From: Cordylochernes scorpioides
Lineage: Eukaryota > Arthropoda > Arachnida > Pseudoscorpiones > Chernetidae
Assembly: GCA_030710605.1 (NCBI GenBank)
Contig: CP092873.1
Location: 881,900-945,899, forward strand
DNA: 64,000 bases
Reading direction: 5' to 3'
In this document: positions 1 through 64,000 of the stretch, one piece after another
Layout: each line of letters starts with the position of its first letter
Numbering within the stretch: the stretch's first letter is position 1
Position numbers and translations under genes: made by a program
The notes under the pieces: model-generated
Told to the model about the DNA's origin: nothing
Databases searched by the model: none
The model's input: the letters and a program-made list of their open reading frames with translations, nothing else

Positions 1-990
1 TCAGTTGGCCGGTATTGTGATCAGGGTCCATGGACCGATCTGTTCTGTTCCATGGACAAGACACCACCACCACCTCAGTTGGCCGGTATTGTGATCAGGG
101 TGTACGGACCGATCTGATCTGCTCCATGGACAAGACACCACCACCACCTCAGTTGGCCGGTATTGTGATCAGGGTGCATGAACCAATCTGTTCCATGGAC
201 AAGACACCACCACCACCTCAGTTGGCCGGTATTGTGATCAGGGTGTACGGACCGATCTGATCTGCTCCATGGACAAGACACCACCACCACCTCAGTTGGC
301 CGGTATTGTGATCAGGGTGCATGGACCAATCTGTTCCATGGACAAGACACCACCACCTCAGTTGGCCGGTATTGTGATCAGGGTGCATGGACCAATCTGT
401 TCCATGGACAAGACACCACCACCACCTCAGTTGGCCGGTATTGTGATCAGGGTGTACGGACCGATCTGATCTGCTCCATGGACAAGACACCACCACCACC
501 TCAGTTGGCCGGTATTGTGATCAGGGTGCATGGACCGATCTGATCTGCTCCATGGACAAGACACCACCTCAGTTGGCCGGTATTGTGATCAGGGGTGCAT
601 GGACCAATCTGTTCCATGGACAAGACACCACCACCACCTCAGTTGGCCGGTATTGTGATCAGGGTGTACGGACCGATCTGATCTGCTCCATGGACAAGAC
701 ACCACCACCACCTCAGTTGGCCGGTATTGTGATCAGGGTGCATGGACCGATCTGATCTGCTCCATGGACAAGACACCACCTCAGTTGGCCGGTATTGTGA
801 TCAGGGTGCATGGACCAATCTGTTCCATAGACAAGACACCACCACCACCTCAGTTGGCCGGTATTGTGATCAGGGTGTACGGACCGATCTGATCTGCTCC
901 ATGGACAAGACACCACCACCACCTCAGTTGGCCGGTATTGTGATCAGAGGGCATGGACCGATCTGATCTGCTCCATGGACAATACACCAC
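1..990. repeat. ~70-bp minisatellite, about 14 units, window-edge truncated
   Basis: A tandem array whose core ggccggtattgtgatcag recurs about every 68-75 bases from the first base to about 940, so its true left end lies outside the window. Units differ mainly in the number of CAC/ACC triplets after the 'ccatggacaaga' block and in a shorter or longer 'gatctgatctg' segment, so unit length changes mostly by small steps. Open frames through it are by-products of the repeat, and nothing suggests a protein. It ends at about 990 in unrelated AT-rich sequence. Confidence 0.95.
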
Positions 991-1506
991 CACAGAGAAC
1001 ATAAAAAAAGCGAAACATGTTTTCTCCGTTATTTAAATCGAAAGTTTCTATAGACAGGTTACATAGAGGTTATGAACACATGCTCTGCGGTAGCCAACTA
1101 ACATCTCACATTGTGTGCTCCCACATTGTGTGTTGGAGTGTAATTAATATGGGTAGGGATTTGTGGTCCACAAGAAATTATTTTTTAAAGCTGAGGCAAT
1201 TAATCTTCCTGCCATATTTCTGCTCGAGCCTTTTTTTCCCGGAATTAATGACCGAAACAAAATTGCTTGGAGATTTTTGCTGCTTTAATCCCATTCTTTT
1301 TTTTTTTAAGTTTTATTATATTTTATAAACCACCAAACATTAAAATTGATTATTCAGATTTGGGTTCATTTTTAAAGAAATTGATGGGATTTCTCATACA
1401 CAAATCCCTTCGCCTTCTCTATAGAAAAATTCCAATGTATTCAACGTGGAACAAAAAAAGAAGAAGGTAATTAAAGAGCTTGTTGATTTTTGTTCTGAAT
1501 AATACT
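991..1506. other. AT-rich spacer, no gene seen
   Basis: Unique-looking AT-rich sequence between the minisatellite and the first 118-bp satellite array. Short open frames here show no recognisable domain and no consistent coding character. Confidence 0.6.
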
Positions 1507-2447
1507 GATGGACAGAACTTAAGGAAGTTGTGCCTTTAGCATGTATATCGGGATTCAGACAATAACTCTGAAAGATATTACAGTGACCTTTATTGAAGAC
1601 ACACGAGATAACCAATTTACACCCATGGACAAAACTTAAAGAAGTTGTACCTATCAGCATGTGTATCGGGATTCAGACAATAACTCTGAAAGATATTACA
1701 GTGACCTTTATTGAAGACACACAAGATAACCAAAATATACACTCATGTGGACAAAACTTAAGGAAGTTGTACCTTTTATAATTTATTATCGGTATTTACA
1801 CAATAATTCCAAAATATATTACAGTGAACTTTATGAAGACCCACGAGATAACCAATATACACCCATGGACAAAACTTAAAGAAGTTGTACCTATCAGCAT
1901 GTGTATCGGGATTATGACAATAACTCTGTAAGATATTACAATGACCTTTATTGAAGACACACGAGATAACCAATATACACCCATGGACAAAACTTAAAGA
2001 AGTTGTACCTATCAGCATGTATATCGGGGTTCAGACAATAACTCTGAAAGATATTACAGTGACCTTTATTGAACACACACGATATAACCAATATACACTC
2101 ATGGACAAAACTTAAGGAAGTTGTACCTTTCAGCATGTATATCGGGATTCATACAATAACTCTGAAATATATTACAGTGACCTTTATTGAAGACACACGA
2201 GATAACCAATATACACTCATGGACAAAACTTAAGGAAGTTGTACCTTTCATCATGTATATCGGGATTCAGACAATAACTCTGAAATATATTACAGTGACC
2301 TTTATTGAAGACACACGAGATAACCAATATACACTCATAGACAAAACTTAAGGAAGTTGTACCTTTCAGCATGTATATCGGGATTCAGACAATAACTCTG
2401 AAATATATCACAGTGACCTTTATTGAAGACACACGAGATAACCAAGT
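1507..2447 (+). repeat. 118-bp satellite array 1 (about 8 units)
   Basis: About eight units of the window's main satellite. Each unit contains 'acactcatggacaaaactt', 'aaggaagttgtacctttcagc', 'gtatatcgggattcagacaat' and 'attacagtgacctttattgaa'. Units are more divergent from one another than in the large array at 8285-11912. The array ends in 'gataaccaagtgtgaac', a junction also found at the end of arrays 2 and 3. Confidence 0.93.
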
Positions 2448-2668
2448 GTGAACTAAATTGTTTTTGATTACTTCAAAAAACGACTACAGGCGAGATAAAA
2501 GATTTAACACTTTCTTATGTTTCTGTCAATGAGTGTTTATCTTATCTCTATAGGCAATTTAGGATGTTTATCTGAATGTATATGAATATATTGACGCCAT
2601 ATGTAGAATTGTAACTTAGAGAAATATGTGAATAATCTAGCCCGTGAGAAAGTATAAGGAGAAGAAAG
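2448..2668 (+). other. conserved downstream flank of satellite array
   Basis: After the last satellite unit comes gtgtgaactaaattg and then roughly 100 bases that loosely resemble the sequence after arrays 2 (6093) and 3 (11905). A shared one-sided flank suggests the arrays move with neighbouring sequence. Confidence 0.45.
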
Positions 2669-3940
2669 TTGGCTAGTCAGAACACCCTTCATTGGAAAAT
2701 AGGTGCCGTTGCCACGTTAGTCCTCTTAGGCCAGAATTTGTTCGAATATTCCAAGGGTCCAGAGGTAAACTCAAGAAGGTGTAGTCAGACTTCTACCTCT
2801 CTCTCTAATGATTTCGGCGTCGGCCTCCATCCCGAGGCAATGAAACTAACAAGTGTGGCAAAGGCTACCATCTACAAGTACCATCTTGGTCTTGAGTTGG
2901 GTAATTCCAGCCATCACATCGACCTGCCCACTCTGTGGGAAATAACTCTCGCAGTCCATCGATGGCGGAGTCTTTCCCGTGGTGAGCGCCACCAATGAAG
3001 ACCTTGTATATTGTTGCATCATGGCTAATGAACCTTAAATTTAAATTCAAAATTATATTTTATATTTATGTCATAATTTGTATATAATTGTATGCTCCCC
3101 GACCCACTATGCATGTACAAATGTATGATTTTCAAAGATTTAATAAAAGAATAAGGTAACTGGAGGAAAGAAAGTAACAAAAGACATAGGAAATAGGCCT
3201 AAAGCTGGCACGACTATTCTGGGCACCCCTATGTCAATATTGCAGGGGCAGAGACCGGACGTCTCTAGTGACCGCAGAAGTTATATTAGTCGCGAAGCAC
3301 TCAATACTTCCTGACAAAGCAGGACGTATCTGGTATCCACAGAAGTTATATTAGTATAGAGACAACCCCATACTTCCGACCCAAGACCGGACGTATTTTG
3401 ATAACACGGAAGTAAATAAAATCGAAATAGCAACCGACACTTCCTATCAGGCAGGCCATATCTTTCACCAAAGAGAACCGCGGGCCAATCAGAAGACAGC
3501 ACCTTAAGTAGGTCAACCAATAGGAAAAAATCATGTGACATCTCTCGACCAATCAGAGAGAAACTGAGTCTTGGTGTTAAATCGAAAAGCAAGAATGGTT
3601 AGTAGTGTTTTTAGCTCTCATAGGAACAACACCTAGAGTTGCTCCTTCGCTTCCAACAAGGTATCATCTACTCTAGAGATCTCTCTCTCTCCGCTCATTT
3701 CATCTAAATCCAATCATCGCCATGTGATCAACTAATTAATAAGTCGAATCGCTCAGCTCTTCTCAAGCTTTCTTCCCTCCAACCCAGTTGCCTTTTATTT
3801 TCAAACCCAATCACGTGTCCTGATTATTCCTAACTGTATGCTTAAACTTCCACTCAAACGACTGCGTTTCAACCAATCCTCACCATTCAAATCGAACAAC
3901 AAGAAACCCCGCAACGATATTGTCACATTTATTTATTTTA
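2669..3940. other. unassigned GC-richer segment with a short degenerate tandem repeat
   Basis: This stretch is visibly less AT-rich than its surroundings. At about 3250-3455 there are three degenerate ~68-bp units sharing 'ggacgt' followed by 'cagaagttatattag' or 'cggaagtaaataaaa' and 'acttcc'. A 109-codon frame at 2669-2998 lacks an ATG start (its first codon is TTG) and has no recognisable domain, so I do not call it a gene. It could be an LTR or UTR-like fragment of an unknown element; no matching second copy was seen in the window. Confidence 0.35.
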
Positions 3941-4334
3941 TTAAACAGAATATATGTATTCATCATTTGTATTTAGATACACATGTGACTTCACTGCTCT
4001 CTTTGATGTGAGAAATAAATAAATTATTCTGGAGGCTACTTAAAGTAGAGTTATCTCCACTTATATAAATTTGTAGGATGGTTGAAACACGCTCTGGTAA
4101 GATACAAAACTCGGCACAGGAGAGAATCAAGTTTGAAGAGTCTGCCAAGCCGCAACCTGGTGCAACAATATTTATTTCTATATATGTATGTTTATCAATT
4201 ATTTTTATATATTTATATCTATTTATTCGTAAATTTATCATTATATAAACTTATTTATTCATATTTTAATTTATTATGTATTTAATCTTATATAATCTCA
4301 TATGTACTTTGAAATAAAGTAGTTTCAATCTTTC

Positions 4335-4465
4335 TAATGAGTGCAAGTAACTAAATGAAGCTATGGAACATTTGCAAGGGCAGAAGTTTAACTGTCTACT
4401 GAATATGTAGACATGGTGGAAATACAGTAAAATCATTCGCTCGTCTCTATTTATGATTATCATGA
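4335..4465 (+). mobile_element. degraded 3' part of tRNA-derived SINE (SINE-T)
   Basis: 'gagtgcaagtaacta...' followed by 'gtagacatggtgg' and 'acagtaaaatcattcgctcg' matches the 3' body of the tRNA-headed SINEs at 29798 and 54866 in order and spacing, with many substitutions. The tRNA-like head is missing. Confidence 0.6.
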
Positions 4466-4469
4466 TATA

Positions 4470-5005
4470 CTTGAGATAAAGAACACCATCCTCTACAATA
4501 ATATAACCAGAGAGCGATTATAGGAATTGATAACTTTATACGCTGGAGATTCTAGAATTCTCTGTTCACTTGAGACTTATTCTAAAATATCTAGGGTAAT
4601 TTTTTTGCTGAAAAGGACATGCCCGGAGAAGTTCGCTAGAACCAAACAATTATACATAATCTAGAGAACATACGAAAAAAATAATTTAGAAATAACGTCT
4701 TTAAATCCTCATTTTGCGCGATGTTTATGGGCGGATTGAAGGAAAGAAGTCTCTAATTGTGTCCAAATTGTCACAGGAAAATAAAGCTATTGATTAGACC
4801 CGCTAGGCGCCGTATTTCAATTCTTAATTACAGCACTCTGTCACTTTTTGTCGGCAATTTATTTTGATTAGAACTGATGGGAAAGACTCTCTCTTTTTGG
4901 GCCATTTCTTCTTAATCAAATTAGAATGGTTCTCTATACTTTGTCACCTATACCAGTCCATTAGCCCACACTGCCATGCATGCTACGGCGAACTTTGAAT
5001 ATACA
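4470..5005. other. spacer with no recognised feature
   Basis: AT-rich sequence; no repeat seen elsewhere in the window and no coding signal. Confidence 0.5.
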
Positions 5006-5440
5006 GTTAAACCTGTCTAGAGCGCCTTCCTCTCTATAGCGCCCTATTTTAAATACGTAGTACGATGCGATTTACATTAAAAGTGACCTGTCTATAGCAC
5101 CCCATCTCTATAGCACCCTATTTTGGTGAATCCCAAGAGGGGGCTATAGACAGGTTTAACTGTACGTAGTACGATGCGATTTATATTAAAAGTGACCTGT
5201 CTATAGCACCCCATCTCTATAGCACCCTATTTTGGTGAGTCCCAAGAGGAGGCGCTATAGACAGGTTTAACTGTACGTAGTACGATGCGATTTACATTAA
5301 AAGTGACCTGTCTATAGCACCCCATCTCTATAGCACCCTATTTTGGTGAGTCCCAAGAGGGGGCGCTATAGACAGGTTTAACTGTACGTAGTACGATGCG
5401 ATTTACATTAAAAGTGACCTGTTTATAGCACCCTACGCAT
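5006..5440. repeat. ~110-bp tandem repeat, about 3.5 units
   Basis: Units carry 'acgtagtacgatgcgattta', then 'gtgacctgtctatagcaccc' and 'ctatagacaggtttaactg', at about 5054, 5163, 5274 and 5384. Each unit has an internal inverted pair, cctgtctatag and ctatagacagg, so it can fold. The phrase cctgtctatagc also recurs in the Helitron-associated array at 20100-20950. Confidence 0.85.
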
Positions 5441-5511
5441 ACTCTAATATAAACCAGTAAATATTGAAGTGTATAAACATGCTTTGTTCAATAAATAGGA
5501 TTATATATACA

Positions 5512-6100
5512 TTCATAGATAAAACTTAAGGAAGTTGTAAAATATCAGCATGTATATTGGGATTCAGACAATTACTCTGAAAGATATTACAGTGACCTTT
5601 ATTGAAGATACACGAGATAACCAATATACACTCATGGACACAACTTAAGGAAGTTGTAACATTTCAGCATGTATATCGGGTTTGAGATAATAACTCTAAA
5701 ATATATTACAGTGACCTTTATTGAAGACATCCGAGATAACCAATATACACTCATAGACAAAACTTAAGGAAGTTGTACCTTTGAACATGTATATCGAGAT
5801 TCAGACAATAACTCTGAAAGGTATTACAGTGAACTTTATTGAAAGCACACGAGATAACCAATATACACTCATGGACAAAACTTAAGGAAGTTGTACCTTT
5901 CAGCATATATATCGGGAATCAGACAATAAAACTGAAAGATATTACAGTGACCTTTATTGAAAACATACGAGATAACCAATATACACTCATAGATAAAACT
6001 TAAGGAAGTTGCACCTTTCAGCATGTATATCAGGATTCAGACAATAACCCTGAAAGATATTACAGTGATCTTTATTGACGAAAACACGAGATAACCAAGT
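5512..6100 (+). repeat. 118-bp satellite array 2 (about 5 units)
   Basis: Five units of the main satellite in the same orientation as arrays 1 and 3, more degenerate than array 3. It terminates in the same 'gataaccaagtgtgaacaaa' junction as array 3. Confidence 0.92.
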
Positions 6101-6604
6101 GTGAACAAAATTGCCTCTGTCTTAAAAAAAGCTGCTACATCAAAGACTTTCTACTTCCCTAAGTTTTGTCCATGTGTATGTTATCTATCGAAATATATTA
6201 GTAAAAATAAGTGTAAATCAATATTTACAATATACTAATGACTGATATTCAATATTTTTAGAATAAAAGATACTGTGAGTTGTAATTGGCGCACCAAACA
6301 TGATGTAGAAAATCAGCGTTATGATTCTCATATAGGGTGTAAAGGGCGTCTCTATACAGAGCAATGGAAACTCTGGGTTGACGCTAAGCTAGGTAGATTT
6401 ACAGGTCTAGCAGTCCATCACTGGATTTGATGTCCCAATCTGAGAAAGTTTTGAAATTTCTCGGAACTTTATCCCTAAGGAGTTTTCCCCGTTCATAAAA
6501 CCTGTAAGATACCGTAACGGGTGTACAGCCTCTCATCACCTTTTGACGCTTACACTTCTATCTATGTGAAAAAATAGTACAAATGTAATATTGTACTGGG
6601 ATAA
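6101..6604. other. array flank and unassigned spacer
   Basis: The first ~100 bases resemble the flank after arrays 1 and 3 (gtgtgaacaaaattgc, a purine run, then cctaagttttgtccat). The rest has no recognised feature. Confidence 0.4.
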
Positions 6605-6875
6605 GGTGCATATATTAAGAAAAAAGCATCTCCTTATGGATGCCTTAATGACCAAATATTTTTGGTCGTTGAGGTACAGCTTGCACCACGCTGATGAGGG
6701 CCAACAGCCCGAAACGCGTCCGTGGTTAGCTTTTCTTGATTAATCAAGAATGGGTATTTGGCCAATTCTGGAATAATTTAAAATCAACGAGAATAGTTTA
6801 TATTTATTCCGATAGATGGCGCAAGCCATCAGCAACTTTCAGTTGCACGATAAGGAGATGCCTTTTTCTTAACTT
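6605..6875 (+). mobile_element. family A short element with inverted ends and internal hammerhead
   Basis: The ends are inverted copies of one another: 'aagaaaaaagcatctcctta' at the left and 'taaggagatgcctttttctt' at the right. Between them lie a palindromic 'cttgattaatcaag' segment, a hammerhead ribozyme motif on the plus strand (6686-6725) and 'gatagatggcgcaagccatc' near the right end. No protein is encoded. Related copies occur at 21050-21330, 24225-24415, 24770-25330, 27890-28450, 30120-30310 and 49290-49815. It is a non-autonomous element; whether it moves as DNA or RNA cannot be decided from sequence alone. Confidence 0.75.
6686..6725 (+). ncRNA. type I hammerhead ribozyme motif (family A, intact core)
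   Basis: Reading 5' to 3': stem I strand ccacg, box ctgatga (consensus CUGANGA), stem II gggc with loop caaca and gccc, then gaa, minimal stem III acgcgt, cleavage base c (GUC triplet, cleavage after 6720), stem I strand cgtgg. Stem I pairs perfectly over 5 bp and continues after an internal loop with agc (6678-6680) against gct (6729-6731). All core bases required by the hammerhead family are present. Stem III has only about two pairs, as in some retroelement hammerheads, so cleavage might be stronger in dimeric RNA. Activity is inferred. Confidence 0.85.
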
Positions 6876-6984
6876 CTATTCATGTAAATTTATTAATCAA
6901 TTATGAATGTTTGTATAGTAGAAATCTAAATTAAATTCGATATGATAAAGAGAGATATAGAGAGAATCTCGAATTTATATAAAA

Positions 6985-7445
6985 ATTAAGGTCGCCTCTC
7001 CGTCAAAATAGACGTCAAAACTTAGACGCCATCTATTGACCGTCTCCACAAACTAGCGGCCTCGGGTCGGTGACAAAGCCACAACACCAACTTTACCAAA
7101 CTGAGAAGCGTCCACCTAGAGACCATGGTTTCAGGCTAATGGCCCGCGTCAGTCTAGGGCGGACTTCATTCCATGAGATCCACACGGGATCTAATGGAAT
7201 CTTCACAATCTATACCAAATATATATTTGTCTGACAAAGTGGCTAGGCCATATTTATGCCAAAAATATACAAATTGTTACGAGAAGATATTGATCACTAA
7301 AATAATAATCGCCTCTACAGTCAAAATAGACTTCAAAGCTGATGTTGTCGCATTACCGACCAGAGCTTTCTGGTTTCCAGTTCCGGTCAATAGATGGCAT
7401 CTAATTTTGACATCTATTTTGACGGGAGAGGCGTGTGGTGTATTT
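6985..7445 (-). mobile_element. family B short element with hammerhead, inverted ends
   Basis: The left end 'cgcctctccgtcaaaataga' and the right end 'tattttgacgggagaggcg' are inverted repeats, each next to a 'gacgccatct' / 'agatggca' segment. The interior holds 'gcggcctcgggtcggtgaca' and a minus-strand hammerhead at 7110-7164. About 220 bases between 7185 and 7370 contain unrelated AT-rich sequence, so the copy may be a composite. Relatives: 30340-32465 (split), 53655-53885, 63560-63735, 63955-64000 and 43270-43350. Confidence 0.65.
7110..7164 (-). ncRNA. type I hammerhead ribozyme motif (family B, one core change)
   Basis: On the minus strand: outer stem I gtcc, internal loop gc, inner stem I cctaga, box ctgacgc (last base C instead of the required A), stem II gggc / loop catta / gcct, gaa, stem III accatggt, cleavage base c (GUC), inner stem I tctagg, loop t, outer stem I ggac. 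Both halves of stem I pair perfectly. The A-to-C change in the core should abolish or strongly reduce cleavage, so this copy is probably inactive; the split copy at 30459-32375 keeps the consensus ctgacga. Confidence 0.75.
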
Positions 7446-7483
7446 AGGTTGATTTAAAAGTAGAAATATATTTTAGGCTTTAA

Positions 7484-7605
7484 AATAAAAACATAAAGCC
7501 TCCAGGGAAAAGTTTCTTTTAAAAATATATTTTATGAAATAAGATAAAAAATAATTTTAAAAAGAAACTTTTCCCTGGAGGCTTTATGTTTTTATTTTAA
7601 TATTA
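7484..7605. repeat. fold-back inverted repeat
   Basis: 'aaaacataaagcctccaggg' plus 'aaaagtttctttt' is repeated in inverse at 7558-7600, separated by about 35 AT-rich bases. Part of the arm (the caggctttat/ccctggagg phrase) also occurs near 50160. No coding content. Confidence 0.85.
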
Positions 7606-7849
7606 ATTCAAGGTATTATTTTATCGAATTTTAGGCTTTATATATTTAAATGGCTTTTATTATATTACACCGTATTAGATGCATGCTTAAGAATTTCGAG
7701 TTAACAATTGTATTATGTGATGATAAATTATATGTTATGATATATACAATATATCGCAGAATCTGTGGATTTAATATTATTATTGTATTAATATATTAAA
7801 TATTATATTATTTTGAAAATAGAGCAATCCATACTTAATTCATTATTTA

Positions 7850-8058
7850 ATAAAAGGCATATATTGGATTTAAAAATATATTTATTTTGCCAATATTTCG
7901 GCCGGCTGACCGCCAACCTTTATCGAGGCATTACATTTTTGTATGTAATGTATGTATTTGTATGTATTTTAAATGTAATGCCTCGATAAAGGTTGGCGTT
8001 CAGCCGGCCGAAATATTGGCAAAATAAATATATTTTTAAATCCAATATATGCCTTTTA
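7850..8058. mobile_element. Penelope-tail-like fold-back element (family P)
   Basis: Two inverted arms each contain 'aaaaggcatatattggattt', 'gccaatatttcggccggctg' and 'gccaacctttatcgaggcat', meeting around a gtatgtatttgtatg centre at about 7950. Arm ends resemble the 3' tail of the Penelope-like copies at 44519 and 46965 (caatatttcga...aataaata...ggattt...aaggc). Other partial copies: 28895-29270, 41085-41240, 56310-56490. It is probably a non-autonomous relative of that element. Confidence 0.65.
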
Positions 8059-8284
8059 TTATCTAATATTATATTATATTATTAAAATATAAATATACGA
8101 CAAGGCGAACTTCATCTTCATAGATGATTATCTTCACAACAAAATTTCTATCTTCAAATGTTAGTTGTTGACTTTTTTTTTCTCTACGGATTTAAAACAT
8201 CAAAACAAACTAAAATACTAATATGAAATTTTACACTTTGTATATGTCAGTTATACCTATGTAACTATGGAAATAAGGTTTGTT

Positions 8285-11200
8285 ACGTATGTGTACACTC
8301 ATGGACACAAACCTAGCATGTACGAGTATATCGGGATTGAGACAATAACTCTGAAAGATATTACAGTGACCTTTATTGAAGACACACGAGATAACCAATA
8401 TACACTCATGGACAAAACTTAAGAAATTTGTACCTTTTAGCATTTATTTCGGGATTCAGACTGAAAGATATTACAGTGAACTTTATTGAAGACATACGAG
8501 ATAACCAATATACACTCATAGACAAAACTTAACGAAGTTGTACCTTTCAGCATGTATATCGGGATTGAGACAATAACTCTGAAAGATATTACAGTGACCT
8601 TTATTGAAGACACACGAGATAACCAATATACACTCATGGACAAAACTTAAGGAAGTTGTACCTTTCAGCATGTATATCGGGATTCAGACAATAACTCTGA
8701 AAGATATTACAGTGATCTTTATTGAAGACACAAGAAAACCAATATATACTCATGGACAAAACTTAAGGAAGTTGTACATTTTAGCATGTATATCGGGATT
8801 CAGACAATAACTATGAAAGATATTACAGTGACCTTTATTGAAGACACAAGAGATAACCAATATACACTCATGGACAAACCTTAAGGAAGTTGTACCTTTT
8901 AGCATGTATATCGGGATTCAGACAATAATACTGAAAGATATTACAGTGACCTTTATTGAAGACACACGAGATAACCAACATACACTCATGGACAAAACTT
9001 AAGAAAGTTGTACCTTTTAGCATGTATATCGGGATTCAGAAAATAACTATGAAAGATATTACAGTGACCTTTATTGAAGACACACGAGATAACCAAGTGT
9101 GTATACACTCATGGACAAAACTTAAGGAAGTTGTACCTTTTAGCATGTATTTCGGGATTCAGACAATAACTCTGAAAGATATTACAGTGACCTTTATTGA
9201 AGACCCACGAGATAACCAATATACACTCATGGACAAAACTTAAGGAAGTTGTACCTTTTAGCATTTATATCAGGATTCAGACAATAACTCTGAAAGATAT
9301 TACAGTGACCTTTATTGAAGACCCACGAGATAACCAATATACACTCATGAACAAAACTTAAGGAAGTTGTACCTTTTAGCATGTATATCAGGATTCAGAC
9401 AATAACTCTGAAAGATATTACAGTGACCTTTATTGAAGACCCACGAGATAACTCATGGACAAAACTTAAGGAAGTTGTACCTTTTAGCATGTATATCGGT
9501 ATTCAGACAATTACTCTGAAAGATATTACAGTGACCTTTATTGAAGACAAAAGAGATAACCAATATACACTGATGGACAAACCTTAAGGAAGTTGTACCT
9601 TTTAGCATGTATATCGGGATTCAGACAATAACTATGAAAGATATTACAGTGACCTTTATTGAAGACACACGAGATAAACAATATACACTCATGGACAAAA
9701 CTTAAGGAAGTTGTACATTTTAGCATGTATATCGGGATTGAGACAATAACTCTGAAAGATATTACAGTGATCTTTATTGAAGACACACGAGATAACCAAT
9801 ATACACTCATGGACAAAACTTAAGGAAGTTGTACCTTCTTGCATGTATATCGGGATTCAGACAATAATACTGAAAGATATTACAGTAACCTTTATTGAAG
9901 ACACATGAGATAACCAATATACACTCATGAACAAACTTAAGGAAGTTGTACCTTTTAGCATGTATATCGGGATTCAGACAATAACTCTAAAAGATATTAC
10001 AGTGACCTTTATTGAAGACCCACGAGATAACCAATATACACTCATGGACAAAACTTAAGGAAGTTGTACCTTTTAGCATGTATATCGGGATTCAGACAAT
10101 AACTCTGTAAGATATTACAGTGACCTTTATTGAAGACACACGAGATAACCAATATACACTCATGGACAAAACTTAAGGAAGTTGTACCTTTTAGCATGTA
10201 TATCGGGATTCAGACAATAACTCTGAAAGATATTACAGTGACCTTTATTGAAGACACACGAGATAACCAATATACACTCATGGACAAAACTTAAGGGAGT
10301 TGTACCTTTTAGCATGTATATCAGGATTCAGACAATAACTCTGAAAGATATTACAGTGACCTTTATTGAAGACCCACGAGATAACTCATGGACAAAACTT
10401 AAGGAAGTTGTACCTTTTAGCATGTATATCAGGATTCAGACAATAACTCTGAAAGATATTACAGTGACCTTTATTGAAGACCCACGAGATAACCAATATA
10501 CACTCATGGACAAAATTTAAGGAAGTTGTACCTTTCAGCATGTATATCAGGATTCAGACAATAACTCTGAAAGATATTACAGTGACCTTTATTGAAGACC
10601 CACGAGATAACCAAAATACACTCATGGACAAAACTTAAGGAAGTTGTACCTTTTAGCATGTATATCGGGATTCAGACAATAACTCTGAAAGATATTACAG
10701 TGACCTTATTGAAGACACACGAGATAACTAATATACACTCATGAACAAAACTTAAGGAAGTTGTACCTTTTAGCATGTATATCGGGATTCAGACAATAAC
10801 TCTGAAAGATATTACAGTGACCTTTATTGAAGACCCACGAGATACCCAATATACACTCATGAACAAAACTTAAGGAAGTTGTACCTTTTAGCATGTATAT
10901 CGGGATTCAGACAATAACTCTGAAAGATATTACAGTGACCTTTATTGAAGACCCACGAGATAACCAATATACACTCATGAACAAAACTTAAGGAAGTTGT
11001 ACCTTTTAGCATGTATATGGGGATTCAGACAATAACTCTGAAAGATATTACAGTGGCCTTTATTGAAGACACACGAGATAACCAATATACACTCATGGCA
11101 AAACTTAAGGAAGTTGTACCTTTTAGCATGTATATCGGGATTCAGACAATAACTCTGAAAGATATTACAGTGACCTTTATTGAAGACACCAGATAACCAA

Positions 11201-11912
11201 TATACACTCATAGGCAAAACTTAAGGAAGTTGTACCTTTTAGCATGTATATCGGGATTCAGACAATAACTCTGAAAGATATTACAGTGACCTTTATTGAA
11301 GACACACGAGATAACCAATATACACTCATGGGCAAAACTTAAGGAAGTTGTACCTTTTAGCATGTATATCGGGATTCAGACAATAACTCTGAAAGATATT
11401 ACAGTGACCTTTATTGAAGACACACGAGATAACCAATATACACTCATGGACAAAACTTAAGGAAGTTGTACCTTTTAGCATGTATATCGGGATTCAGACA
11501 ATAACTCTGAAAGATATTACAGTGACCTTTATTGAAGACACACAGATAACCAATATACACTCATGGACAAAACTTAAGGAAGTTGTACCTTTTAGCATGT
11601 ATATCGGGATTCAGACAATAACTCTGAAAGATATTACAGTGACCTTTATTGAAGACACACAGATAACCAATATACACTCATGGACAAAACTTAAGGAAGT
11701 AGTACCTTTTAGCATGTATATCGGGATTCAGACAATAACTCTGAAAGATATTACAGTGACCTTTATTGAAGACACCAGATAACCAATATACACTCATGGA
11801 CAAAACTTAAGGATGTTATACCTTTTAACATGTATATCGGGATCCAGACAATAACTCTGAAAGATATTATAGTGACCTTTATTGAAGACACACGAGATAA
11901 CCAAGTGTGAAC
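8285..11912 (+). repeat. 118-bp satellite array 3, main array (about 30 units)
   Basis: The longest array: about 30 head-to-tail units of 118 bases with high unit-to-unit identity in the distal half. Some units have small internal deletions (loss of 'caatatacact' near 9450 and 10385, loss of 'cg' near 11540 and 11660, and 'agtgtgtata' inserted near 9100). Because 118 is not a multiple of three, open frames across two or three units arise by chance when a unit has an indel; the predicted peptides are not genes. The array ends in 'gataaccaagtgtgaacaaa'. Confidence 0.96.
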
Positions 11913-12771
11913 AAAATTGCTTCTAATTCCCTCAAGGAAAAAAAAAAAAGAGACAACTGGCGACATCAAAATATGGAACTTCCTTAAGTTTTCTCTCCAT
12001 TAGTTTTGTATCTATGCGATCTTTAAAAACTGTTGCTATCTCAAAATCATCAAAACACTGTTCACACACAAAGTCCAAATTTAATGTCACACGCTTTAAA
12101 GTTTATTCAACATAAAGTTTTATTTTAATAATATTAAACAGAGCTGGATATATAAAAATTCTCCAAGTCCAAATAATACTATCTATTTCTGTATATCATT
12201 ACCTATGCAAATAAAAAGTTTCTTAAAAAAAAAAAACTCGGGACTCTATTAAATTATAAAATAAATTCAATTTTATGGAGAGAAAAGAGGATAATAATTT
12301 TTTTAATAAAGTTATTCACTAGTTGTGTCACGTCTGGTTCAACTTTAATGGCATTCAAAGTTGGTCTTCTCTAATTGAATTGGTGTTGAGAGCGTCACTA
12401 TAAGTGGGGACATGGTATAACTACCATGGAAACTATGCTGATTACCCTTGGTGTAATAAATTTTAGATATCTCAAACGTGAAGTTTGTTTTTAACTATTT
12501 CTATATTTCAAGAAAGAATAGAAAATGTCAATTATGCTGTAAAAAAAGTTTGTATTTGTGAATTTACGAAAATGTCATGATATTTCTGTTTCGTGCAGAT
12601 AACACAAATTGACCTAAAAGAATAATTTAAGGTGAAACAAGTATTAATAAAAGACAATTCGCTGAGGGAAAATATTATTTTATATATAACGGCAATATTA
12701 CTACATCCCATCGACAGGTATAACTACGCTACTGAAGTTTTCTGAATCTAATCCATATATATACACCAATA
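11913..12771. other. array flank and unassigned AT-rich spacer
   Basis: The first ~110 bases are the shared array flank (gaacaaaattgcttct, a run of A, then cttccttaagttttc). Beyond about 12030 there is no recognised feature. Confidence 0.45.
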
Positions 12772-13038
12772 CTTCGCTTTGCGTCGTTTCGTTTTGCGTT
12801 TTTTTTTGAAGTTGCATCGCTGCTTAATTTTTTACTGATTTTCACTGTGCGTCGTTAGATTTTCGAAGTTACGTTGTTTTTGATTCGAGCCTTTAATTTT
12901 TTTTTTTTATTTTTTTTTCGTAAAATATGGCAACACCTTTGTTTTTTGATTGCGCCTTCACATATTTTCACTTTGCGTCGTTTCAATTTGCGTCGTGTTT
13001 TTTTGGAACGTAACCCCGTAAAGCGAGGTATGGGTGTA
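12772..13038. mobile_element. MITE-1, TA target duplication
   Basis: Bounded by TA dinucleotides at 12772-12773 and 13037-13038. Terminal inverted repeats begin 'caccaatacttcgctttgcg' on the left and, reading inward from the right, 'cacccatacctcgctttacg'. The interior repeats the 'gcgtcgtttc' word. There is no transposase, so it is a non-autonomous Tc1/mariner-like or related TA-inserting element. A second, inverted and truncated copy lies at 25437-25677. Confidence 0.8.
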
Positions 13039-13064
13039 CATACAACGAAGCAGGAAATATAAGA

Positions 13065-13340
13065 CAGATATATAAAATAAAAGGATTTAAAAGCGCGAAC
13101 GTTTCTTTTATACATAAAACGAACTTCTACTGTCCTTACTGCGATGAAAAAATATATTTGGAGGGCTTGGCTCATCAGTGGTGAACCCTCCCAGCGGTTT
13201 CGCCAATTTAATCCACCAGACCGCTTCTCAGAGCTCTAATACTGTATTGGATCATTCTGCTTTTATATGCTACACTGAAGGATGGAATCTTAGGAATGGT
13301 TTTCAAGTAAACTATGGACATAAGCTTATAGGACAGTAGA
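13065..13340 (+). mobile_element. family C element copy
   Basis: Starts with an arm 'aaaataaaaggatttaaaag', 'cgcgaacgtttcttttatac' and 'cttctactgtccttactgcg', then the conserved core 'gggagggcttggctcatcag', 'tggtgaaccctcccagcggt' and ttcgccaatttaat, ending near 'ggacataagcttataggaca'. The core can form a hairpin through gggaggg and ccctccc. Nothing is encoded. Confidence 0.8.
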
Positions 13341-13414
13341 ATTACATTCAAATATTTGCTTCGAGCAATGCTCTTCAGCAAACTATAAAGACAAGAACAT
13401 TAGGAATAAATTAA

Positions 13415-13935
13415 CACAAAGCAATAACGCGCCATCTATACATATAAAATAAAAGAATTTAAAAGCGCGAACGTTTCTTTTATACATAAAACGAACTTCT
13501 ACTGTCCTTACTGCGATGAAAAAATATATTGGGAGGGCTTGGCTCATCAGTGGTGAACCCTCCCAGCGGGTTCGCCAATTTAATCCACCAGACCGCTTCT
13601 CAGAGCTCTAATACTGTATTGGGGCATTCTGCTTTTATATGCTACACTGAAGGATGGAATCTTAGGAATGGTGTTCAAGTAAACTATGGACATAAGCTTA
13701 TAGGACAGTAGAATCACATTCAAATATTTGCTTCGAGCAATGCCTTTCAGCAAACTATAAATTGGCGAAACCGCTGGGAGGGTTCACCACTGATGAGCCA
13801 AGCCCTCCCAATATATTTTTTCATCGCAGTAAGGACAGTAGAAGTTCGTTTTATGTATAAAAGAAACGTTCGCGCTTTTAAATACTTTTATTTTATATGT
13901 ATAGATGGCGCGTTATTGCTTTGTGTTAATAAGAC
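13415..13935. mobile_element. family C fold-back composite
   Basis: A second direct copy (13415-13755) begins with 'ttaacacaaagcaataacgc' and 'gccatctatacatataaaat'. It is followed immediately by an inverted copy (13757-13935) that ends in the complementary 'gcgttattgctttgtgttaa'. Both full ends are therefore inverted repeats. The direct and inverted copies differ by few bases, so the fold-back is fairly recent. Confidence 0.8.
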
Positions 13936-14425
13936 AGATATGCAAAAAAACTGGTTTATTTTATCATATGTTTCTAACAAATGTTTTTGTAAGTTTTGAT
14001 GGAAAATCTACTAAGCAAAATCTCAAATTTCGCTAAAGAAGATGAAATACAAATCCGAGAGAAGAGCTTCTTTAATAATAAGATTATCGAATAGGGAGAT
14101 TTTAACCTTGTCTTAAAGAAATATTTATATAAAAAGGCTTGAAGGGAGAGAAAATAATATTAAATTAAAAATTCTCAGTAGTAACTTATTTTATTATTTT
14201 TAAATTACAATGTGTATTTTTAATGAATAAATTAATTATAAAAACTCAATCCGATAATTCATAATGAGAATTTGGTTGCAAACAAATTGGATTAATCAAC
14301 TTTGAAATAGTCAGTCTATGTAGATGGATGCAATTTCCAGCTCATCTTGAAGCAGGTGAATAACTCAATCCGGTCATGAAGAACATCAAACCGTCCATTT
14401 GGATGGACATCTATAAATTCTTAAT
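13936..14425. other. AT-rich spacer, nothing recognised
   Basis: No repeat shared with the rest of the window and no coding signal. Confidence 0.5.
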
Positions 14426-14745
14426 CTTCTTCTTCTTTCTTATCTCCACTCAATCATATTAGGGTGTCAAGCTTGTAAAGCTAAGTGTGAAGTAGATTGC
14501 GTCTGCCTTTGTCATTAAGACTGGGAGCACTACTCAGTGGCAGGTCGACTTAGCTCCAAAAGAAATGGCCGCCTCTGACATGAGGAACAGATGCCATGTG
14601 CAGCCGCTCCTAACATAGAGTACAAACGCTGCTCATCCTGTATCCCTGGAACCCTTACAGGGTACTATCAGCCAGGCCAGCTGAACCCAGGTTTTTAATG
14701 AGCTTGTTACTGCTTCCCCTCCCCCTTTTTCATCTGGCTTAATGA
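14426..14745 (+). mobile_element. SINE-3 copy
   Basis: Starts at 'cttcttcttctttcttatct' and includes 'gtcattaagactgggagcac', 'tactcagtggcaggtcgact', 'ggccgcctctgacatgagga' and 'gagcttgttactgcttcccc'. It differs from the copies at 24864 and 60759 by having extra sequence (about 'actcaatcatattagggtgt') near its start. Flanking duplication is not clear here. Confidence 0.8.
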
Positions 14746-15450
14746 ATCATTGATGTCTTATAATCTAATTCTTCGCCATATTTTTCCTATAAATGGACTT
14801 TTTTCCTTTGTTGGTTTTTGCTCTAGACTTCCATGTGTTCCTTCACATCGACTGAACTTTAACACAGCTGCCTAGCACAGGCAGGGTTCTTGGGATAAGG
14901 TAGAATTCTCAGGTTAGACAGAGTTGTCAAGATTAAGCGGAGTTGTTCAGATCTAACAAGATGGGAAATGTCTATCAAAGACGACAGAAGTGACAAGATG
15001 GGACAGTTTTCTCAGGATGGGACAGGAATGAAAAAAGAGACAGGATAATCAGGAGAGAACAGTTTTCCCAGGAGGGGAGAGAGTTGCCAGGAAGTGACAG
15101 AGATACCAGAACAGGACATGGCTGAAGAAAGTTGACAGGTTTGTCAGAATGGGGCCTGGAATGAATCAGAAAGGGAAGAGATTGAATTCCACCCTATACA
15201 TCTCGCACACACACTATGTAAATATATAAAATAAATTATTTTATAATTAGAATTGGTGAAAGGTTTGATTTATTGTTTCCACAGAAATATGGTCGGTCAA
15301 GTCATCAATTTTGTGGAGGGCAATCAATCAGTTGGGAGAGATGAAGTTCTCACTCCCGAGTCTCCACTGGGGCCACTCCTAGGCAGCGCGCTATATCTCG
15401 GTGGAATATTCCGTTTGCTCTCCAAATTTGAATATATTTATAACAAAAAA
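14746..15450. other. spacer with purine-rich tract
   Basis: About 14890-15190 is unusually G/A-rich with loosely repeated gacagg, caggaa and gggaca words, suggesting an old degenerate simple repeat. No gene is supported. Confidence 0.5.
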
Positions 15451-15452
15451 AG

Positions 15453-15600
15453 GGGCATATCCTGATCGCACTCATATGAGAATTTTAGATGGCATTGCGC
15501 CATCTAGTGGAATAAAAATAAACTAAACGATCTGCCATCTAAAATTCTCATGTGAGTGCGGTCAGGGTATGTCTTCATTTGTTTTTAATATCAACAACTG
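15453..15600. mobile_element. family A2 fold-back remnant with CTCF-type motif
   Basis: The arm 'catatcctgatcgcactcat' with 'gagaattttagatggc' reappears inverted at 15531-15575. Between the arms, 15497-15510 reads gcgccatctagtgg, whose complement ccactagatggcgc fits the CTCF consensus CCASYAGRKGGCRC at every position. It has the same general layout as 49290-49815. Confidence 0.7.
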
Positions 15601-15668
15601 ACCTTTTTTTATTTTCTAGAAATATATTTTCGCGTATTTATTTTTATTGTTTTTTCACATATTTATAT

Positions 15669-15880
15669 GTACTAGAGCGCCATCTGTTATCAAATTATAA
15701 AAATATTTTAGTGGCGTATTATTCTTTTTAAAATAAAACAATTTCTACTGTCCTTACTGCGATGACAATTACCTTTAATTTTTTCATCGCAGTAAGGACA
15801 GTAGAAATTGTTTTATTTTAAAAAGAATAATACGCCACTAAAATATTTTTATAATTTGATAACAGATGGCGCTCTAGTAC
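15669..15880. mobile_element. family C2 fold-back, 97-bp arms
   Basis: Arms 15669-15765 and 15784-15880 are inverted copies of one another around an 18-base spacer. Arms contain 'gtactagagcgccatctgtt', 'agtggcgtattattcttttt' and 'tctactgtccttactgcgat'. The last phrase also occurs in family C, so C and C2 share the inner part but have different ends. Confidence 0.9.
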
Positions 15881-16069
15881 ATCATAACATTATTGTTCTA
15901 ATAAAAGACACAATTTGATATTTGCGGAAGAGCGATTGCTCGAAGCATATTATATATTTATAATTATATTTAATTCTGCTGTCCTAAAAGCTTATGTCCA
16001 TAGTTCTTCTAAAATACCCATTCCAAGATTCTTACAACGGTCACCTATAAAAGGAAGTTCCAAAAATGC

Positions 16070-16230
16070 AATATAACAGCGGTATGGTAGATTAAACTGG
16101 CGAAACCGCTGGGAGGGTTCACCACTGATGAGCCAGGCCCTCCCTTTAATTTTTTCATCGCAGTAAGGACAGTAGAAATTGTTTTTATTTTAAAAAGAAT
16201 AATACGCCACTAAAATATTTTTATAACATA
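16070..16230 (-). mobile_element. family C2 partial copy
   Basis: Minus-strand copy carrying the conserved core (ggcgaaaccgctgggagggt, then tcaccactgatgagcc) and the 'aataatacgccactaaaata' arm. Similar to 43555-43850 and 55810-56320. Confidence 0.75.
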
Positions 16231-16261
16231 TTTATATATATTATATAATTAAAAAAGATAA

Positions 16262-16670
16262 TATTTTCTGTTGTATTTTAGATTATCTTGAGGATTATGC
16301 TATGGAATTATTTGCTGGTTATTTTAGTATTAAATGGTATTGGTAATACAGTCGTGGGTAAAATCTTGAAAGTATAATAATAAAAATGGTATTGATCAGA
16401 TATTGCTTTAATCGAACCCATGGAATATATATAAAAACAATTTAATAAAAGTAGTGCCTGGCTTAAGGCGAGTAGAATAAGGAAAAACAAAAGATTATTT
16501 ACATAATGTACAAAAGTTTTGAGCCGGCCATCGGGGAACAACAATGAATATTTATAGGGGAAGCGTGACCTCTGGCGGTCGATTTAACAGAGTATTTGAA
16601 TCTATGAAATATAATTTTAAATAAAATAATATTTTAATATAACATAATATTTTAATATAACATATCTCCT
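16262..16670 (-). mobile_element. family D repeat
   Basis: Inverse of the repeats at 33425, 48485 and 62790. Shared landmarks on this strand: 'tgcctggcttaaggcgagta', 'gagccggccatcggggaaca' and 'aagcgtgacctctggcggtc', with a short 'taatataacata' direct repeat at the right end. No ORF is conserved. The nearest R1-like LINE start is only about 80 bases to the right. Confidence 0.75.
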
Positions 16671-16747
16671 GATGATTCAGCGAACAGATTACACAACAGG
16701 GTCAGAAGATAGTGTAAACTAATTTTCAGAAATTTATTGAGTTCTTA

Positions 16748-19624
16748 ATGTATATTAAAATTATTCAACAAAATACCAGAAAAAGCAAAAATTGCATAAG
16801 TGAGCTTTGTGCATCTGATGAAATTAGAAATGCAGATATATTAATGATACAAGAACCTTATATAATCAAAGAGGAAGTAATATTTCCGGGACCTTGTACA
16901 AAATATCAATTGATGAACAGTCCCAATATAAATACGGCAATAATTGTAAGAAATAGCAGCCTAAAAATTCAATTAAGTACAGAATTCACTAACTCATTCG
17001 CTACAACTATAACCATACAAACAAAAAGTAAGAAAATATATCTTTCGAACATTTATATACATCCGAATTCAATGAAAAATGAGCACGAGGAGTTTATGAG
17101 GAGGTTAATTAACACAAACTTACATATACCGGTGATAATCTGCGGCGATTTCAATGCCAGAGCTCCGTTATGGTATGACATCAGGAAAAATTATAATGGA
17201 CACAGACTGATCCCTATCATAGATGAAATAAACTTAATCATCCATAATAATAAAACTTTCACGTGTCGTGAAGCAAGTGTGATTGATCTCACACTAACGA
17301 ATAAACAGGCAATTGCGGCGATCAGAAATTGGAAGACACAGCAGATATCGCAAATTTCAGATCATGTAGCTATATCTTTTGAACTACATACAAACGAACA
17401 ATTTAGTTCAGAAAAATATTATTCCACTTGGAAATTTAATGAGAAAAGTGCGAACTGGTTAGGTTTTAGTCAGAGAATTAACAGAACTGAACGAGAAAAA
17501 ATTGAAAACTTATTAGATATAGTGGATACACCAGAAATGATCGATCAAACAGTAAAAGAACTTACGAACATACTGATTGAGGCAGCATATAATTCACTTA
17601 AAGTAAATAATAATATGACAACAAAAAATAATGTTGGTAATAAGTGGTGGAATAAGAATTTACAGCTTCTAAAGGATCACTGTCATTATCTTAGAAACTG
17701 TTACTATAGAAACAAAAATTGCCCTAATCATATTAAACAATACTATAAAATCGTACGAAATAAGTATTTACGGGAAATAGAAAAAGCTAGGAAAGCATCC
17801 TGGAGAATTTTTCTGGAGGAAAATAAATCGAACAACCCTTATGGAAACTTATATAAGGTGTACAAAAACATCAAAAGTGGATCTAATCGGAAGAGAAATA
17901 TGCAAATTTTGGAGGGTAATACTGACATGGAATGTTTGCAGAAGGGTGAGGAATTATTAAACAACTTATTTCCAGATGATAAATGTGAAGAAGATACAAA
18001 CACCCATAAAAGTATAAGAAATTATAATTTAAAATTACTCAATAAAGAAAAACCGATGGTTATGATTACTGAAGTTAACGACTTAATTGACAAATTAAAT
18101 CCAAAGAAATCTCCCGGAATAGACAACATCTCTAACAACATGATAAGGCACACTAAGCAATTTATTGCTCCTATATTGGTGAAACTATTTCAAAAATGTT
18201 TAGACATACAATACTATCCTGCTGAATGGAAAAGAGCAGAGGCAATAATTATTCCTAAACCTGGAAAAACAGATTTTAATAACTACAAAAATTATAGACC
18301 TTTATGTCTTAATTCCAACATTTCTAAAATATTTGAAAAAATAATTAATAATAGAATAATAAAATATTATGAAGATTTTAATTTACTAAGTGATCGACAA
18401 CATGGCTTTAGAAGATCGAAATCTACTATTACTGCACTAACTGAAATAATAAAAATTGCGTTAGAACATAAAACAAGAGAATATGCAGCAATAATTGCAG
18501 TGGATATTAGTGCAGCGTTTGATAATGCATGGTGGCCGGCCTTGATGAAAAGACTAGATGAAGATGGTGTGCAGGCTTCAATGATAAAACTTCTACAATC
18601 ATACTTTGATAATAGAAGAATAAGATTTAGACATTCCTCAACTGAAATTAATAAGAAACTAAGTAAAGGATGTCCACAGGGAGGACCACTGTCTCCCACA
18701 TTATGGAATATTCTTATTAATGAAATACTGAATAATAATCTGGATGATAACTGTGAAACAATAGGATATGCAGATGATATTACGCTAATATGTTGGAATA
18801 AAACTCCTGAACAACTAAGAAAGACAATAGATGAGGTATTAAGAAAAATCAATGAATGGTGTGAAAGTCGTAAATTAAAATTGTCAGATGAAAAAACAAA
18901 AATATTATATTTATATAAATGCAATAGCGATATAATAGTCTCAGGTAGCAAGTTAATTAAACCGGTTGAAGAACTTAAGATCCTAGGAGTGACTATTAAA
19001 AATCACCGAGTCAGAAGCAAACTGGACTTTACGCCTCACGTTAATGAAACGATCATAAAAGTAACTAGAGCTAGTGGATACCTATTTGGCCTGACAAAGA
19101 AAGCATGGGGTCTAGACTTTAGACGAAGACTGATACTGTATAAAGCATTATATCGAAGTACAATTACATACGGTTATCCAATATGGTATCCATTCATAAA
19201 AAAAAAGTCTAAGGACAAACTGAATTCTCTTCAATATAATATTTTAAAACATTGTATACAAGCCTACAGTACAACATCATCGGATTGTACACACATACTT
19301 GCACAAGTCCCCAAACTTACTGAATACATTGAATCTAACATGCTGAAAACCGAAATAAATTACAATCGATTTGACTCTTCAAGTAGGAATATAATTTCTA
19401 ATTATATAAGGGAAAAATTGCAGAAATACTATGAGAAGACTAACACCATTTTCAAGTCCTTCTTTACTGATTCCCAAATACCCAAATATGTCAAGCCAAA
19501 TTTTTACAACGTTCAATTTTTACTGGACACGGTAACTTTAGATCATATTTGTACAAGATCAGAAAGACGGATTCGCCTAAATGCTCATGTGGCGCAGAAG
19601 AAGAAAATCCTGTACATATTCTAA
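16748..19624 (+). CDS. R1-clade-like LINE ORF2: endonuclease and reverse transcriptase
   Basis: The 958-codon frame encodes an apurinic-type endonuclease followed by reverse transcriptase, the retrotransposition machinery of a non-LTR element. Endonuclease signatures include QEPY near residue 35, GDFNA at 133-137 and SDH at 204-206. The RT region has the 'AAFDNAWWPALM' block typical of the R1/LOA group, GCPQGGPLSPTLWN, and the catalytic YADD at 674-677. After about residue 925 the frame goes out of register: the conserved 'TGHGNFRSYLYKIRK' and a C-x-C-x8-H-x4-C knuckle continue in another frame to 19758. The switch maps to the T5 run at 19517-19521, consistent with loss of one T. No ORF1 is present upstream, so the copy is 5'-truncated. 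Family assignment is from remembered motifs. Confidence 0.9.
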   Translation: MYIKIIQQNTRKSKNCISELCASDEIRNADILMIQEPYIIKEEVIFPGPCTKYQLMNSPNINTAIIVRNSSLKIQLSTEFTNSFATTITIQTKSKKIYLSNIYIHPNSMKNEHEEFMRRLINTNLHIPVIICGDFNARAPLWYDIRKNYNGHRLIPIIDEINLIIHNNKTFTCREASVIDLTLTNKQAIAAIRNWKTQQISQISDHVAISFELHTNEQFSSEKYYSTWKFNEKSANWLGFSQRINRTEREKIENLLDIVDTPEMIDQTVKELTNILIEAAYNSLKVNNNMTTKNNVGNKWWNKNLQLLKDHCHYLRNCYYRNKNCPNHIKQYYKIVRNKYLREIEKARKASWRIFLEENKSNNPYGNLYKVYKNIKSGSNRKRNMQILEGNTDMECLQKGEELLNNLFPDDKCEEDTNTHKSIRNYNLKLLNKEKPMVMITEVNDLIDKLNPKKSPGIDNISNNMIRHTKQFIAPILVKLFQKCLDIQYYPAEWKRAEAIIIPKPGKTDFNNYKNYRPLCLNSNISKIFEKIINNRIIKYYEDFNLLSDRQHGFRRSKSTITALTEIIKIALEHKTREYAAIIAVDISAAFDNAWWPALMKRLDEDGVQASMIKLLQSYFDNRRIRFRHSSTEINKKLSKGCPQGGPLSPTLWNILINEILNNNLDDNCETIGYADDITLICWNKTPEQLRKTIDEVLRKINEWCESRKLKLSDEKTKILYLYKCNSDIIVSGSKLIKPVEELKILGVTIKNHRVRSKLDFTPHVNETIIKVTRASGYLFGLTKKAWGLDFRRRLILYKALYRSTITYGYPIWYPFIKKKSKDKLNSLQYNILKHCIQAYSTTSSDCTHILAQVPKLTEYIESNMLKTEINYNRFDSSSRNIISNYIREKLQKYYEKTNTIFKSFFTDSQIPKYVKPNFYNVQFLLDTVTLDHICTRSERRIRLNAHVAQKKKILYIF

Positions 19625-19758
19625 CGGATTGTCGACTTGTAGAGGACTTGAGAGTCAAAAATCAAATAAATATAAATTGTCTAAATCAAATAGTTAATAA
19701 CAGATATATGTATATAAATTTTAATAGATTTTGTAGAATGTTTTTTAGTAATAGATAG
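19525..19758 (+). pseudogene. frameshifted C-terminus of the R1-like LINE ORF2
   Basis: Continues the protein of the preceding frame after a one-base indel. It carries the TGHG block, then cysteines at 19582 and 19588, histidine at 19615 and cysteine at 19630, the LINE C-terminal zinc-knuckle pattern. It ends with the natural stop at 19756-19758. The remainder to about 20010 is the likely 3' UTR, ending in 'atgataataaaatatatc'. Confidence 0.85.
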
Positions 19759-20034
19759 CCTGGGCTGTAATAAATGGCAAATAGTTATATGCTGTAAATA
19801 GCTCTAAATTTCTGTTCTCAACTGTGATGTTCAATAATATTCATTATAGGGTAATTAAATCGTTGACTAACTGACAAATACGTTAATAATATCTATTATA
19901 ATTACTAAAATCATACTAATAATTACTGTAAAAGCTCCCAAACTTGTGTATGCATGCAAATATCCAAGACGGATATCGCGTGCTTTGTAAATGATAATAA
20001 AATATATCTACTTATATAATTGCCTTATTCTGAA

Positions 20035-21029
20035 GCTCACGGATAGAATGCGCGCCCATTGGCTGCCGCCGGCGAACACGTGTCCTCCCTGCCCCCCTCT
20101 AGACAACCCTGTTATCAGCTGTGTGATACATACACCTGTCTATAGCGGCCATTCTAGACAACCCTGTTATCAGCAGTGTGTTACATCCACCTGTCTATAC
20201 AGACCACCCTGTCTATAGCGGACACTTTAGGCAACCCTGTAAACAGCAGTGTGTTACATCCACCTGTCTATACAGACCACCCTGTATATAGCGGCCATTC
20301 TAACCTGTCTATACAGACCACCCTGTATATAGCGGCCATTCTAGAAAACCCTGTTATCAGCTGTGTGATACATACACCTGTCTATAGCGGCCACTCTGGA
20401 CAACCCTGTTATCAGCTGTGTGATACATCCACCTGTCTATACAGACCACCCTGCCTATAGCGGTCACCTTAGGCAACCCTGTTATCATTAGTGTGTTACA
20501 TTCACCTGTCTATACAGACCACCCTGTCTATAGCGGACACTTTAGGCAACCCTGTAATCAGCAGTGTGTTACATCCACCTGTCTATACAGACCACCCTGT
20601 ATATAGCGGCCATTCTAGAAAACCCTGTTATTAGCTGTGTGATACATACACCTGTTTATAGCGGCCACTCTAGATAACCCTGTTATCAGCTGTGTGATAC
20701 ATCCACCTGTCTATACAGACCACCCTGTCTATAGCGGTCACCTTAGGCAACCCTGTTATATTAGTGTGTTACATTCACCTGTCTATACAGACCACCCTGT
20801 CTATAGCGGTCACCTTAGGTAACCCTGTTATCAGCAGTGTGATACATACACCTGTCTATACAGACCACCCTGTCTATAGCGGCCACTCTAGACAACCCTG
20901 TTATCGGCTGTGTGATACATACACCTGTCTATACAGACCACCCTGTCTATAGCGACCACCCAAGACAACGTTTTTAAAATATATTCGCACTCGGGTAAAA
21001 CCCGGGCGTTGCCCGGGCCATTCGTCTAG
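20035..21029 (+). mobile_element. non-autonomous Helitron-like element with internal tandem array
   Basis: The right end has the classic Helitron 3' structure: hairpin cccgggc-gtt-gcccggg (21001-21017), an 8-base spacer, then CTAG at 21026-21029 followed by T. To its left a tandem array (20100-20950) repeats 'accctgttatcagctgtgtg' and 'cacctgtctatagcgg' in a composite 55-110-bp pattern. The left boundary is not defined; 20040-20095 is GC-rich and resembles, in inverse, the segment at 27385-27425. No replicase/helicase is encoded. Confidence 0.75.
20100..20960 (+). repeat. composite minisatellite inside the Helitron-like element
   Basis: Units alternate 'tgtgatacatacacctgtct' or 'tgtgttacatccacctgtct' with 'atacagaccaccctgtctat'. 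Shares the cctgtctatagc word with the tandem repeat at 5006-5440. Confidence 0.9.
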
Positions 21030-21049
21030 TATATAATAATAAGGTAATT

Positions 21050-21330
21050 TTCTGACCGCCAAATAGACATTTTAGATGCCAGAGCGTCATCTAGTGGAAG
21101 AAATAGCAATTAAACGTTGATTTTGTTTGTTACATAATATTTAGCCAACCTATTTTCTTGATAAATCTAGAAAGGTCAACCACGTACACATTTCTGCCTT
21201 TTGTATCTTGTCAGTGTGAGGCAGACTGTACCTCTACGACCAGAATTTTGGTCCAAGCGGCTTCTCGAATAATCAAGAATTGCGTATTTAAGGCCAAATA
21301 TTTGCGTAAATACGCTAACATGTGAAAAAG
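21050..21330 (-). mobile_element. degraded family A element
   Basis: Recognised by 'gcgtcatctagtggaagaaa', 'tttcttgataaatctagaaa' and 'tacctctacgaccagaattt', all in family A order. The ribozyme region (about 21180-21235) is too altered to form a hammerhead. The CTCF-like site at 21084-21097 has one mismatch (gac instead of ggc). Confidence 0.6.
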
Positions 21331-21339
21331 GCAGAGTTT

Positions 21340-22350
21340 AAGGGTTATTATCTCAATCCCAATATACATGCTGAGAGGTACAACATCTTTAAGTTGTGTT
21401 TATGAGTGTATATTGGTTATCTCGTGTGTCTTCAATAAAGGTCACTGTAATATATTTCAGAGTTATTGTCTCAAACCAGATATACATGGTAAAAGGTACA
21501 ACTTCCTTAAGATTTGTCCATGAGTGTATATTGGTTATCTCGTGTGTCTTCAATAAAGGTCACTGTAATATATTTCAGAGTTATTGTCTCAAACCAGATA
21601 TACATGGTAAAAGGTACAACTTCCTTAAGTTTTATCCATAAGTGTATATTGGTTATCTCGTATGTCTTCAATAAAGGTCACTGTAATATCTTTCAGAGTT
21701 ATTATCTGAATCCCGATATACATGGTAAAAGGTACAACTTCCTTAAGTTTTATCCATTAGTGTATATTGGTTATCTCGTATGTCTTCAATAAAGGTCACT
21801 GTAATATCTTTCAGAGTTATTATCTGAATCCCGATATACATGGTAAAAGGTACAACTTCCTTAAGTTTTATCCATAAGTGTATATTGGTTATCTCGTATG
21901 TCTTCAATAAAGGTCACTGTAATATCTTTCAGAGTTATTGTCTGAATCCCGATATACATGTTAAATGGTACAACTTCCTTAAGTTTTATCCATAAGTGTA
22001 TATTGGTTATCTCGTATGTCTTCAATAAAGGTCACTGTAATATCTTTCAGAGTTATTGTCTGAATCCCGATATACATGTTAAATGGTACAACTTCCTTAA
22101 GTTTTATCCATAAGTGTATATTGGTTATCTCGTATGTCTTCAATAAAGGTCACAGTAATATCTTTCAGAGTTATTATCTGAATCCCGATATACATGGTAA
22201 AAGGTACAACTTCCTTAATTTTTATCCATAAGTGTATATTGGTTATCTCGTATGTCTTCAATAAAGGTCACAGTAATATCTTTCAGAGTTATTATCTGAA
22301 TCCCGATATACATGGTAAAAGGTAAAATTCCTTAAGTTTTATCCATAAGT
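21340..22350 (-). repeat. 118-bp satellite array 4 (about 8 units, inverted)
   Basis: Reverse orientation relative to arrays 1-3 ('gtgtatattggttatctcgt', 'caataaaggtcactgtaata'). Units carry 'tatccataagtgtatattgg' and 'acatggtaaaaggtacaact', variants that set this subfamily apart from array 6. Confidence 0.95.
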
Positions 22351-22768
22351 GTATATAAATAGAATCTGACCTTTGAGAAAACTAACCAGATCGATAAAAT
22401 CAATATATTGATTATATTTTATTCTCCAATATATAGTTATCTGAAGGAAATTAAATATCCATTTATAGGTTAGAAATAGAAATATATAATCTAAATTAGT
22501 TAGAGGCCTAGATCTATTATCTTGATTGCAATCTAGGCTCGGATCAATTATATAGAGATCATTCCTGGCTAATTTTAAGGTAATGATTTTTTTAATTTTT
22601 CGAACATTAATGAATTTTGCATTGATAAGGCACAATTTGGACTATAGATTATAAACACAAGGTAATAAGACCAAATCCAAATAGTGTGTGATGTTTTGAT
22701 AACAGCATTGTTACAGAAACGTCACACACTATTCATTTATTTGGATTTGGTCTTATTACTTTCGAATT
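22350..22768. repeat. array-associated flank, copy 1, with terminal hairpin
   Basis: 'aatagaatctgacctttgag' to 'ggatttggtcttattacttt'. It ends in a long hairpin whose arms are 'aagaccaaatccaaatagtg' plus 'tgtgatgttttgataac' and the near-complement, with a few mismatches. Copy 2 is at 23600-24013. Confidence 0.85.
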
Positions 22769-23600
22769 TTATATTGGTTATCTCGTGTGTCTTCAATAAA
22801 GGTCACTGTAATATATTTCAGAGTTATTGTCTCAAACCAGATATACATGGTAAAAGGTACAACTTCCTTAAGTTTTATCCATAAGTGTATATTGGTTATC
22901 TCGTATGTCTTCAATAAAGGTCACTGTAATATCTTTCAGAGTTATTATCTGAATCCCGATATACATGGTAAAAGGTACAACTTCCTTAAGTTTTATCCAT
23001 AAGTGTATATTGGTTATCTCGTATGTCTTCAATAAAGGTCACTGTAATATCTTTCAGAGTTATTATCTGAATCCCGATATACATGGTAAAAGGTACAACT
23101 TCCTTAAGTTTTATCCATAAGTGTATATTGGTTATCTCGTATGTCTTCAATAAAGGTCACTGTAATATCTTTCAGAGTTATTGTCTGAATCCCGATATAC
23201 ATGTTAAATGGTACAACTTCCTTAAGTTTTGTCCATGAGTGTATATTGGTTATCTCGTGTGTCTTCAATAAAGGTCACTGTAATATCTTTCAGAGTTATT
23301 GTCTGAATCCCGATATACATGCTTAAATGGTACAACTTCCTTAAGTTTTATCCATAAGTGTATATATTGGTTATCTCGTATGTCTTCAATAAAGGTCACT
23401 GTAATATCTTTCAGAGTTATTATCTGAATCCCGATATACATGGTAAAAGGTAAAACTTCCTTAATTTTTATCCATAAGTGTATATTGGTTATCTCGTATG
23501 TCTTCAATAAAGGTCACAGTAATATCTTTCAGAGTTATTGTCTGAATCCCGATATACATGGTAAAAGGTACAACTTCCTTAAGTTTTATCCATAAGTGTA
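22769..23600 (-). repeat. 118-bp satellite array 5 (about 7 units, inverted)
   Basis: Same subfamily as array 4. Array 4 plus its flank and array 5 plus its flank form a tandem duplication of a roughly 1.2-1.4-kb block. Confidence 0.93.
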
Positions 23601-24013
23601 TATAAATAGAATCTGACCTTCGAGAAAACTATCCAGATCGATAAAATCAATATATTGATTATATTTTATTCTCCAATATATAGTTATCTGAAGGTAATTA
23701 AATATCCATTTATAGGTTAGAAATAGAAAACTATATTATAAATCAGTTAGAGGCCTAGATCTATTATCTTGATTGCAATCTAGGCTCGGATCAATTATAT
23801 AGAGATCATTCCTGGCTAATTTTAAGGTAATTTCTTTTTGTATTTTTCAAACATTAATGAATTTTGCATTGATAAGGCACAATTTGGACTATAGATTATG
23901 AACACAAGGTAATAAGACCAAATCCAAATAGTGTGTGATGTTTCGGTAACAGCATTGTTACCGAAACATCACACACTATTTATTTATTTGGATTTGGTCT
24001 TATTACTTTAGAA
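23600..24013. repeat. array-associated flank, copy 2, with perfect inner hairpin
   Basis: Matches copy 1 over its length with scattered differences. Its hairpin is better preserved: gtgtgtgatgtttcggtaac and its exact complement flank the loop agcatt, and outer 'aagaccaaatccaaa' pairs with 'tttggatttggtctt'. Confidence 0.88.
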
Positions 24014-24069
24014 TTTTGAATTGTTCAACGTTATAATTCGTCTTAGATATTAACTAAATACCTTTCTAG

Positions 24070-24520
24070 AAAGTTTCATCTCTCCACTGAATTATACCTT
24101 AATAATATATACACAGGAAATATAGGGTTAAGTTTCTTGTACCATTTCTATTTCTCTAGCTTTCGGCTAACAGCCCTTCAACAGGAGCACCTAGCAATAT
24201 AATTTCCAGTATTAAAAATAAAAAATGCATATCCTGACCAGGAATACATGTGCATTTCAGAAGGTAGAGCGCTATCTAGTGGAACAGAAATCAACTAAAC
24301 ATTGATATAACCTGTTACCTGATATTTGGACAACTCAATTTCTTGATAAATCAAGAAAAGACATCAACGAACGCGTTTCGCGCTGTTGGCGCTCGTCAGC
24401 GTGGAGTATTTCCAGTATATTTAGATGGAGTTTATACTTCTAGGTGCTCTTGTTGAATGTGTATTGGCATTTTAGCCTGAAAACTAGAGGAATAAATTAG
24501 TACAAGAAACTTTACTCTGG
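24070..24520. mobile_element. nested fold-back: outer inverted repeat around a family A element
   Basis: The outer arm 'gtttcttgtaccatttctat' with 'ctagctttcggctaacagcc' and 'caggagcacctag' recurs in inverse and degraded at 24450-24512 ('ctaggtgctcttgttgaa', 'tagtacaagaaac'). Inside lies a family A element (about 24225-24415) with a minus-strand hammerhead. Confidence 0.65.
24365..24404 (-). ncRNA. type I hammerhead ribozyme motif (family A)
   Basis: On the minus strand: ccacg, ctgacga, gcgc-caaca-gcgc, gaa, acgcgt, t (GUU cleavage triplet), cgttg. The core is complete. Stem I has one mismatch (C opposite T) and the outer stem I extension is not evident, so it may be weaker than the copy at 49442. 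Confidence 0.7.
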
Positions 24521-24769
24521 ATTACTTGTATATATTATTAAATTACCTTTTCTATTTATCAATATTCATATAAAGGTGTTAATATCATTTTAAAGTTTAA
24601 GAGAAAATTGCTATTAGAAATAAGAGGAGAAGGCGAGTGTTATGAAAGTTTTTTATTTGGAATACAAATTAAAAAAAAAATAACAATAAACTTTTTCAAT
24701 AGAAAGACAATTTAAACTTTTCCCAATGTTAAACATTCTTACGCAATTCTGGCCTTAACTACCCGTTTC

Positions 24770-25330
24770 ATGATTTTTCAGGATGCCTGAATGACCCGTT
24801 TTTTTGGTCGTTGAGGTACAGCTTGTACCACTGACGAGGGCCAACAGCTCGAAACGCGTACGTCTTCTTCTTTCTTATCTCCACACTTGGTGAAGTAGAA
24901 TGCGTCTGCCTTCGTCATTAAGACTGGGAGCACTACTCAGTGGCAGGCCGACTTAGCTCCAAAAAAAAATGGCCGCCTCTGACATGAGAAACAGACGCCA
25001 TGTGCAGCCGCTCCTAACATGGAGTACAAACGCTGATCATCCTGTATCCCTGGATCAGGAGACCTAACAGGGTACTATCAGCCGCGCCAGCTGAGCCAAG
25101 GTTTTTTAGTGAGCTTGTTATTGCTCCCCCTCCTCCTTTTTCATCCGGGCTTGGGACGGGCAAAGGCGGAGTTACGCGTACGTAATTACCCTTTCTTGAT
25201 TAATCAAGAATAGGTATTTGGCCAATTCTGGAATAATTAAAAATGAACGAATAGTTGATATTTATTCCTAAAGATAGCGAAAGCCATCAGCAACTTTCAT
25301 TTGCACGATAAGGAGATGATTTTATTTTCC
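24770..25330 (+). mobile_element. family A element interrupted by SINE-3
   Basis: The left part (24770-24863, 'ggtcgttgaggtacagcttg') and right part (25174-25330, 'cttgattaatcaagaatagg', 'gcacgataaggagatg') make one family A element when the SINE at 24864-25173 is taken out. The hammerhead region reads ctgacga, gggc-caaca-gctc, gaa, acgcgt, a; its stem I has lost two bases (cca instead of ccacg), so pairing there is poor. Confidence 0.8.
24864..25173 (+). mobile_element. SINE-3 copy, 310 bp, 10-bp target duplication
   Basis: Flanked by identical acgcgtacgt at 24854-24863 and 25174-25183, the signature of a target-primed insertion. Starts cttcttctttcttatctc and ends 'ttgggacgggcaaaggcgga' plus gtt. 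It is very similar to the copy at 60759-61070. No clear tRNA head is visible, so its promoter type is unknown. Confidence 0.9.
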
Positions 25331-25436
25331 TCAATTAAAAAAAAAAGTTAGTGATGAACGCTCCAGGAGGTGATAAGCTACAGATAGTGGGTGGCCACCT
25401 CGGCAGAAGGGGATGAAGCTTATATGCACAGTCATA

Positions 25437-25677
25437 GCAAATTCGATAATAACACAAAATTGAAACGACGTAAAGTGAAAATATCTGAAGGCGCAATCAA
25501 AAACAAAGGTGTTGCCATATTTTAGGGCAAAAAATAAATAAAGACTCGAATCCAAAACAACGCAACTTCGAAAATCTAACGACGCACAGTGAAAATCAGT
25601 AAAAATTAAGCAGCGACGCAACTTCGAAAAAAACGCAAAACGAAACGACGCATAGCGAGGTATTGGTATATATTGTA
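25437..25677 (-). mobile_element. MITE-1 second copy, truncated
   Basis: Inverse relative to 12772-13038. It shares 'aacgacgcacagtgaaaatc', 'gacgcaacttcgaaaa' and the terminal 'cgaggtattggtata'. The left end is missing. Confidence 0.75.
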
Positions 25678-25679
25678 AC

Positions 25680-26085
25680 AAAGTATTTATTATTGTATTA
25701 GCAGAGTATTATTTTTTATGTTTATATTTTGCTGTACTCTGTACACTTCCCTCTTTTGCTTATCTTTTGTTTATCACTCATAGTTTGTTCTTGCCTGAAA
25801 TAAATTGTTGTCTTATTCCGAAGTTAGTCTTCCCTAATTTTCCACGTGTATATGTATATATATATTAAGAAAACCGAACAATATTTTAACAGTAAAAAAA
25901 TCTATATTTTATATTTCTGAAAATAGAGTGAACCTTCCTATAAATATTCAAAATGTAGAACATATTAACAAGAGTTAACAATCGGAACTAAGCATATATA
26001 CATCGGCGCCATATATTTGTGGAAAAGACTTGTGTAATTCTTCAAAGCATCATCAATCTTGTAGTTTATGGTGGATTGTAAAAAT
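25680..26085. other. AT-rich spacer, nothing recognised
   Basis: No shared repeat or coding signal. Confidence 0.5.
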
Positions 26086-26700
26086 ATAGAATACTACGCT
26101 AGTTGAGAATAATACGATAGATGAGAGAGAGAGAGAAAGAAAGAATATAGAATACTACGCTAGATGATAATAAAGAATACTACGCTAGATGATATTATAG
26201 AATACTACGCTAGTTTAGAAAATATAGAATAATACTACGCTAAATTAGAAAATAGAAGAATACTACGCTAGATGATATTATAGAATACTACGCTAGTTGA
26301 TGATAAAGAATACAATAGATGAGAGAGAGAAAGAAAGAATATAGAATACTACGCTAGATGTAAATATAGACGAATACTACGCTAGATGATATTATAGAAT
26401 ACTACGCTAGACAAAAATATAGATTACTACGATAAATTAGAATACAGAATACTACGCTAAATTAGAATATAGAAGAATACTACACTAGATGAGAATATAG
26501 AATACTACGCTAGATGATATTATAGAATACTACGCTAGATCAAATTATAGATTACTACGATAAATTAGAATACAGAATACTACGCTAAATTAGAATATAG
26601 AAGAATACTACACTAGATGAGAATATAGAATACTACGCTAGATGATATTATAGAATACTACGCTAGTTTATAATATAGAAGAATACTACGCTATATGATA
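26086..26700. repeat. minisatellite based on gaatactacgctag
   Basis: The word 'atagaatactacgctaga' recurs about 20 times at irregular 20-45-base spacing, separated by tgatattat, aaattagaa or gagagagaaaga. A larger block near 26390-26520 repeats near 26520-26640. Confidence 0.93.
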
Positions 26701-26964
26701 TATAGCCGTAAAAACATCAGATCCACATGTCTACCTTCCCCATCCATTCCTCCAGCCATCCATTTGTCCCTCACTCTATTTGTCCATCTTACTTCATCCT
26801 TCATCGCCTATCACAGAAATTTCTCCATTAATTTCTATCCAGAGAAGCTCTCTGTGGCTCTCCTATCTAATCACCTAGAGCGGCCAATTTACCTCTTCCT
26901 CACTCCTATATCTATCAGACAGTATCATTACCAAGGTGGTTATACAACAGAAATATACTAAATA
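26701..26964. other. unassigned spacer
   Basis: An 88-codon frame (26695-26961) begins within the minisatellite and has no domain; not called. Confidence 0.4.
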
Positions 26965-27290
26965 ATATATATGTTATGATTATTTTTTGTTTTGTTGTTT
27001 AAAAAGAGAGGTAGGGAATTGAAGGTGTAGTCGTGAAAAAGGAAAGATTTTTATTTACCTTTCATAGTAGTTTTTATTTTGAATTACTTGAAGTAAATTT
27101 ACATATAAAAAATTATTTATCACAGCAATATAGAATTTATAAAATGAATTCCTATAATCATGATTTTAAAAAAATAGGTAGGGTTAACTACACATATTTA
27201 CAACAATTAATTAAAGTGGTATCTTCTAAATCTATGGTCAAAAAATGTAGATCAGTCAATGAATGAAAAATAAAATATATGTTTAAAAAT
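26965..27290 (+). repeat. family E dispersed repeat, copy 1
   Basis: Matches 33105-33410 in order: 'tatatgttatgattat', 'gaattgaaggtgtagtcgtg', 'ttgaattacttgaagtaaat', 'aatatagaatttataaaatg' and 'aaatctatggtcaaaaa'. Differences include indels, so neither copy is recent. Nature unknown. Confidence 0.7.
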
Positions 27291-27440
27291 AAAATAAAAT
27301 AACTGCATTTTAGAATATATAATTAATATATATAGTCACGACCGTCTTTCCTCATCGGCCGGCCGCCTCTGTCACGGATGCGCGCGCACAGGGAGGTCAC
27401 GTGCTCGCCGGCAGCCAATAAGAATAAAAATAAAAAAAAC

Positions 27441-27527
27441 TCCCTCGAGCCGGATTTGAACCAGCGACCTAAGGATCACCGTTGTAACATCTACAGTCCT
27501 CAGCTCTGCCAACTGAGCTATCGAGGG
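27441..27527 (-). tRNA. tRNA-Tyr (GTA) with 14-nt intron
   Basis: On the minus strand: acceptor ccctcga pairs with tcgaggg, discriminator A. D-arm gctc-agttggcaga-gc, anticodon stem gagga with tcctt, anticodon GTA (complement of 27492-27494), T-arm gctgg-ttcaaat-ccggc. An intron of 14 bases (27477-27490) sits just 3' of the anticodon loop purine, where eukaryotic tRNA-Tyr genes normally carry it. A run of eight T follows the 3' end on this strand (complement of 27432-27439), a good RNA polymerase III terminator. It looks functional. Confidence 0.93.
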
Positions 27528-27680
27528 ATACAAACTGTATGAATAAGTTTACCTTATAAAGTCAACTAATCCTATTTCTACACTATATGTATTAATATAT
27601 ATAGTCACGACCGTCTTTCCTCATCGGCCGGCCGCCTCTGTCACGGATGCGCGCGCACAGGGAGGTCACGTGCTCGCCGG

Positions 27681-27723
27681 ATTTGAACCAGCGACCTAAG
27701 GATCACCGTTGTAACATCTACAG
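27681..27723 (-). pseudogene. partial tRNA-Tyr copy (3' half plus intron)
   Basis: Carries the T-arm, variable region, 3' anticodon stem, the same 14-base intron and the anticodon loop. It then stops at 'ctacagt', joined directly to the Helitron-like terminus. The acceptor 5' strand and D-arm are absent, so it cannot fold as a tRNA. The junction on the other side uses the shared gccgg. Confidence 0.9.
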
Positions 27724-27889
27724 TCGGGTAAAACACGGGCGTTGCGCGGGTCATTCGGCTAGTATAATATATATATACATGATATATTATCATGATAATA
27801 TCATTTCTATTTGATTAACCAATATAGCAATAACACCATATATACCTATTTGTATACTATTTTATACTCTCTATATCAAATCAAAGAAA

Positions 27890-28455
27890 AAGGACATCTT
27901 CTTATTGTGCAACTAAAAGTTTCTGATGGCGACGCCATCTATCGGAATAAATATAAACTATTCGTTGAGTTTTAATTATTCCCTAATTAATTTAATTAAT
28001 GCACAAGAACCTATAGGACATGCAACAACTATCCTGGTGTGGAACTAACACCTACTCACATATTCTCATGTCCAGCAATGGCCGCAGCCTTGTAGAAAAT
28101 TGACTTAGACCCAGAGCAGCAGCTTTACACACCCAAGATAGAGAACATTGCTGTGATAGAGATGTATGGAGACATCTGAGGCTCTTCTTTGGACACGACA
28201 ACAACAACAGAAAATTGACATGGACCCAGAGCAGCAGCTTTACACACCCAAGATAGAGAACATTGGGACTGATGTGATAGAGATGTATGGAGACATCTGA
28301 GGCTCTTCATTGGACACGACAACAACAACAACAATTAAATTAATTTGTGAATAATTAAAAATCAATAATTAGTTGAGATATTTATTCCAATAGATGGCGG
28401 AACCATCTGCAACTTTTAGATACACAATCAGAAGATGTCTTTTTCTTAATTTATC
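27890..28455. mobile_element. family A element whose centre is replaced by SINE-2
   Basis: Inverted ends: 'aaggacatcttcttattgtg', 'gacgccatctatcggaataa' and 'aactattcgttgag' at the left, and the complement at 28350-28450. Between them, where the hammerhead would normally sit, are the SINE-2 sequences. Confidence 0.65.
28010..28335 (+). mobile_element. SINE-2, internally duplicated, (CAA)n tail
   Basis: Contains 'cagagcagcagctttacaca' with cccaagatagagaacatt and 'tatggagacatctgaggctc' twice, each followed by 'ggacacgacaacaacaac'. A single inverted copy is at 43960-44170. The caa-rich tail marks the 3' end. Ordering suggests a head-to-tail partial dimer. Confidence 0.75.
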
Positions 28456-28558
28456 TACCTAATTCCTGTACAATTTTACTTTTGTTCTAATTTTTATATC
28501 AATTTTAATTATTGTTTAATGCTCTCTTCTCTCTTTTACCATATTTTTATATTTACAA

Positions 28559-28843
28559 TACACCTATCCCCCGATTTACACGGTACTTGCTTTACACGTT
28601 TTCGCTTTTACACGGTTTTCCAAATAAGTTTTTTTTTATCGCACTATACTAAATGCTACTGTGATTGAACACATGCGCTGTGTGCACATCTCACGAGGAA
28701 TCCCGAGCTTATGTGCTGACTTGCTGCACACGCACACTGTGTCTGTATTTCTTCGCATAAAAATTTCGCGAAATTTTTAATTTTTCGATTTACGCGGTTT
28801 TTTTTAGGAAGGTATCTACCGTGTAAATCGGGGGATAGGTGTA
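28559..28843. mobile_element. MITE-2, TA target duplication
   Basis: TA at 28559-28560 and 28842-28843 flank inverted ends 'cacctatcccccgatttaca' plus cggta. The interior is AT-rich with 'acacatgcgctgtgtgcaca'. No transposase. A truncated inverted copy lies at 54590-54780. Probably a Tc1/mariner/pogo-type non-autonomous element. Confidence 0.88.
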
Positions 28844-28889
28844 TTTGAAAATTAATGTTTTTTTTAAATAATAAAATAAAATATTTGAT

Positions 28890-29275
28890 AATAAAAAAGG
28901 CATACATTGAATTGAATAAAATATTTATTTACCAATATTTCGGTTGGCTGAACGCCAACCTTTATCAAGGCATTACATTTTTGTATAAACAAACTCAGCG
29001 CCGCATAGTGTTATAATATCACAGTTGAAATAATTTTTAAAAATACAAAGTAGGTGGGGAAAATTTGTGCATGAAAAAAATAGTATAAAGTTACAGTTAG
29101 AATAAGTTAAATATCTTTAAATCGTTTTGAAAATTGAGAGAGCAATCCATACTTAAATCATTAGATATTAAAAAGGCACATATTTCTTGCTAGAGGCGAA
29201 GCGCGTCGGTATAAATAAATCTTTTATTCAATCCAATATATGCCTTTTTACTATCTAATATCTTAAAATACAGTA
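28890..29275. mobile_element. family P element with inverted ends
   Basis: The left arm 'caatatttcggttggctgaa' with 'cgccaacctttatcaaggca' and the right end 'attcaatccaatatatgcct' plus tttta belong to the Penelope-tail-like group. The interior 29000-29200 is AT-rich without coding signal. Confidence 0.65.
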
Positions 29276-29499
29276 TTAAAGGAGAGACAAATAATAGGGT
29301 TTATCTTATATTTTAAAATATTTGTTATAAAAGTACATAAAATATAATCCATCTATAATTCATTAAGATACAAATGTAAAAATAAGAATGAAATATATAG
29401 TTAAGTGAAGAGTTTCCTATAAGGAATATTTATTTAGCCGAGATTTAGAGAATTTCTGCCACCCTTCTGCCTTATTATTTTGTTCCATGATAATGTACT

Positions 29500-29790
29500 A
29501 CTCCAGGCGTGGCTATGATATTATTTTTTATCTATACTACAATATAATGCGGCTTATGATTGTAGAACGAAGTTTGACAACTATTCCGCAAATGTTTCTT
29601 TTGAACGAAAAATCATAATTTATTTTAAGGAGAAATAACGACTATTTCTAACCTTATGGATGAAGTATGAAAGGATGAATTGTAAAGAGTAATGATAAAC
29701 GGAAAAATAAAAGTATCCAGGGATGGGAATTTTTATATATTTTATTTCCCCTAAGAGAATATAGCTGCAACTTTTCGATCATAACTATTA
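29500..29790 (+). mobile_element. family F repeat, partial
   Basis: 'ataatgcggcttatgattgt', 'gaacgaaaaatcataattta' and 'gaaataacgactatttctaa' followed by 'gtatgaaaggatgaattgta' and 'tatccagggatgggaa'. The fold-back copies at 47820, 50500 and 52945 show the full structure. Confidence 0.7.
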
Positions 29791-29797
29791 TCTTGAA

Positions 29798-30095
29798 ACT
29801 AGGGGGTCGGTGGAAGGCTGGTTAAACCATTTGGTTTTCGACCACTGCGACCCGGGTTCGATTCCCGCATTGGACACTTTTTTCTGATTTAAAAATGCTC
29901 CAATGGCCCCCGAATCTTGCAAAAGTCCAACCCCACCAGCGAGTGCAAGTAACCAAACGAGGCTCTGGCACATTTGTAAATGCAAAGTCGAACTGTTTTT
30001 CACATGTGTAGACATGTGGTGCGCTTACAGTAAAAGCAGTCGCTAACTACCCACCAAGATTATCATGGCCTGTACCACGTGTACTAGGCATAATT
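29798..30095 (+). mobile_element. SINE-T, tRNA-derived SINE, best-preserved copy
   Basis: The head 'gggggtcggtggaaggctgg' resembles a tRNA 5' half with an A box, and 'gacccgggttcgattcccgc' is a B box. The body has 'ccaatggcccccgaatcttg', 'gagtgcaagtaaccaaacga' and 'gtgtagacatgtggtgcgct'. Other copies: 42805-42952 (-), 54866-55145 (+), 61120-61350 (-), 4335-4465. RNA polymerase III transcription is expected. Confidence 0.85.
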
Positions 30096-30119
30096 TTAAA
30101 AATATCTTGAAACTAACTA

Positions 30120-30310
30120 AATACACATATAAGTACATGAATTTTATGATATTTGGCATTGTTCCTTGGTATTTGGCCTACTCGATTTCTTGAAAAATCA
30201 AGAAAGGCCAAACACGAACGTGTTTCGAGCTGTTGGCCCTGGTCAGTGTGCATTAGATTGTTCCTCAGCGACCATAATTTTGTACCAAGAAGCTTCCTGA
30301 GAAATGTGTA
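30120..30310 (-). mobile_element. family A element, degraded, mutated hammerhead
   Basis: Landmarks 'gatttcttgaaaaatcaaga' and 'gcgaccataattttgtacca'. The hammerhead region (30212-30250, minus strand) reads cacactgacca, gggc-caaca-gctc, gaa, acacgt, t: the essential G of the CUGANGA box is changed to C. Confidence 0.7.
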
Positions 30311-30485
30311 ATATGTGTAAATATCCATAGAAGCATAGGGCGCCTCTCCCGTCAAAATAAACGCCAAAAAACTGACGCCATCTATTGACCGTAACCGCAA
30401 ACTAGCGGCCTCAGGTCGGTGACAAAGCCACAACACCAGCTTTGGCAAATTGAGAAGCGTCCATCTAGAGACCATGGTTTCGGGC

Positions 30486-32345
30486 TAGGGCTTCCAATCC
30501 TGGTACATATTTTCAATCCCGGGATTCGGGATTGCTTTTTTCTCAATCCCGGGATATCAGGGATTGAAAAACATTTTCGTCTTTCTACGCCAAGAGGTAT
30601 ATCGTTTCGTTCGTTATATTTTTAATTTTTTCTTTTATATAGTGCCAATGATGTGGCACTTACTTCGATGAAAACAACCTGAAAGCCATATATTTTGCGC
30701 CTGCTTATGAACTAAATCATTGCTTTTGGGTTACAGTTTGAAATTATCTGTCAATTACTGTACACACATCTGGAAAAAATTACTGTTCTTGGAACTCTTA
30801 GACCACATCTCTTAATACAGTGTTGGGCAGTAATCCATTCAAAGTAATACATTACCTTGTAATTACGATTACTTTGCAATGCATTACTTTGCAAAAATAA
30901 ATTAATTGCATTAGAATGTAAACATAATTACTCGTATTTCTATATATAATGATAGCAATTGTGATTAAAATTACTTGTAATTGTTATTATAGCAAATGTG
31001 ATGATGATTATTTGCAATTGTGATTATAGAAAATGTAATCATTATTGCATTTTGCTCAACTATGTATTAATGTTTAGAAAGAAGACAGCACCGTTTTAAA
31101 AACCATGAATTACTTTATTTTAAGGATAAAAATTCAATTTCGAGAAAGATTTGAGCGTAGGAAAGATAATTTGTCAAGAGTGTCATCATGCAAACTAGAA
31201 CGTATCCTATTGCATAGGTATCCAGAGGAGGAGAAGACTCTTTCCGATTCCACAGACGTTGGAGGAATTGTCAGCAAGTATTGATACACACTCTCTAAAT
31301 GGGGTCCTCGTTTGCCTGACTGAGCAGCTATATTAAGTTCGTGGTTAATCATAGTTGAGTAGGATGCGGAGTCTGGTGTAGGTATTGCAATTGAAGTTGA
31401 AGAGGCAGCCTCAATAGCTTCTTGCAATCGGCGCTCAATTGTAAGATGGTCATTCGATTGTGATGGCTCATGGCGTTCTTGTAAACTCCGAGGAAATTGC
31501 GAATTATCAGCCTGAATTTTATCTTACTTCGGCCATTTGTTCCTGTAACGGTTTAAGACGCAAAAGCAATTTCACGCTAAAGTCTTTGACCATCTTCTTT
31601 TTTTCTAACTGTGCTTGCGGATTGTGCAGATATTGGAGGACTAAAGATGTTTTATTGCATCGCTCTTCTAAAATTATCTTTTGAAACGATTTTTGCAGAT
31701 TTTTGCAGATCTTTGCTGAGAGAATGAGATTGTGCTTGCAGCTCCTCTAGAAGAAACTTTACTGTTGCTTCTGCAGTCAAATGTTTAAATGACAAAAAAG
31801 CTAGCGAGGATTTCACAAAATGAACAGCAGAGCAGTGCGTTCATGATGATCCATGCATACAGAGTACAGGATGGAGAGTATAAAAATAGATTTAAAAAAA
31901 TATATAAAACAATTTGGAGCCCAGATAAGAGGTAAGTGGCGGATCCATGTTACACGCAAGTCCGCCACAAAAATAAAGGGATGCCGCTACTATCTAAGAA
32001 GCCACTATTTGCATGTCAACAAAACCTGGGGGCCCCTCCATGTATACTGCTGCATACTCTCATTCTAGAGGCTGCCATTTTGGAAAGATCTTGCAGAATA
32101 ACCCTTCGTTATTAGTGCATGAAAATAATTTCAAATCTCTCAGAAAAAAAAAAGACCCGAAATGCAGCTGTATAAACAAAGCGTCAAAAGTGTGCTACCT
32201 CATCATCTGTTTGATTACCAAAATGCTAGATAAGAAAAATATATTTTTGAGCTGGTTTTCATGCACAAACCAGTAATCCCGGGATTTTTCGAGCAGAATC
32301 CCGGGATTTCGGAATCATTATTTGGCTCCGGGATTGGAGGCCCTA
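30486..32345 (-). mobile_element. hAT DNA transposon relic, 1860 bp, 8-bp target duplication
   Basis: Perfect 8-base duplication tttcgggc at 30478-30485 and 32346-32353. Inverted ends tagggcttccaatcc and, from the right, tagggcctccaatcc, each followed by repeated 'cccgggatt' palindromic words. The interior retains a short piece of hAT transposase (31134-31427, minus). The rest, including 30830-31080 with repeated gtaattac-like words, has no intact frame. Inserted within the hammerhead stem II/GAA region of a family B element. Confidence 0.9.
31134..31427 (-). pseudogene. hAT transposase C-terminal dimerisation domain fragment
   Basis: A 97-codon frame reads through 'YLLTIPPTSVESERVFSSSG', then 'LCNRIRSSLHDDTLDKLSFL'. 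This is the signature of the hAT-family C-terminal dimerisation domain, which ends shortly after this motif in intact transposases. The catalytic domain upstream is missing or broken, so the element could move only with help. The first Met is incidental. hAT identity is independently supported by the 8-base duplication. Confidence 0.9.
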
Positions 32346-32465
32346 TTTCGGGCTAATGGCCCTCGTCAGTCTAGGGCGGATTTTATTCCATGAGATCCAC
32401 ACGTCGGTCAATAGATGGCGTCAGGTTTTGACGTTTATTTTGACGGGAGAGGCGCCCTATGCTTC

Positions 32466-33104
32466 TATGGATCAATTTCCTCACGGCAAATTTTCCATCT
32501 ATATATATAAATATATTATAAAAAAATGATTATTTAATAGATTCAATATTATTTTACCACATATGAAGAATTAATTCAGAAATTAAAAAAAAATGTGTAT
32601 GATACAAGAATTTAATTTAGTTTTTTTTATTATTTTTATTGTTACAAAAGCACGAAGTTCAAAGGACTATTGTGCTGTGCTAGTATTATTTACATATATA
32701 TGATTAATTATTTACACGATGGATTAGTAGTGTTTTGTAAATTATTGTACAAATGGTTCTAAACTTAACAAAGTTCTCATAAGATAGAGTATATACACAA
32801 AGAGAATTTGGTGATGTTTCAAAGTATCTACATACAATTTGATTAGTCAGAGGGCAAGTTAAAAGAAGATGCTCTGGTGATTCAACATCTTATTTAGTAA
32901 GATTTTGTGATAAGTGTGACTTATTATACATATAAATCTTGATGTTTAAAATATAACAGAATCCTGTATAATAAATGAGATAGTTTTCTTTTTAATAGCT
33001 TTGAATATTGCCTAGATATAAAATTGAAATTCTTCAAACATTTTGTATTTATTCTAAATATATAAAAATGTATAATAAATAAATATTTATACTGTTTATT
33101 AGAA
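32466..33104. other. AT-rich spacer, nothing recognised
   Basis: No coding signal. A few short inverted words only. Confidence 0.5.
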
Positions 33105-33410
33105 TATATATGTTATGAATATAATGTTTGTTGTTGAAAAATATAGAGAATTGAAGATGCAGTCTTGAAAATAGGAAAGTTAATTATTTACTCATCAAAT
33201 AGTTTTTTTTATTTTGTATTACTTGAAGCAAATACCACATAAAATTATTTTTCACAGTAATATAGAATTTATAAAATGAATCCTATATTCGTGAATTTAA
33301 AAAATAGGTAGGTTAACTATACATATTTACAACAAATATTCAAAGTATTCTAAATCTATGGTCAAAAATAAAAGAATAGCCAATGATGAAAATAAAATAC
33401 ATGTTTTTGA
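33105..33410 (+). repeat. family E dispersed repeat, copy 2
   Basis: See 26965-27290 for the shared landmarks; this copy begins 'tatatgttatgaatataatg' and ends 'aaataaaatacatgttt'. Confidence 0.7.
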
Positions 33411-33424
33411 TAAATGAAATATTT

Positions 33425-33793
33425 TCATTTTAGAAAATATATGTTATATTAAAATATTATTCTATTTAAAAAATTATATTTCATAGATTCAAATACTCTG
33501 TTAAATCGACAGCCAGAGGTCATGCTTCCCCTATGAAAACTCATTGTTGTTCTTTCCCGATGGCCGGCTCAAAACCTTTGTACATTATGTAAATAACTTG
33601 TTCATTTTTTAGATTCTTACGCCTTAAGCCAGGCAGTACTGTTGTCAAATTATGTTTATGTATATTCTCCTTAGCTTAAATAAATAAATCTCTGATCTTC
33701 GATATTATTATTCTTTCAAGATTGTTAACCAAGACTGCATTACCATAATCCTCAACATGATCTAAATTCAAGCAGAAAATCTCTATTTTCTTT

Positions 33794-33828
<35 letters not shown>
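33425..33828 (+). mobile_element. family D repeat ending in (TA)n
   Basis: 'ttcatagattcaaatactct', 'gaggtcatgcttcccctatg', 'gatggccggctcaaaacctt' and 'acgccttaagccaggcagta', then 'caagattgttaaccaagact' and a final (TA)n tract (33795-33828). In the copy at 62790 the same (TA)n end is present but empty, which identifies this tract as the LINE's target. Confidence 0.8.
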
Positions 33829-33829
<1 letters not shown>

Positions 33830-34044
33830 CCGTGCGGCCACGCGTCGCGCGAGCTCCTCGTATTTCGTCTTTCATTTGGCTGACCGCCCTTTTTGCTTTA
33901 CCGAATCCATATCATCTGAATCGCCTTAAGAGAGGCTTCATTTAGAATCATCTTTTGGGTTTTTTCGCCCAGTTTGAAATTTTTGTTTATTTTATTTTTT
34001 TCATAAGTTTGCAAAGTTACAAGTTGTAACTTTGCCTCATTGTC

Positions 34045-35484
34045 ATGGCAACGGCCGAGTCGGTCGTTGCGTCATCACCTCCATCTGTAAGCTCATTGGA
34101 CGCTCACTCATTATCGTTATCATCATCATCATCACAAGCTGTGAAAACTAAATCTGCATACACCAAACCAAACGAAAAACAATCTGAAAATCTGCATTTC
34201 CAGAGGATGCAAATTACCTCTGAAGAAAGAAAAAATATTCAGGAAAAGAGGAAGGTAACCTTTGAAAAAAGGAGTAAGAACATCAAGTCGACGATTCAGT
34301 TTGAACCTCTCCCAGACGCCACGGCGGAAGACCACCTGTTGGGAATTGCAGCCGTTATCGGCTTCGACAGCATCCACTCGGTGGGGAAAATAAATGGCCA
34401 GGCCATTGTGTCGGTGGCCAATAATGACCAGGCAGAAAGACTGATTAACGAAGGCTTTAAAGTTAAAGAGAGGACGGTGTTCCCAACACCTCTCTTCAGA
34501 ACAGCCAAAAAGTACATCCTCTCCGGAGTTTTGGCCTTCATTCAAGACCAAGACATAAAGAAGGCTCTCGAGCCCTATGGCCATTTGTTAAGTGTCCGAC
34601 CTCTCCCCTTCCCAACTGAAAACCCTCTGCTGAAGCACCTCTCCTCACTAAGGAGGGAAATTCTCTTCAAGTGTAACGAAAAAACAGCAATGCCGGCCAT
34701 AATCACCATCCCATATATGGAAAACCTGTTTAAAATATTTATCGGAGAGGATGTAATCTGCAACAGGTGCCGGCGTCATGGACACATAAGAAGCAAATGT
34801 CCCTTTGACCCCGCGATTGGAGCAAGAGTCACTAAGACCTTCGCAGAAGCCCTGAACCAGGTGGTCCCTCCCCCTATGCATGAGCCAACTGATGACGGGG
34901 AAACGGAGCAAGAAACGACACCCGAAAAGGCGAAAGGCAACAAGAGAAGCCTGAGGGAATCCTCGGATGAGGAAACTGTTCAAACAAACGCTCCAGAACC
35001 TGGCAAAAGACCGAAACCCATCCAGCAGGATGAGGAACCTATGGCCGAAACTGGCGAGCCCCAAGAAAGCCAAAACAACCGTGTAGGGAATATCTTGGCT
35101 GAGTTGCCTTGTGAGGAATCTTTAAAAATAAAAAGGGCTACGGCCGGAAGGGACGATGACGCCATGTCGACACGCTCTTCTGTGTCCGTCGCATCATCAC
35201 AGTTGTTGGAGGTGGACTCGGAATTCGACACTGAATCAGAGCCGGAAATTGAAAAAATTGTTAGTACAATATTTAAGGGAGCTGGAGTCTCAAGGAGAAA
35301 AAAAGTTGAACGGCGGCTCCAGATGCACCCAAACCTACAAACAGATATGATGGACCTATATAAGAGGTTGAAAAAGCGGCATATGAATATTGACTCTCTG
35401 AACAGCGATGAGAGGAGAAAGCTAAGAGATAAACTTGACAAAACGAAACGTATACTGAACGTCCTCGACGATATTTATGCCTAA
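34045..35484 (+). CDS. LINE ORF1 protein with CCHC zinc knuckle
   Basis: The 479-residue frame is the RNA-binding ORF1 (Gag-like) protein of the Tx1-like LINE, which packages element RNA. Residues 1-75 are Ser-rich, then basic. A central globular region (about 95-235) includes 'PLFRTAKKYILSGVLAFIQD', typical of LINE ORF1 proteins of this kind. A single CCHC knuckle, CNRCRRHGHIRSKC, lies at 239-252. The C-terminal half is acidic and low complexity, ending in a Lys/Arg-rich helical segment (about 415-475). The ATG at 34045 is the first in frame after a ~215-base leader. No frameshift or stop. A 369-base T-rich spacer separates it from ORF2. Confidence 0.9.
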   Translation: MATAESVVASSPPSVSSLDAHSLSLSSSSSQAVKTKSAYTKPNEKQSENLHFQRMQITSEERKNIQEKRKVTFEKRSKNIKSTIQFEPLPDATAEDHLLGIAAVIGFDSIHSVGKINGQAIVSVANNDQAERLINEGFKVKERTVFPTPLFRTAKKYILSGVLAFIQDQDIKKALEPYGHLLSVRPLPFPTENPLLKHLSSLRREILFKCNEKTAMPAIITIPYMENLFKIFIGEDVICNRCRRHGHIRSKCPFDPAIGARVTKTFAEALNQVVPPPMHEPTDDGETEQETTPEKAKGNKRSLRESSDEETVQTNAPEPGKRPKPIQQDEEPMAETGEPQESQNNRVGNILAELPCEESLKIKRATAGRDDDAMSTRSSVSVASSQLLEVDSEFDTESEPEIEKIVSTIFKGAGVSRRKKVERRLQMHPNLQTDMMDLYKRLKKRHMNIDSLNSDERRKLRDKLDKTKRILNVLDDIYA

Positions 35485-35853
35485 TGTCGAATCTCCTGTC
35501 ATTGCCCCTTTGCTACTATCGTCCTACGTTTGACTTTTATCTTCTTCAGATTTTATTGTCTATATTGAATCTTTGTCGCTTTACTTACCTCTGCTTAGCA
35601 TAACTGAACTTTAATTTTAATTTTTTCACCCATGCTTAGCATAATCGAATCTTATTTTTATTACTACTATTCTGTATTTAAATTTTTTCTTTATCTCTTT
35701 TATTATTTTAAGTAGTTTTTATTTCGTTCTAACTTTGTTAATCTTTTACATTTCTTATTTATTTTTACTTACATTTATTCTCACTTCTCTTTTTATTTTA
35801 TTTTATCTTTTCCTTTTTTTCCCCTTTTTTTCATATATTTAAATTTTGAGAAG
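35485..35853 (+). other. pyrimidine-rich inter-ORF spacer of the Tx1-like LINE
   Basis: Strongly T-rich on the plus strand with two 'gcttagcataa' words (35597 and 35634). No ORF. ORF2 must be translated by reinitiation, internal entry or from a separate message; nothing here decides which. Confidence 0.7.
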
Positions 35854-38800
35854 ATGGACTCTCATGAGCCACCTTTTAATACCACATTGAAAATTGCGAC
35901 GATCAACACCTGCGGTATTGCGAAAAATGAAAGAATAACTTACTTGCAAGATTGGATCCATAAACAAGACGTCGATATCATCGCTATACAAGAGACCAAC
36001 GTAGAAACTCTATCTCGAAAACATTTTGTTCGAATATACAACGTTCACGAGAATAAATCAAACAACCATGGTAGCGGACAGCTTATACTCTTTAGACGTT
36101 CTATTTTATGTTCGAATTTTACGATTTTAAAAGATGGAAAGATATGTGCGATCGAAACGAACTTACGAGAAAAACTTGTCGTCATCATCAACGTTCATTT
36201 ATCTCATACACCTGTAGACCTGAAAAAAGACTTTGAACTCATCGATCTATACCTGTCTACCTTCCCGAGAGACATCTCAATTATAATACTCGGCGACCTT
36301 AATGTAAGAGAAAAACCAGGTCGAACAGAAGCCAGAACGAAACTAACCGAATTAGAAAACTTTACTAGATTCCATAATCTCATCGATATATTTAGGATGT
36401 TAAACCCAAATGAAATTGGAACCACGCATGAAATCACAAGAGGGAACTACCAAACGAAAGATCGAATCGACTATATTTTTTGTTCATCGAATTTATTTAG
36501 CCTCTTTTATGAATGCCTTGTTGCCCCTTACCTCATCTCGGACCATGACGCCATCATAGCTAATTTACACTTGGATTGTCGTACCGAATGCTTGTATTTC
36601 ATTAACAGAAACTTTTACAACTCGCTCGTCTTTGAAACTATTTTTAACTATGAAAACGATTTATTCCTCTCAAACTATACCAACCTTAAACCTGAATCGA
36701 AATGGAGATGCCTGAAAGTGCTTGCATATAGAATCGCATCTTGCGCGAGCCTCCCACAGTGTCTGCCTCGCCGAAGGTCTGCAATAACCTCCATCTACGA
36801 TGATAATGGTATTCTCCTGCACGGCACGCGAATAATAGCAAACTACATATATGATTACTTTCGCGAAAGGAGCAAGCCTGACGTAGGAGTGAACCAAAAC
36901 GAGATTTTATCCTATGTCAACGCTATCCCTGAAAACGTTATTGATTTTAATATGAATAACGAACCCTTTATTACGAATGAAGATATACTAGAGGCCATTA
37001 AAAACTTGCCAAATCGTAAAATGACAGGCGACGACAATTTACCAGCCGAATTCTACAAGAAATTTGCACATGCCACCGTTAACCTATTATTCAACGTTTT
37101 TGATCGCGCGAAAGAGGTTGGCGTCCTACCCGACTACATGAGGAGAGGCATCATTTTACTTTTACCGAAAAACGCGCGACCGACAACCATCCGAGACTTT
37201 CGCCCCATTACCTCGATGAACGCCGATTATAAAATTTTATCCAAAATACTCCTAAGCAAGATTAAGCCCTACGCCTCCAGCTTAGTACCGAGTGAACAAA
37301 AATATGCGGTCCCTGGGCGTTCCATTTTCGACATAATACCAGAGATTGAGAATAACATCTACAGAGCCAACTTGCTCGAAACGCCTCTCGCTCTCGTCGC
37401 CCTTGATCTCGAAAAGGCATTTGACTTAATCAATAGAAATTTTATCCTCGCGACGCTGCGGCGTATGAAGGTGCCAGAAATCTTTATACAATGGATTAAC
37501 ATAATATTTAACGAAAACGAAGCGAAAATAAATGTAAATAATGAAACCACGTCTGTTTTTAGCGTTGAAACTGGAGTGAGGCAAGGCTGTGGACTATCTG
37601 CGTTACTTTTTTCAATCGCAACTACCGGACTTATTTACAATTTGAAGGATTCACTCGACCCAACCACGTTATTTCGCGCATACGCAGACGATTTTATCTT
37701 TTTAATTAAAAACGATCGAGATTTTAATGTAATATACGACTGTTTCATGCGATTTCAAACTGTTTCTAGAATAAGGGTTAACTTTGCCAAGAGCACTGGC
37801 CTGTGGTGCGGAAGTTGGAGAGAAAGGACCGATGCGCCGTGTGGCTTTAAAATGAACAACAATCAAATTCGGATACTTGGCCTAATTTTCGAAAATAGTA
37901 TTACGCCTTTCAAATCGCAATTAAATTCGTTTCAAACGAACGTCTTACAACATCTCTTAATTGCAAAAGATAAAATTTTATCTCTTTCTCTCCTTTCTAA
38001 AGCACAGTATTTAAACACGTATTTTATCCCTAAATTTACTTTTACAATCAACGCCGTTCTCCCGAACGATTCAATTTTAAACGACCTACAAAGAGAAATC
38101 GACTCTGCGCTCTACCTCTCGAAAACATGGACTGGTCTCCAAATAAACTGTCTGCCGATCGCGAATGGAGGACTTGGCCTTCTACACCTCTCCACGCAAC
38201 GCGATCTTTTCGTCCTTAAGAGAATTCAGAAAAACGCTAACGGTTACCAAAATGAAAACGACTTTCTTTTTGAAAATAAAAATGCTACGAACTATTTGAA
38301 TATTTTTAATTACGATCTCTACAATATCTCGTCGCCGCGGAATAAGCAAATTTTACAATGCGTAAAGAATATCGCGCCATCGTTCCACATTGATTTTACG
38401 AAAATGTCGCGTACGGACTACCTATACCTTACTATACACAAATGCCGCTTCCTAAACGATCTACGCCTCGAGAATCCAGCTCTTTTTAGCGTAAGAAAAC
38501 TCAAAAGAATGAAGGATTTTATTGATAATAACGATAATATGCGTCCAATTAACGAACTCTTCTCCCACTCAACCAGAAAACTGATGAATGATTTCACGAA
38601 TATATCGAACTTTTATGAAAAAATGAAAACGACGAAATTTCTTCCCCACAACAACCGTTCGTGTATACACCTACCTATCGTCTCTAATAACTTCAATAAG
38701 CCCTTCATTAGATTGAAGAGCATGGCGCTGCGAAACACAATCTTTGTGACGAATCTTGATCTGAACTACGCCAACAATAAAGTTGAAAGATGGCTAATCG

Positions 38801-39129
38801 ACCGCGCGCCCTCTTGGCACAAGAAAAAGAACATATACGATGACATCGCCTGGCGACTTAAACTCCGAGCCCTCCCTTACCCACGGCGTTTTTCCAAGAA
38901 TAGCTGCCCTGCGTGCAATGGATCGCCTGATTTACAACATCGATATCTTGACTGCACAATTATACAGCCGATTTTAAACGACGCTATTTTGAAATGCTGT
39001 GCTCTAAAGAGAAATTACGTCTTTGACCCTATGAATTTTATCATGAATGATGATGATGACGCCATCAATGACATCCTTAACGAAGCAAAGTTCTATATAT
39101 ACAAATTATGGCTCGATGTAGATTTTTAA
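35854..39129 (+). CDS. LINE ORF2: apurinic endonuclease plus reverse transcriptase (Tx1-like)
   Basis: The 1091-residue frame carries both enzymes for target-primed reverse transcription. The endonuclease comprises about residues 8-235, with QETN near 46-49, GDLN at 147-150, RIDYIF and SDHD near the end. RT: 'FRPITSMNADYKILSKILLS', 'YAVPGRSIFDIIPEIE', ALDLEKAFDLI, GVRQGCGLSALLFS and the catalytic YADD at 610-613. A C-terminal knuckle C-x2-C-x7-H-x4-C starts at residue 1018. The 'DYKI...PGRSI...LDLEKAFD' arrangement is that of the L1/Tx1 group, in which many members insert at specific sequences. Fully open with all catalytic motifs, so possibly functional. Clade is assigned from motif memory, not from a tree. 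Confidence 0.93.
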   Translation: MDSHEPPFNTTLKIATINTCGIAKNERITYLQDWIHKQDVDIIAIQETNVETLSRKHFVRIYNVHENKSNNHGSGQLILFRRSILCSNFTILKDGKICAIETNLREKLVVIINVHLSHTPVDLKKDFELIDLYLSTFPRDISIIILGDLNVREKPGRTEARTKLTELENFTRFHNLIDIFRMLNPNEIGTTHEITRGNYQTKDRIDYIFCSSNLFSLFYECLVAPYLISDHDAIIANLHLDCRTECLYFINRNFYNSLVFETIFNYENDLFLSNYTNLKPESKWRCLKVLAYRIASCASLPQCLPRRRSAITSIYDDNGILLHGTRIIANYIYDYFRERSKPDVGVNQNEILSYVNAIPENVIDFNMNNEPFITNEDILEAIKNLPNRKMTGDDNLPAEFYKKFAHATVNLLFNVFDRAKEVGVLPDYMRRGIILLLPKNARPTTIRDFRPITSMNADYKILSKILLSKIKPYASSLVPSEQKYAVPGRSIFDIIPEIENNIYRANLLETPLALVALDLEKAFDLINRNFILATLRRMKVPEIFIQWINIIFNENEAKINVNNETTSVFSVETGVRQGCGLSALLFSIATTGLIYNLKDSLDPTTLFRAYADDFIFLIKNDRDFNVIYDCFMRFQTVSRIRVNFAKSTGLWCGSWRERTDAPCGFKMNNNQIRILGLIFENSITPFKSQLNSFQTNVLQHLLIAKDKILSLSLLSKAQYLNTYFIPKFTFTINAVLPNDSILNDLQREIDSALYLSKTWTGLQINCLPIANGGLGLLHLSTQRDLFVLKRIQKNANGYQNENDFLFENKNATNYLNIFNYDLYNISSPRNKQILQCVKNIAPSFHIDFTKMSRTDYLYLTIHKCRFLNDLRLENPALFSVRKLKRMKDFIDNNDNMRPINELFSHSTRKLMNDFTNISNFYEKMKTTKFLPHNNRSCIHLPIVSNNFNKPFIRLKSMALRNTIFVTNLDLNYANNKVERWLIDRAPSWHKKKNIYDDIAWRLKLRALPYPRRFSKNSCPACNGSPDLQHRYLDCTIIQPILNDAILKCCALKRNYVFDPMNFIMNDDDDAINDILNEAKFYIYKLWLDVDF

Positions 39130-39210
39130 CAAGTGTTATCCCCTCCCCCCCTAACAACGTTTCCCTGTAAAATTTAGGAGTGTTTGAATAAAAAGACCGT
39201 TTTGCGTTTT

Positions 39211-39232
39211 ATATATATATATATATATATAT
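39211..39232. repeat. (TA)n tract at LINE 3' end
   Basis: About eleven TA units directly after the LINE 3' end and directly before the giant palindrome. Confidence 0.95.
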
Positions 39233-40593
39233 AACAATAAATAGTTATTTAATTTTATAGTCCAGTTTTGTATTAAGATTATCTTCACTATTATGATCAT
39301 TTAAATACAAATTATAAAATTTGTAAAATGTTATTAATTTGTAGATAGAGAGAGAAAAAAAAAAAATCCTTTACTTCTATTACATCCTCAAGTTAATTAT
39401 ATATTTATAATTAATAACAATAAAAAAAATTAACAAAGTAACGTCTATTACATCGGCTTTTACACGTCATTCAGACATACTCTAATCCTATATATAGAAT
39501 AATCGAAGAGATAATATATATAATAGTTAGAAAAAAGAGAGAAAGACAGAACCATGCACTTTTAATCAAACTAATAATAAGGAAAAAAAAAAAAAAAAAG
39601 AGTTTTATAAAGAAGGTAGATAAGATTGTTAGTATATATATATATATTTTTTTATGATTTTATATTTTATCCTTTTTTTTTTTTTTTTTTAGAAAGATTT
39701 TTAAAGGTTTTTTTATTTTATAATATGATTATAAATAGTTGTATTTAGTAATATATCTATAGTATGAATTAACATTTGTTATAAGTTTGGATATTATGTT
39801 TTGAAACCCTAATGGTAGACCAGACATACACAAAAAACTTTAAATTGAAATAAATTGGAAAAAGAGATCTGCTGGAACGGGGATCATCAGATAAAATTCC
39901 AGCGACATTTCAACCCCATGTCGCTGGAATTTTATCTGATGATCCCCGTTCCAGCAGATCTCTTTTTCCAATTTATTTCAATTTAAAGTTTTTTGTGTAT
40001 GTCTGGTCTACCATTAGGGTTTCAAAACATAATATCCAAACTTATAACAAATGTTAATTCATACTATAGATATATTACTAAATACAACTATTTATAATCA
40101 TATTATAAAATAAAAAAACCTTTAAAAATCTTTCTAAAAAAAAAAAAAAAAAAAGGATAAAATATAAAATCATAAAAAAAAATATATATATATACTAACA
40201 ATCTTATCTACCTTCTTTATAAAACTCTTTTTTTTTTTTTTTCCTTATTATTAGTTTGATTAAAAGTGCATGGTTCTGTCTTTCTCTCTTTTTTCTAACT
40301 ATTATATATATTATCTCTTCGATTATTCTATATATAGGATTAGAGTATGTCTGAATGACGTGTAAAAGCCGATGTAATAGACGTTACTTTGTTAATTTTT
40401 TTTATTGTTATTAATTATAAATATATAATTAACTTGAGGATGTAATAGAAGTAAAGGATTTTTTTTTTTCTCTCTCTATCTACAAATTAATAACATTTTA
40501 CAAATTTTATAATTTGTATTTAAATGATCATAATAGTGAAGATAATCTTAATACAAAACTGGACTATAAAATTAAATAACTATTTATTGTTAT
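39233..40593. repeat. giant palindrome, ~676-bp arms
   Basis: Left arm 39233-39908 and right arm 39918-40593 are inverted copies separated by the 9-base loop ttcaacccc. Centre-proximal sequence is 'cagataaaattccagcgaca' and its complement. The arms agree base for base wherever I compared them, except in homopolymer lengths (17 A versus 15 T near 39590/40240; 18 T versus 19 A near 39680/40150; 7 T versus 9 A near 39650/40180). No ORF. Either a very recent inverted duplication or fold-back element, or an assembly/sequencing inversion artefact. Confidence 0.93.
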
Positions 40594-41080
40594 AATTAAT
40601 TTAGATTTAGCTTGCTAATCTAATCAAATCTAACTGATATAAGTTATCATTATTATCAGTTTGCTCCTTAAGTTTTTAAAATTAGAATCACTGTTATAAT
40701 TTTGTTATATAGTTTCTACACTATATATATATATATATATATATATGTGGTACATAAATAAATAGTTACAGTGTTATAGACAAGATATAACACAGAATAA
40801 ATAATTCACCAAACGAACCACGTATAATTAGAGTGAGCAGAAGAAAAGGGAAATGTTTGCCAGAAGATTATGAGGAATTTGGAAGTTTCCCGTTACAGTA
40901 ATCCCAAATTCCCTCTAGCTATAAACTATCTTGACTCAATGAATCAGGTTTGTATATGTTACCAACATTGTGTGTGTGTATATAGGTTATCTTAACACTT
41001 AAAAAATAATAAATTTACTTTTTTAGTATAATTACCTAGTCATATAATAGATAAAAAGTCATTTAATCATTATTATATTG
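40594..41080. other. AT-rich spacer with (AT)n
   Basis: An (AT)n tract lies at about 40724-40746. No gene. Confidence 0.6.
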
Positions 41081-41084
41081 TAAG

Positions 41085-41240
41085 GCTGAACGCCAACCTT
41101 TATCAAGTCATTACATATTTTGTATGTTTGAGTTTGTGTATACAAAAATGTAATGCCTCGATAAAGGTTGGCATTCAGCCAGCCGAAATATTGGCAAATA
41201 AATATTTTATTTAATCTAATATATGCCTTTTTACTATCTA
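41085..41240. mobile_element. family P fold-back, short
   Basis: 'ggctgaacgccaacctttat' meets its complement 'ataaaggttggcattcagcc' around a gtttgagtttgtgta centre, then gccgaaatattggcaaataa and 'atctaatatatgcctttt'. Confidence 0.75.
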
Positions 41241-41404
41241 ATATACATGCTTCATAATTAAAAGGAAAGGTTTAGAATAATTGATATGGAATTGAAGGTA
41301 TAATATCATATAGCAAGCTCTCTTGTCTTTATTACTGAAGAGTTATATTAAAGTAGGTTAGATCTATAATATACGAAAGAAAATTAAAATACAGGACCTT
41401 TTAT

Positions 41405-41645
41405 ACTTATAAAATAAAAGGATTTAAAAGCACGAATGATTCTTTTATACATAAAACGAACTTCTACTGTCTTTACTGCGATTAAGAAATATATTGGGAA
41501 GGCTTGGCTCATCAGTGGTGAACCCTCCCAGCGGTTTGGCAGTAAGGACAGTAAAAATTCGTTTTGTGTATAAAAGAAACATTCGCGCTTTTAAATCATT
41601 TTATATTATATGTATAGATGGCGCGTTATTGCTTTGTGTTAACCT
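41405..41645. mobile_element. family C element, deleted centre
   Basis: Left arm 'taaaataaaaggatttaaaa', core 'aaggcttggctcatcagtgg', then an abrupt switch at about 41536 into the inverted right arm ('agtaaggacagtaaaaattc', ending 'gcgttattgctttgtgttaa'). Confidence 0.8.
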
Positions 41646-42370
41646 TTTATACTGGTAACGTGTTTTGTTTGCTATGCAAATAGTTTCTCCTTCTTTTCCC
41701 TTCTAAGAAGTGATTATGGATTGCACTATTTTCATAACATATAACTATATGATTTATATTACGTAGAAAGATAACAAGGAGTGTTAACCAGTTCGGTATA
41801 TGTCCAGGTATGGTGTCCAGATACTAAGGATTTATTGATGGCTGCACCAAACGGCTGATGAAATCGTCTGAAGGTAAAATAGCTTATTTTACATCACTTT
41901 ACACTGTATTGAAGCACGAATGTTTTTCTTATAATACAATATAATGCGGTATATGATTGTAGAACGAAGTTTGAAAATTATACCTGTTCAGAGATTTATA
42001 TTTAACTTCTACCTGTTGTTACATAATAGTTAAAATTCTAGCTGTTTTGCGTAATGTTCTTTTGTTTGTAAAATTAATTAATTTTACCGCGTGCCAAGTA
42101 TGTAAATTTTGGATAGCTTTGTTAAATAAAATCAGTGTGTTTGTAACTACGCCCGTGTGTAGGATTCCTTCATAGAATAACTCTCCCTTTGTGATTCAAC
42201 GAGTAATCGCCTCAACTCTAAACAATTACAGTCCTCAGAAGATGGTAGAGGCATAAACCCTTGGTACTAGCTGTAAGCAGAACACCGCCTCCAGCCAAGG
42301 TTAAACAATACCGATATACTTTACATCTAAAAGTGAAATGGGTAAAACAGGAAGATGGAGGGAACCATTA
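41646..42370. other. unassigned spacer with family F fragment
   Basis: About 41937-41995 carries a short family F piece ('atacaatataatgcggtata'). The remainder, including a small frame at 42261-42500, has no recognisable product. Confidence 0.45.
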
Positions 42371-42575
42371 TTTGTATAAAATAATATATGGTTTAATGGT
42401 ATATATTAATGTAGAACGGCATTTGAAAATTATACCGCATGTGTTTCTTTTGAACGAAAAATCAAAATTAATTTTAAGGGGAAATAACGATTATTTCTAA
42501 TCTTAGGGATGAAGTATGAAAGAATGAATTGTGAAGAGTAATGATAAACGGAAAAAATAAATGTTTCTTTTACAT
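42371..42575 (+). mobile_element. family F repeat, partial
   Basis: 'taatgtagaacggcatttga', 'cgaaaaatcaaaattaattt', 'gaaataacgattatttctaa' and 'gaaagaatgaattgtgaaga' in family F order. Confidence 0.7.
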
Positions 42576-42639
42576 ATATATATATGTAAATATCGTCGCG
42601 TGAAGGCATCACGTGATGAACCAAAGCAGTTCAAAAACA

Positions 42640-42739
42640 AGAAAAGCCCTGACGAAGTTAGGCGTATAGCCTATTGAAATATTGGCATTTATATTAAATA
42701 AAATGTTTATTTTATTTTTGATCCAAAATATGCTATTCA

Positions 42740-42740
<1 letters not shown>
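42640..42740 (+). mobile_element. family P-type tail with hammerhead-like boxes
   Basis: Reads ccctgacgaag, then a short hairpin (taggc-gtat-agccta with a flanking tt), then gaaatattggc and 'atttatattaaataaaatg'. The box ctgacga and gaaa flank a helix, as in a hammerhead, but a convincing stem I and stem III are not visible. Confidence 0.45.

Positions 42741-42791
<51 letters not shown>
42741..42791. repeat. (TA)n microsatellite
   Basis: About 25 TA units. Confidence 0.97.
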
Positions 42792-42793
<2 letters not shown>

Positions 42794-42804
42794 CTTATCC
42801 CTAG

Positions 42805-42952
42805 TACACTGGTGGGGTTGGACTTTTGCAAGAATCGGGGGTCATTGGAGCATTTTTTTTTTAATATGAAAAAAGTGCCCAATGCGGGAATCGAACCCGG
42901 GTTGTAGCGGTCGAAAACCAACGGTTTGAACCATCCTCCCATCGACCCTCCT
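42805..42952 (-). mobile_element. SINE-T, 3'-truncated
   Basis: On the minus strand the tRNA-like head with B box 'acccgggttcgattcccgca', then the 'ccaatgacccccgattcttg' block. The 3' body is missing and the element abuts the (TA)n. Confidence 0.8.
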
Positions 42953-43269
42953 ATACAAACTTAAATGATTAGAGTTATATGTTATCTAAATAGAGTTTTG
43001 ATAATTGTGAAATAAACTGCAGTGGAGTTTAGTGTGTAGGAAAGATTAGCAATCAACTTTATAAAGTGGAGTTAATTTGATCGAGAGATTTAACTAATTG
43101 AGGCGATGAGTTATCCAATTAAAACCATCAAATCGATGAGACTGTAAATCAGGCTTCAGCAGTTCCTCAAAACTTCCCTCAGCTACCCAAGTTGTTGGTC
43201 TCAGTATAGGAAAGTTACTGAAAGATCTTATTCATCTTCCAAAACTGGCATTCCTCTCTTATAACTCTA

Positions 43270-43350
43270 TCACCGACCTGAGTCCTCTAGTTTGCAGAGA
43301 CGGTTTTAGTCGCTTAGTATTAACGTCTATTTTGACGGGAGAGGTGATCT
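43270..43350 (+). mobile_element. family B terminal fragment
   Basis: 'ctagtttgcagagacggttt' and 'acgtctattttgacgggaga' plus ggtgatc correspond to the right end of family B. Confidence 0.6.
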
Positions 43351-43554
43351 TTATTTGAAAAAAAAATATTAACAGAAATGTATATACAAGTATATGTATT
43401 ATTCATGATAAAATTGTGAAAAAAATTAAAATTACAAATATATTCTCACAATGAGTATCTTTTTTATTTAAAAAAACGCTAGCTTTCAAGGGTTAATCGC
43501 TCTTCAACGGGCTTACTATAATATCGTCTTCATCCCACCAGAAACACATACAAG

Positions 43555-43850
43555 TATATGTGTATTTTGATGCATTAGCACGCCATCTGTTATCAAAATT
43601 CAAAACTATTATAGACGCGTATGATTCTTTTTATATATTAAACAATTTCTACTGTCCTTACTGCACTGGAAAATTAATAGGAGGGCCTGGCTCATCAGTG
43701 GTGAAACCTCCCAGCGGTTTCGCCAGTTTAATCTACCATACCGCTGTTATATTGCATTTTTCGATTTTCCTTTTATAGCGATACGGATTCTAGACTCTTG
43801 GAATGATTTTTAAAAGAATCATACGCGTCGATAATAGTTTCGAATTTAAA
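43555..43850 (+). mobile_element. family C2 element
   Basis: 'gcacgccatctgttatcaaa', 'tctactgtccttactgcact', core 'gagggcctggctcatcagtg' and 'cctcccagcggtttcgccag', then 'tctaccataccgctgttata'. The far end is degraded. Confidence 0.75.
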
Positions 43851-43959
43851 TATATATTTTAATTATTTAATATTGATTGCGAAAACCTTTGGAATGAACC
43901 TTGTAAATAATAGATGTGGAACTCTTGGATATAAATATAAAATGATGCAACAGGCTTTT

Positions 43960-44170
43960 GTGAGATGGGTTTCTTTTGTTGTTGTTGTTGTCGTGTCCAA
44001 AGAAGAGCCTCAGATGTCTCCATGCATCTCCATCACAGCAGCAGCAATGTCCACTATCTTGGGTGTGTAAAGCTGCTGTTCTGGGTCTAAGTCAATTTTC
44101 TGCAAGGCTGCGGCCATTGCTGGATATGAGAATATGTCGGTAGGTGTTTGTTCCACACCAGGAATGAGTT
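43960..44170 (-). mobile_element. SINE-2 copy, single unit
   Basis: Begins (on plus) with gttgttgttgttgtcgtgtc, the complement of the caa-rich tail, followed by 'gagcctcagatgtctccatg', 'tgtgtaaagctgctgttctg' and 'gcggccattgctggatatga'. Confidence 0.8.
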
Positions 44171-44518
44171 TCTTTTCATTTTATTATTGGATTCTCAAGT
44201 TTCTGGGTATTTCGTCGCTTTAACAGGAGTACAAAATGAACAATAATAAACTCCGTACAGAGTTGACAAAGAAGACTTACAGAATGGTGTCGTGTTAGCC
44301 CGGTCTAAGAAATGAAAATGTGCTCAGCGAACAGAATTTCTTCTATACATTAGCTCGACTGTATTTTACAAGCTCTGGGATCTTCCTATAGCCGGGGTGT
44401 TCTTTATTGGGTTGAAGGTAGGAATTTCGAAATCCCGTTATGTATAATGATATGTTAACCAGATTGTTACATTCTATTTCTCATATCGTGAAAACTTTTA
44501 TATAATATAAATATTTTA
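44171..44518. other. unassigned spacer
   Basis: Contains 'gatcttcctatagccggggt' and 'gaatggtgtcgtgttagccc', both repeated loosely near 50230-50345, so an additional old dispersed repeat is likely here. Confidence 0.4.
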
Positions 44519-45915
44519 AAAATAAGGCTTATTTTGGATTTAAATAAGATTATTTATTTACCAATATTTCGATGGATCAATCTTCCATCTTCTTCGAGGT
44601 GTTTTGCAGTGAAGCACGCAGCAGGTCGCGCGCCCCAGGTGAGCCACTGGACGTCTTCTAAGCTTATTGGGCGATAAACAATCTAATATATACATTCTAA
44701 ACAGAGTAAATATAATCAAAATAAAAAGGTGATATATGTAAATGACTATTGAAAATTAAGAGATATCGAATTAATTAATGAATAAGTGATATATGTAAAT
44801 GACTAATGAAAATTAAGAAATATCGAATTAATTAAACAAATAAAATATCATAAAAATTGAAGTAACTGTGAAATAAATATACAAATAATAGTAATAGATA
44901 TCCGATTAAAAATGGAATAAAATAACCATGTAAATAGCATGATCATCTAAGAGGTTCTAAATTGAGTATATACATCTGGCAAGTCAATCTTTCTATTGAT
45001 ACTATTTTTATTTTCTAATGAGCTCCAGCTTTCTAAAAATAAACGGCAATGCTTTTCTTTGATGTTTTGATGTATTATAGATGTGTGATCGAAGTCTGGA
45101 GTGTGACTATTGTTGAATGCATGATCTACCAGTAGAGATGTCGGGTTATGGTGCTTTAGTGCGGATTTGTGTTGGTTAATTCTTTCAGATAAAGGTTTGC
45201 TGGTTTCTCCTATGTATATTGCCTGGCAGGATTTGCATGGTATTTTATAAACCACATTCGCTCTATCTTCTGGCTTGTAGATTTGTTTTGTATCAGGGTG
45301 ACGGAAGATGCTTCTTAAATTCTGGTTGGGTTGATATCTGGTTGTAATATTGTGTTTTTTTAAACTTCTGGCTATTCTTTCACAGCCATAGCTGTAAGGT
45401 AGGGAGCAAAACATGTTCGGGGTTGAGATCTGTCTATTGTTCGTGGATGGAATTTTTGGTGCATATAATTGCTTTTTGATGAATTCTTTAGGATAATTAT
45501 TGCTTTGAAGTTCTTGAAATAATCTAGCTCTTTCAATTTTTTCATCAGTTTTATCTGTAAAATGTGTAGTCAACCTCTTGGACAGTGTTTTGACCACCGC
45601 AACCTTATGACAGATAGGACCAAAAGAATTGAAGTTCAGGTAACTTCCTGTGTGGGTTGGTTTTCGATAAATTTTCGTTTCAATTTTGTTTTGATTTCTG
45701 GTCAGTTGTAAGTCCAAAAATGGTAGAGACCCATTTTCTTCTAATTCATAAGTGAATTTCAGAAAGGGTCTAAGACTATTAAGAAAATTTATAATTATGG
45801 AAACATCGACCTCTGTGATGCATAATACATCATCAATGTAGCGTTTCCACATTAAAATTTGTAGTTGTGTAGATTCAACGATTAACTTATCAATTTTATC
45901 CATGAAGACATTGGC
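44519..45915 (-). mobile_element. Penelope-like element, 5'-truncated, minus-strand copy
   Basis: Runs from the head-to-head junction (about 45915) down to the tail 'atttcgatggatcaatcttc' and the terminal 'aaggcttattttggattt'. Includes the C-terminal part of the polyprotein (44947-45915) and about 430 bases of 3' UTR. The UTR contains two near-identical ~65-base segments with 'gtgatatatgtaaatgacta' and 'atatcgaattaatta'. Confidence 0.88.
44947..45915 (-). CDS. Penelope-like element RT end plus GIY-YIG endonuclease, 5' partial
   Basis: The open frame spans 318 codons from the ATG at 45903 and is also open for four more codons to the junction, so this ATG is probably internal. N-terminal residues about 1-150 are the end of the reverse transcriptase: WKRYIDDVLCI (the YxDD catalytic motif, about 19-29), then ENGSLPFLDLQL and 'IYRKPTHTGSYLNFNS', a Penelope hallmark. 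A GIY-YIG endonuclease follows (about 220-300): 'VVYKIPCKSCQAIYIGETSK' with the conserved Arg in SERINQH and Glu-containing 'LFLESWSSLENK'. Normal stop at 44947. Most of the RT is absent. The protein would act at the retrotransposition target in the nucleus. Confidence 0.92.
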   Translation of the reverse strand, partial: ANVFMDKIDKLIVESTQLQILMWKRYIDDVLCITEVDVSIIINFLNSLRPFLKFTYELEENGSLPFLDLQLTRNQNKIETKIYRKPTHTGSYLNFNSFGPICHKVAVVKTLSKRLTTHFTDKTDEKIERARLFQELQSNNYPKEFIKKQLYAPKIPSTNNRQISTPNMFCSLPYSYGCERIARSLKKHNITTRYQPNQNLRSIFRHPDTKQIYKPEDRANVVYKIPCKSCQAIYIGETSKPLSERINQHKSALKHHNPTSLLVDHAFNNSHTPDFDHTSIIHQNIKEKHCRLFLESWSSLENKNSINRKIDLPDVYTQFRTS

Positions 45916-46533
45916 TAATTTTACAGATAAAACTGATGAAAAAATTGAAAGAGCTAGATTATTTCAAGATTTTCAAAGCAATAATTATCCTAAAGAATTA
46001 ATCAAAAAGCAATTATATGCACCAAAAATTCCATCCACGAACAATAGACAGATCTCAACCCCAACATGTTTTGCTCCCTACCTTACAGCTATGGCTGTGA
46101 AAGAATAGCCAGAAGTTTAAAAAAACACAATATTACAACCAGATATCAACCCAACCAGAATTTAAGAAGCATCTTCCGTCACCCTGATACAAAACAAATC
46201 TACAAGCCAGAAGATAGAGCGAATGTGGTTTATAAAATACCATGCAAATCCTGCCAGGCAATATACATAGGAGAAACCAGCAAACCTTTATCTGAAAGAA
46301 TTAACCAACACAAATCCGCACTAAAGCACCATAACCCGACATCTCTACTGGTAGATCATGCATTCAACAATAGTCACACTCCAGACTTCGATCACACATC
46401 TATAATACATCAAAACATCAAAGAAAAGCATTGCCGTTTATTTTTAGAAAGCTGGAGCTCATTAGAAAATAAAAATAGTATCAATAGAAAGATTGACTTG
46501 CCAGATGTATATACTCAATTTAGAACCTCTTAG
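45916..46533 (+). pseudogene. Penelope-like endonuclease copy with 1-bp deletion
   Basis: The first part is open to about 46062, then loses one base: 'ctcaaccccaacatg' here versus 'ctcaaccccgaacatg' in the sister copy. The frame terminates shortly afterwards, while the GIY-YIG part remains open in another frame (46066-46533). The GIY-YIG sequence is identical to the sister copy in its conserved residues. Confidence 0.9.
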
Positions 46534-46975
46534 ATGATCACGCTATTTACATGGTTATTTTATTCCATTTTTAATCGGATATCTATTACTATTATTTGTA
46601 TATTTATTTCACAGTTACTTCAATTTTTATGATATTTTATTTGTTTAATTAATTCGATATTTCTTAATTTTCATTAGTCATTTACATATATCACTTATTC
46701 ATTAATTAATTCGATATCTCTTAATTTTCAATAGTCATTTACATATATCACTTTTTTATTTTGATTATATTTACTCTGTTTAGAATGTATATATTAGATT
46801 GTTTATCGCCCAATAAGCTTAGAAGACGTCCAGTGGCTCACCTGGGGCGCGCGACCTGCTGCGTGCTTCACTGCAAAACACCTCGAAGAAGATGGAAGAT
46901 TGATCCATCGAAATATTGGTAAATAAATAATCTTATTTAAATCCAAAATAAGCCTTATTTTTAAAATATAAACAT
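45916..46975 (+). mobile_element. Penelope-like element, second copy in head-to-head orientation
   Basis: Begins ttttacagataaaactgatg, at a point inside the coding region further downstream than the first copy, and runs to 'ttggtaaataaataatctta' and 'ccaaaataagccttattt'. Highly similar to the complement of 44519-45575. Confidence 0.88.
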
Positions 46976-47820
46976 ATTATGGATTGCTCTATATTCAGAA
47001 TAATATAAATATATATTTCTTAAAATTGAAGTACTTCGGCTAGTAAATCTTTTTTGTGAGTTAAATATTTTTTTTTACAGACACCATCGAGGGTCACAAC
47101 TTGATACCCTGATATGATTGAGAGAGAAAATAGAGATAACCCGGGCTCCTGGAGCGTAAAACGCCAACTACCCGGGATATGATTGAGTGGAGATAAGAAA
47201 GAAGAAGAAGAGGAGATATTTTTGTTTTTAACTCGTTCTTTAGATGTTATACAAAATTTGAAATATCGCGTAAGAACGTCCTTGCAACCTTAGAATAATT
47301 TTAAACGCTTCGTCAAATGTTTTAATTCTTATTTTCTCCTGACGAGAACAAAAATATTTTGTCTAAACGTCGAGATAATAAAAAGATTTACTGGCCGAAG
47401 TATCTTTAATTTAAAGAACTATGAATGCCGGCCAGGCAGCCTCTATCTTTACAATATATAAACATATAAGGAGTACATTTAGAATGGTAACAGCCAGATG
47501 AAGTATTGTTCACCCAACAGAGGAAATCTCCAATCAATCCCACCGAAACTTAAATTAAAATTCTTGTGGAATTGACCTAATTACGTTAAGTGCTGAGACG
47601 TGATTTCCATGGAAGATTTCTCCTTTTGAAATGTGGATAACAGAACGGATTCTCCTCACAACCTTCCAGAAGTTGGGCGCCTAGGAATTACAAGGTTCTT
47701 GGCACTTCATGTATAACGTTGTCCTAAAAGTTCGTAGTATTTCTTATTACTTGGCGAATAAGATAATTACGGCGAATATATAATAATAAAATTAATTCAT
47801 GCATAATACAAACACATTAT
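46976..47820. other. spacer with SINE-3 fragment
   Basis: 47095-47215 on the minus strand contains 'cttcttcttctttcttatct' and ccactcaatcatatcccggg, the start of a SINE-3-like copy related to the longer version at 14426, with an inverted pair around 'cccgggctcctggagcgtaa'. The rest is unassigned. Confidence 0.5.
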
Positions 47821-48135
47821 AATACAATATAATGCGGCATATGATTGTAGAATGACATTTGAAAATTATCCCGCATGTGTTTCTTTTCAACGAAAAATCT
47901 AAATTTATTTTAAGGAGAAATAACGATTATTTCTAACCTTAGGGATGAGGGATGAAAGGATGAATTGTGAAGATAATGATAATAATTATTCTTGATCACC
48001 CTTCACAATTCATCCTTTCATACTTCATCCCTAAGGTTAGAAATAATCGTTATTTCTCCTTAAAATAAATTTCGATTTTTCGTTTCAAAAGAAACACATG
48101 CGGGATAATTTTCAAATGTCGTTTTACAATTACTT
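47820..48135. mobile_element. family F fold-back
   Basis: Arms 47826-47970 and about 48000-48128 are inverted copies: 'gacatttgaaaattatcccg', 'gaaataacgattatttctaa' and 'gaaaggatgaattgtgaag'. Loop is 'ataatgataataattattct'. Confidence 0.88.
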
Positions 48136-48484
48136 TATACATAATACAAAGACCTTATACATAATGGCGAATACATAATAATACAATTACTTTATACTTA
48201 ATACATTATACATAACGGTGAATAATATTGGTATTTCAATTTTTTGCAAGTGTTTACCAACTTTTGGGACAACCTTGTATTTCTATAGTGGGTAAAATAG
48301 GTGTTAAATACTCTCTTTTGATATTAATACTTTACAAAGAAAAGAAAAAAGAAAGTAATTTATGAATAATTCATAATTTCCTTTATAATATTGTCATAGA
48401 ATAATCAGAGAGTGATCTACTCGGTGAAATCATCATCATATGACGCCACGTCAGCGTTTTATTTGTAAAATAGTTTGTTCATAT
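48136..48484. other. AT-rich spacer
   Basis: Loose repeats of 'ttatacataatac' type; no gene. Confidence 0.5.
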
Positions 48485-48790
48485 ATATGTTATATACTTT
48501 TTTTTACAAAATTATAACTTATAGAATAAAATACTGTTAAGTTTATAGCCAGACGTCGCGGCTTTCCCTATATAAACCTATTATTGTTATTTCCTGTTTG
48601 CCGGCTCAAATCTTTTGTTGGTATGTAAATAATATTTTGTTTTCCTTATTCTACTCGTCTTAAGTCAGGTAGTACTTTATAAAATTATGTTTTTTTAATA
48701 TATTCCTTAAGATTAATTAAAGCTAATTCTTATCTAAACTGTTTTTATTATCACGACTACAGTTTCACCTGCTCATGGATTCCTGGATCA
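48485..48790 (+). mobile_element. family D repeat
   Basis: 'gtttatagccagacgtcgcg', 'gtttgccggctcaaatcttt' and 'cgtcttaagtcaggtagtac'. More diverged than the copies at 33425 and 62790. Confidence 0.65.
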
Positions 48791-49288
48791 AGAAAATAAT
48801 CAATAATTCTCTATATCAATCAGCAGGTGATAATTCTATATCTATTAAAATACCAACACATATTTAAAAAATATATATATATATATGTAGTAATGTATAG
48901 TTGTTGTATCTGTTGGATGAATGTAGTGTGGCATGTTGGTTGCAGTCGTAGTGGCCACATTGATTAGAGTGGTTTCAGACATGATTGGAATTACACAAAA
49001 GGACGAGGCATGTTGGATGGCACCATAGAGATGGCGAAAGCGTGAGTGTAGCCGACACTAGTCGGGGAGAGATTTGTCTATAGAGGGGTCTGTCCATCAT
49101 TGTGTCTCAAAGCCGACTAATCTGTTTGCATAAGAAGGGGGCATACCCGACTTGTTTTTCGGACCCTTTTCCTCCTTCTGGCATCGACTGTCACTCACTC
49201 GAAATTTTATTTGTCACTTTGGCAATTACATTATACATTTATACAATACATGGAAACATAGATATATTGGAATATATTACAACATATA
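48791..49288. other. unassigned spacer
   Basis: Includes a less AT-rich stretch (48900-49200) with small frames (49102-49296, 49152-49361) that lack recognisable domains. Confidence 0.4.
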
Positions 49289-49640
49289 TTTATTAAAAAT
49301 AAAAAAGGCATCTCCTGACCACGAGCACATGTGCTTTTTTAGATGGCAGAGCGCCATCTAGTGGAGTAAAAATAAACGTTTATTTAGCTTGCTCCGTGAT
49401 ATTTGGCCAACCCAATTTCTTGATAAATCAAGAAAAGCCATCCACGAACGCGTTTCGCGCTGTTGGCGCTCGTCAGCGTGGCGAAAGCTGTAACTACTGC
49501 GACCAAAAAATATTTTTGGTCCCAATGGCTTCCTGAGAAATCAGAAAATGGGTATTTAAGGCCAAATTTGCGTAAAGACGCTTAACACATGAAAAAACAA
49601 TATAAAAAATAAAAGATAAGTGGGCAGGTGTTGATATTAA
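49289..49640 (-). mobile_element. family A2 element with intact hammerhead and CTCF-type motif
   Basis: Starts 'aaaaaggcatctcctgacca' and 'gcacatgtgctttttt'. Carries a CTCF-consensus site (49351-49364, minus), the palindromic 'cttgataaatcaagaa' segment, and a minus-strand hammerhead at 49442-49481. Ends near 'aagtgggcaggtgttgatat'. Confidence 0.8.
49442..49481 (-). ncRNA. type I hammerhead ribozyme motif (family A2, intact)
   Basis: Minus strand: ccacg, ctgacga, stem II gcgc-caaca-gcgc, gaa, acgcgt, t (GUU triplet), cgtgg. Stem I pairs perfectly and extends beyond an internal loop (tttcg opposite atg) with agc against gct. Compared with 6686-6725, stem II has two compensating changes that keep pairing, which is evidence that the RNA fold was maintained. 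Confidence 0.85.
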
Positions 49641-49644
49641 AAAT

Positions 49645-49815
49645 AAAAAAGGCATCTCCTGACCACGAGCACATGTGATTTATCAAGAAATTGGGTTGAC
49701 CAAATATCACGGAGCAAGCTAAATAAACGTTTAGTTTATTTTTACTCCACTAGATGGCGCTCTGCCATCTAAAAAAGCACATGTGCTCGTGGTCAGGAGA
49801 TGCCTTTTTTATTTT
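49645..49815. mobile_element. family A2 short fold-back with CTCF-type motif
   Basis: Left arm 'aaaggcatctcctgaccacg' plus agcacatgtg and right arm 'gcacatgtgctcgtggtcag' plus gagatgcctttt. Between them are the inverse of the 49375-49425 segment and a perfect ccactagatggcgc at 49747-49760. The ribozyme region is deleted. Confidence 0.85.
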
Positions 49816-50495
49816 TAATATCAACACCTGACCCACTTATCTTTTATTTTTTTCTATATATATCAGTTGTATTTTGAGATCTGAACAATTTCTAAATACT
49901 TTCTTTGTTAAAATACATTTGTTCTATGATTACTCGTTTTATTTTATTTCGACTTAGAGAGCGCTATATCCCCCTACGGACACTTGCACTACAAATGTAA
50001 ACAAAACATTGATATAAAAGAAAGATATTTGAAATATGTACAAGAATTAGTATGCAAGTTAGTTAGATGAAAAGAGAAAAAATATCAACACAATTGAAAT
50101 ATGTACAAAGGGCGTTAATGCCCAAAAGCTAGAGAATAAATATGTTTTTGAAAAGATACCTTTCCCTGGAGGCCTTATATATTTTACTGGATGTAGTACA
50201 TAAATAAAACACTTCAGAAGTGACAAGGAATGAATGGCGTCGTGTTGTCCGGACCCAAGCAATAACATTCTCAACATGGCGTTTGACACCGTATTCCGAC
50301 TGTCTCTAACAAGCTCCTGGATCTTTATATAGCCGGGGTGTTTTTTTATTGACGGACCTTTGAAGTCCCACTATGTAAGGTGATATGGTGTCAGGTTTTC
50401 ACGTCTATTTCTGTGGTGGTCAGTCTTTATTTAACTTCCTTATCTTAATTTTACTTTATATCGAATCTTAATATTCACACTAATCTTTTATAATA
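49816..50495. other. unassigned spacer
   Basis: Contains 'acctttccctggaggcctta' near 50160, related to the fold-back at 7484. No gene. Confidence 0.4.
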
Positions 50496-50499
50496 TAAT

Positions 50500-50840
50500 A
50501 CAATATAATGCGGCTTATGATTGTAAAACGACATTTGAAAATTATGCCACATGTATTTCTTTTGAACGAAAAATCAAAATTTATTTCAAGGGGAGAAATA
50601 ACGATTATTTCTAACCTTAAGGATGAAGTATGAAAGGATGAATTGTGAAGAGTAATGTGGGTTCGATTCCCATCCCTGGACACTTTATTTTTCCGTTTAT
50701 AATTACTCTTCACAATTCATCCTTTCATACTTCATCTCTAAGGTTAGAAATAATCGTTATTTCTCCTTAAAATGAATTTTGATTTTTCGTTCAAAAGAAA
50801 CGCATGCGGGATAATTTTCAAATGCGTTTTTATATTTTTA
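50500..50840. mobile_element. family F fold-back with tRNA-like loop sequence
   Basis: Arms 50505-50655 and about 50695-50832 are inverted copies with small indels. Between them 'gtgggttcgattcccatccc' plus tggacac resembles a tRNA T-arm/B box; the same phrase occurs inverted at 53083-53102. Confidence 0.85.
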
Positions 50841-50994
50841 TTTTAAATATTAAACAGAACTGGTATGATCCTTCAATAAAATATATTTAGTTTCACTCTA
50901 TGATACTATGTACTCTCATAGATAGAGCTTAAGTAAGTGGAAAGTCTCTAAAGATCGACGGTAATCTGCTTTTTTTCTTTTTAAGGAGACATAG

Positions 50995-52312
50995 GTTGTT
51001 AACACTTGGTTATCTCGTGTGTCTTCAATAAAGGTCACTGTAATATCTTTCAGAGTTATTGTCTCAATCCCGATATACATGCTAGAAGATACAACTTCCT
51101 TAAGTTTTGTCCATGAGTGTATATTGGTTATCTCGTGTGTCTTCAATAAAGGTGTCACTATAATATCTTTGAGAGTTATTGTCTTATCCTGATATACATG
51201 CTGAAAAGTACGATTTCCTTAAGTTTTGTCCATGAGTGTATATTGGTTATCTCGTGTGTCTTCAATAAAGGTCACTGTAATATATTTCAGAGTTATTGTC
51301 TCAATCCCGATATACATGCTGAAAAGTACAACTTCCTTAAGTTTTGTCCATGAGTGTATATTGGTTATCTCGTGTGTCTTCAATAAAGGTCACTGTAATA
51401 TATTTCAGAGTTATTGTCTCAATCCCGATATACATGCTGAAAAGTACAACTTCCTTAAATTTTGTCCATGAGTGTATATTGGTTATCTCGTGTGTCTTCA
51501 ATAAAGGTCACTGTAATATATTTCAGAGTTATTGTCTCAATCCCGATATACATGCTGAAAAGTACAACTTCCTTAAGTTTTGTCCATGAGTGTATATTGG
51601 TTATCTCGTGTGTCTTCAATAAAGGTCACTGTAATATATTTCAGAGTTATTGTCTCAATCCCGATATATATGCTGAGAAGTACAACTTCCTTAAGTTTTG
51701 TCCATGAGTGTATATTGGTTATCTCGTGTGTCTTCAATAAAGGTCACTGTAATATATTTCAGAGTTATTGTCTCAATCCCGATATACATGCTGAAAAGTA
51801 CAACTTCCTTAAGTTTTGTCCATGAGTGTATATGGGTTATCTCGTGTGTCTTCCATAAAGGTCACTGTAATATCTTTCAGAGTTATTGTCTCAATCCCGA
51901 TAAACATGCTGAAAAGTACAACTTCCTTAAGTATTGTCCATGAGTGTATATTGGTTATCTCGTGTGTCTTCAATAAAGGTCACTGTAATATCTTTCAGAG
52001 TTATTTTCTCAATCCCGATATACATGCTGAAAGGTACAACTTCCTTAAGTTTTGTCCATGAGTGTATATTGGTTATCTCGTGTGTCTTCAATAAAGGTCA
52101 CTGTGATATCTTTTAAGAGTTATTGTCTGAATCCCGATATACATGTTAAAAGGTACAACTTCTTTAAGTTTTGTCTATGAGTGTATATTGGTTATCTCGT
52201 GTGTCTTCAATAAAGGTCACTATAATATCTTTCAGTGTTATTATCTCAATCCCGATATACATGTTAATAGGTACAACTTCCTTAAGTTTTGTCCATGAGT
52301 GTATATACCTCC
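50995..52312 (-). repeat. 118-bp satellite array 6 (about 11 units, inverted)
   Basis: Exact 118-base spacing for units between 51226 and 51934. This subfamily has tctcaatcccgatatacatg and 'gctgaaaagtacaacttcct'. Its left junction 'taacacttggttatctcgtg' corresponds to the shared 'gataaccaagtgt' boundary of arrays 1-3. Confidence 0.95.
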
Positions 52313-52369
52313 TTCTTATAAACTAAAGACTTGGAGAAAGATAAACAAAATGTATATAAATCAATAACT

Positions 52370-52570
52370 CACCATCTATTTATAACAAATGAAAATATTT
52401 AAACGCGAATGTTTTTATCATACAAATATTAACTTCTACTGTCCTTACTGCGATGAAAACATATATTGGGAGAGCTTGGCTCATCAGTGATAAAACCTCC
52501 CAGCGTTTTTGCCAATTTAATCTACCAGATCGCTTCTCTAGTGATCTAAGGACAGTATAAGTGTATTGTT
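52370..52570 (+). mobile_element. family C element, degraded
   Basis: 'aacttctactgtccttactg', 'ggagagcttggctcatcagt' and 'aacctcccagcgtttttgcc' are recognisable; the ends are eroded. Confidence 0.7.
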
Positions 52571-52944
52571 TATTGTTTTGTATTCCTATTTTATGTAAAT
52601 TTTATTTTCTTTTTAAAATTCATATTTATTTGTTGCAAATATGCAAATTTTTATTATCTAATTCATATATTTTTTCTATCTAATTGGATTCATTCTTCTT
52701 TTTTTTTTTGTTGTCTGAATATAATAACAATAGCGAGGTATAACCTTAGTGATAACAATAAAACAAAACTTGATTTTGCAAGAAATGTTTTATGTGGATC
52801 AGTAGAAGTTTGATATATGTTTGAAAGAAAATTTCGCGTCTGAAGGTTTCCATTTGATATAAACAGAATGTATCGGCACAATAAAGTCGTTGACGTCACG
52901 CTACCGATGGTTGGAGATTCACTAAGTATAAAAGGAAAATTGCA
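52571..52944. other. AT-rich spacer
   Basis: No recognised feature. Confidence 0.5.
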
Positions 52945-53335
52945 ATTATACAGCGAATGTTTCTTTTAAACGAAAAATCGAAATTTATATTAAAGAGAAA
53001 TAGCGATTATTTCTAACTTTAAGGATGAATTATGATAGGATGAATTGTGAAGAGTAATGATAAACGGAAAATTAAAAGTGTCCAGGGATGGGAATCGAAC
53101 CCACATATATTATATTGTATTTTAAATTACTTTATATAATATTTACGAACGGAAAAATATGTTCAGGGTAGCCTATTCATCCTATCATACTTCATCCTTA
53201 AAGTTAGAAATAATCGCTATTTCTCTTTAAAATAAATTTCGATTTTTCGTTTATAAAAGAAACATTCGCGGTATAATTGCAATTTTCATTTTACAATCCT
53301 AAGCCGCGTTATATTGTATTTTAAATTCACTGAGT
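52945..53335. mobile_element. family F fold-back
   Basis: Arms 52949-53060 and 53175-53300, 'gcgaatgtttcttttaaacg', 'gaaatagcgattatttctaa' and 'ttatgataggatgaattgtg' with complement. The loop region includes the 'tgtccagggatgggaatcga' B-box-like phrase. Confidence 0.82.
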
Positions 53336-53654
53336 ATGTTGTCGATAATTCTGTGAACAATATACTGGTTATGATACAGCGACTCCCTACAGACCCAATT
53401 CTATATCATAGTAAAGCTATCTCTCCAGGTATGTGTCATAAATATAAATTGACATTATATTGGCACTATGACAGCGGCTGAGATAACATTATATCTTGAC
53501 AAAATTTCCTTCAAATATGTTAAATATTGTAGAAACCTTGTCGAACAAACTAGAGAGAAGGAAATTGATCCATAAATACAAAGGTCGCTTCTATGTCGCT
53601 TCTTTATTTTGCCCATAGATTTAGCCTAGCTACTTTACCTGATAAACACCTCTA
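53336..53654. other. unassigned spacer
   Basis: No feature recognised. Confidence 0.45.
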
Positions 53655-53885
53655 TGGCAGATTGTGAAGATTCCATTTGATCCCTTGTAGATCTCATGGA
53701 ATGAAGCCCCTATGGACTGAAGAAAGCCATTATCCCGAAACCATGGTTTCAAGGTGGACACTTCTCAGTTTACCAAAGCTGGTGTTGTTGGCTTTGTCAC
53801 CGACCCGAGGCTGCTAGTTTGGGGTGATGTTCAATAGATGGCGTCTAGTTTTGACGTCTATTTTGATGGGAGAGGTGACCTTTGC
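53655..53885 (+). mobile_element. family B element with degenerate hammerhead
   Basis: 'tggaatgaagcccctatgga', 'ctggtgttgttggctttgtc' and 'gacgtctattttgatgggag'. The hammerhead region (53717-53754) keeps ctgaaga, gaa, accatggt and a T at the cleavage position. Stem II (aagccattatccc) no longer pairs well. Confidence 0.65.
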
Positions 53886-54588
53886 TTTTAAAACTTATTT
53901 TTACAAACAACAACAAAAAGCCTTTATTTAGGGTCATTGACCCTCTACAGGATTCACCAGAGGTATGCATAAGAACAAAGCAGTAAGACAAAGGAAACAA
54001 TGATATAGACAGAAAAAAAAAGAGAACAAAAAACAAGAAAGAGAAAGAGGGAAGAAAGAAAACCAACACAAAAAGAGTAGCAGTAAGAAAGTGAGGAGTG
54101 AGTGTCACTTGGCCTTCTTCTGAGATATGGACTTGTGGAAACCATAAAATGCCGTAGAAATATACTTATTCTGGGTCATATTGTCAATTATTGATGGGAG
54201 TGAAGCACAGAGTTGCCCAGTTTTGAGCATAAGGGTTCTTCTTTCTTCTTTCAGAGCAGAGCAATCAAAAATATATTGAGTGATTTCATTTTTTAGTTTT
54301 GAATTTAAAACTTATTTTAATTCAAGAGCAGAATAGATGCGAATGGAATATTGTAGTAAATTATGTATTTTTTAAACAAATTATTTTAATTTTGATGTTT
54401 CTATGTTTTATTACGATGCGTAAACTTCCCTCGTTGCTTCACTTGTGTTTTATCAATTTTAAGTGATGCTTACGCCTTAAATAAATTACTGTGGCATCCT
54501 GAAGTTTGTCTTTCCTAATTTTCTACGTTACAATATGTTGAAAAATAAGATTAGTGAAATTTAGAAATTTTCGTAGGGGCAATAGATA
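53886..54588. other. unassigned spacer with purine-rich tract
   Basis: 53985-54100 is A/G-rich. 'gcatcctgaagtttgtcttt' plus cctaattttc near 54494 echoes 25815, hinting at another dispersed repeat ('aataaattgttgtcttattc'). Confidence 0.4.
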
Positions 54589-54589
54589 T

Positions 54590-54780
54590 ACAGACACAGT
54601 GTGCGTTTGCAGCAAGTCAGCACATAAGCTCGGTATTCCTCATGAGATGTGTACACAGCGCATGTGTTCAATCACAGTAGCGTTTAGTATAGTGCGATAA
54701 AAAAAAACTTATTTGGAAAACCGTGTAAAAGCGAAAACGTGTAAAACAAGTACCGTGTAAATCGGGGGATAGGTGTATTC
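54590..54780 (-). mobile_element. MITE-2 second copy, truncated
   Basis: Inverse of 28600-28843: 'cacagtgtgcgtttgcagca', 'agtgcgataaaaaaaaactt', then the terminal 'tgtaaatcgggggataggtg'. One end is missing. Confidence 0.8.
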
Positions 54781-54865
54781 TTTTGATACATTTTGAAAAG
54801 AAGTAATACATTTTTTTGTATATATAATACAACTCATAGGCTTTCGTATATTATCAATAGCAAAG

Positions 54866-55145
54866 AGGGGGGGTCGGTGGAAAGATGGTCTAAACCTTTG
54901 GTTTTCGACCTTATTCTACGACCCGGGTTCGATTCCCATATTAGACACTTTTTCTGATTAAAAAAAATACTCCAATGGCCCCCGATTCTTGGAAAATTCC
55001 AACCCAACCAGCGAGTGCAAGAAACCAAACGGGGCTTTGGTACATTTGTAAGTGCAAAGTCGAGCTGCTTTTTACATGTGTAGACATGTGGTGCACTTAC
55101 AGTAAAAGCAGTCGACTTCTTCTACCCACCATGATTACCATGGCC
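54866..55145 (+). mobile_element. SINE-T copy
   Basis: The head 'gggggtcggtggaaagatgg' plus tctaaacc and B box 'acccgggttcgattcccata'. The body has 'ccaatggcccccgattcttg', 'gcgagtgcaagaaaccaaac' and 'catgtgtagacatgtggtgc', ending 'ccaccatgattaccatggcc'. Confidence 0.85.
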
Positions 55146-55149
55146 TGGA

Positions 55150-55236
55150 AGTTTGTATTATGTATAAAAGAAACATTCGTGCTTTTAAATCCTTTCATTT
55201 TATATGTATAGATGGCGCGTAATTGCTTTGTGTTAA
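55150..55236. mobile_element. family C end fragment
   Basis: 'tatgtataaaagaaacattc' to 'tagatggcgcgtaattgctt' plus tgtgttaa: the right inverted end only. Confidence 0.75.
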
Positions 55237-55808
55237 TATATATCTTTATTATTATTATTATACATATCTTTCTTTTAAGATGTATAATTTTTAATATTCA
55301 ACATAAAAATGAAATTTCATAGTGATTGGATATATAATGCTGAAATTACTAGAACAAAAACATTTTATTTAATATTCTAAAATAACGTTTTTTTTAATAT
55401 TTCATCTTTTATTTTCACTGTAAAAACTCAATCTGATTGAATTTTCAATATTTAATTTGATTGCTTTCAACGATATAAATTTTAAAAAATGACTTTTTCC
55501 CATAAAATGAATATCCTATTTTAATAAAGGGAAATAATAAAAATATATAATATATCGAATATCCATTATTAAGGTAAAATATATGGATTTAGGAATATAA
55601 ATATTGGATTAATTTTATTGAGGAAATATATATGGAACATTATATGGTGAATTTTGCTTAAAACCTGGTAAAAATGATAGTATTGGTTACTACTAGAAAT
55701 AGTTATACTCTAACTATACTGGTTTACTGTGTGTAAGCTGAGCTTTCGTGTATATGCTCTTATTCATTTCAGCATACTATTACACACATTGATATGTTTA
55801 AATAAAAA
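55237..55808. other. AT-rich spacer
   Basis: No feature recognised. Confidence 0.5.
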
Positions 55809-55809
55809 G

Positions 55810-56320
55810 GTATATATCAAATTATGAAACTATTATAGACGCGTAATATTCTTTTTAAAATAAAACAATTTATACTGCCCTTACTGCAATGGAAAAATTA
55901 AAGGGAGGGCCTGGCTCATCAGTGGTGAATCCTCCCAGCGGTTTCGCCAGTTTAATCTACCATACCGCTGTTATATTGCATTTTTGGAACTTCCTTTTAT
56001 AATGATACTGATGCTTAACTCTTATAATGGGTATGTATTATATGTAATTCTGCAGTCCTAAAAGCTTATGTCCATAGTTCATCTAAAATACCCATTCCAA
56101 GAGTCAAGCATCAGTATCATTATAAAAGGAAGTTCCAAAAATGCAATATAACAGCGGTATGGTAGATTAAACTGGCGAAGCAAGCCCTCCCTTTAATTTT
56201 TCCATTGCAGTAAGGGCAGTAGAAATGTTTTTTTTTTTTTTTTTTTTTTAAGAATATTACGCGTCTAAAATAGTTTCGTAATTTGATAACAGATGGCGCG
56301 CTAGTGCATCGTAATATAAA
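55810..56320. mobile_element. family C2 fold-back, long
   Basis: Left half 'aaactattatagacgcgtaa', core 'agggcctggctcatcagtgg' and 'ctgttatattgcatttttgg'; right half the inverse from about 56070. The core is deleted on the right side at 'aaactggcgaagcaagccct'. Ends in 'gatggcgcgctagtgcatcg'. Confidence 0.85.
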
Positions 56321-56490
56321 AATACATATATTGGATCAAAATAGCATTTATTTTACCAAAATTACACTGGCTGTACGCCAACCTTTATCAAAGTATTAAA
56401 ACATTTTAAAGTGTGTCAAAATAAATGTGTGGCAAAAAATATAATATTTTGATCCAATATATGCCTTTTATTTAAAGATTTATTTATGGA
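56310..56490. mobile_element. family P element
   Basis: 'atatattggatcaaaatagc' at the left and 'tgatccaatatatgcctttt' at the right are inverted ends. Inside is 'gtacgccaacctttatcaaa'. Confidence 0.7.
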
Positions 56491-56929
56491 TTGCTCTATT
56501 TTTAAAAGAATGATATGTAGGTTTGGTTTTCAACAAAGTTTTAAATGATATGTGTGTGAAATAGTGTTTGTAAGGAAGCTTTTAGTAATATATAAATATA
56601 AACATTTGAAAGATTTAACTAATTATTTTGAAGAGATAGATGATATAGTTGTGTATATATTTTTTTTCTCGTGCTTCTATCAAAAAGACATCAAATATAT
56701 TTTGAGGTAATTGTATGCATACATATTTATCGCTTCAAAATTTAAAGAAGTTTAAAAACATATAAAATAAATCTATCTATATACATATTATGATTCGCCG
56801 AATGTCGTGGTCCATTTGGATGAGGAAAGTGAAGACTAGAACATGCCTGATTCCACATTCGTCTTTTCAGTGATACGCTAACCTATGCACGATGGAATCT
56901 GTGACCACTGGACATGTGTCGGACCTGGA
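56491..56929. other. unassigned spacer
   Basis: AT-rich to about 56790, then a GC-richer lead-in to the minisatellite. No gene. Confidence 0.45.
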
Positions 56930-57777
56930 GGCTGTTGTTGGGTTCTGTGCTGCCTGGAGTATAGGGGCTCCATCTATGCTTCCTTCCTGCGATGAATCTG
57001 TATAAGACCCTGGAGGCTGTTGTTGGGTTCTGTGCTACCTGGAGTATAGGAGCTCCATCTATGCTTCCTTCCTGCGATGAATCTGTATAAGACCCTGGAG
57101 GCTGTTGTTGGGTTCTGTGCTGCCTGGAGTATAGGAGCTCTATCTATGATTCCTTCCTGTGGTGAATCTGTATAAGACCCTGGAGACTGTTGTTGGGTTC
57201 TGTGCTGCCTGGAGTATAGGAGCTCTATTTATGCTTCCTTCCTGTGGTGAATCTGTATAAGACCCTGGAGACTGTTGTTGAGTTCTGTGCTGCCTGGAGT
57301 ATAGGAGCTCTATCAAGGCTTCCTTCCTGTGGTGAATCTGTATAAGACTCTGGAGACTGTTGTTGGGTTCTGTGATACCTGGAGTATAGGAGCTCTAACG
57401 AAGCTAACTTCCTGTGGTGAATCTGTATAAGACCCTGGCGACTGTTGTTGAGTTCTGTGCTGCCTGGAGTATAGGAGCTCCATCTATGCTTACTTCCTGC
57501 GATGAATCTGTATAAGACCCTGGAGGCTGTTGTTGGGTTCTGTGCTGCCTGGAGTATAGGAGCTCTATCTATGCTTCCTTCCTGTGGTGAATCTGTATAA
57601 GACCCTGGAGACTGTTGTTGAGTTCTGTGCTGCCTGGAGTATAGGAGCTCTATCAAGGCTTCCTTCCTGTGGTGAATCTGTATAAGACCCTGGAGGCTGT
57701 TGTTGGGTTCTGTGATACCTGGAGTATAAGAGCTCTACCGATGCTAACTTCCTGTGGTGAATCTGTATAAGACCGGT
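56930..57777. repeat. 84-bp minisatellite, about 10 units
   Basis: The period is 84 bases, a multiple of three: 'ggctgttgttgggttctgtg', 'ctgcctggagtataggagct' and 'ggtgaatctgtataagaccc'. Minus-strand frames stay open across several units (57225-57656) simply because of the period. Units alternate between a tatctatgcttccttcctg and a taacgaagctaacttcctg variant. Confidence 0.94.
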
Positions 57778-57784
57778 GGTCTTA

Positions 57785-57995
57785 ATAAAGCTGTATTTGT
57801 TTGTATTACGATACATTAGCGCGTCATCTGTAATGAAAATTCGAAACTATTATAGACGCGTATGATTCTTTTGGATATTAAACTCATCAGCGATGAGCCA
57901 GGCCCTCCCGTTAATTTTTCAATTGCGGTAAGGGCCGTAGAAATTGTTTAATTTAAAAAGAATAATATGCGTCTATAATAGTTTCGAAATTTTAT
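57785..57995. mobile_element. family C2 remnant
   Basis: 'acattagcgcgtcatctgta', 'actattatagacgcgtatga', a collapsed core and 'atgcgtctataatagtttcg'. Confidence 0.7.
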
Positions 57996-58434
57996 ATTGT
58001 GTGTATATGGACTGTGAGATATACCCAGGTATATAGAGTGCAGAACTCCAGTTGATCGAGCTTTCCAGCTCAATAAAAAACTCTAGCCTTCTAATCGCGA
58101 CTTGAGTGGATTACCTCAATCCACTTTTATAACCTCAATTACCTCACCCTGAGTGGATAAGACTAGTTAACCCGAACGTTCTATGCTAAGGTCGAATCTG
58201 AGCAGCTTGATATAGAAGTAGGAATACATTTCGTATAGTTCCAACAGGAAGGTTACATGCAATTTATGCCAGAGGAAAACGTTACAACTAAAGAGGAGTT
58301 ATCCACGGTCTGTGATTATTCCGAGAAGTAGGGAAAAATAAGATCAAATTCAGGATTCTAAAACTCAAGATCATTCATAATTTATGTTAAAACATATCAG
58401 ATTTTTTCACCTTCTTCTACATCCTATTCTGGTA
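57996..58434. other. upstream region of the Ig-domain gene
   Basis: No repeat recognised. The last ~35 bases form a pyrimidine-rich tract (from 58401, ttttttcaccttcttctaca) ending in AG at 58434-58435, a plausible 3' splice site. If used, the promoter and first exon lie further upstream and are not identifiable here. Confidence 0.45.
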
Positions 58435-58436
58435 GA

Positions 58437-58466
58437 ATGGGAAGAGAAAGTTTAATTCCGTGCTAA
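58437..58466 (+). promoter_or_regulatory. upstream ORF 1 (9 codons)
   Basis: ATG at 58437 with stop TAA at 58464-58466, in the leader of the Ig-domain gene if the message starts upstream. May reduce translation of the main ORF. Confidence 0.4.
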
Positions 58467-58490
58467 TAACGCGCTCACTTCGAGCACCTC

Positions 58491-58514
58491 ATGGGGCTGG
58501 GGAGGTGGCCTTAG
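58491..58514 (+). promoter_or_regulatory. upstream ORF 2 (7 codons), stop 1 base before main ATG
   Basis: ATG at 58491, stop TAG at 58512-58514, main ATG at 58516. The spacing would favour termination-reinitiation. Confidence 0.4.
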
Positions 58515-58515
58515 C

Positions 58516-60348
58516 ATGAAAATTCTTTGTTTATCTATTTCAATCACTAACCCAAAATTCTCCGTGTTGTTTTTGAGTTGCATTCCTCTTATATTTGCAA
58601 GGCAAGTCTTGGAGAACGATATTCCATCCCGGCACACCCTGAATACTTTTTTCAGGAAACGAATTCAAAAATCTGGAGAACATGGACAGACCAAACTATC
58701 CATACATACCAAGACACATCCGTTCGACATACGCTCCAACAACGGAATTCACATCTCTAACACCAATCATAAATATCATTCACCTCGACGGAAGAAAAAT
58801 ATCAAATTCAATTTCAAACAAGAATTCATAAATCGCACATCCATACTGAAGAGAACAAATGATTTTGATTATTCTTACTTGAAAACAGAACGTATCATTG
58901 ATAGTTCCAAATATTTATCACTTCATTCCAAGTTATCTGCGTCAAAAGAAGATTTATCATCACCAAATAATAAGTTAAATAATTTGAATTTTGACGTAAC
59001 ACCTAGAAATAAGTTTAAAATGCCGGTAAATATTTCGAATAGGGTTGCTAGACAAATGCGAATTAAAGTAAACCAAATAATAGTTGATGAAGACCAGAAT
59101 TTGACAATTACCTGTCCAACAAATAAGAATCAAAAAGTATTTTGGTATTTTGGAGATTCTCGTCTTAAATTTAACCAAACCAGGATGAGACGACGGAAGA
59201 ATGGGGATTTAAGAATTTTCAACGTAAAGCAATCAGACTCTGGGGTATATTTCTGCAAGACTAATTTGAGAATTGACCTGAAACATATGGAATTCGTTAG
59301 AAGTGTAGCTGTCAAAAATAAAGAACCTATTATAATAGGTATTGGTGAAACCTACCGTATTCCATGTAAATCTACTTTATTTCCAGTAATTTACAAATCT
59401 TGGGGATTTTCACTCAGATGGTATCACGACAACGTTGAAGTTCGATCCAATTCGGATGCTTCTAAACAGGACTATGTAATTAAGAATGCCAGAAGATCAG
59501 ATTCTGGAACTTGGAGATGTGTTTCTATTTGCCCTGCCGTAAATCTCCGTCAAATCACTTGCCATACCTGGGTCAAAGTGCAACCTAGGAAGACTCCCAG
59601 TTACATGGATAAAGTAAAGAAAATGGCTAAAAATTCTAAGGATAAATTGGAAGAAATGGAGCTACGGGATATATTACTGATTATCCTGGTTATTTCAGTA
59701 TTCATTCTAGCATTCATAATTCTTTTCAGGACAGCTAGAAGGAAGCATCGCAAAAAACACAAAAAAGAAAAAATTCCGCCTTGGTTCGACTTGGGGAAAA
59801 CATCTGATCCCATGAATCTAGGTTTTACAACAGCTACCAGTTCCAAACCAATATCGCAACCTATGAAAAATAACCATATTGATAAAAAAGAAACTGAAAA
59901 TGAAGAAAATGAGGATAAAGATCACGATAAAAAAGATGTTGTTGCTAAAAGTCACGGGAGCAAATTACCTGAAAACAAAGATAAGGGAAAGAAATTATCG
60001 AAAAAGGATAAAAAACACAAGGAAAATAAAAAAGATAAAGAACATAAAGATAAAAAGAAAAAGAACCGTAAAAAAGAGAAAAAGAAAAAAGAAGATAAAA
60101 AATCTGATAAAACAACAGATATATCAAAACCTCAAACTTCAAAGCCACAAGAAACAACTTCCGAAATTTCAAAAACAGAAGCATCGATTCTTACACCAAA
60201 AACTCCAAACCAGAAAACCGAAGAAAAGACCAAAGACGTAAGCAATAAAGGTCAAGAATCGAAGAAAATCGATATGAAAGGAGACGCAATATTGAATGGA
60301 AAAACACAAAACAAAGAAAAAAAAACGAAAATTCTTCAAAAGTTTTAA
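58516..60348 (+). CDS. single-pass membrane protein with two Ig domains and Lys-rich tail
   Basis: The only convincing host gene, 610 codons, intronless over this span. Residues 1-29 look like a signal peptide (hydrophobic core FSVLFLSCIPLIFA). A basic linker follows to about 185. Ig domain 1 has Cys200, a Trp near 211 and DSGVYFC ending at Cys247. Ig domain 2 has Cys284, SLRWYH and DSGTWRC ending at Cys335. A membrane helix spans about 385-406 (LLIILVISVFILAFIILF). The cytoplasmic tail is extremely Lys/Glu-rich (about 435-555). It should sit in the plasma membrane and act in adhesion or recognition. The two-Ig plus one-span plan recalls FAM187-type proteins, but I am not sure. The frame ends in an A-rich tract where a second frame takes over (60296-60550). 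Confidence 0.85.
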   Translation: MKILCLSISITNPKFSVLFLSCIPLIFARQVLENDIPSRHTLNTFFRKRIQKSGEHGQTKLSIHTKTHPFDIRSNNGIHISNTNHKYHSPRRKKNIKFNFKQEFINRTSILKRTNDFDYSYLKTERIIDSSKYLSLHSKLSASKEDLSSPNNKLNNLNFDVTPRNKFKMPVNISNRVARQMRIKVNQIIVDEDQNLTITCPTNKNQKVFWYFGDSRLKFNQTRMRRRKNGDLRIFNVKQSDSGVYFCKTNLRIDLKHMEFVRSVAVKNKEPIIIGIGETYRIPCKSTLFPVIYKSWGFSLRWYHDNVEVRSNSDASKQDYVIKNARRSDSGTWRCVSICPAVNLRQITCHTWVKVQPRKTPSYMDKVKKMAKNSKDKLEEMELRDILLIILVISVFILAFIILFRTARRKHRKKHKKEKIPPWFDLGKTSDPMNLGFTTATSSKPISQPMKNNHIDKKETENEENEDKDHDKKDVVAKSHGSKLPENKDKGKKLSKKDKKHKENKKDKEHKDKKKKNRKKEKKKKEDKKSDKTTDISKPQTSKPQETTSEISKTEASILTPKTPNQKTEEKTKDVSNKGQESKKIDMKGDAILNGKTQNKEKKTKILQKF

Positions 60349-60550
60349 AAAGGATAAGAGTCAGCAAGTATCTTCGACAACCATCGCAGCTAAAGAAGCA
60401 GTCAGTACTCAGAGTATGGCACGATCAAGGAAAAAGCAGACCTCGGAAGAAGAGCAAGAAGATTTAAGAAAGAGAGTGTTGATCGAAGAGTTGAAAGAAC
60501 GGCTACGGATAAGAGAAGAATACAAGAAACGATACTCTCCTTACATTTGA
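60296..60550 (+). CDS. probable C-terminal continuation of the Ig-domain protein in a shifted frame
   Basis: This frame overlaps the end of the previous one and has the same style, Lys-rich then a charged helical segment 'EEEQEDLRKRVLIEELKERL', ending YSPYI. It contains no stop until 60548-60550, and an AATAAA signal follows at 60609-60614. Moving from the first frame to this one needs one base fewer, and the A9 run at 60317-60325 is the obvious place. So the true protein is probably about 680 residues and the A-run length is a sequencing error, a polymorphism or a slippage site. Alternatively the gene is a recent pseudogene. Confidence 0.6.
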   Translation: MEKHKTKKKKRKFFKSFKKDKSQQVSSTTIAAKEAVSTQSMARSRKKQTSEEEQEDLRKRVLIEELKERLRIREEYKKRYSPYI

Positions 60551-60608
60551 GCACATCTCAACTAGAATACTACCTACATACGCTATATAATCTGATATGG
60601 AAGATAGC

Positions 60609-60614
60609 AATAAA
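60609..60614 (+). terminator. AATAAA polyadenylation signal of the Ig-domain gene
   Basis: Canonical hexamer about 60 bases after the stop of the shifted C-terminal frame, supporting that frame as the real 3' end of the gene. Confidence 0.55.
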
Positions 60615-60758
60615 TTTCGGACAACTTGCAAACTGTTGAGATTCATTTAAAAGAAAGTAATTTACTGGTCCCAATATAACTTTTCAGTCCACCAAGACAT
60701 AAATATTTGATCTGTGTCTCTTATCCCCAGTAAACTACGTACAGACCATGATATTCAT

Positions 60759-61070
60759 TTTCTTCTTCTTTCTTATCTTGACACTGGGTGAAGTAGAATG
60801 CGTCTGCCTTTGTCATTAAGACTGGGAGCACTACTCAGTGGCAGGCCGACTTAGCTCCAAAAGAAATGGCCGCCTCTGACATGAGGAACAGACTCCATGT
60901 GCAGCCGCTCCTAACATGGAATACAAACGCTGCTCATCCTGTATTCCTAGATCAGGAGCCCTCACAGGGTACTATCAGCCGGGCCAGCTGAACCCAGGTT
61001 TTTTAGTGAGCTTGTTACTGCTCCCGCTCCTCCTTTTTCATCCGGGCTTGGGACCGGCAAAGGCGTAGTT
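60759..61070 (+). mobile_element. SINE-3 copy, 312 bp, 11-bp target duplication
   Basis: Flanked by atgatattcat at 60748-60758 and 61071-61081. Begins tttcttcttctttcttatct and ends 'gaccggcaaaggcgtagtt'. With the copy at 24864 this fixes both element boundaries. Confidence 0.92.
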
Positions 61071-61119
61071 ATGATATTCATGGTGTGTAATAGTTAACAC
61101 GACTGAGTTTAATACAATT

Positions 61120-61350
61120 TCACCACATGTCTACATATGTAGAGGACAGTTTGACTTTTGTGTCTTTACAAGTTTACTAGGCTGCCGTTTGGTCACTTGC
61201 GCACTCACTGAAGAGGTATGACTTGTGAAATCAACTGAGGCCATTAAGGCAATATTTTCTCCAAGAAAATGTTCCCAATGCGGGATTCGATCCTGGGTCT
61301 TGGTTTTCGAAACTCGACGGCTCATACCATTCGTTTACCGACCTCAATCG
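61120..61350 (-). mobile_element. SINE-T copy, diverged
   Basis: On the minus strand: tRNA-like head 'gaggtcggtaaacgaatggt', B box 'acccaggatcgaatcccgca', then the diverged body ending 'tatgtagacatgtggtg'. Confidence 0.75.
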
Positions 61351-61825
61351 GTTTATAACATTAGCAAGTAGTTGAATAATTTTCTGTTTCTTCAATTAGC
61401 TTGTACTGTCTAATTGTATAATGAGTAAATCTTCAGTTGAAATGTCTCTTTATTTACGAATAAGACCGTGACCATTCAATCACAACGTTCTTCAACTAAA
61501 GAGTGAAGAGCCTATTTATTCTTTATCCATTTAAAAAGCGCTCTACTCGAAATTTGTAGTTTTGTTCAAAAATAATGAACCATTCACCTTTCGATCAATT
61601 TATACATTGTATATCACTATGCAGGTATAACAGATGATTATTATATACTTGTATATTTGTTGTTAAATATGTTTTAAAATGAAATATTTCAGTCGGAAGA
61701 AGTTCCACCTCACCATAGGGATACTTGTTAAGCACGTTGCCCCATTATTTATCTAGGGATTTAGATGCTTGTGTGAAGGGCTCGAAACGTCGAGACCACA
61801 AGAAAATAAAAACATTTTCAGGCCA
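61351..61825. other. unassigned spacer
   Basis: No repeat or coding signal recognised. Confidence 0.45.
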
Positions 61826-62510
61826 AATATCTCTCTTAATTTTAGGAATTTTAAATAATAAAATGGCATATATTGTATACATCCTATACAATATTTGTAT
61901 TTTAAAGTATACCTCCATGTATGTATTGTAGAGTATACCTCCACACTCACAAACCAATATACCTCCTTAAAACTCCATATATGTATTATAAGGTATACCA
62001 TCATGTGTGTATGCATATATATATATATACATATTATAAAGTATACTTCCATATTTGAGGTATACTTCTACACACACAAAAAAACTGCATCCTCTACCTC
62101 AATGTATGTATTTGAAAGTATACCTCCACACAAAACAACATACTATACCTCCTATTTCTTTTAATTAAAAAGGAATATATTGGATCAAAATATCATTTAA
62201 TATATATTATATTGTATATTGATCATCATATATTGTAAAGTATACCTCCATATTGTATAGTATACTCCTCCAAACACGTAAACTAACATACTATACCTCC
62301 CTATATATGTATTGTATGTATATGTAAACCTCCACATCCAATACCTCCATGTATGTATTGTAAATTATACCTCCATTTACATATTGTAAAGTTACATCTA
62401 TATATGTATTGTAAAGTATATACCTCCAAGAAGGTATTGTAAGGTATATACCTCCACACACACAGAACAACATCATATACCTCGATGTAAGTATCGTTAA
62501 AAAGAACAAT
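61826..62510. repeat. irregular minisatellite based on gtatacctcca
   Basis: 'aaagtatacctccatgtatg' and variants (tatacctccacacacac, 'gtattgtaaagtatacctcc') recur about 18 times at 25-50-base spacing, interrupted near 62165-62220 by 'ggaatatattggatcaaaat', a family P-like terminus. Confidence 0.88.
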
Positions 62511-62788
62511 CCACTCACCATGTCCCCGGACCAGGAATGATGGGCAGGTCTATTTCCTGGAGTTGACAGGGGGAGAAATGGAACGCACCTCAAAATGTCA
62601 TTATTATTTAAATTCTCTTTTCGATTTGTCGCACTCGGGCTATTTCACACACCATTACAAACCTACTGTACAGACTCTGTTGTCGAGGGAATACTGGAAT
62701 CGTTCTTGCACATCGCTATAACTTGTCTGTTCAAAATTTTGTTTTTTGACGACTTTTTGTTTCTTCCGAATTTTTAAAATAGAAATAT
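62511..62788. other. unassigned spacer
   Basis: GC-richer at 62515-62590; small frames only. Confidence 0.4.
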
Positions 62789-63220
62789 TTAACATATATA
62801 TATATATATATGTTATATTAAAATATTTTATTTAAAAAATTATAATTTCATAGATATAAATACTCTGTATAAATCGACCGCCAGAGGTCGTGCTTCCCCT
62901 ATAAAAACTCGTTGTTGTTGTTCCCCGTTGGCCGACCCAAAACTTTGTAATTATGTAAATAATATTTTGTTTTATTTATTCTTACGCCTTAAGCCAGGCA
63001 GTACTTTAATCAAAATATGTTCTTATATATTACTTTAGCTCAAATAAAACAATCTCTGTTCAAAACCATTTTTATTTTCATATTTTCAAGATTTTAGCCA
63101 CGACTGCATCACCAATGCCATTTAGTCCTAAAAAAGAACCAGCAAATAACTCCATATATAATACTCACGATAATCAAAAATCAAGCAGAAAATTATAATA
63201 TATATATATATATATATATA
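62789..63220 (+). mobile_element. family D repeat ending in (TA)n
   Basis: 'tttcatagatataaatactc', 'gaccgccagaggtcgtgctt', 'acgccttaagccaggcagta' and 'agccacgactgcatcaccaa', ending in 'caagcagaaaattataa' and (TA)n at 63198-63220. It is the empty counterpart of the LINE target at 33795. Confidence 0.8.
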
Positions 63221-63221
63221 A

Positions 63222-63552
63222 TAAAAGGACTTATAAGCTCGAATGTTTCTTTTATACATAAAACGAACTTCCACTGTCCTTACTGCGATGAAAAAATATA
63301 TTGGGAAGGCTTGGCTCATCAGTGGTGAACCCTCCCAGCGGTTTCGCCAATTTAATCCTTATACTGTATTGGATCATTCTGATTTTATATGCTACACTAA
63401 AGTATGGAATCTTAGAAATAGTTTTCAAGTAAACTTTGGACATAAGCTTATAGGACAGTAGAAGTTCGTTTTATGTATAAAAGAAACATTCGAGCTTATA
63501 AGTCCTTTTATTTTATATGTATAGATGGCGCGTTATTGCTTTGTGTTAAGAT
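63222..63552. mobile_element. family C element, complete fold-back ends
   Basis: Left arm 'ataaaaggacttataagctc' and 'gaatgtttcttttatacata'; core 'ggcttggctcatcagtggtg' and 'accctcccagcggtttcgcc'; right arm complementary, ending 'gcgttattgctttgtgttaa'. Inserted next to the (TA)n of the family D repeat. Confidence 0.85.
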
Positions 63553-63559
63553 ATATATA

Positions 63560-63735
63560 ACACCAGCTTTGGCAAACTGAGATGCGTCCACCCGGAGACA
63601 ATGATTTCGGACTTTGCAGGGTTTTCGGTTTAGAAAAGCTGGTGTTGTAGTTTTGTCACCAACCCGAGGCCGCTAGTTTGCGACGACTGTTAATAGATTG
63701 TATCTATTTTTGACGTATATTTTGACATAATTTAG
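63560..63735. mobile_element. family B element, rearranged
   Basis: 'caccagctttggcaaactga' and 'gatgcgtccacccggagaca' followed by the inverse 'aaaagctggtgttgtagttt', 'cgaggccgctagtttgcgac' and 'tttgacgtatattttgaca'. The hammerhead centre is lost. Confidence 0.65.
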
Positions 63736-63954
63736 CCTAATTATTTAGTTCTTTTAGTACAAACCTTTGTATATGTAAAGAGGGAATTTGTAGCGTACAG
63801 GTTTACTAGCAGAAACTTGACTAGTACAGAGAGAAGTATTCTCGGTTTAAGGAAATCAGTTATAAATGGTCGCGTCCTATACACGCCCCCAGGAAATTGA
63901 TTTCCAAGCTCTGACTTGAAATAATATGGGACAGAAGAAATTGTCTATATAAAT
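63736..63954. other. unassigned spacer
   Basis: No recognised feature. Confidence 0.4.
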
Positions 63955-64000
63955 AAATGTCACCTCCCGTTAAAATATAGACACCAAAAATAGACGCCAT
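63955..64000. mobile_element. family B left end, cut by window edge
   Basis: 'gtcacctcccgttaaaatat' and 'caccaaaaatagacgccat' match the left terminus of family B elements; the rest lies beyond the window. Confidence 0.6.

Follow-up and report, generated by a model that had tools for sequence, protein, structure and literature searches.

A probable non-LTR retrozyme of Cordylochernes scorpioides with head-to-head inserts that end like those of Penelope-like elements

Results

Retroelements in the window

The window, the whole 64,000-nucleotide stretch of contig CP092873.1 analysed here, carries an insert of a hammerhead-bearing repeat, an insert of a second subfamily of that repeat (subfamily B), older copies, a Penelope-like element (PLE) and two LINE ORFs (Table 1). 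The first insert, at about 6568-6871, consists of two head-to-head arms of a 339-nt unit, whose sequence was taken from a tandem array on contig C7. The BLAST match of the sense arm extends to 6875 through its overlap with the target duplication. By script, the exact stretch shared by the two flanking duplications is 8 nt; in a segmental twin of the locus about 80 kb away (L033), the target duplication is exact over 14/14 positions. The initial annotation had described an element of about 260 bp with inverted ends, which was wrong: the 23 nt that had been read as an inverted end form the inner portion of an antisense arm, which reaches outward to about 6564-6568.

Table 1. Retroelement features of the window.
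Feature	Position	Strand	Basis and remarks
Antisense arm	6568..6637	-	Unit 285 to 212; tail (site 2) end; BLAST match from 6564
Sense arm	6638..6871	+	Unit ~1 to ~234-237; short (site 1) end; mapped on tandem unit
Left target-site duplication, 14 nt	6554..6567	.	Read by eye
Right target-site duplication	6872..6885	.	12/14 identical to left copy by eye
Candidate type I hammerhead ribozyme	6678..6731	+	Direct reading; HH9 26.5 bits, threshold 52; covariation
Older retrozyme copy	21070..21329	-	71% identical to young unit over 21084-21329
Older retrozyme pieces	24718-24863 and 25174-25318	+	88-90% identical to young unit
Resident PLE, head-to-head	44511..46969	.	ORFs, arm comparison, end reading
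PLE arms	44511-45563 (antisense), 45918-46969 (sense)		Tail beyond 46969
PLE GIY-YIG ORFs	44947-45963, 46048-46533	-, +	Pfam GIY-YIG in both
Subfamily B insert, head-to-head	49291..49863	.	Left end short, right end with tail
B hammerhead in B insert	about 49434-49490	-	
Two LINE ORFs			

A candidate type I hammerhead ribozyme

The core was read directly as CCACG (6686-6690), CTGATGA (6691-6697) and GGGC-CAACA-GCCC (6698-6710), followed by GAA (6711-6713), ACGCGT (6714-6719), C (6720) and CGTGG (6721-6725). Outer stem I joins AGCT at 6678-6681 to AGCT at 6728-6731 across an internal loop. These letters and coordinates agree with the initial annotation. The core CUGANGA / GAA / NUH, the three stems and the open stem I are those of a type I hammerhead, and the predicted cut lies between 6720 and 6721, after GUC.

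The proposal that this is a type I hammerhead with a very short stem III is upheld by the sequence and by covariation in stems I and II. The covariance-model search that the initial annotation had proposed as a check, a miss being half of its condition for refutation, gave no match above the curated threshold: the best Rfam model, Hammerhead_HH9, scored 26.5 bits against a gathering score of 52 (E value 0.024 across the window and 0.00019 across 501 bases). The bare core pattern is by itself weak evidence and could be chance, with 0.25 occurrences expected per shuffled window and at least one found in 22 of 100 shuffles. It is copy number and covariation that lift the hammerhead above chance.

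In its own genome (2.62 Gb, 24 contigs) the element has at least 64 matches among those listed (1669 first-look candidates, 40 scored), and these copy numbers are lower bounds. By a pattern test, the core survives in 64 of the 70 stretches for which query A is the best match and in all six for which query B is. The covariation score, calculated on 17 aligned stretches from the two subfamilies and older copies, was 0.256, a value reached by none of 500 shuffles (mean 0.143); slid structures scored at most 0.084. Within the same alignment 88.1% of cells are paired and five pairs change on both sides, the latter count being a weaker measure that 48 of 500 shuffles reached. In the clearest cases, subfamilies A and B differ by G-C to C-G in stem II and by U-A to C-G in outer stem I. 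In our view, covariation and copy number outweigh the missed Rfam threshold, and we file the element as a type I hammerhead on its core and covariation, with the reservation that it falls below that curated threshold. The hammerhead pattern had no exact match in viral contigs.

Folded alone with the hammerhead forced, the stretch reaches -15.2 kcal/mol compared to a minimum of -18.2 kcal/mol. The 339-nt unit folded as a circle gives -114.3 kcal/mol (z -8.2, 100 shuffles), and forcing the hammerhead raises this by 3.0 to -111.3 kcal/mol; in neither case is the hammerhead the minimum-energy fold. The stem III stretch ACGCGU (6714-6719), kept in most rows of the alignment, is a self-complementary six-letter palindrome whose pairing in a monomer is limited to one or two pairs around a tiny loop, against six between two copies. 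Since it is self-complementary and too short for stability alone, the hammerheads probably cut as pairs, and the stem III sequence thereby suggests cleavage by paired ribozymes. Self-processing of the element's transcripts is, at this stage, a prediction from sequence.

Retrozyme inserts have two outer end sites

Units occur in tandem at a spacing of 335-340 bp. To describe insert ends we used 33 chains from 24 sources with at least 90% identity over at least 120 bp, leaving out weaker and shorter chains. The segmental twins L033 and L038 were excluded from the chain, flank, core-pattern, arm and shared-variant counts; the chain and shared-variant counts do include L044's second insert, which is probably a local duplicate. 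Loci L001-L020, which overlap the window or L033-L047, were not recounted. As the loci are best matches, the sample favours young copies.

Simple two-armed chains accounted for 21 of the 33, all of them in -+ orientation (head-to-head, with 3' ends outward); ten chains were single-armed. The remaining two were compound (-+- in L047 and -+-+ in L066, the latter running off the locus edge), and each holds a + to - step. In 17 of the 21 two-armed chains, the ends are split between unit 229-239 and unit 276-291; in none of the 21 do both fall at the same site, and four have an end elsewhere (L039, L043, the second in L044 and the first in L046). Counted singly, 48 of 55 outward 3' ends of arms fall in these two intervals (25 at unit 229-239, 23 at 276-291), the other seven lying at unit 18 (a locus edge), 38 (twice), 134, 199, 213 and 266. 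The 11 outward 5' ends are scattered. There are thus two end sites, near unit 238 and near unit 285, about 47 nt apart. The end intervals were chosen after inspection of the data, so any probability attached to them is illustrative.

The same orientation is seen in the wider set of matches. Neighbours within 600 bp were -+ in eight cases among 64 subfamily A matches and in nine among 54 subfamily B matches; neither subfamily had a +- pair, and the other neighbours were on the same strand. All three B inserts with both ends readable by eye (49291-49863 in the window, one in L036 and one in L039) have one short and one tail end. Where both flanks of B inserts could be read, exact flanking repeats measured just 5-9 nt.

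Exact flanking repeats of at least 12 nt border 13 of the 17 inserts that have one end at each site, compared to 17 of 272 mismatched flank pairs. Seven of the 13 long duplications are of fairly complex sequence and 12-14 nt in length (L035, L037, L046, L047, L050, L052 and L070), and six are AT-rich simple sequence of uncertain length (L040, L044, L045, L048, L068 and L069). By eye, the retrozyme inserts at 760-950 of L066 and 1000-1101 of L068 lie near apparent antisense ends of another PLE subfamily, which suggests that the retrozyme and that subfamily share AT-rich targets.

The resident PLE has the same arrangement and a LINE does not

The two arms of the PLE in the window are 99.4% identical over 1053 positions, and its protein matches proteins recorded under the name Cordylochernes scorpioides. 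We scored 119 copies of this element out of 53652 first-look candidates, and found 15 neighbour pairs within 15 kb, of which 12 were (-)(+), three (--) and none (+)(-). Ends were examined for six of the 12 (-)(+) pairs and for the window's own pair, and all seven have one short and one tail end, with the tail end about 30-35 nt beyond the short end site. Exact repeats flanking these PLEs are 12-21 nt long and consist of AT repeats in four of seven; the mismatched-flank comparison covers the retrozyme inserts only. The control was the LINE at 16748-19624, for which 150 copies were scored and none had a neighbour within 15 kb.

Two start sites with a tail on one arm, as in PLE-type integration, are therefore found in both elements (17/21 for the retrozyme, 7/7 for the PLE). 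A recognition sequence common to the retrozyme and the resident PLE did not emerge from a comparison of their end regions: there was no detectable likeness there, with 642 of 1000 shuffles scoring as high. Because only the end regions were compared and these are unlike, our claim is that the retrozyme works like a PLE, not that it is derived from one. A hammerhead scan of resident PLE stretches (L065 and L058) gave no match at E<=1​0, and the PLE tandem junction holds no CTGANGA. That junction, in L065 (C24:150151650-150152620), has the tail region leading into the next ORF start and resembles one described for rotifer PLEs (excerpts of PMC3846280).

Arm lengths and shared variants suggest one RNA species per insert

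Among 56 arms of at least 50 nt, 31 are longer than one unit, with lengths of up to 2755 nt, and 45 run across the site of ribozyme cleavage. A single arm 5' end falls at unit 81-85, and the others are spread over the unit. The template was therefore intact at the cut site, as either a circle or an uncut multimer. We also considered arm 5' ends as fossils of ribozyme cleavage and rejected this, as the fullest 8-nt bin (five ends, near 73-82) holds no more than random.

Comparisons between the arms of an insert found a minor variant recurring in 356 of 616 cases (0.58), and those within an arm in 308 of 477 (0.65), as opposed to 3560 of 30170 (0.12) between inserts. Without the large L040 array, the counts were 164/364 across arms, 104/198 within an arm and 2880/22366 between inserts. 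Such shared private variants indicate that both arms came from one RNA species or were homogenised later, and arm-to-arm gene conversion could be an alternative source. A circular template would be the simpler reading and fits the circles published for retrozymes.

Discussion

Judged by its sequence, the element is a member of the metazoan non-LTR retrozyme family: its 339-nt tandem unit falls in the 150-450 bp range, it bears a type I hammerhead, it is without an LTR and its target duplications exceed 4 bp. We consider it probable that this retrozyme is inserted into the genome by Penelope-like machinery, and the earlier view of an RNA-mobilised element of a Penelope-linked kind is to that extent supported. 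On a DNA target, the purified PLE protein of the anole cuts both strands and extends them, with reverse transcription beginning at two adjacent internal RNA sites that bound the genomic 'tail'; in vitro, the start site was no different between strands (PMC11167929). In rotifer PLEs, according to excerpts of PMC3846280, the tail is on one inverted repeat, head-to-head is the commonest arrangement, and the inverted arrangement is ascribed to self-priming on antisense RNA.

Tentatively, and with our doubts slightly outweighing our confidence, we propose a two-ended rolling-circle retrotransposition in which PLE protein cuts both target strands, their 3' ends prime on one hammerhead-made circle, at two fixed sites about 47 nt apart, and copying continues until the cDNAs meet. 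In the more general scheme of insertion by PLE machinery, which we hold to be probable, tandem arrays would be transcribed, and the transcript, as motif and covariation suggest, would be cut after GUC by hammerheads that probably act as pairs. The resulting 339-nt monomers would be closed into circles, by analogy with what has been published on other retrozymes. The duplications of about 12-14 nt seen at insert ends would result from a staggered cut in AT-rich DNA by an enzyme presumed to be of PLE type, and both free target strands would then prime reverse transcription on the sense RNA, one near unit 238 and the other near unit 285. Several rounds of a presumably circular unit could be copied, in keeping with the observed tandem arms of up to eight units. 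Finally, two antisense cDNAs would meet at scattered points, giving the head-to-head structure with outward 3' ends that the inserts have (one of 19 junctions could not be placed).

Three other explanations of the inserts fare worse. A MITE-type DNA transposon with a TTAA duplication and short terminal inverted repeats was suggested by TTAA on either side of the 23-nt inverted ends in the window, but the inverted stretch runs on outward as a longer antisense arm, the arms differ in length and hold several units, and the duplications outside them measure 12-14 nt. We give it practically no credence and dropped it after arm mapping, in which no TTAA duplication was seen to flank symmetrical terminal inverted repeats directly. 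If the repeat were a satellite whose hammerhead is a fossil and which spread only by unequal exchange and segmental duplication, its tandem spacing would be explained, as would L033 and L038, the segmental twins of the window and of L037; however, copies are dispersed over many contigs with duplications of their own and fixed ends. These independent insertions rule out satellite-only spread, which we regard as very improbable. LINE twin priming makes inversions, and with two LINE ORFs in the window a LINE might have moved the retrozyme and produced the inverted copies, the likeness to PLEs being accidental. The rule of one end per site and the spacing of about 47 nt fit PLE tails rather than LINE ends, the 150 scored copies of the LINE tested include no paired copies, and the insert ends that were read carry no poly(A) tract, all of which makes this account improbable.

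A different question is whether PLE machinery might use a linear, uncut multimer as template, the hammerhead being dispensable for insertion. The 45 of 56 arms that cross the cut site and the single 5' end at 81-85 are as expected of such a template, and anole PLE RNA with hammerhead mutations inserts normally in vitro (PMC11167929). Against it, a covarying hammerhead is kept in two subfamilies, circles are abundant for published retrozymes (excerpts of PMC7229834), and variants common to arms and turns fit one circle, though they would also fit a uniform array. We find a linear template rather unlikely, and less so than any of the three explanations above.

As described in excerpts of Cervera and de la Pena 2020 (PMC7229834), metazoan non-LTR retrozymes have, like the present element, a type I hammerhead in low-GC tandem repeats of 150-450 bp, no LTR, duplications of more than 4 bp and a co-existing PLE. 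A difference is that most inserts of the present element are head-to-head and have two fixed outer ends; the word 'inverted' is absent from the main text of that paper. Circles and cleavage have been demonstrated for the retrozymes of that study and are predicted for ours. Plant LTR retrozymes are likewise non-autonomous hammerhead elements thought to move via circular RNA, but have type III ribozymes, LTRs and shorter duplications (excerpts of PMC7229834). The hammerhead satellites of newts and salamanders share a unit of about 330 bp and a very short stem III (excerpts of PMC7229834). Dimeric action, suspected here, is known in those satellites, and paired-hammerhead cleavage is reported for amphibian retrozymes (excerpts of PMC7229834); the perfect six-letter palindrome of stem III sets our element apart from them. 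With Penelope/Poseidon-type PLEs it shares head-to-head arms, a tail at one 3' end, partial tandems, short target duplications and AT-rich targets (PMC11167929; excerpts of PMC3846280). Unlike PLEs, the retrozyme has no reported ORF, and its end sequences are unlike those of the resident PLE.

According to excerpts of a 2020 review, retrozyme repeats have no conserved motif that reveals their autonomous partner (PMC7761336), and PLEs have been put forward as strong candidates because of shared hammerheads, tandem copies and co-existence (excerpts of PMC7229834). A PLE partnership is thus already suspected in print, and the end rule adds structural evidence to it; we found no two-site end signature in a retrozyme in the openly licensed PMC literature searched. 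Insert ends are a more specific marker of the partner, as two start sites, one per target strand, are common to the retrozyme and a PLE of the same genome. Any animal genome that contains retrozymes can serve to check the rule, which also bears on the poorly known integration of PLEs. If true, two-ended rolling-circle retrotransposition could be how animal retrozymes in general enter genomes and come to lie in head-to-head tandem arrays.

Other features of the window

Two stretches resembling Twister-P1, at 25124-25178 (-) and 61021-61075 (-), each reach 41 bits where the model's gathering score is 67.2. In 29 of the 38 further copies that were scored (from 749 candidates), the match starts at query 28-32, adjoining what we take to be the twister U^A cut at query 30/31, and the copies compared have roughly 290-370 nt in common. 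A search for a twister on the opposite strand of the 339-nt unit gave no match at E<=1 in 16 loci. The idea of two ribozymes of opposite polarity in one unit was rejected, the twister-like stretches belonging to another repeat. RTE elements with a truncated twister at their 5' end are mentioned, as work in preparation, in excerpts of PMC7761336.

An open frame of 610 aa with Ig domains lies at 58516-60348 (+); none of 7997 scored candidates passed as a relative. Long inverted repeats at 7480-7599, 39836-39990 and 47932-48041 resemble plant or animal miRNA models on both strands, below gathering scores, and are probably palindromic repeats. A tRNA gene at 27441-27527 (-) scores 56.1, compared to a gathering score of 29, and has an extra stretch in the anticodon region that is possibly an intron.
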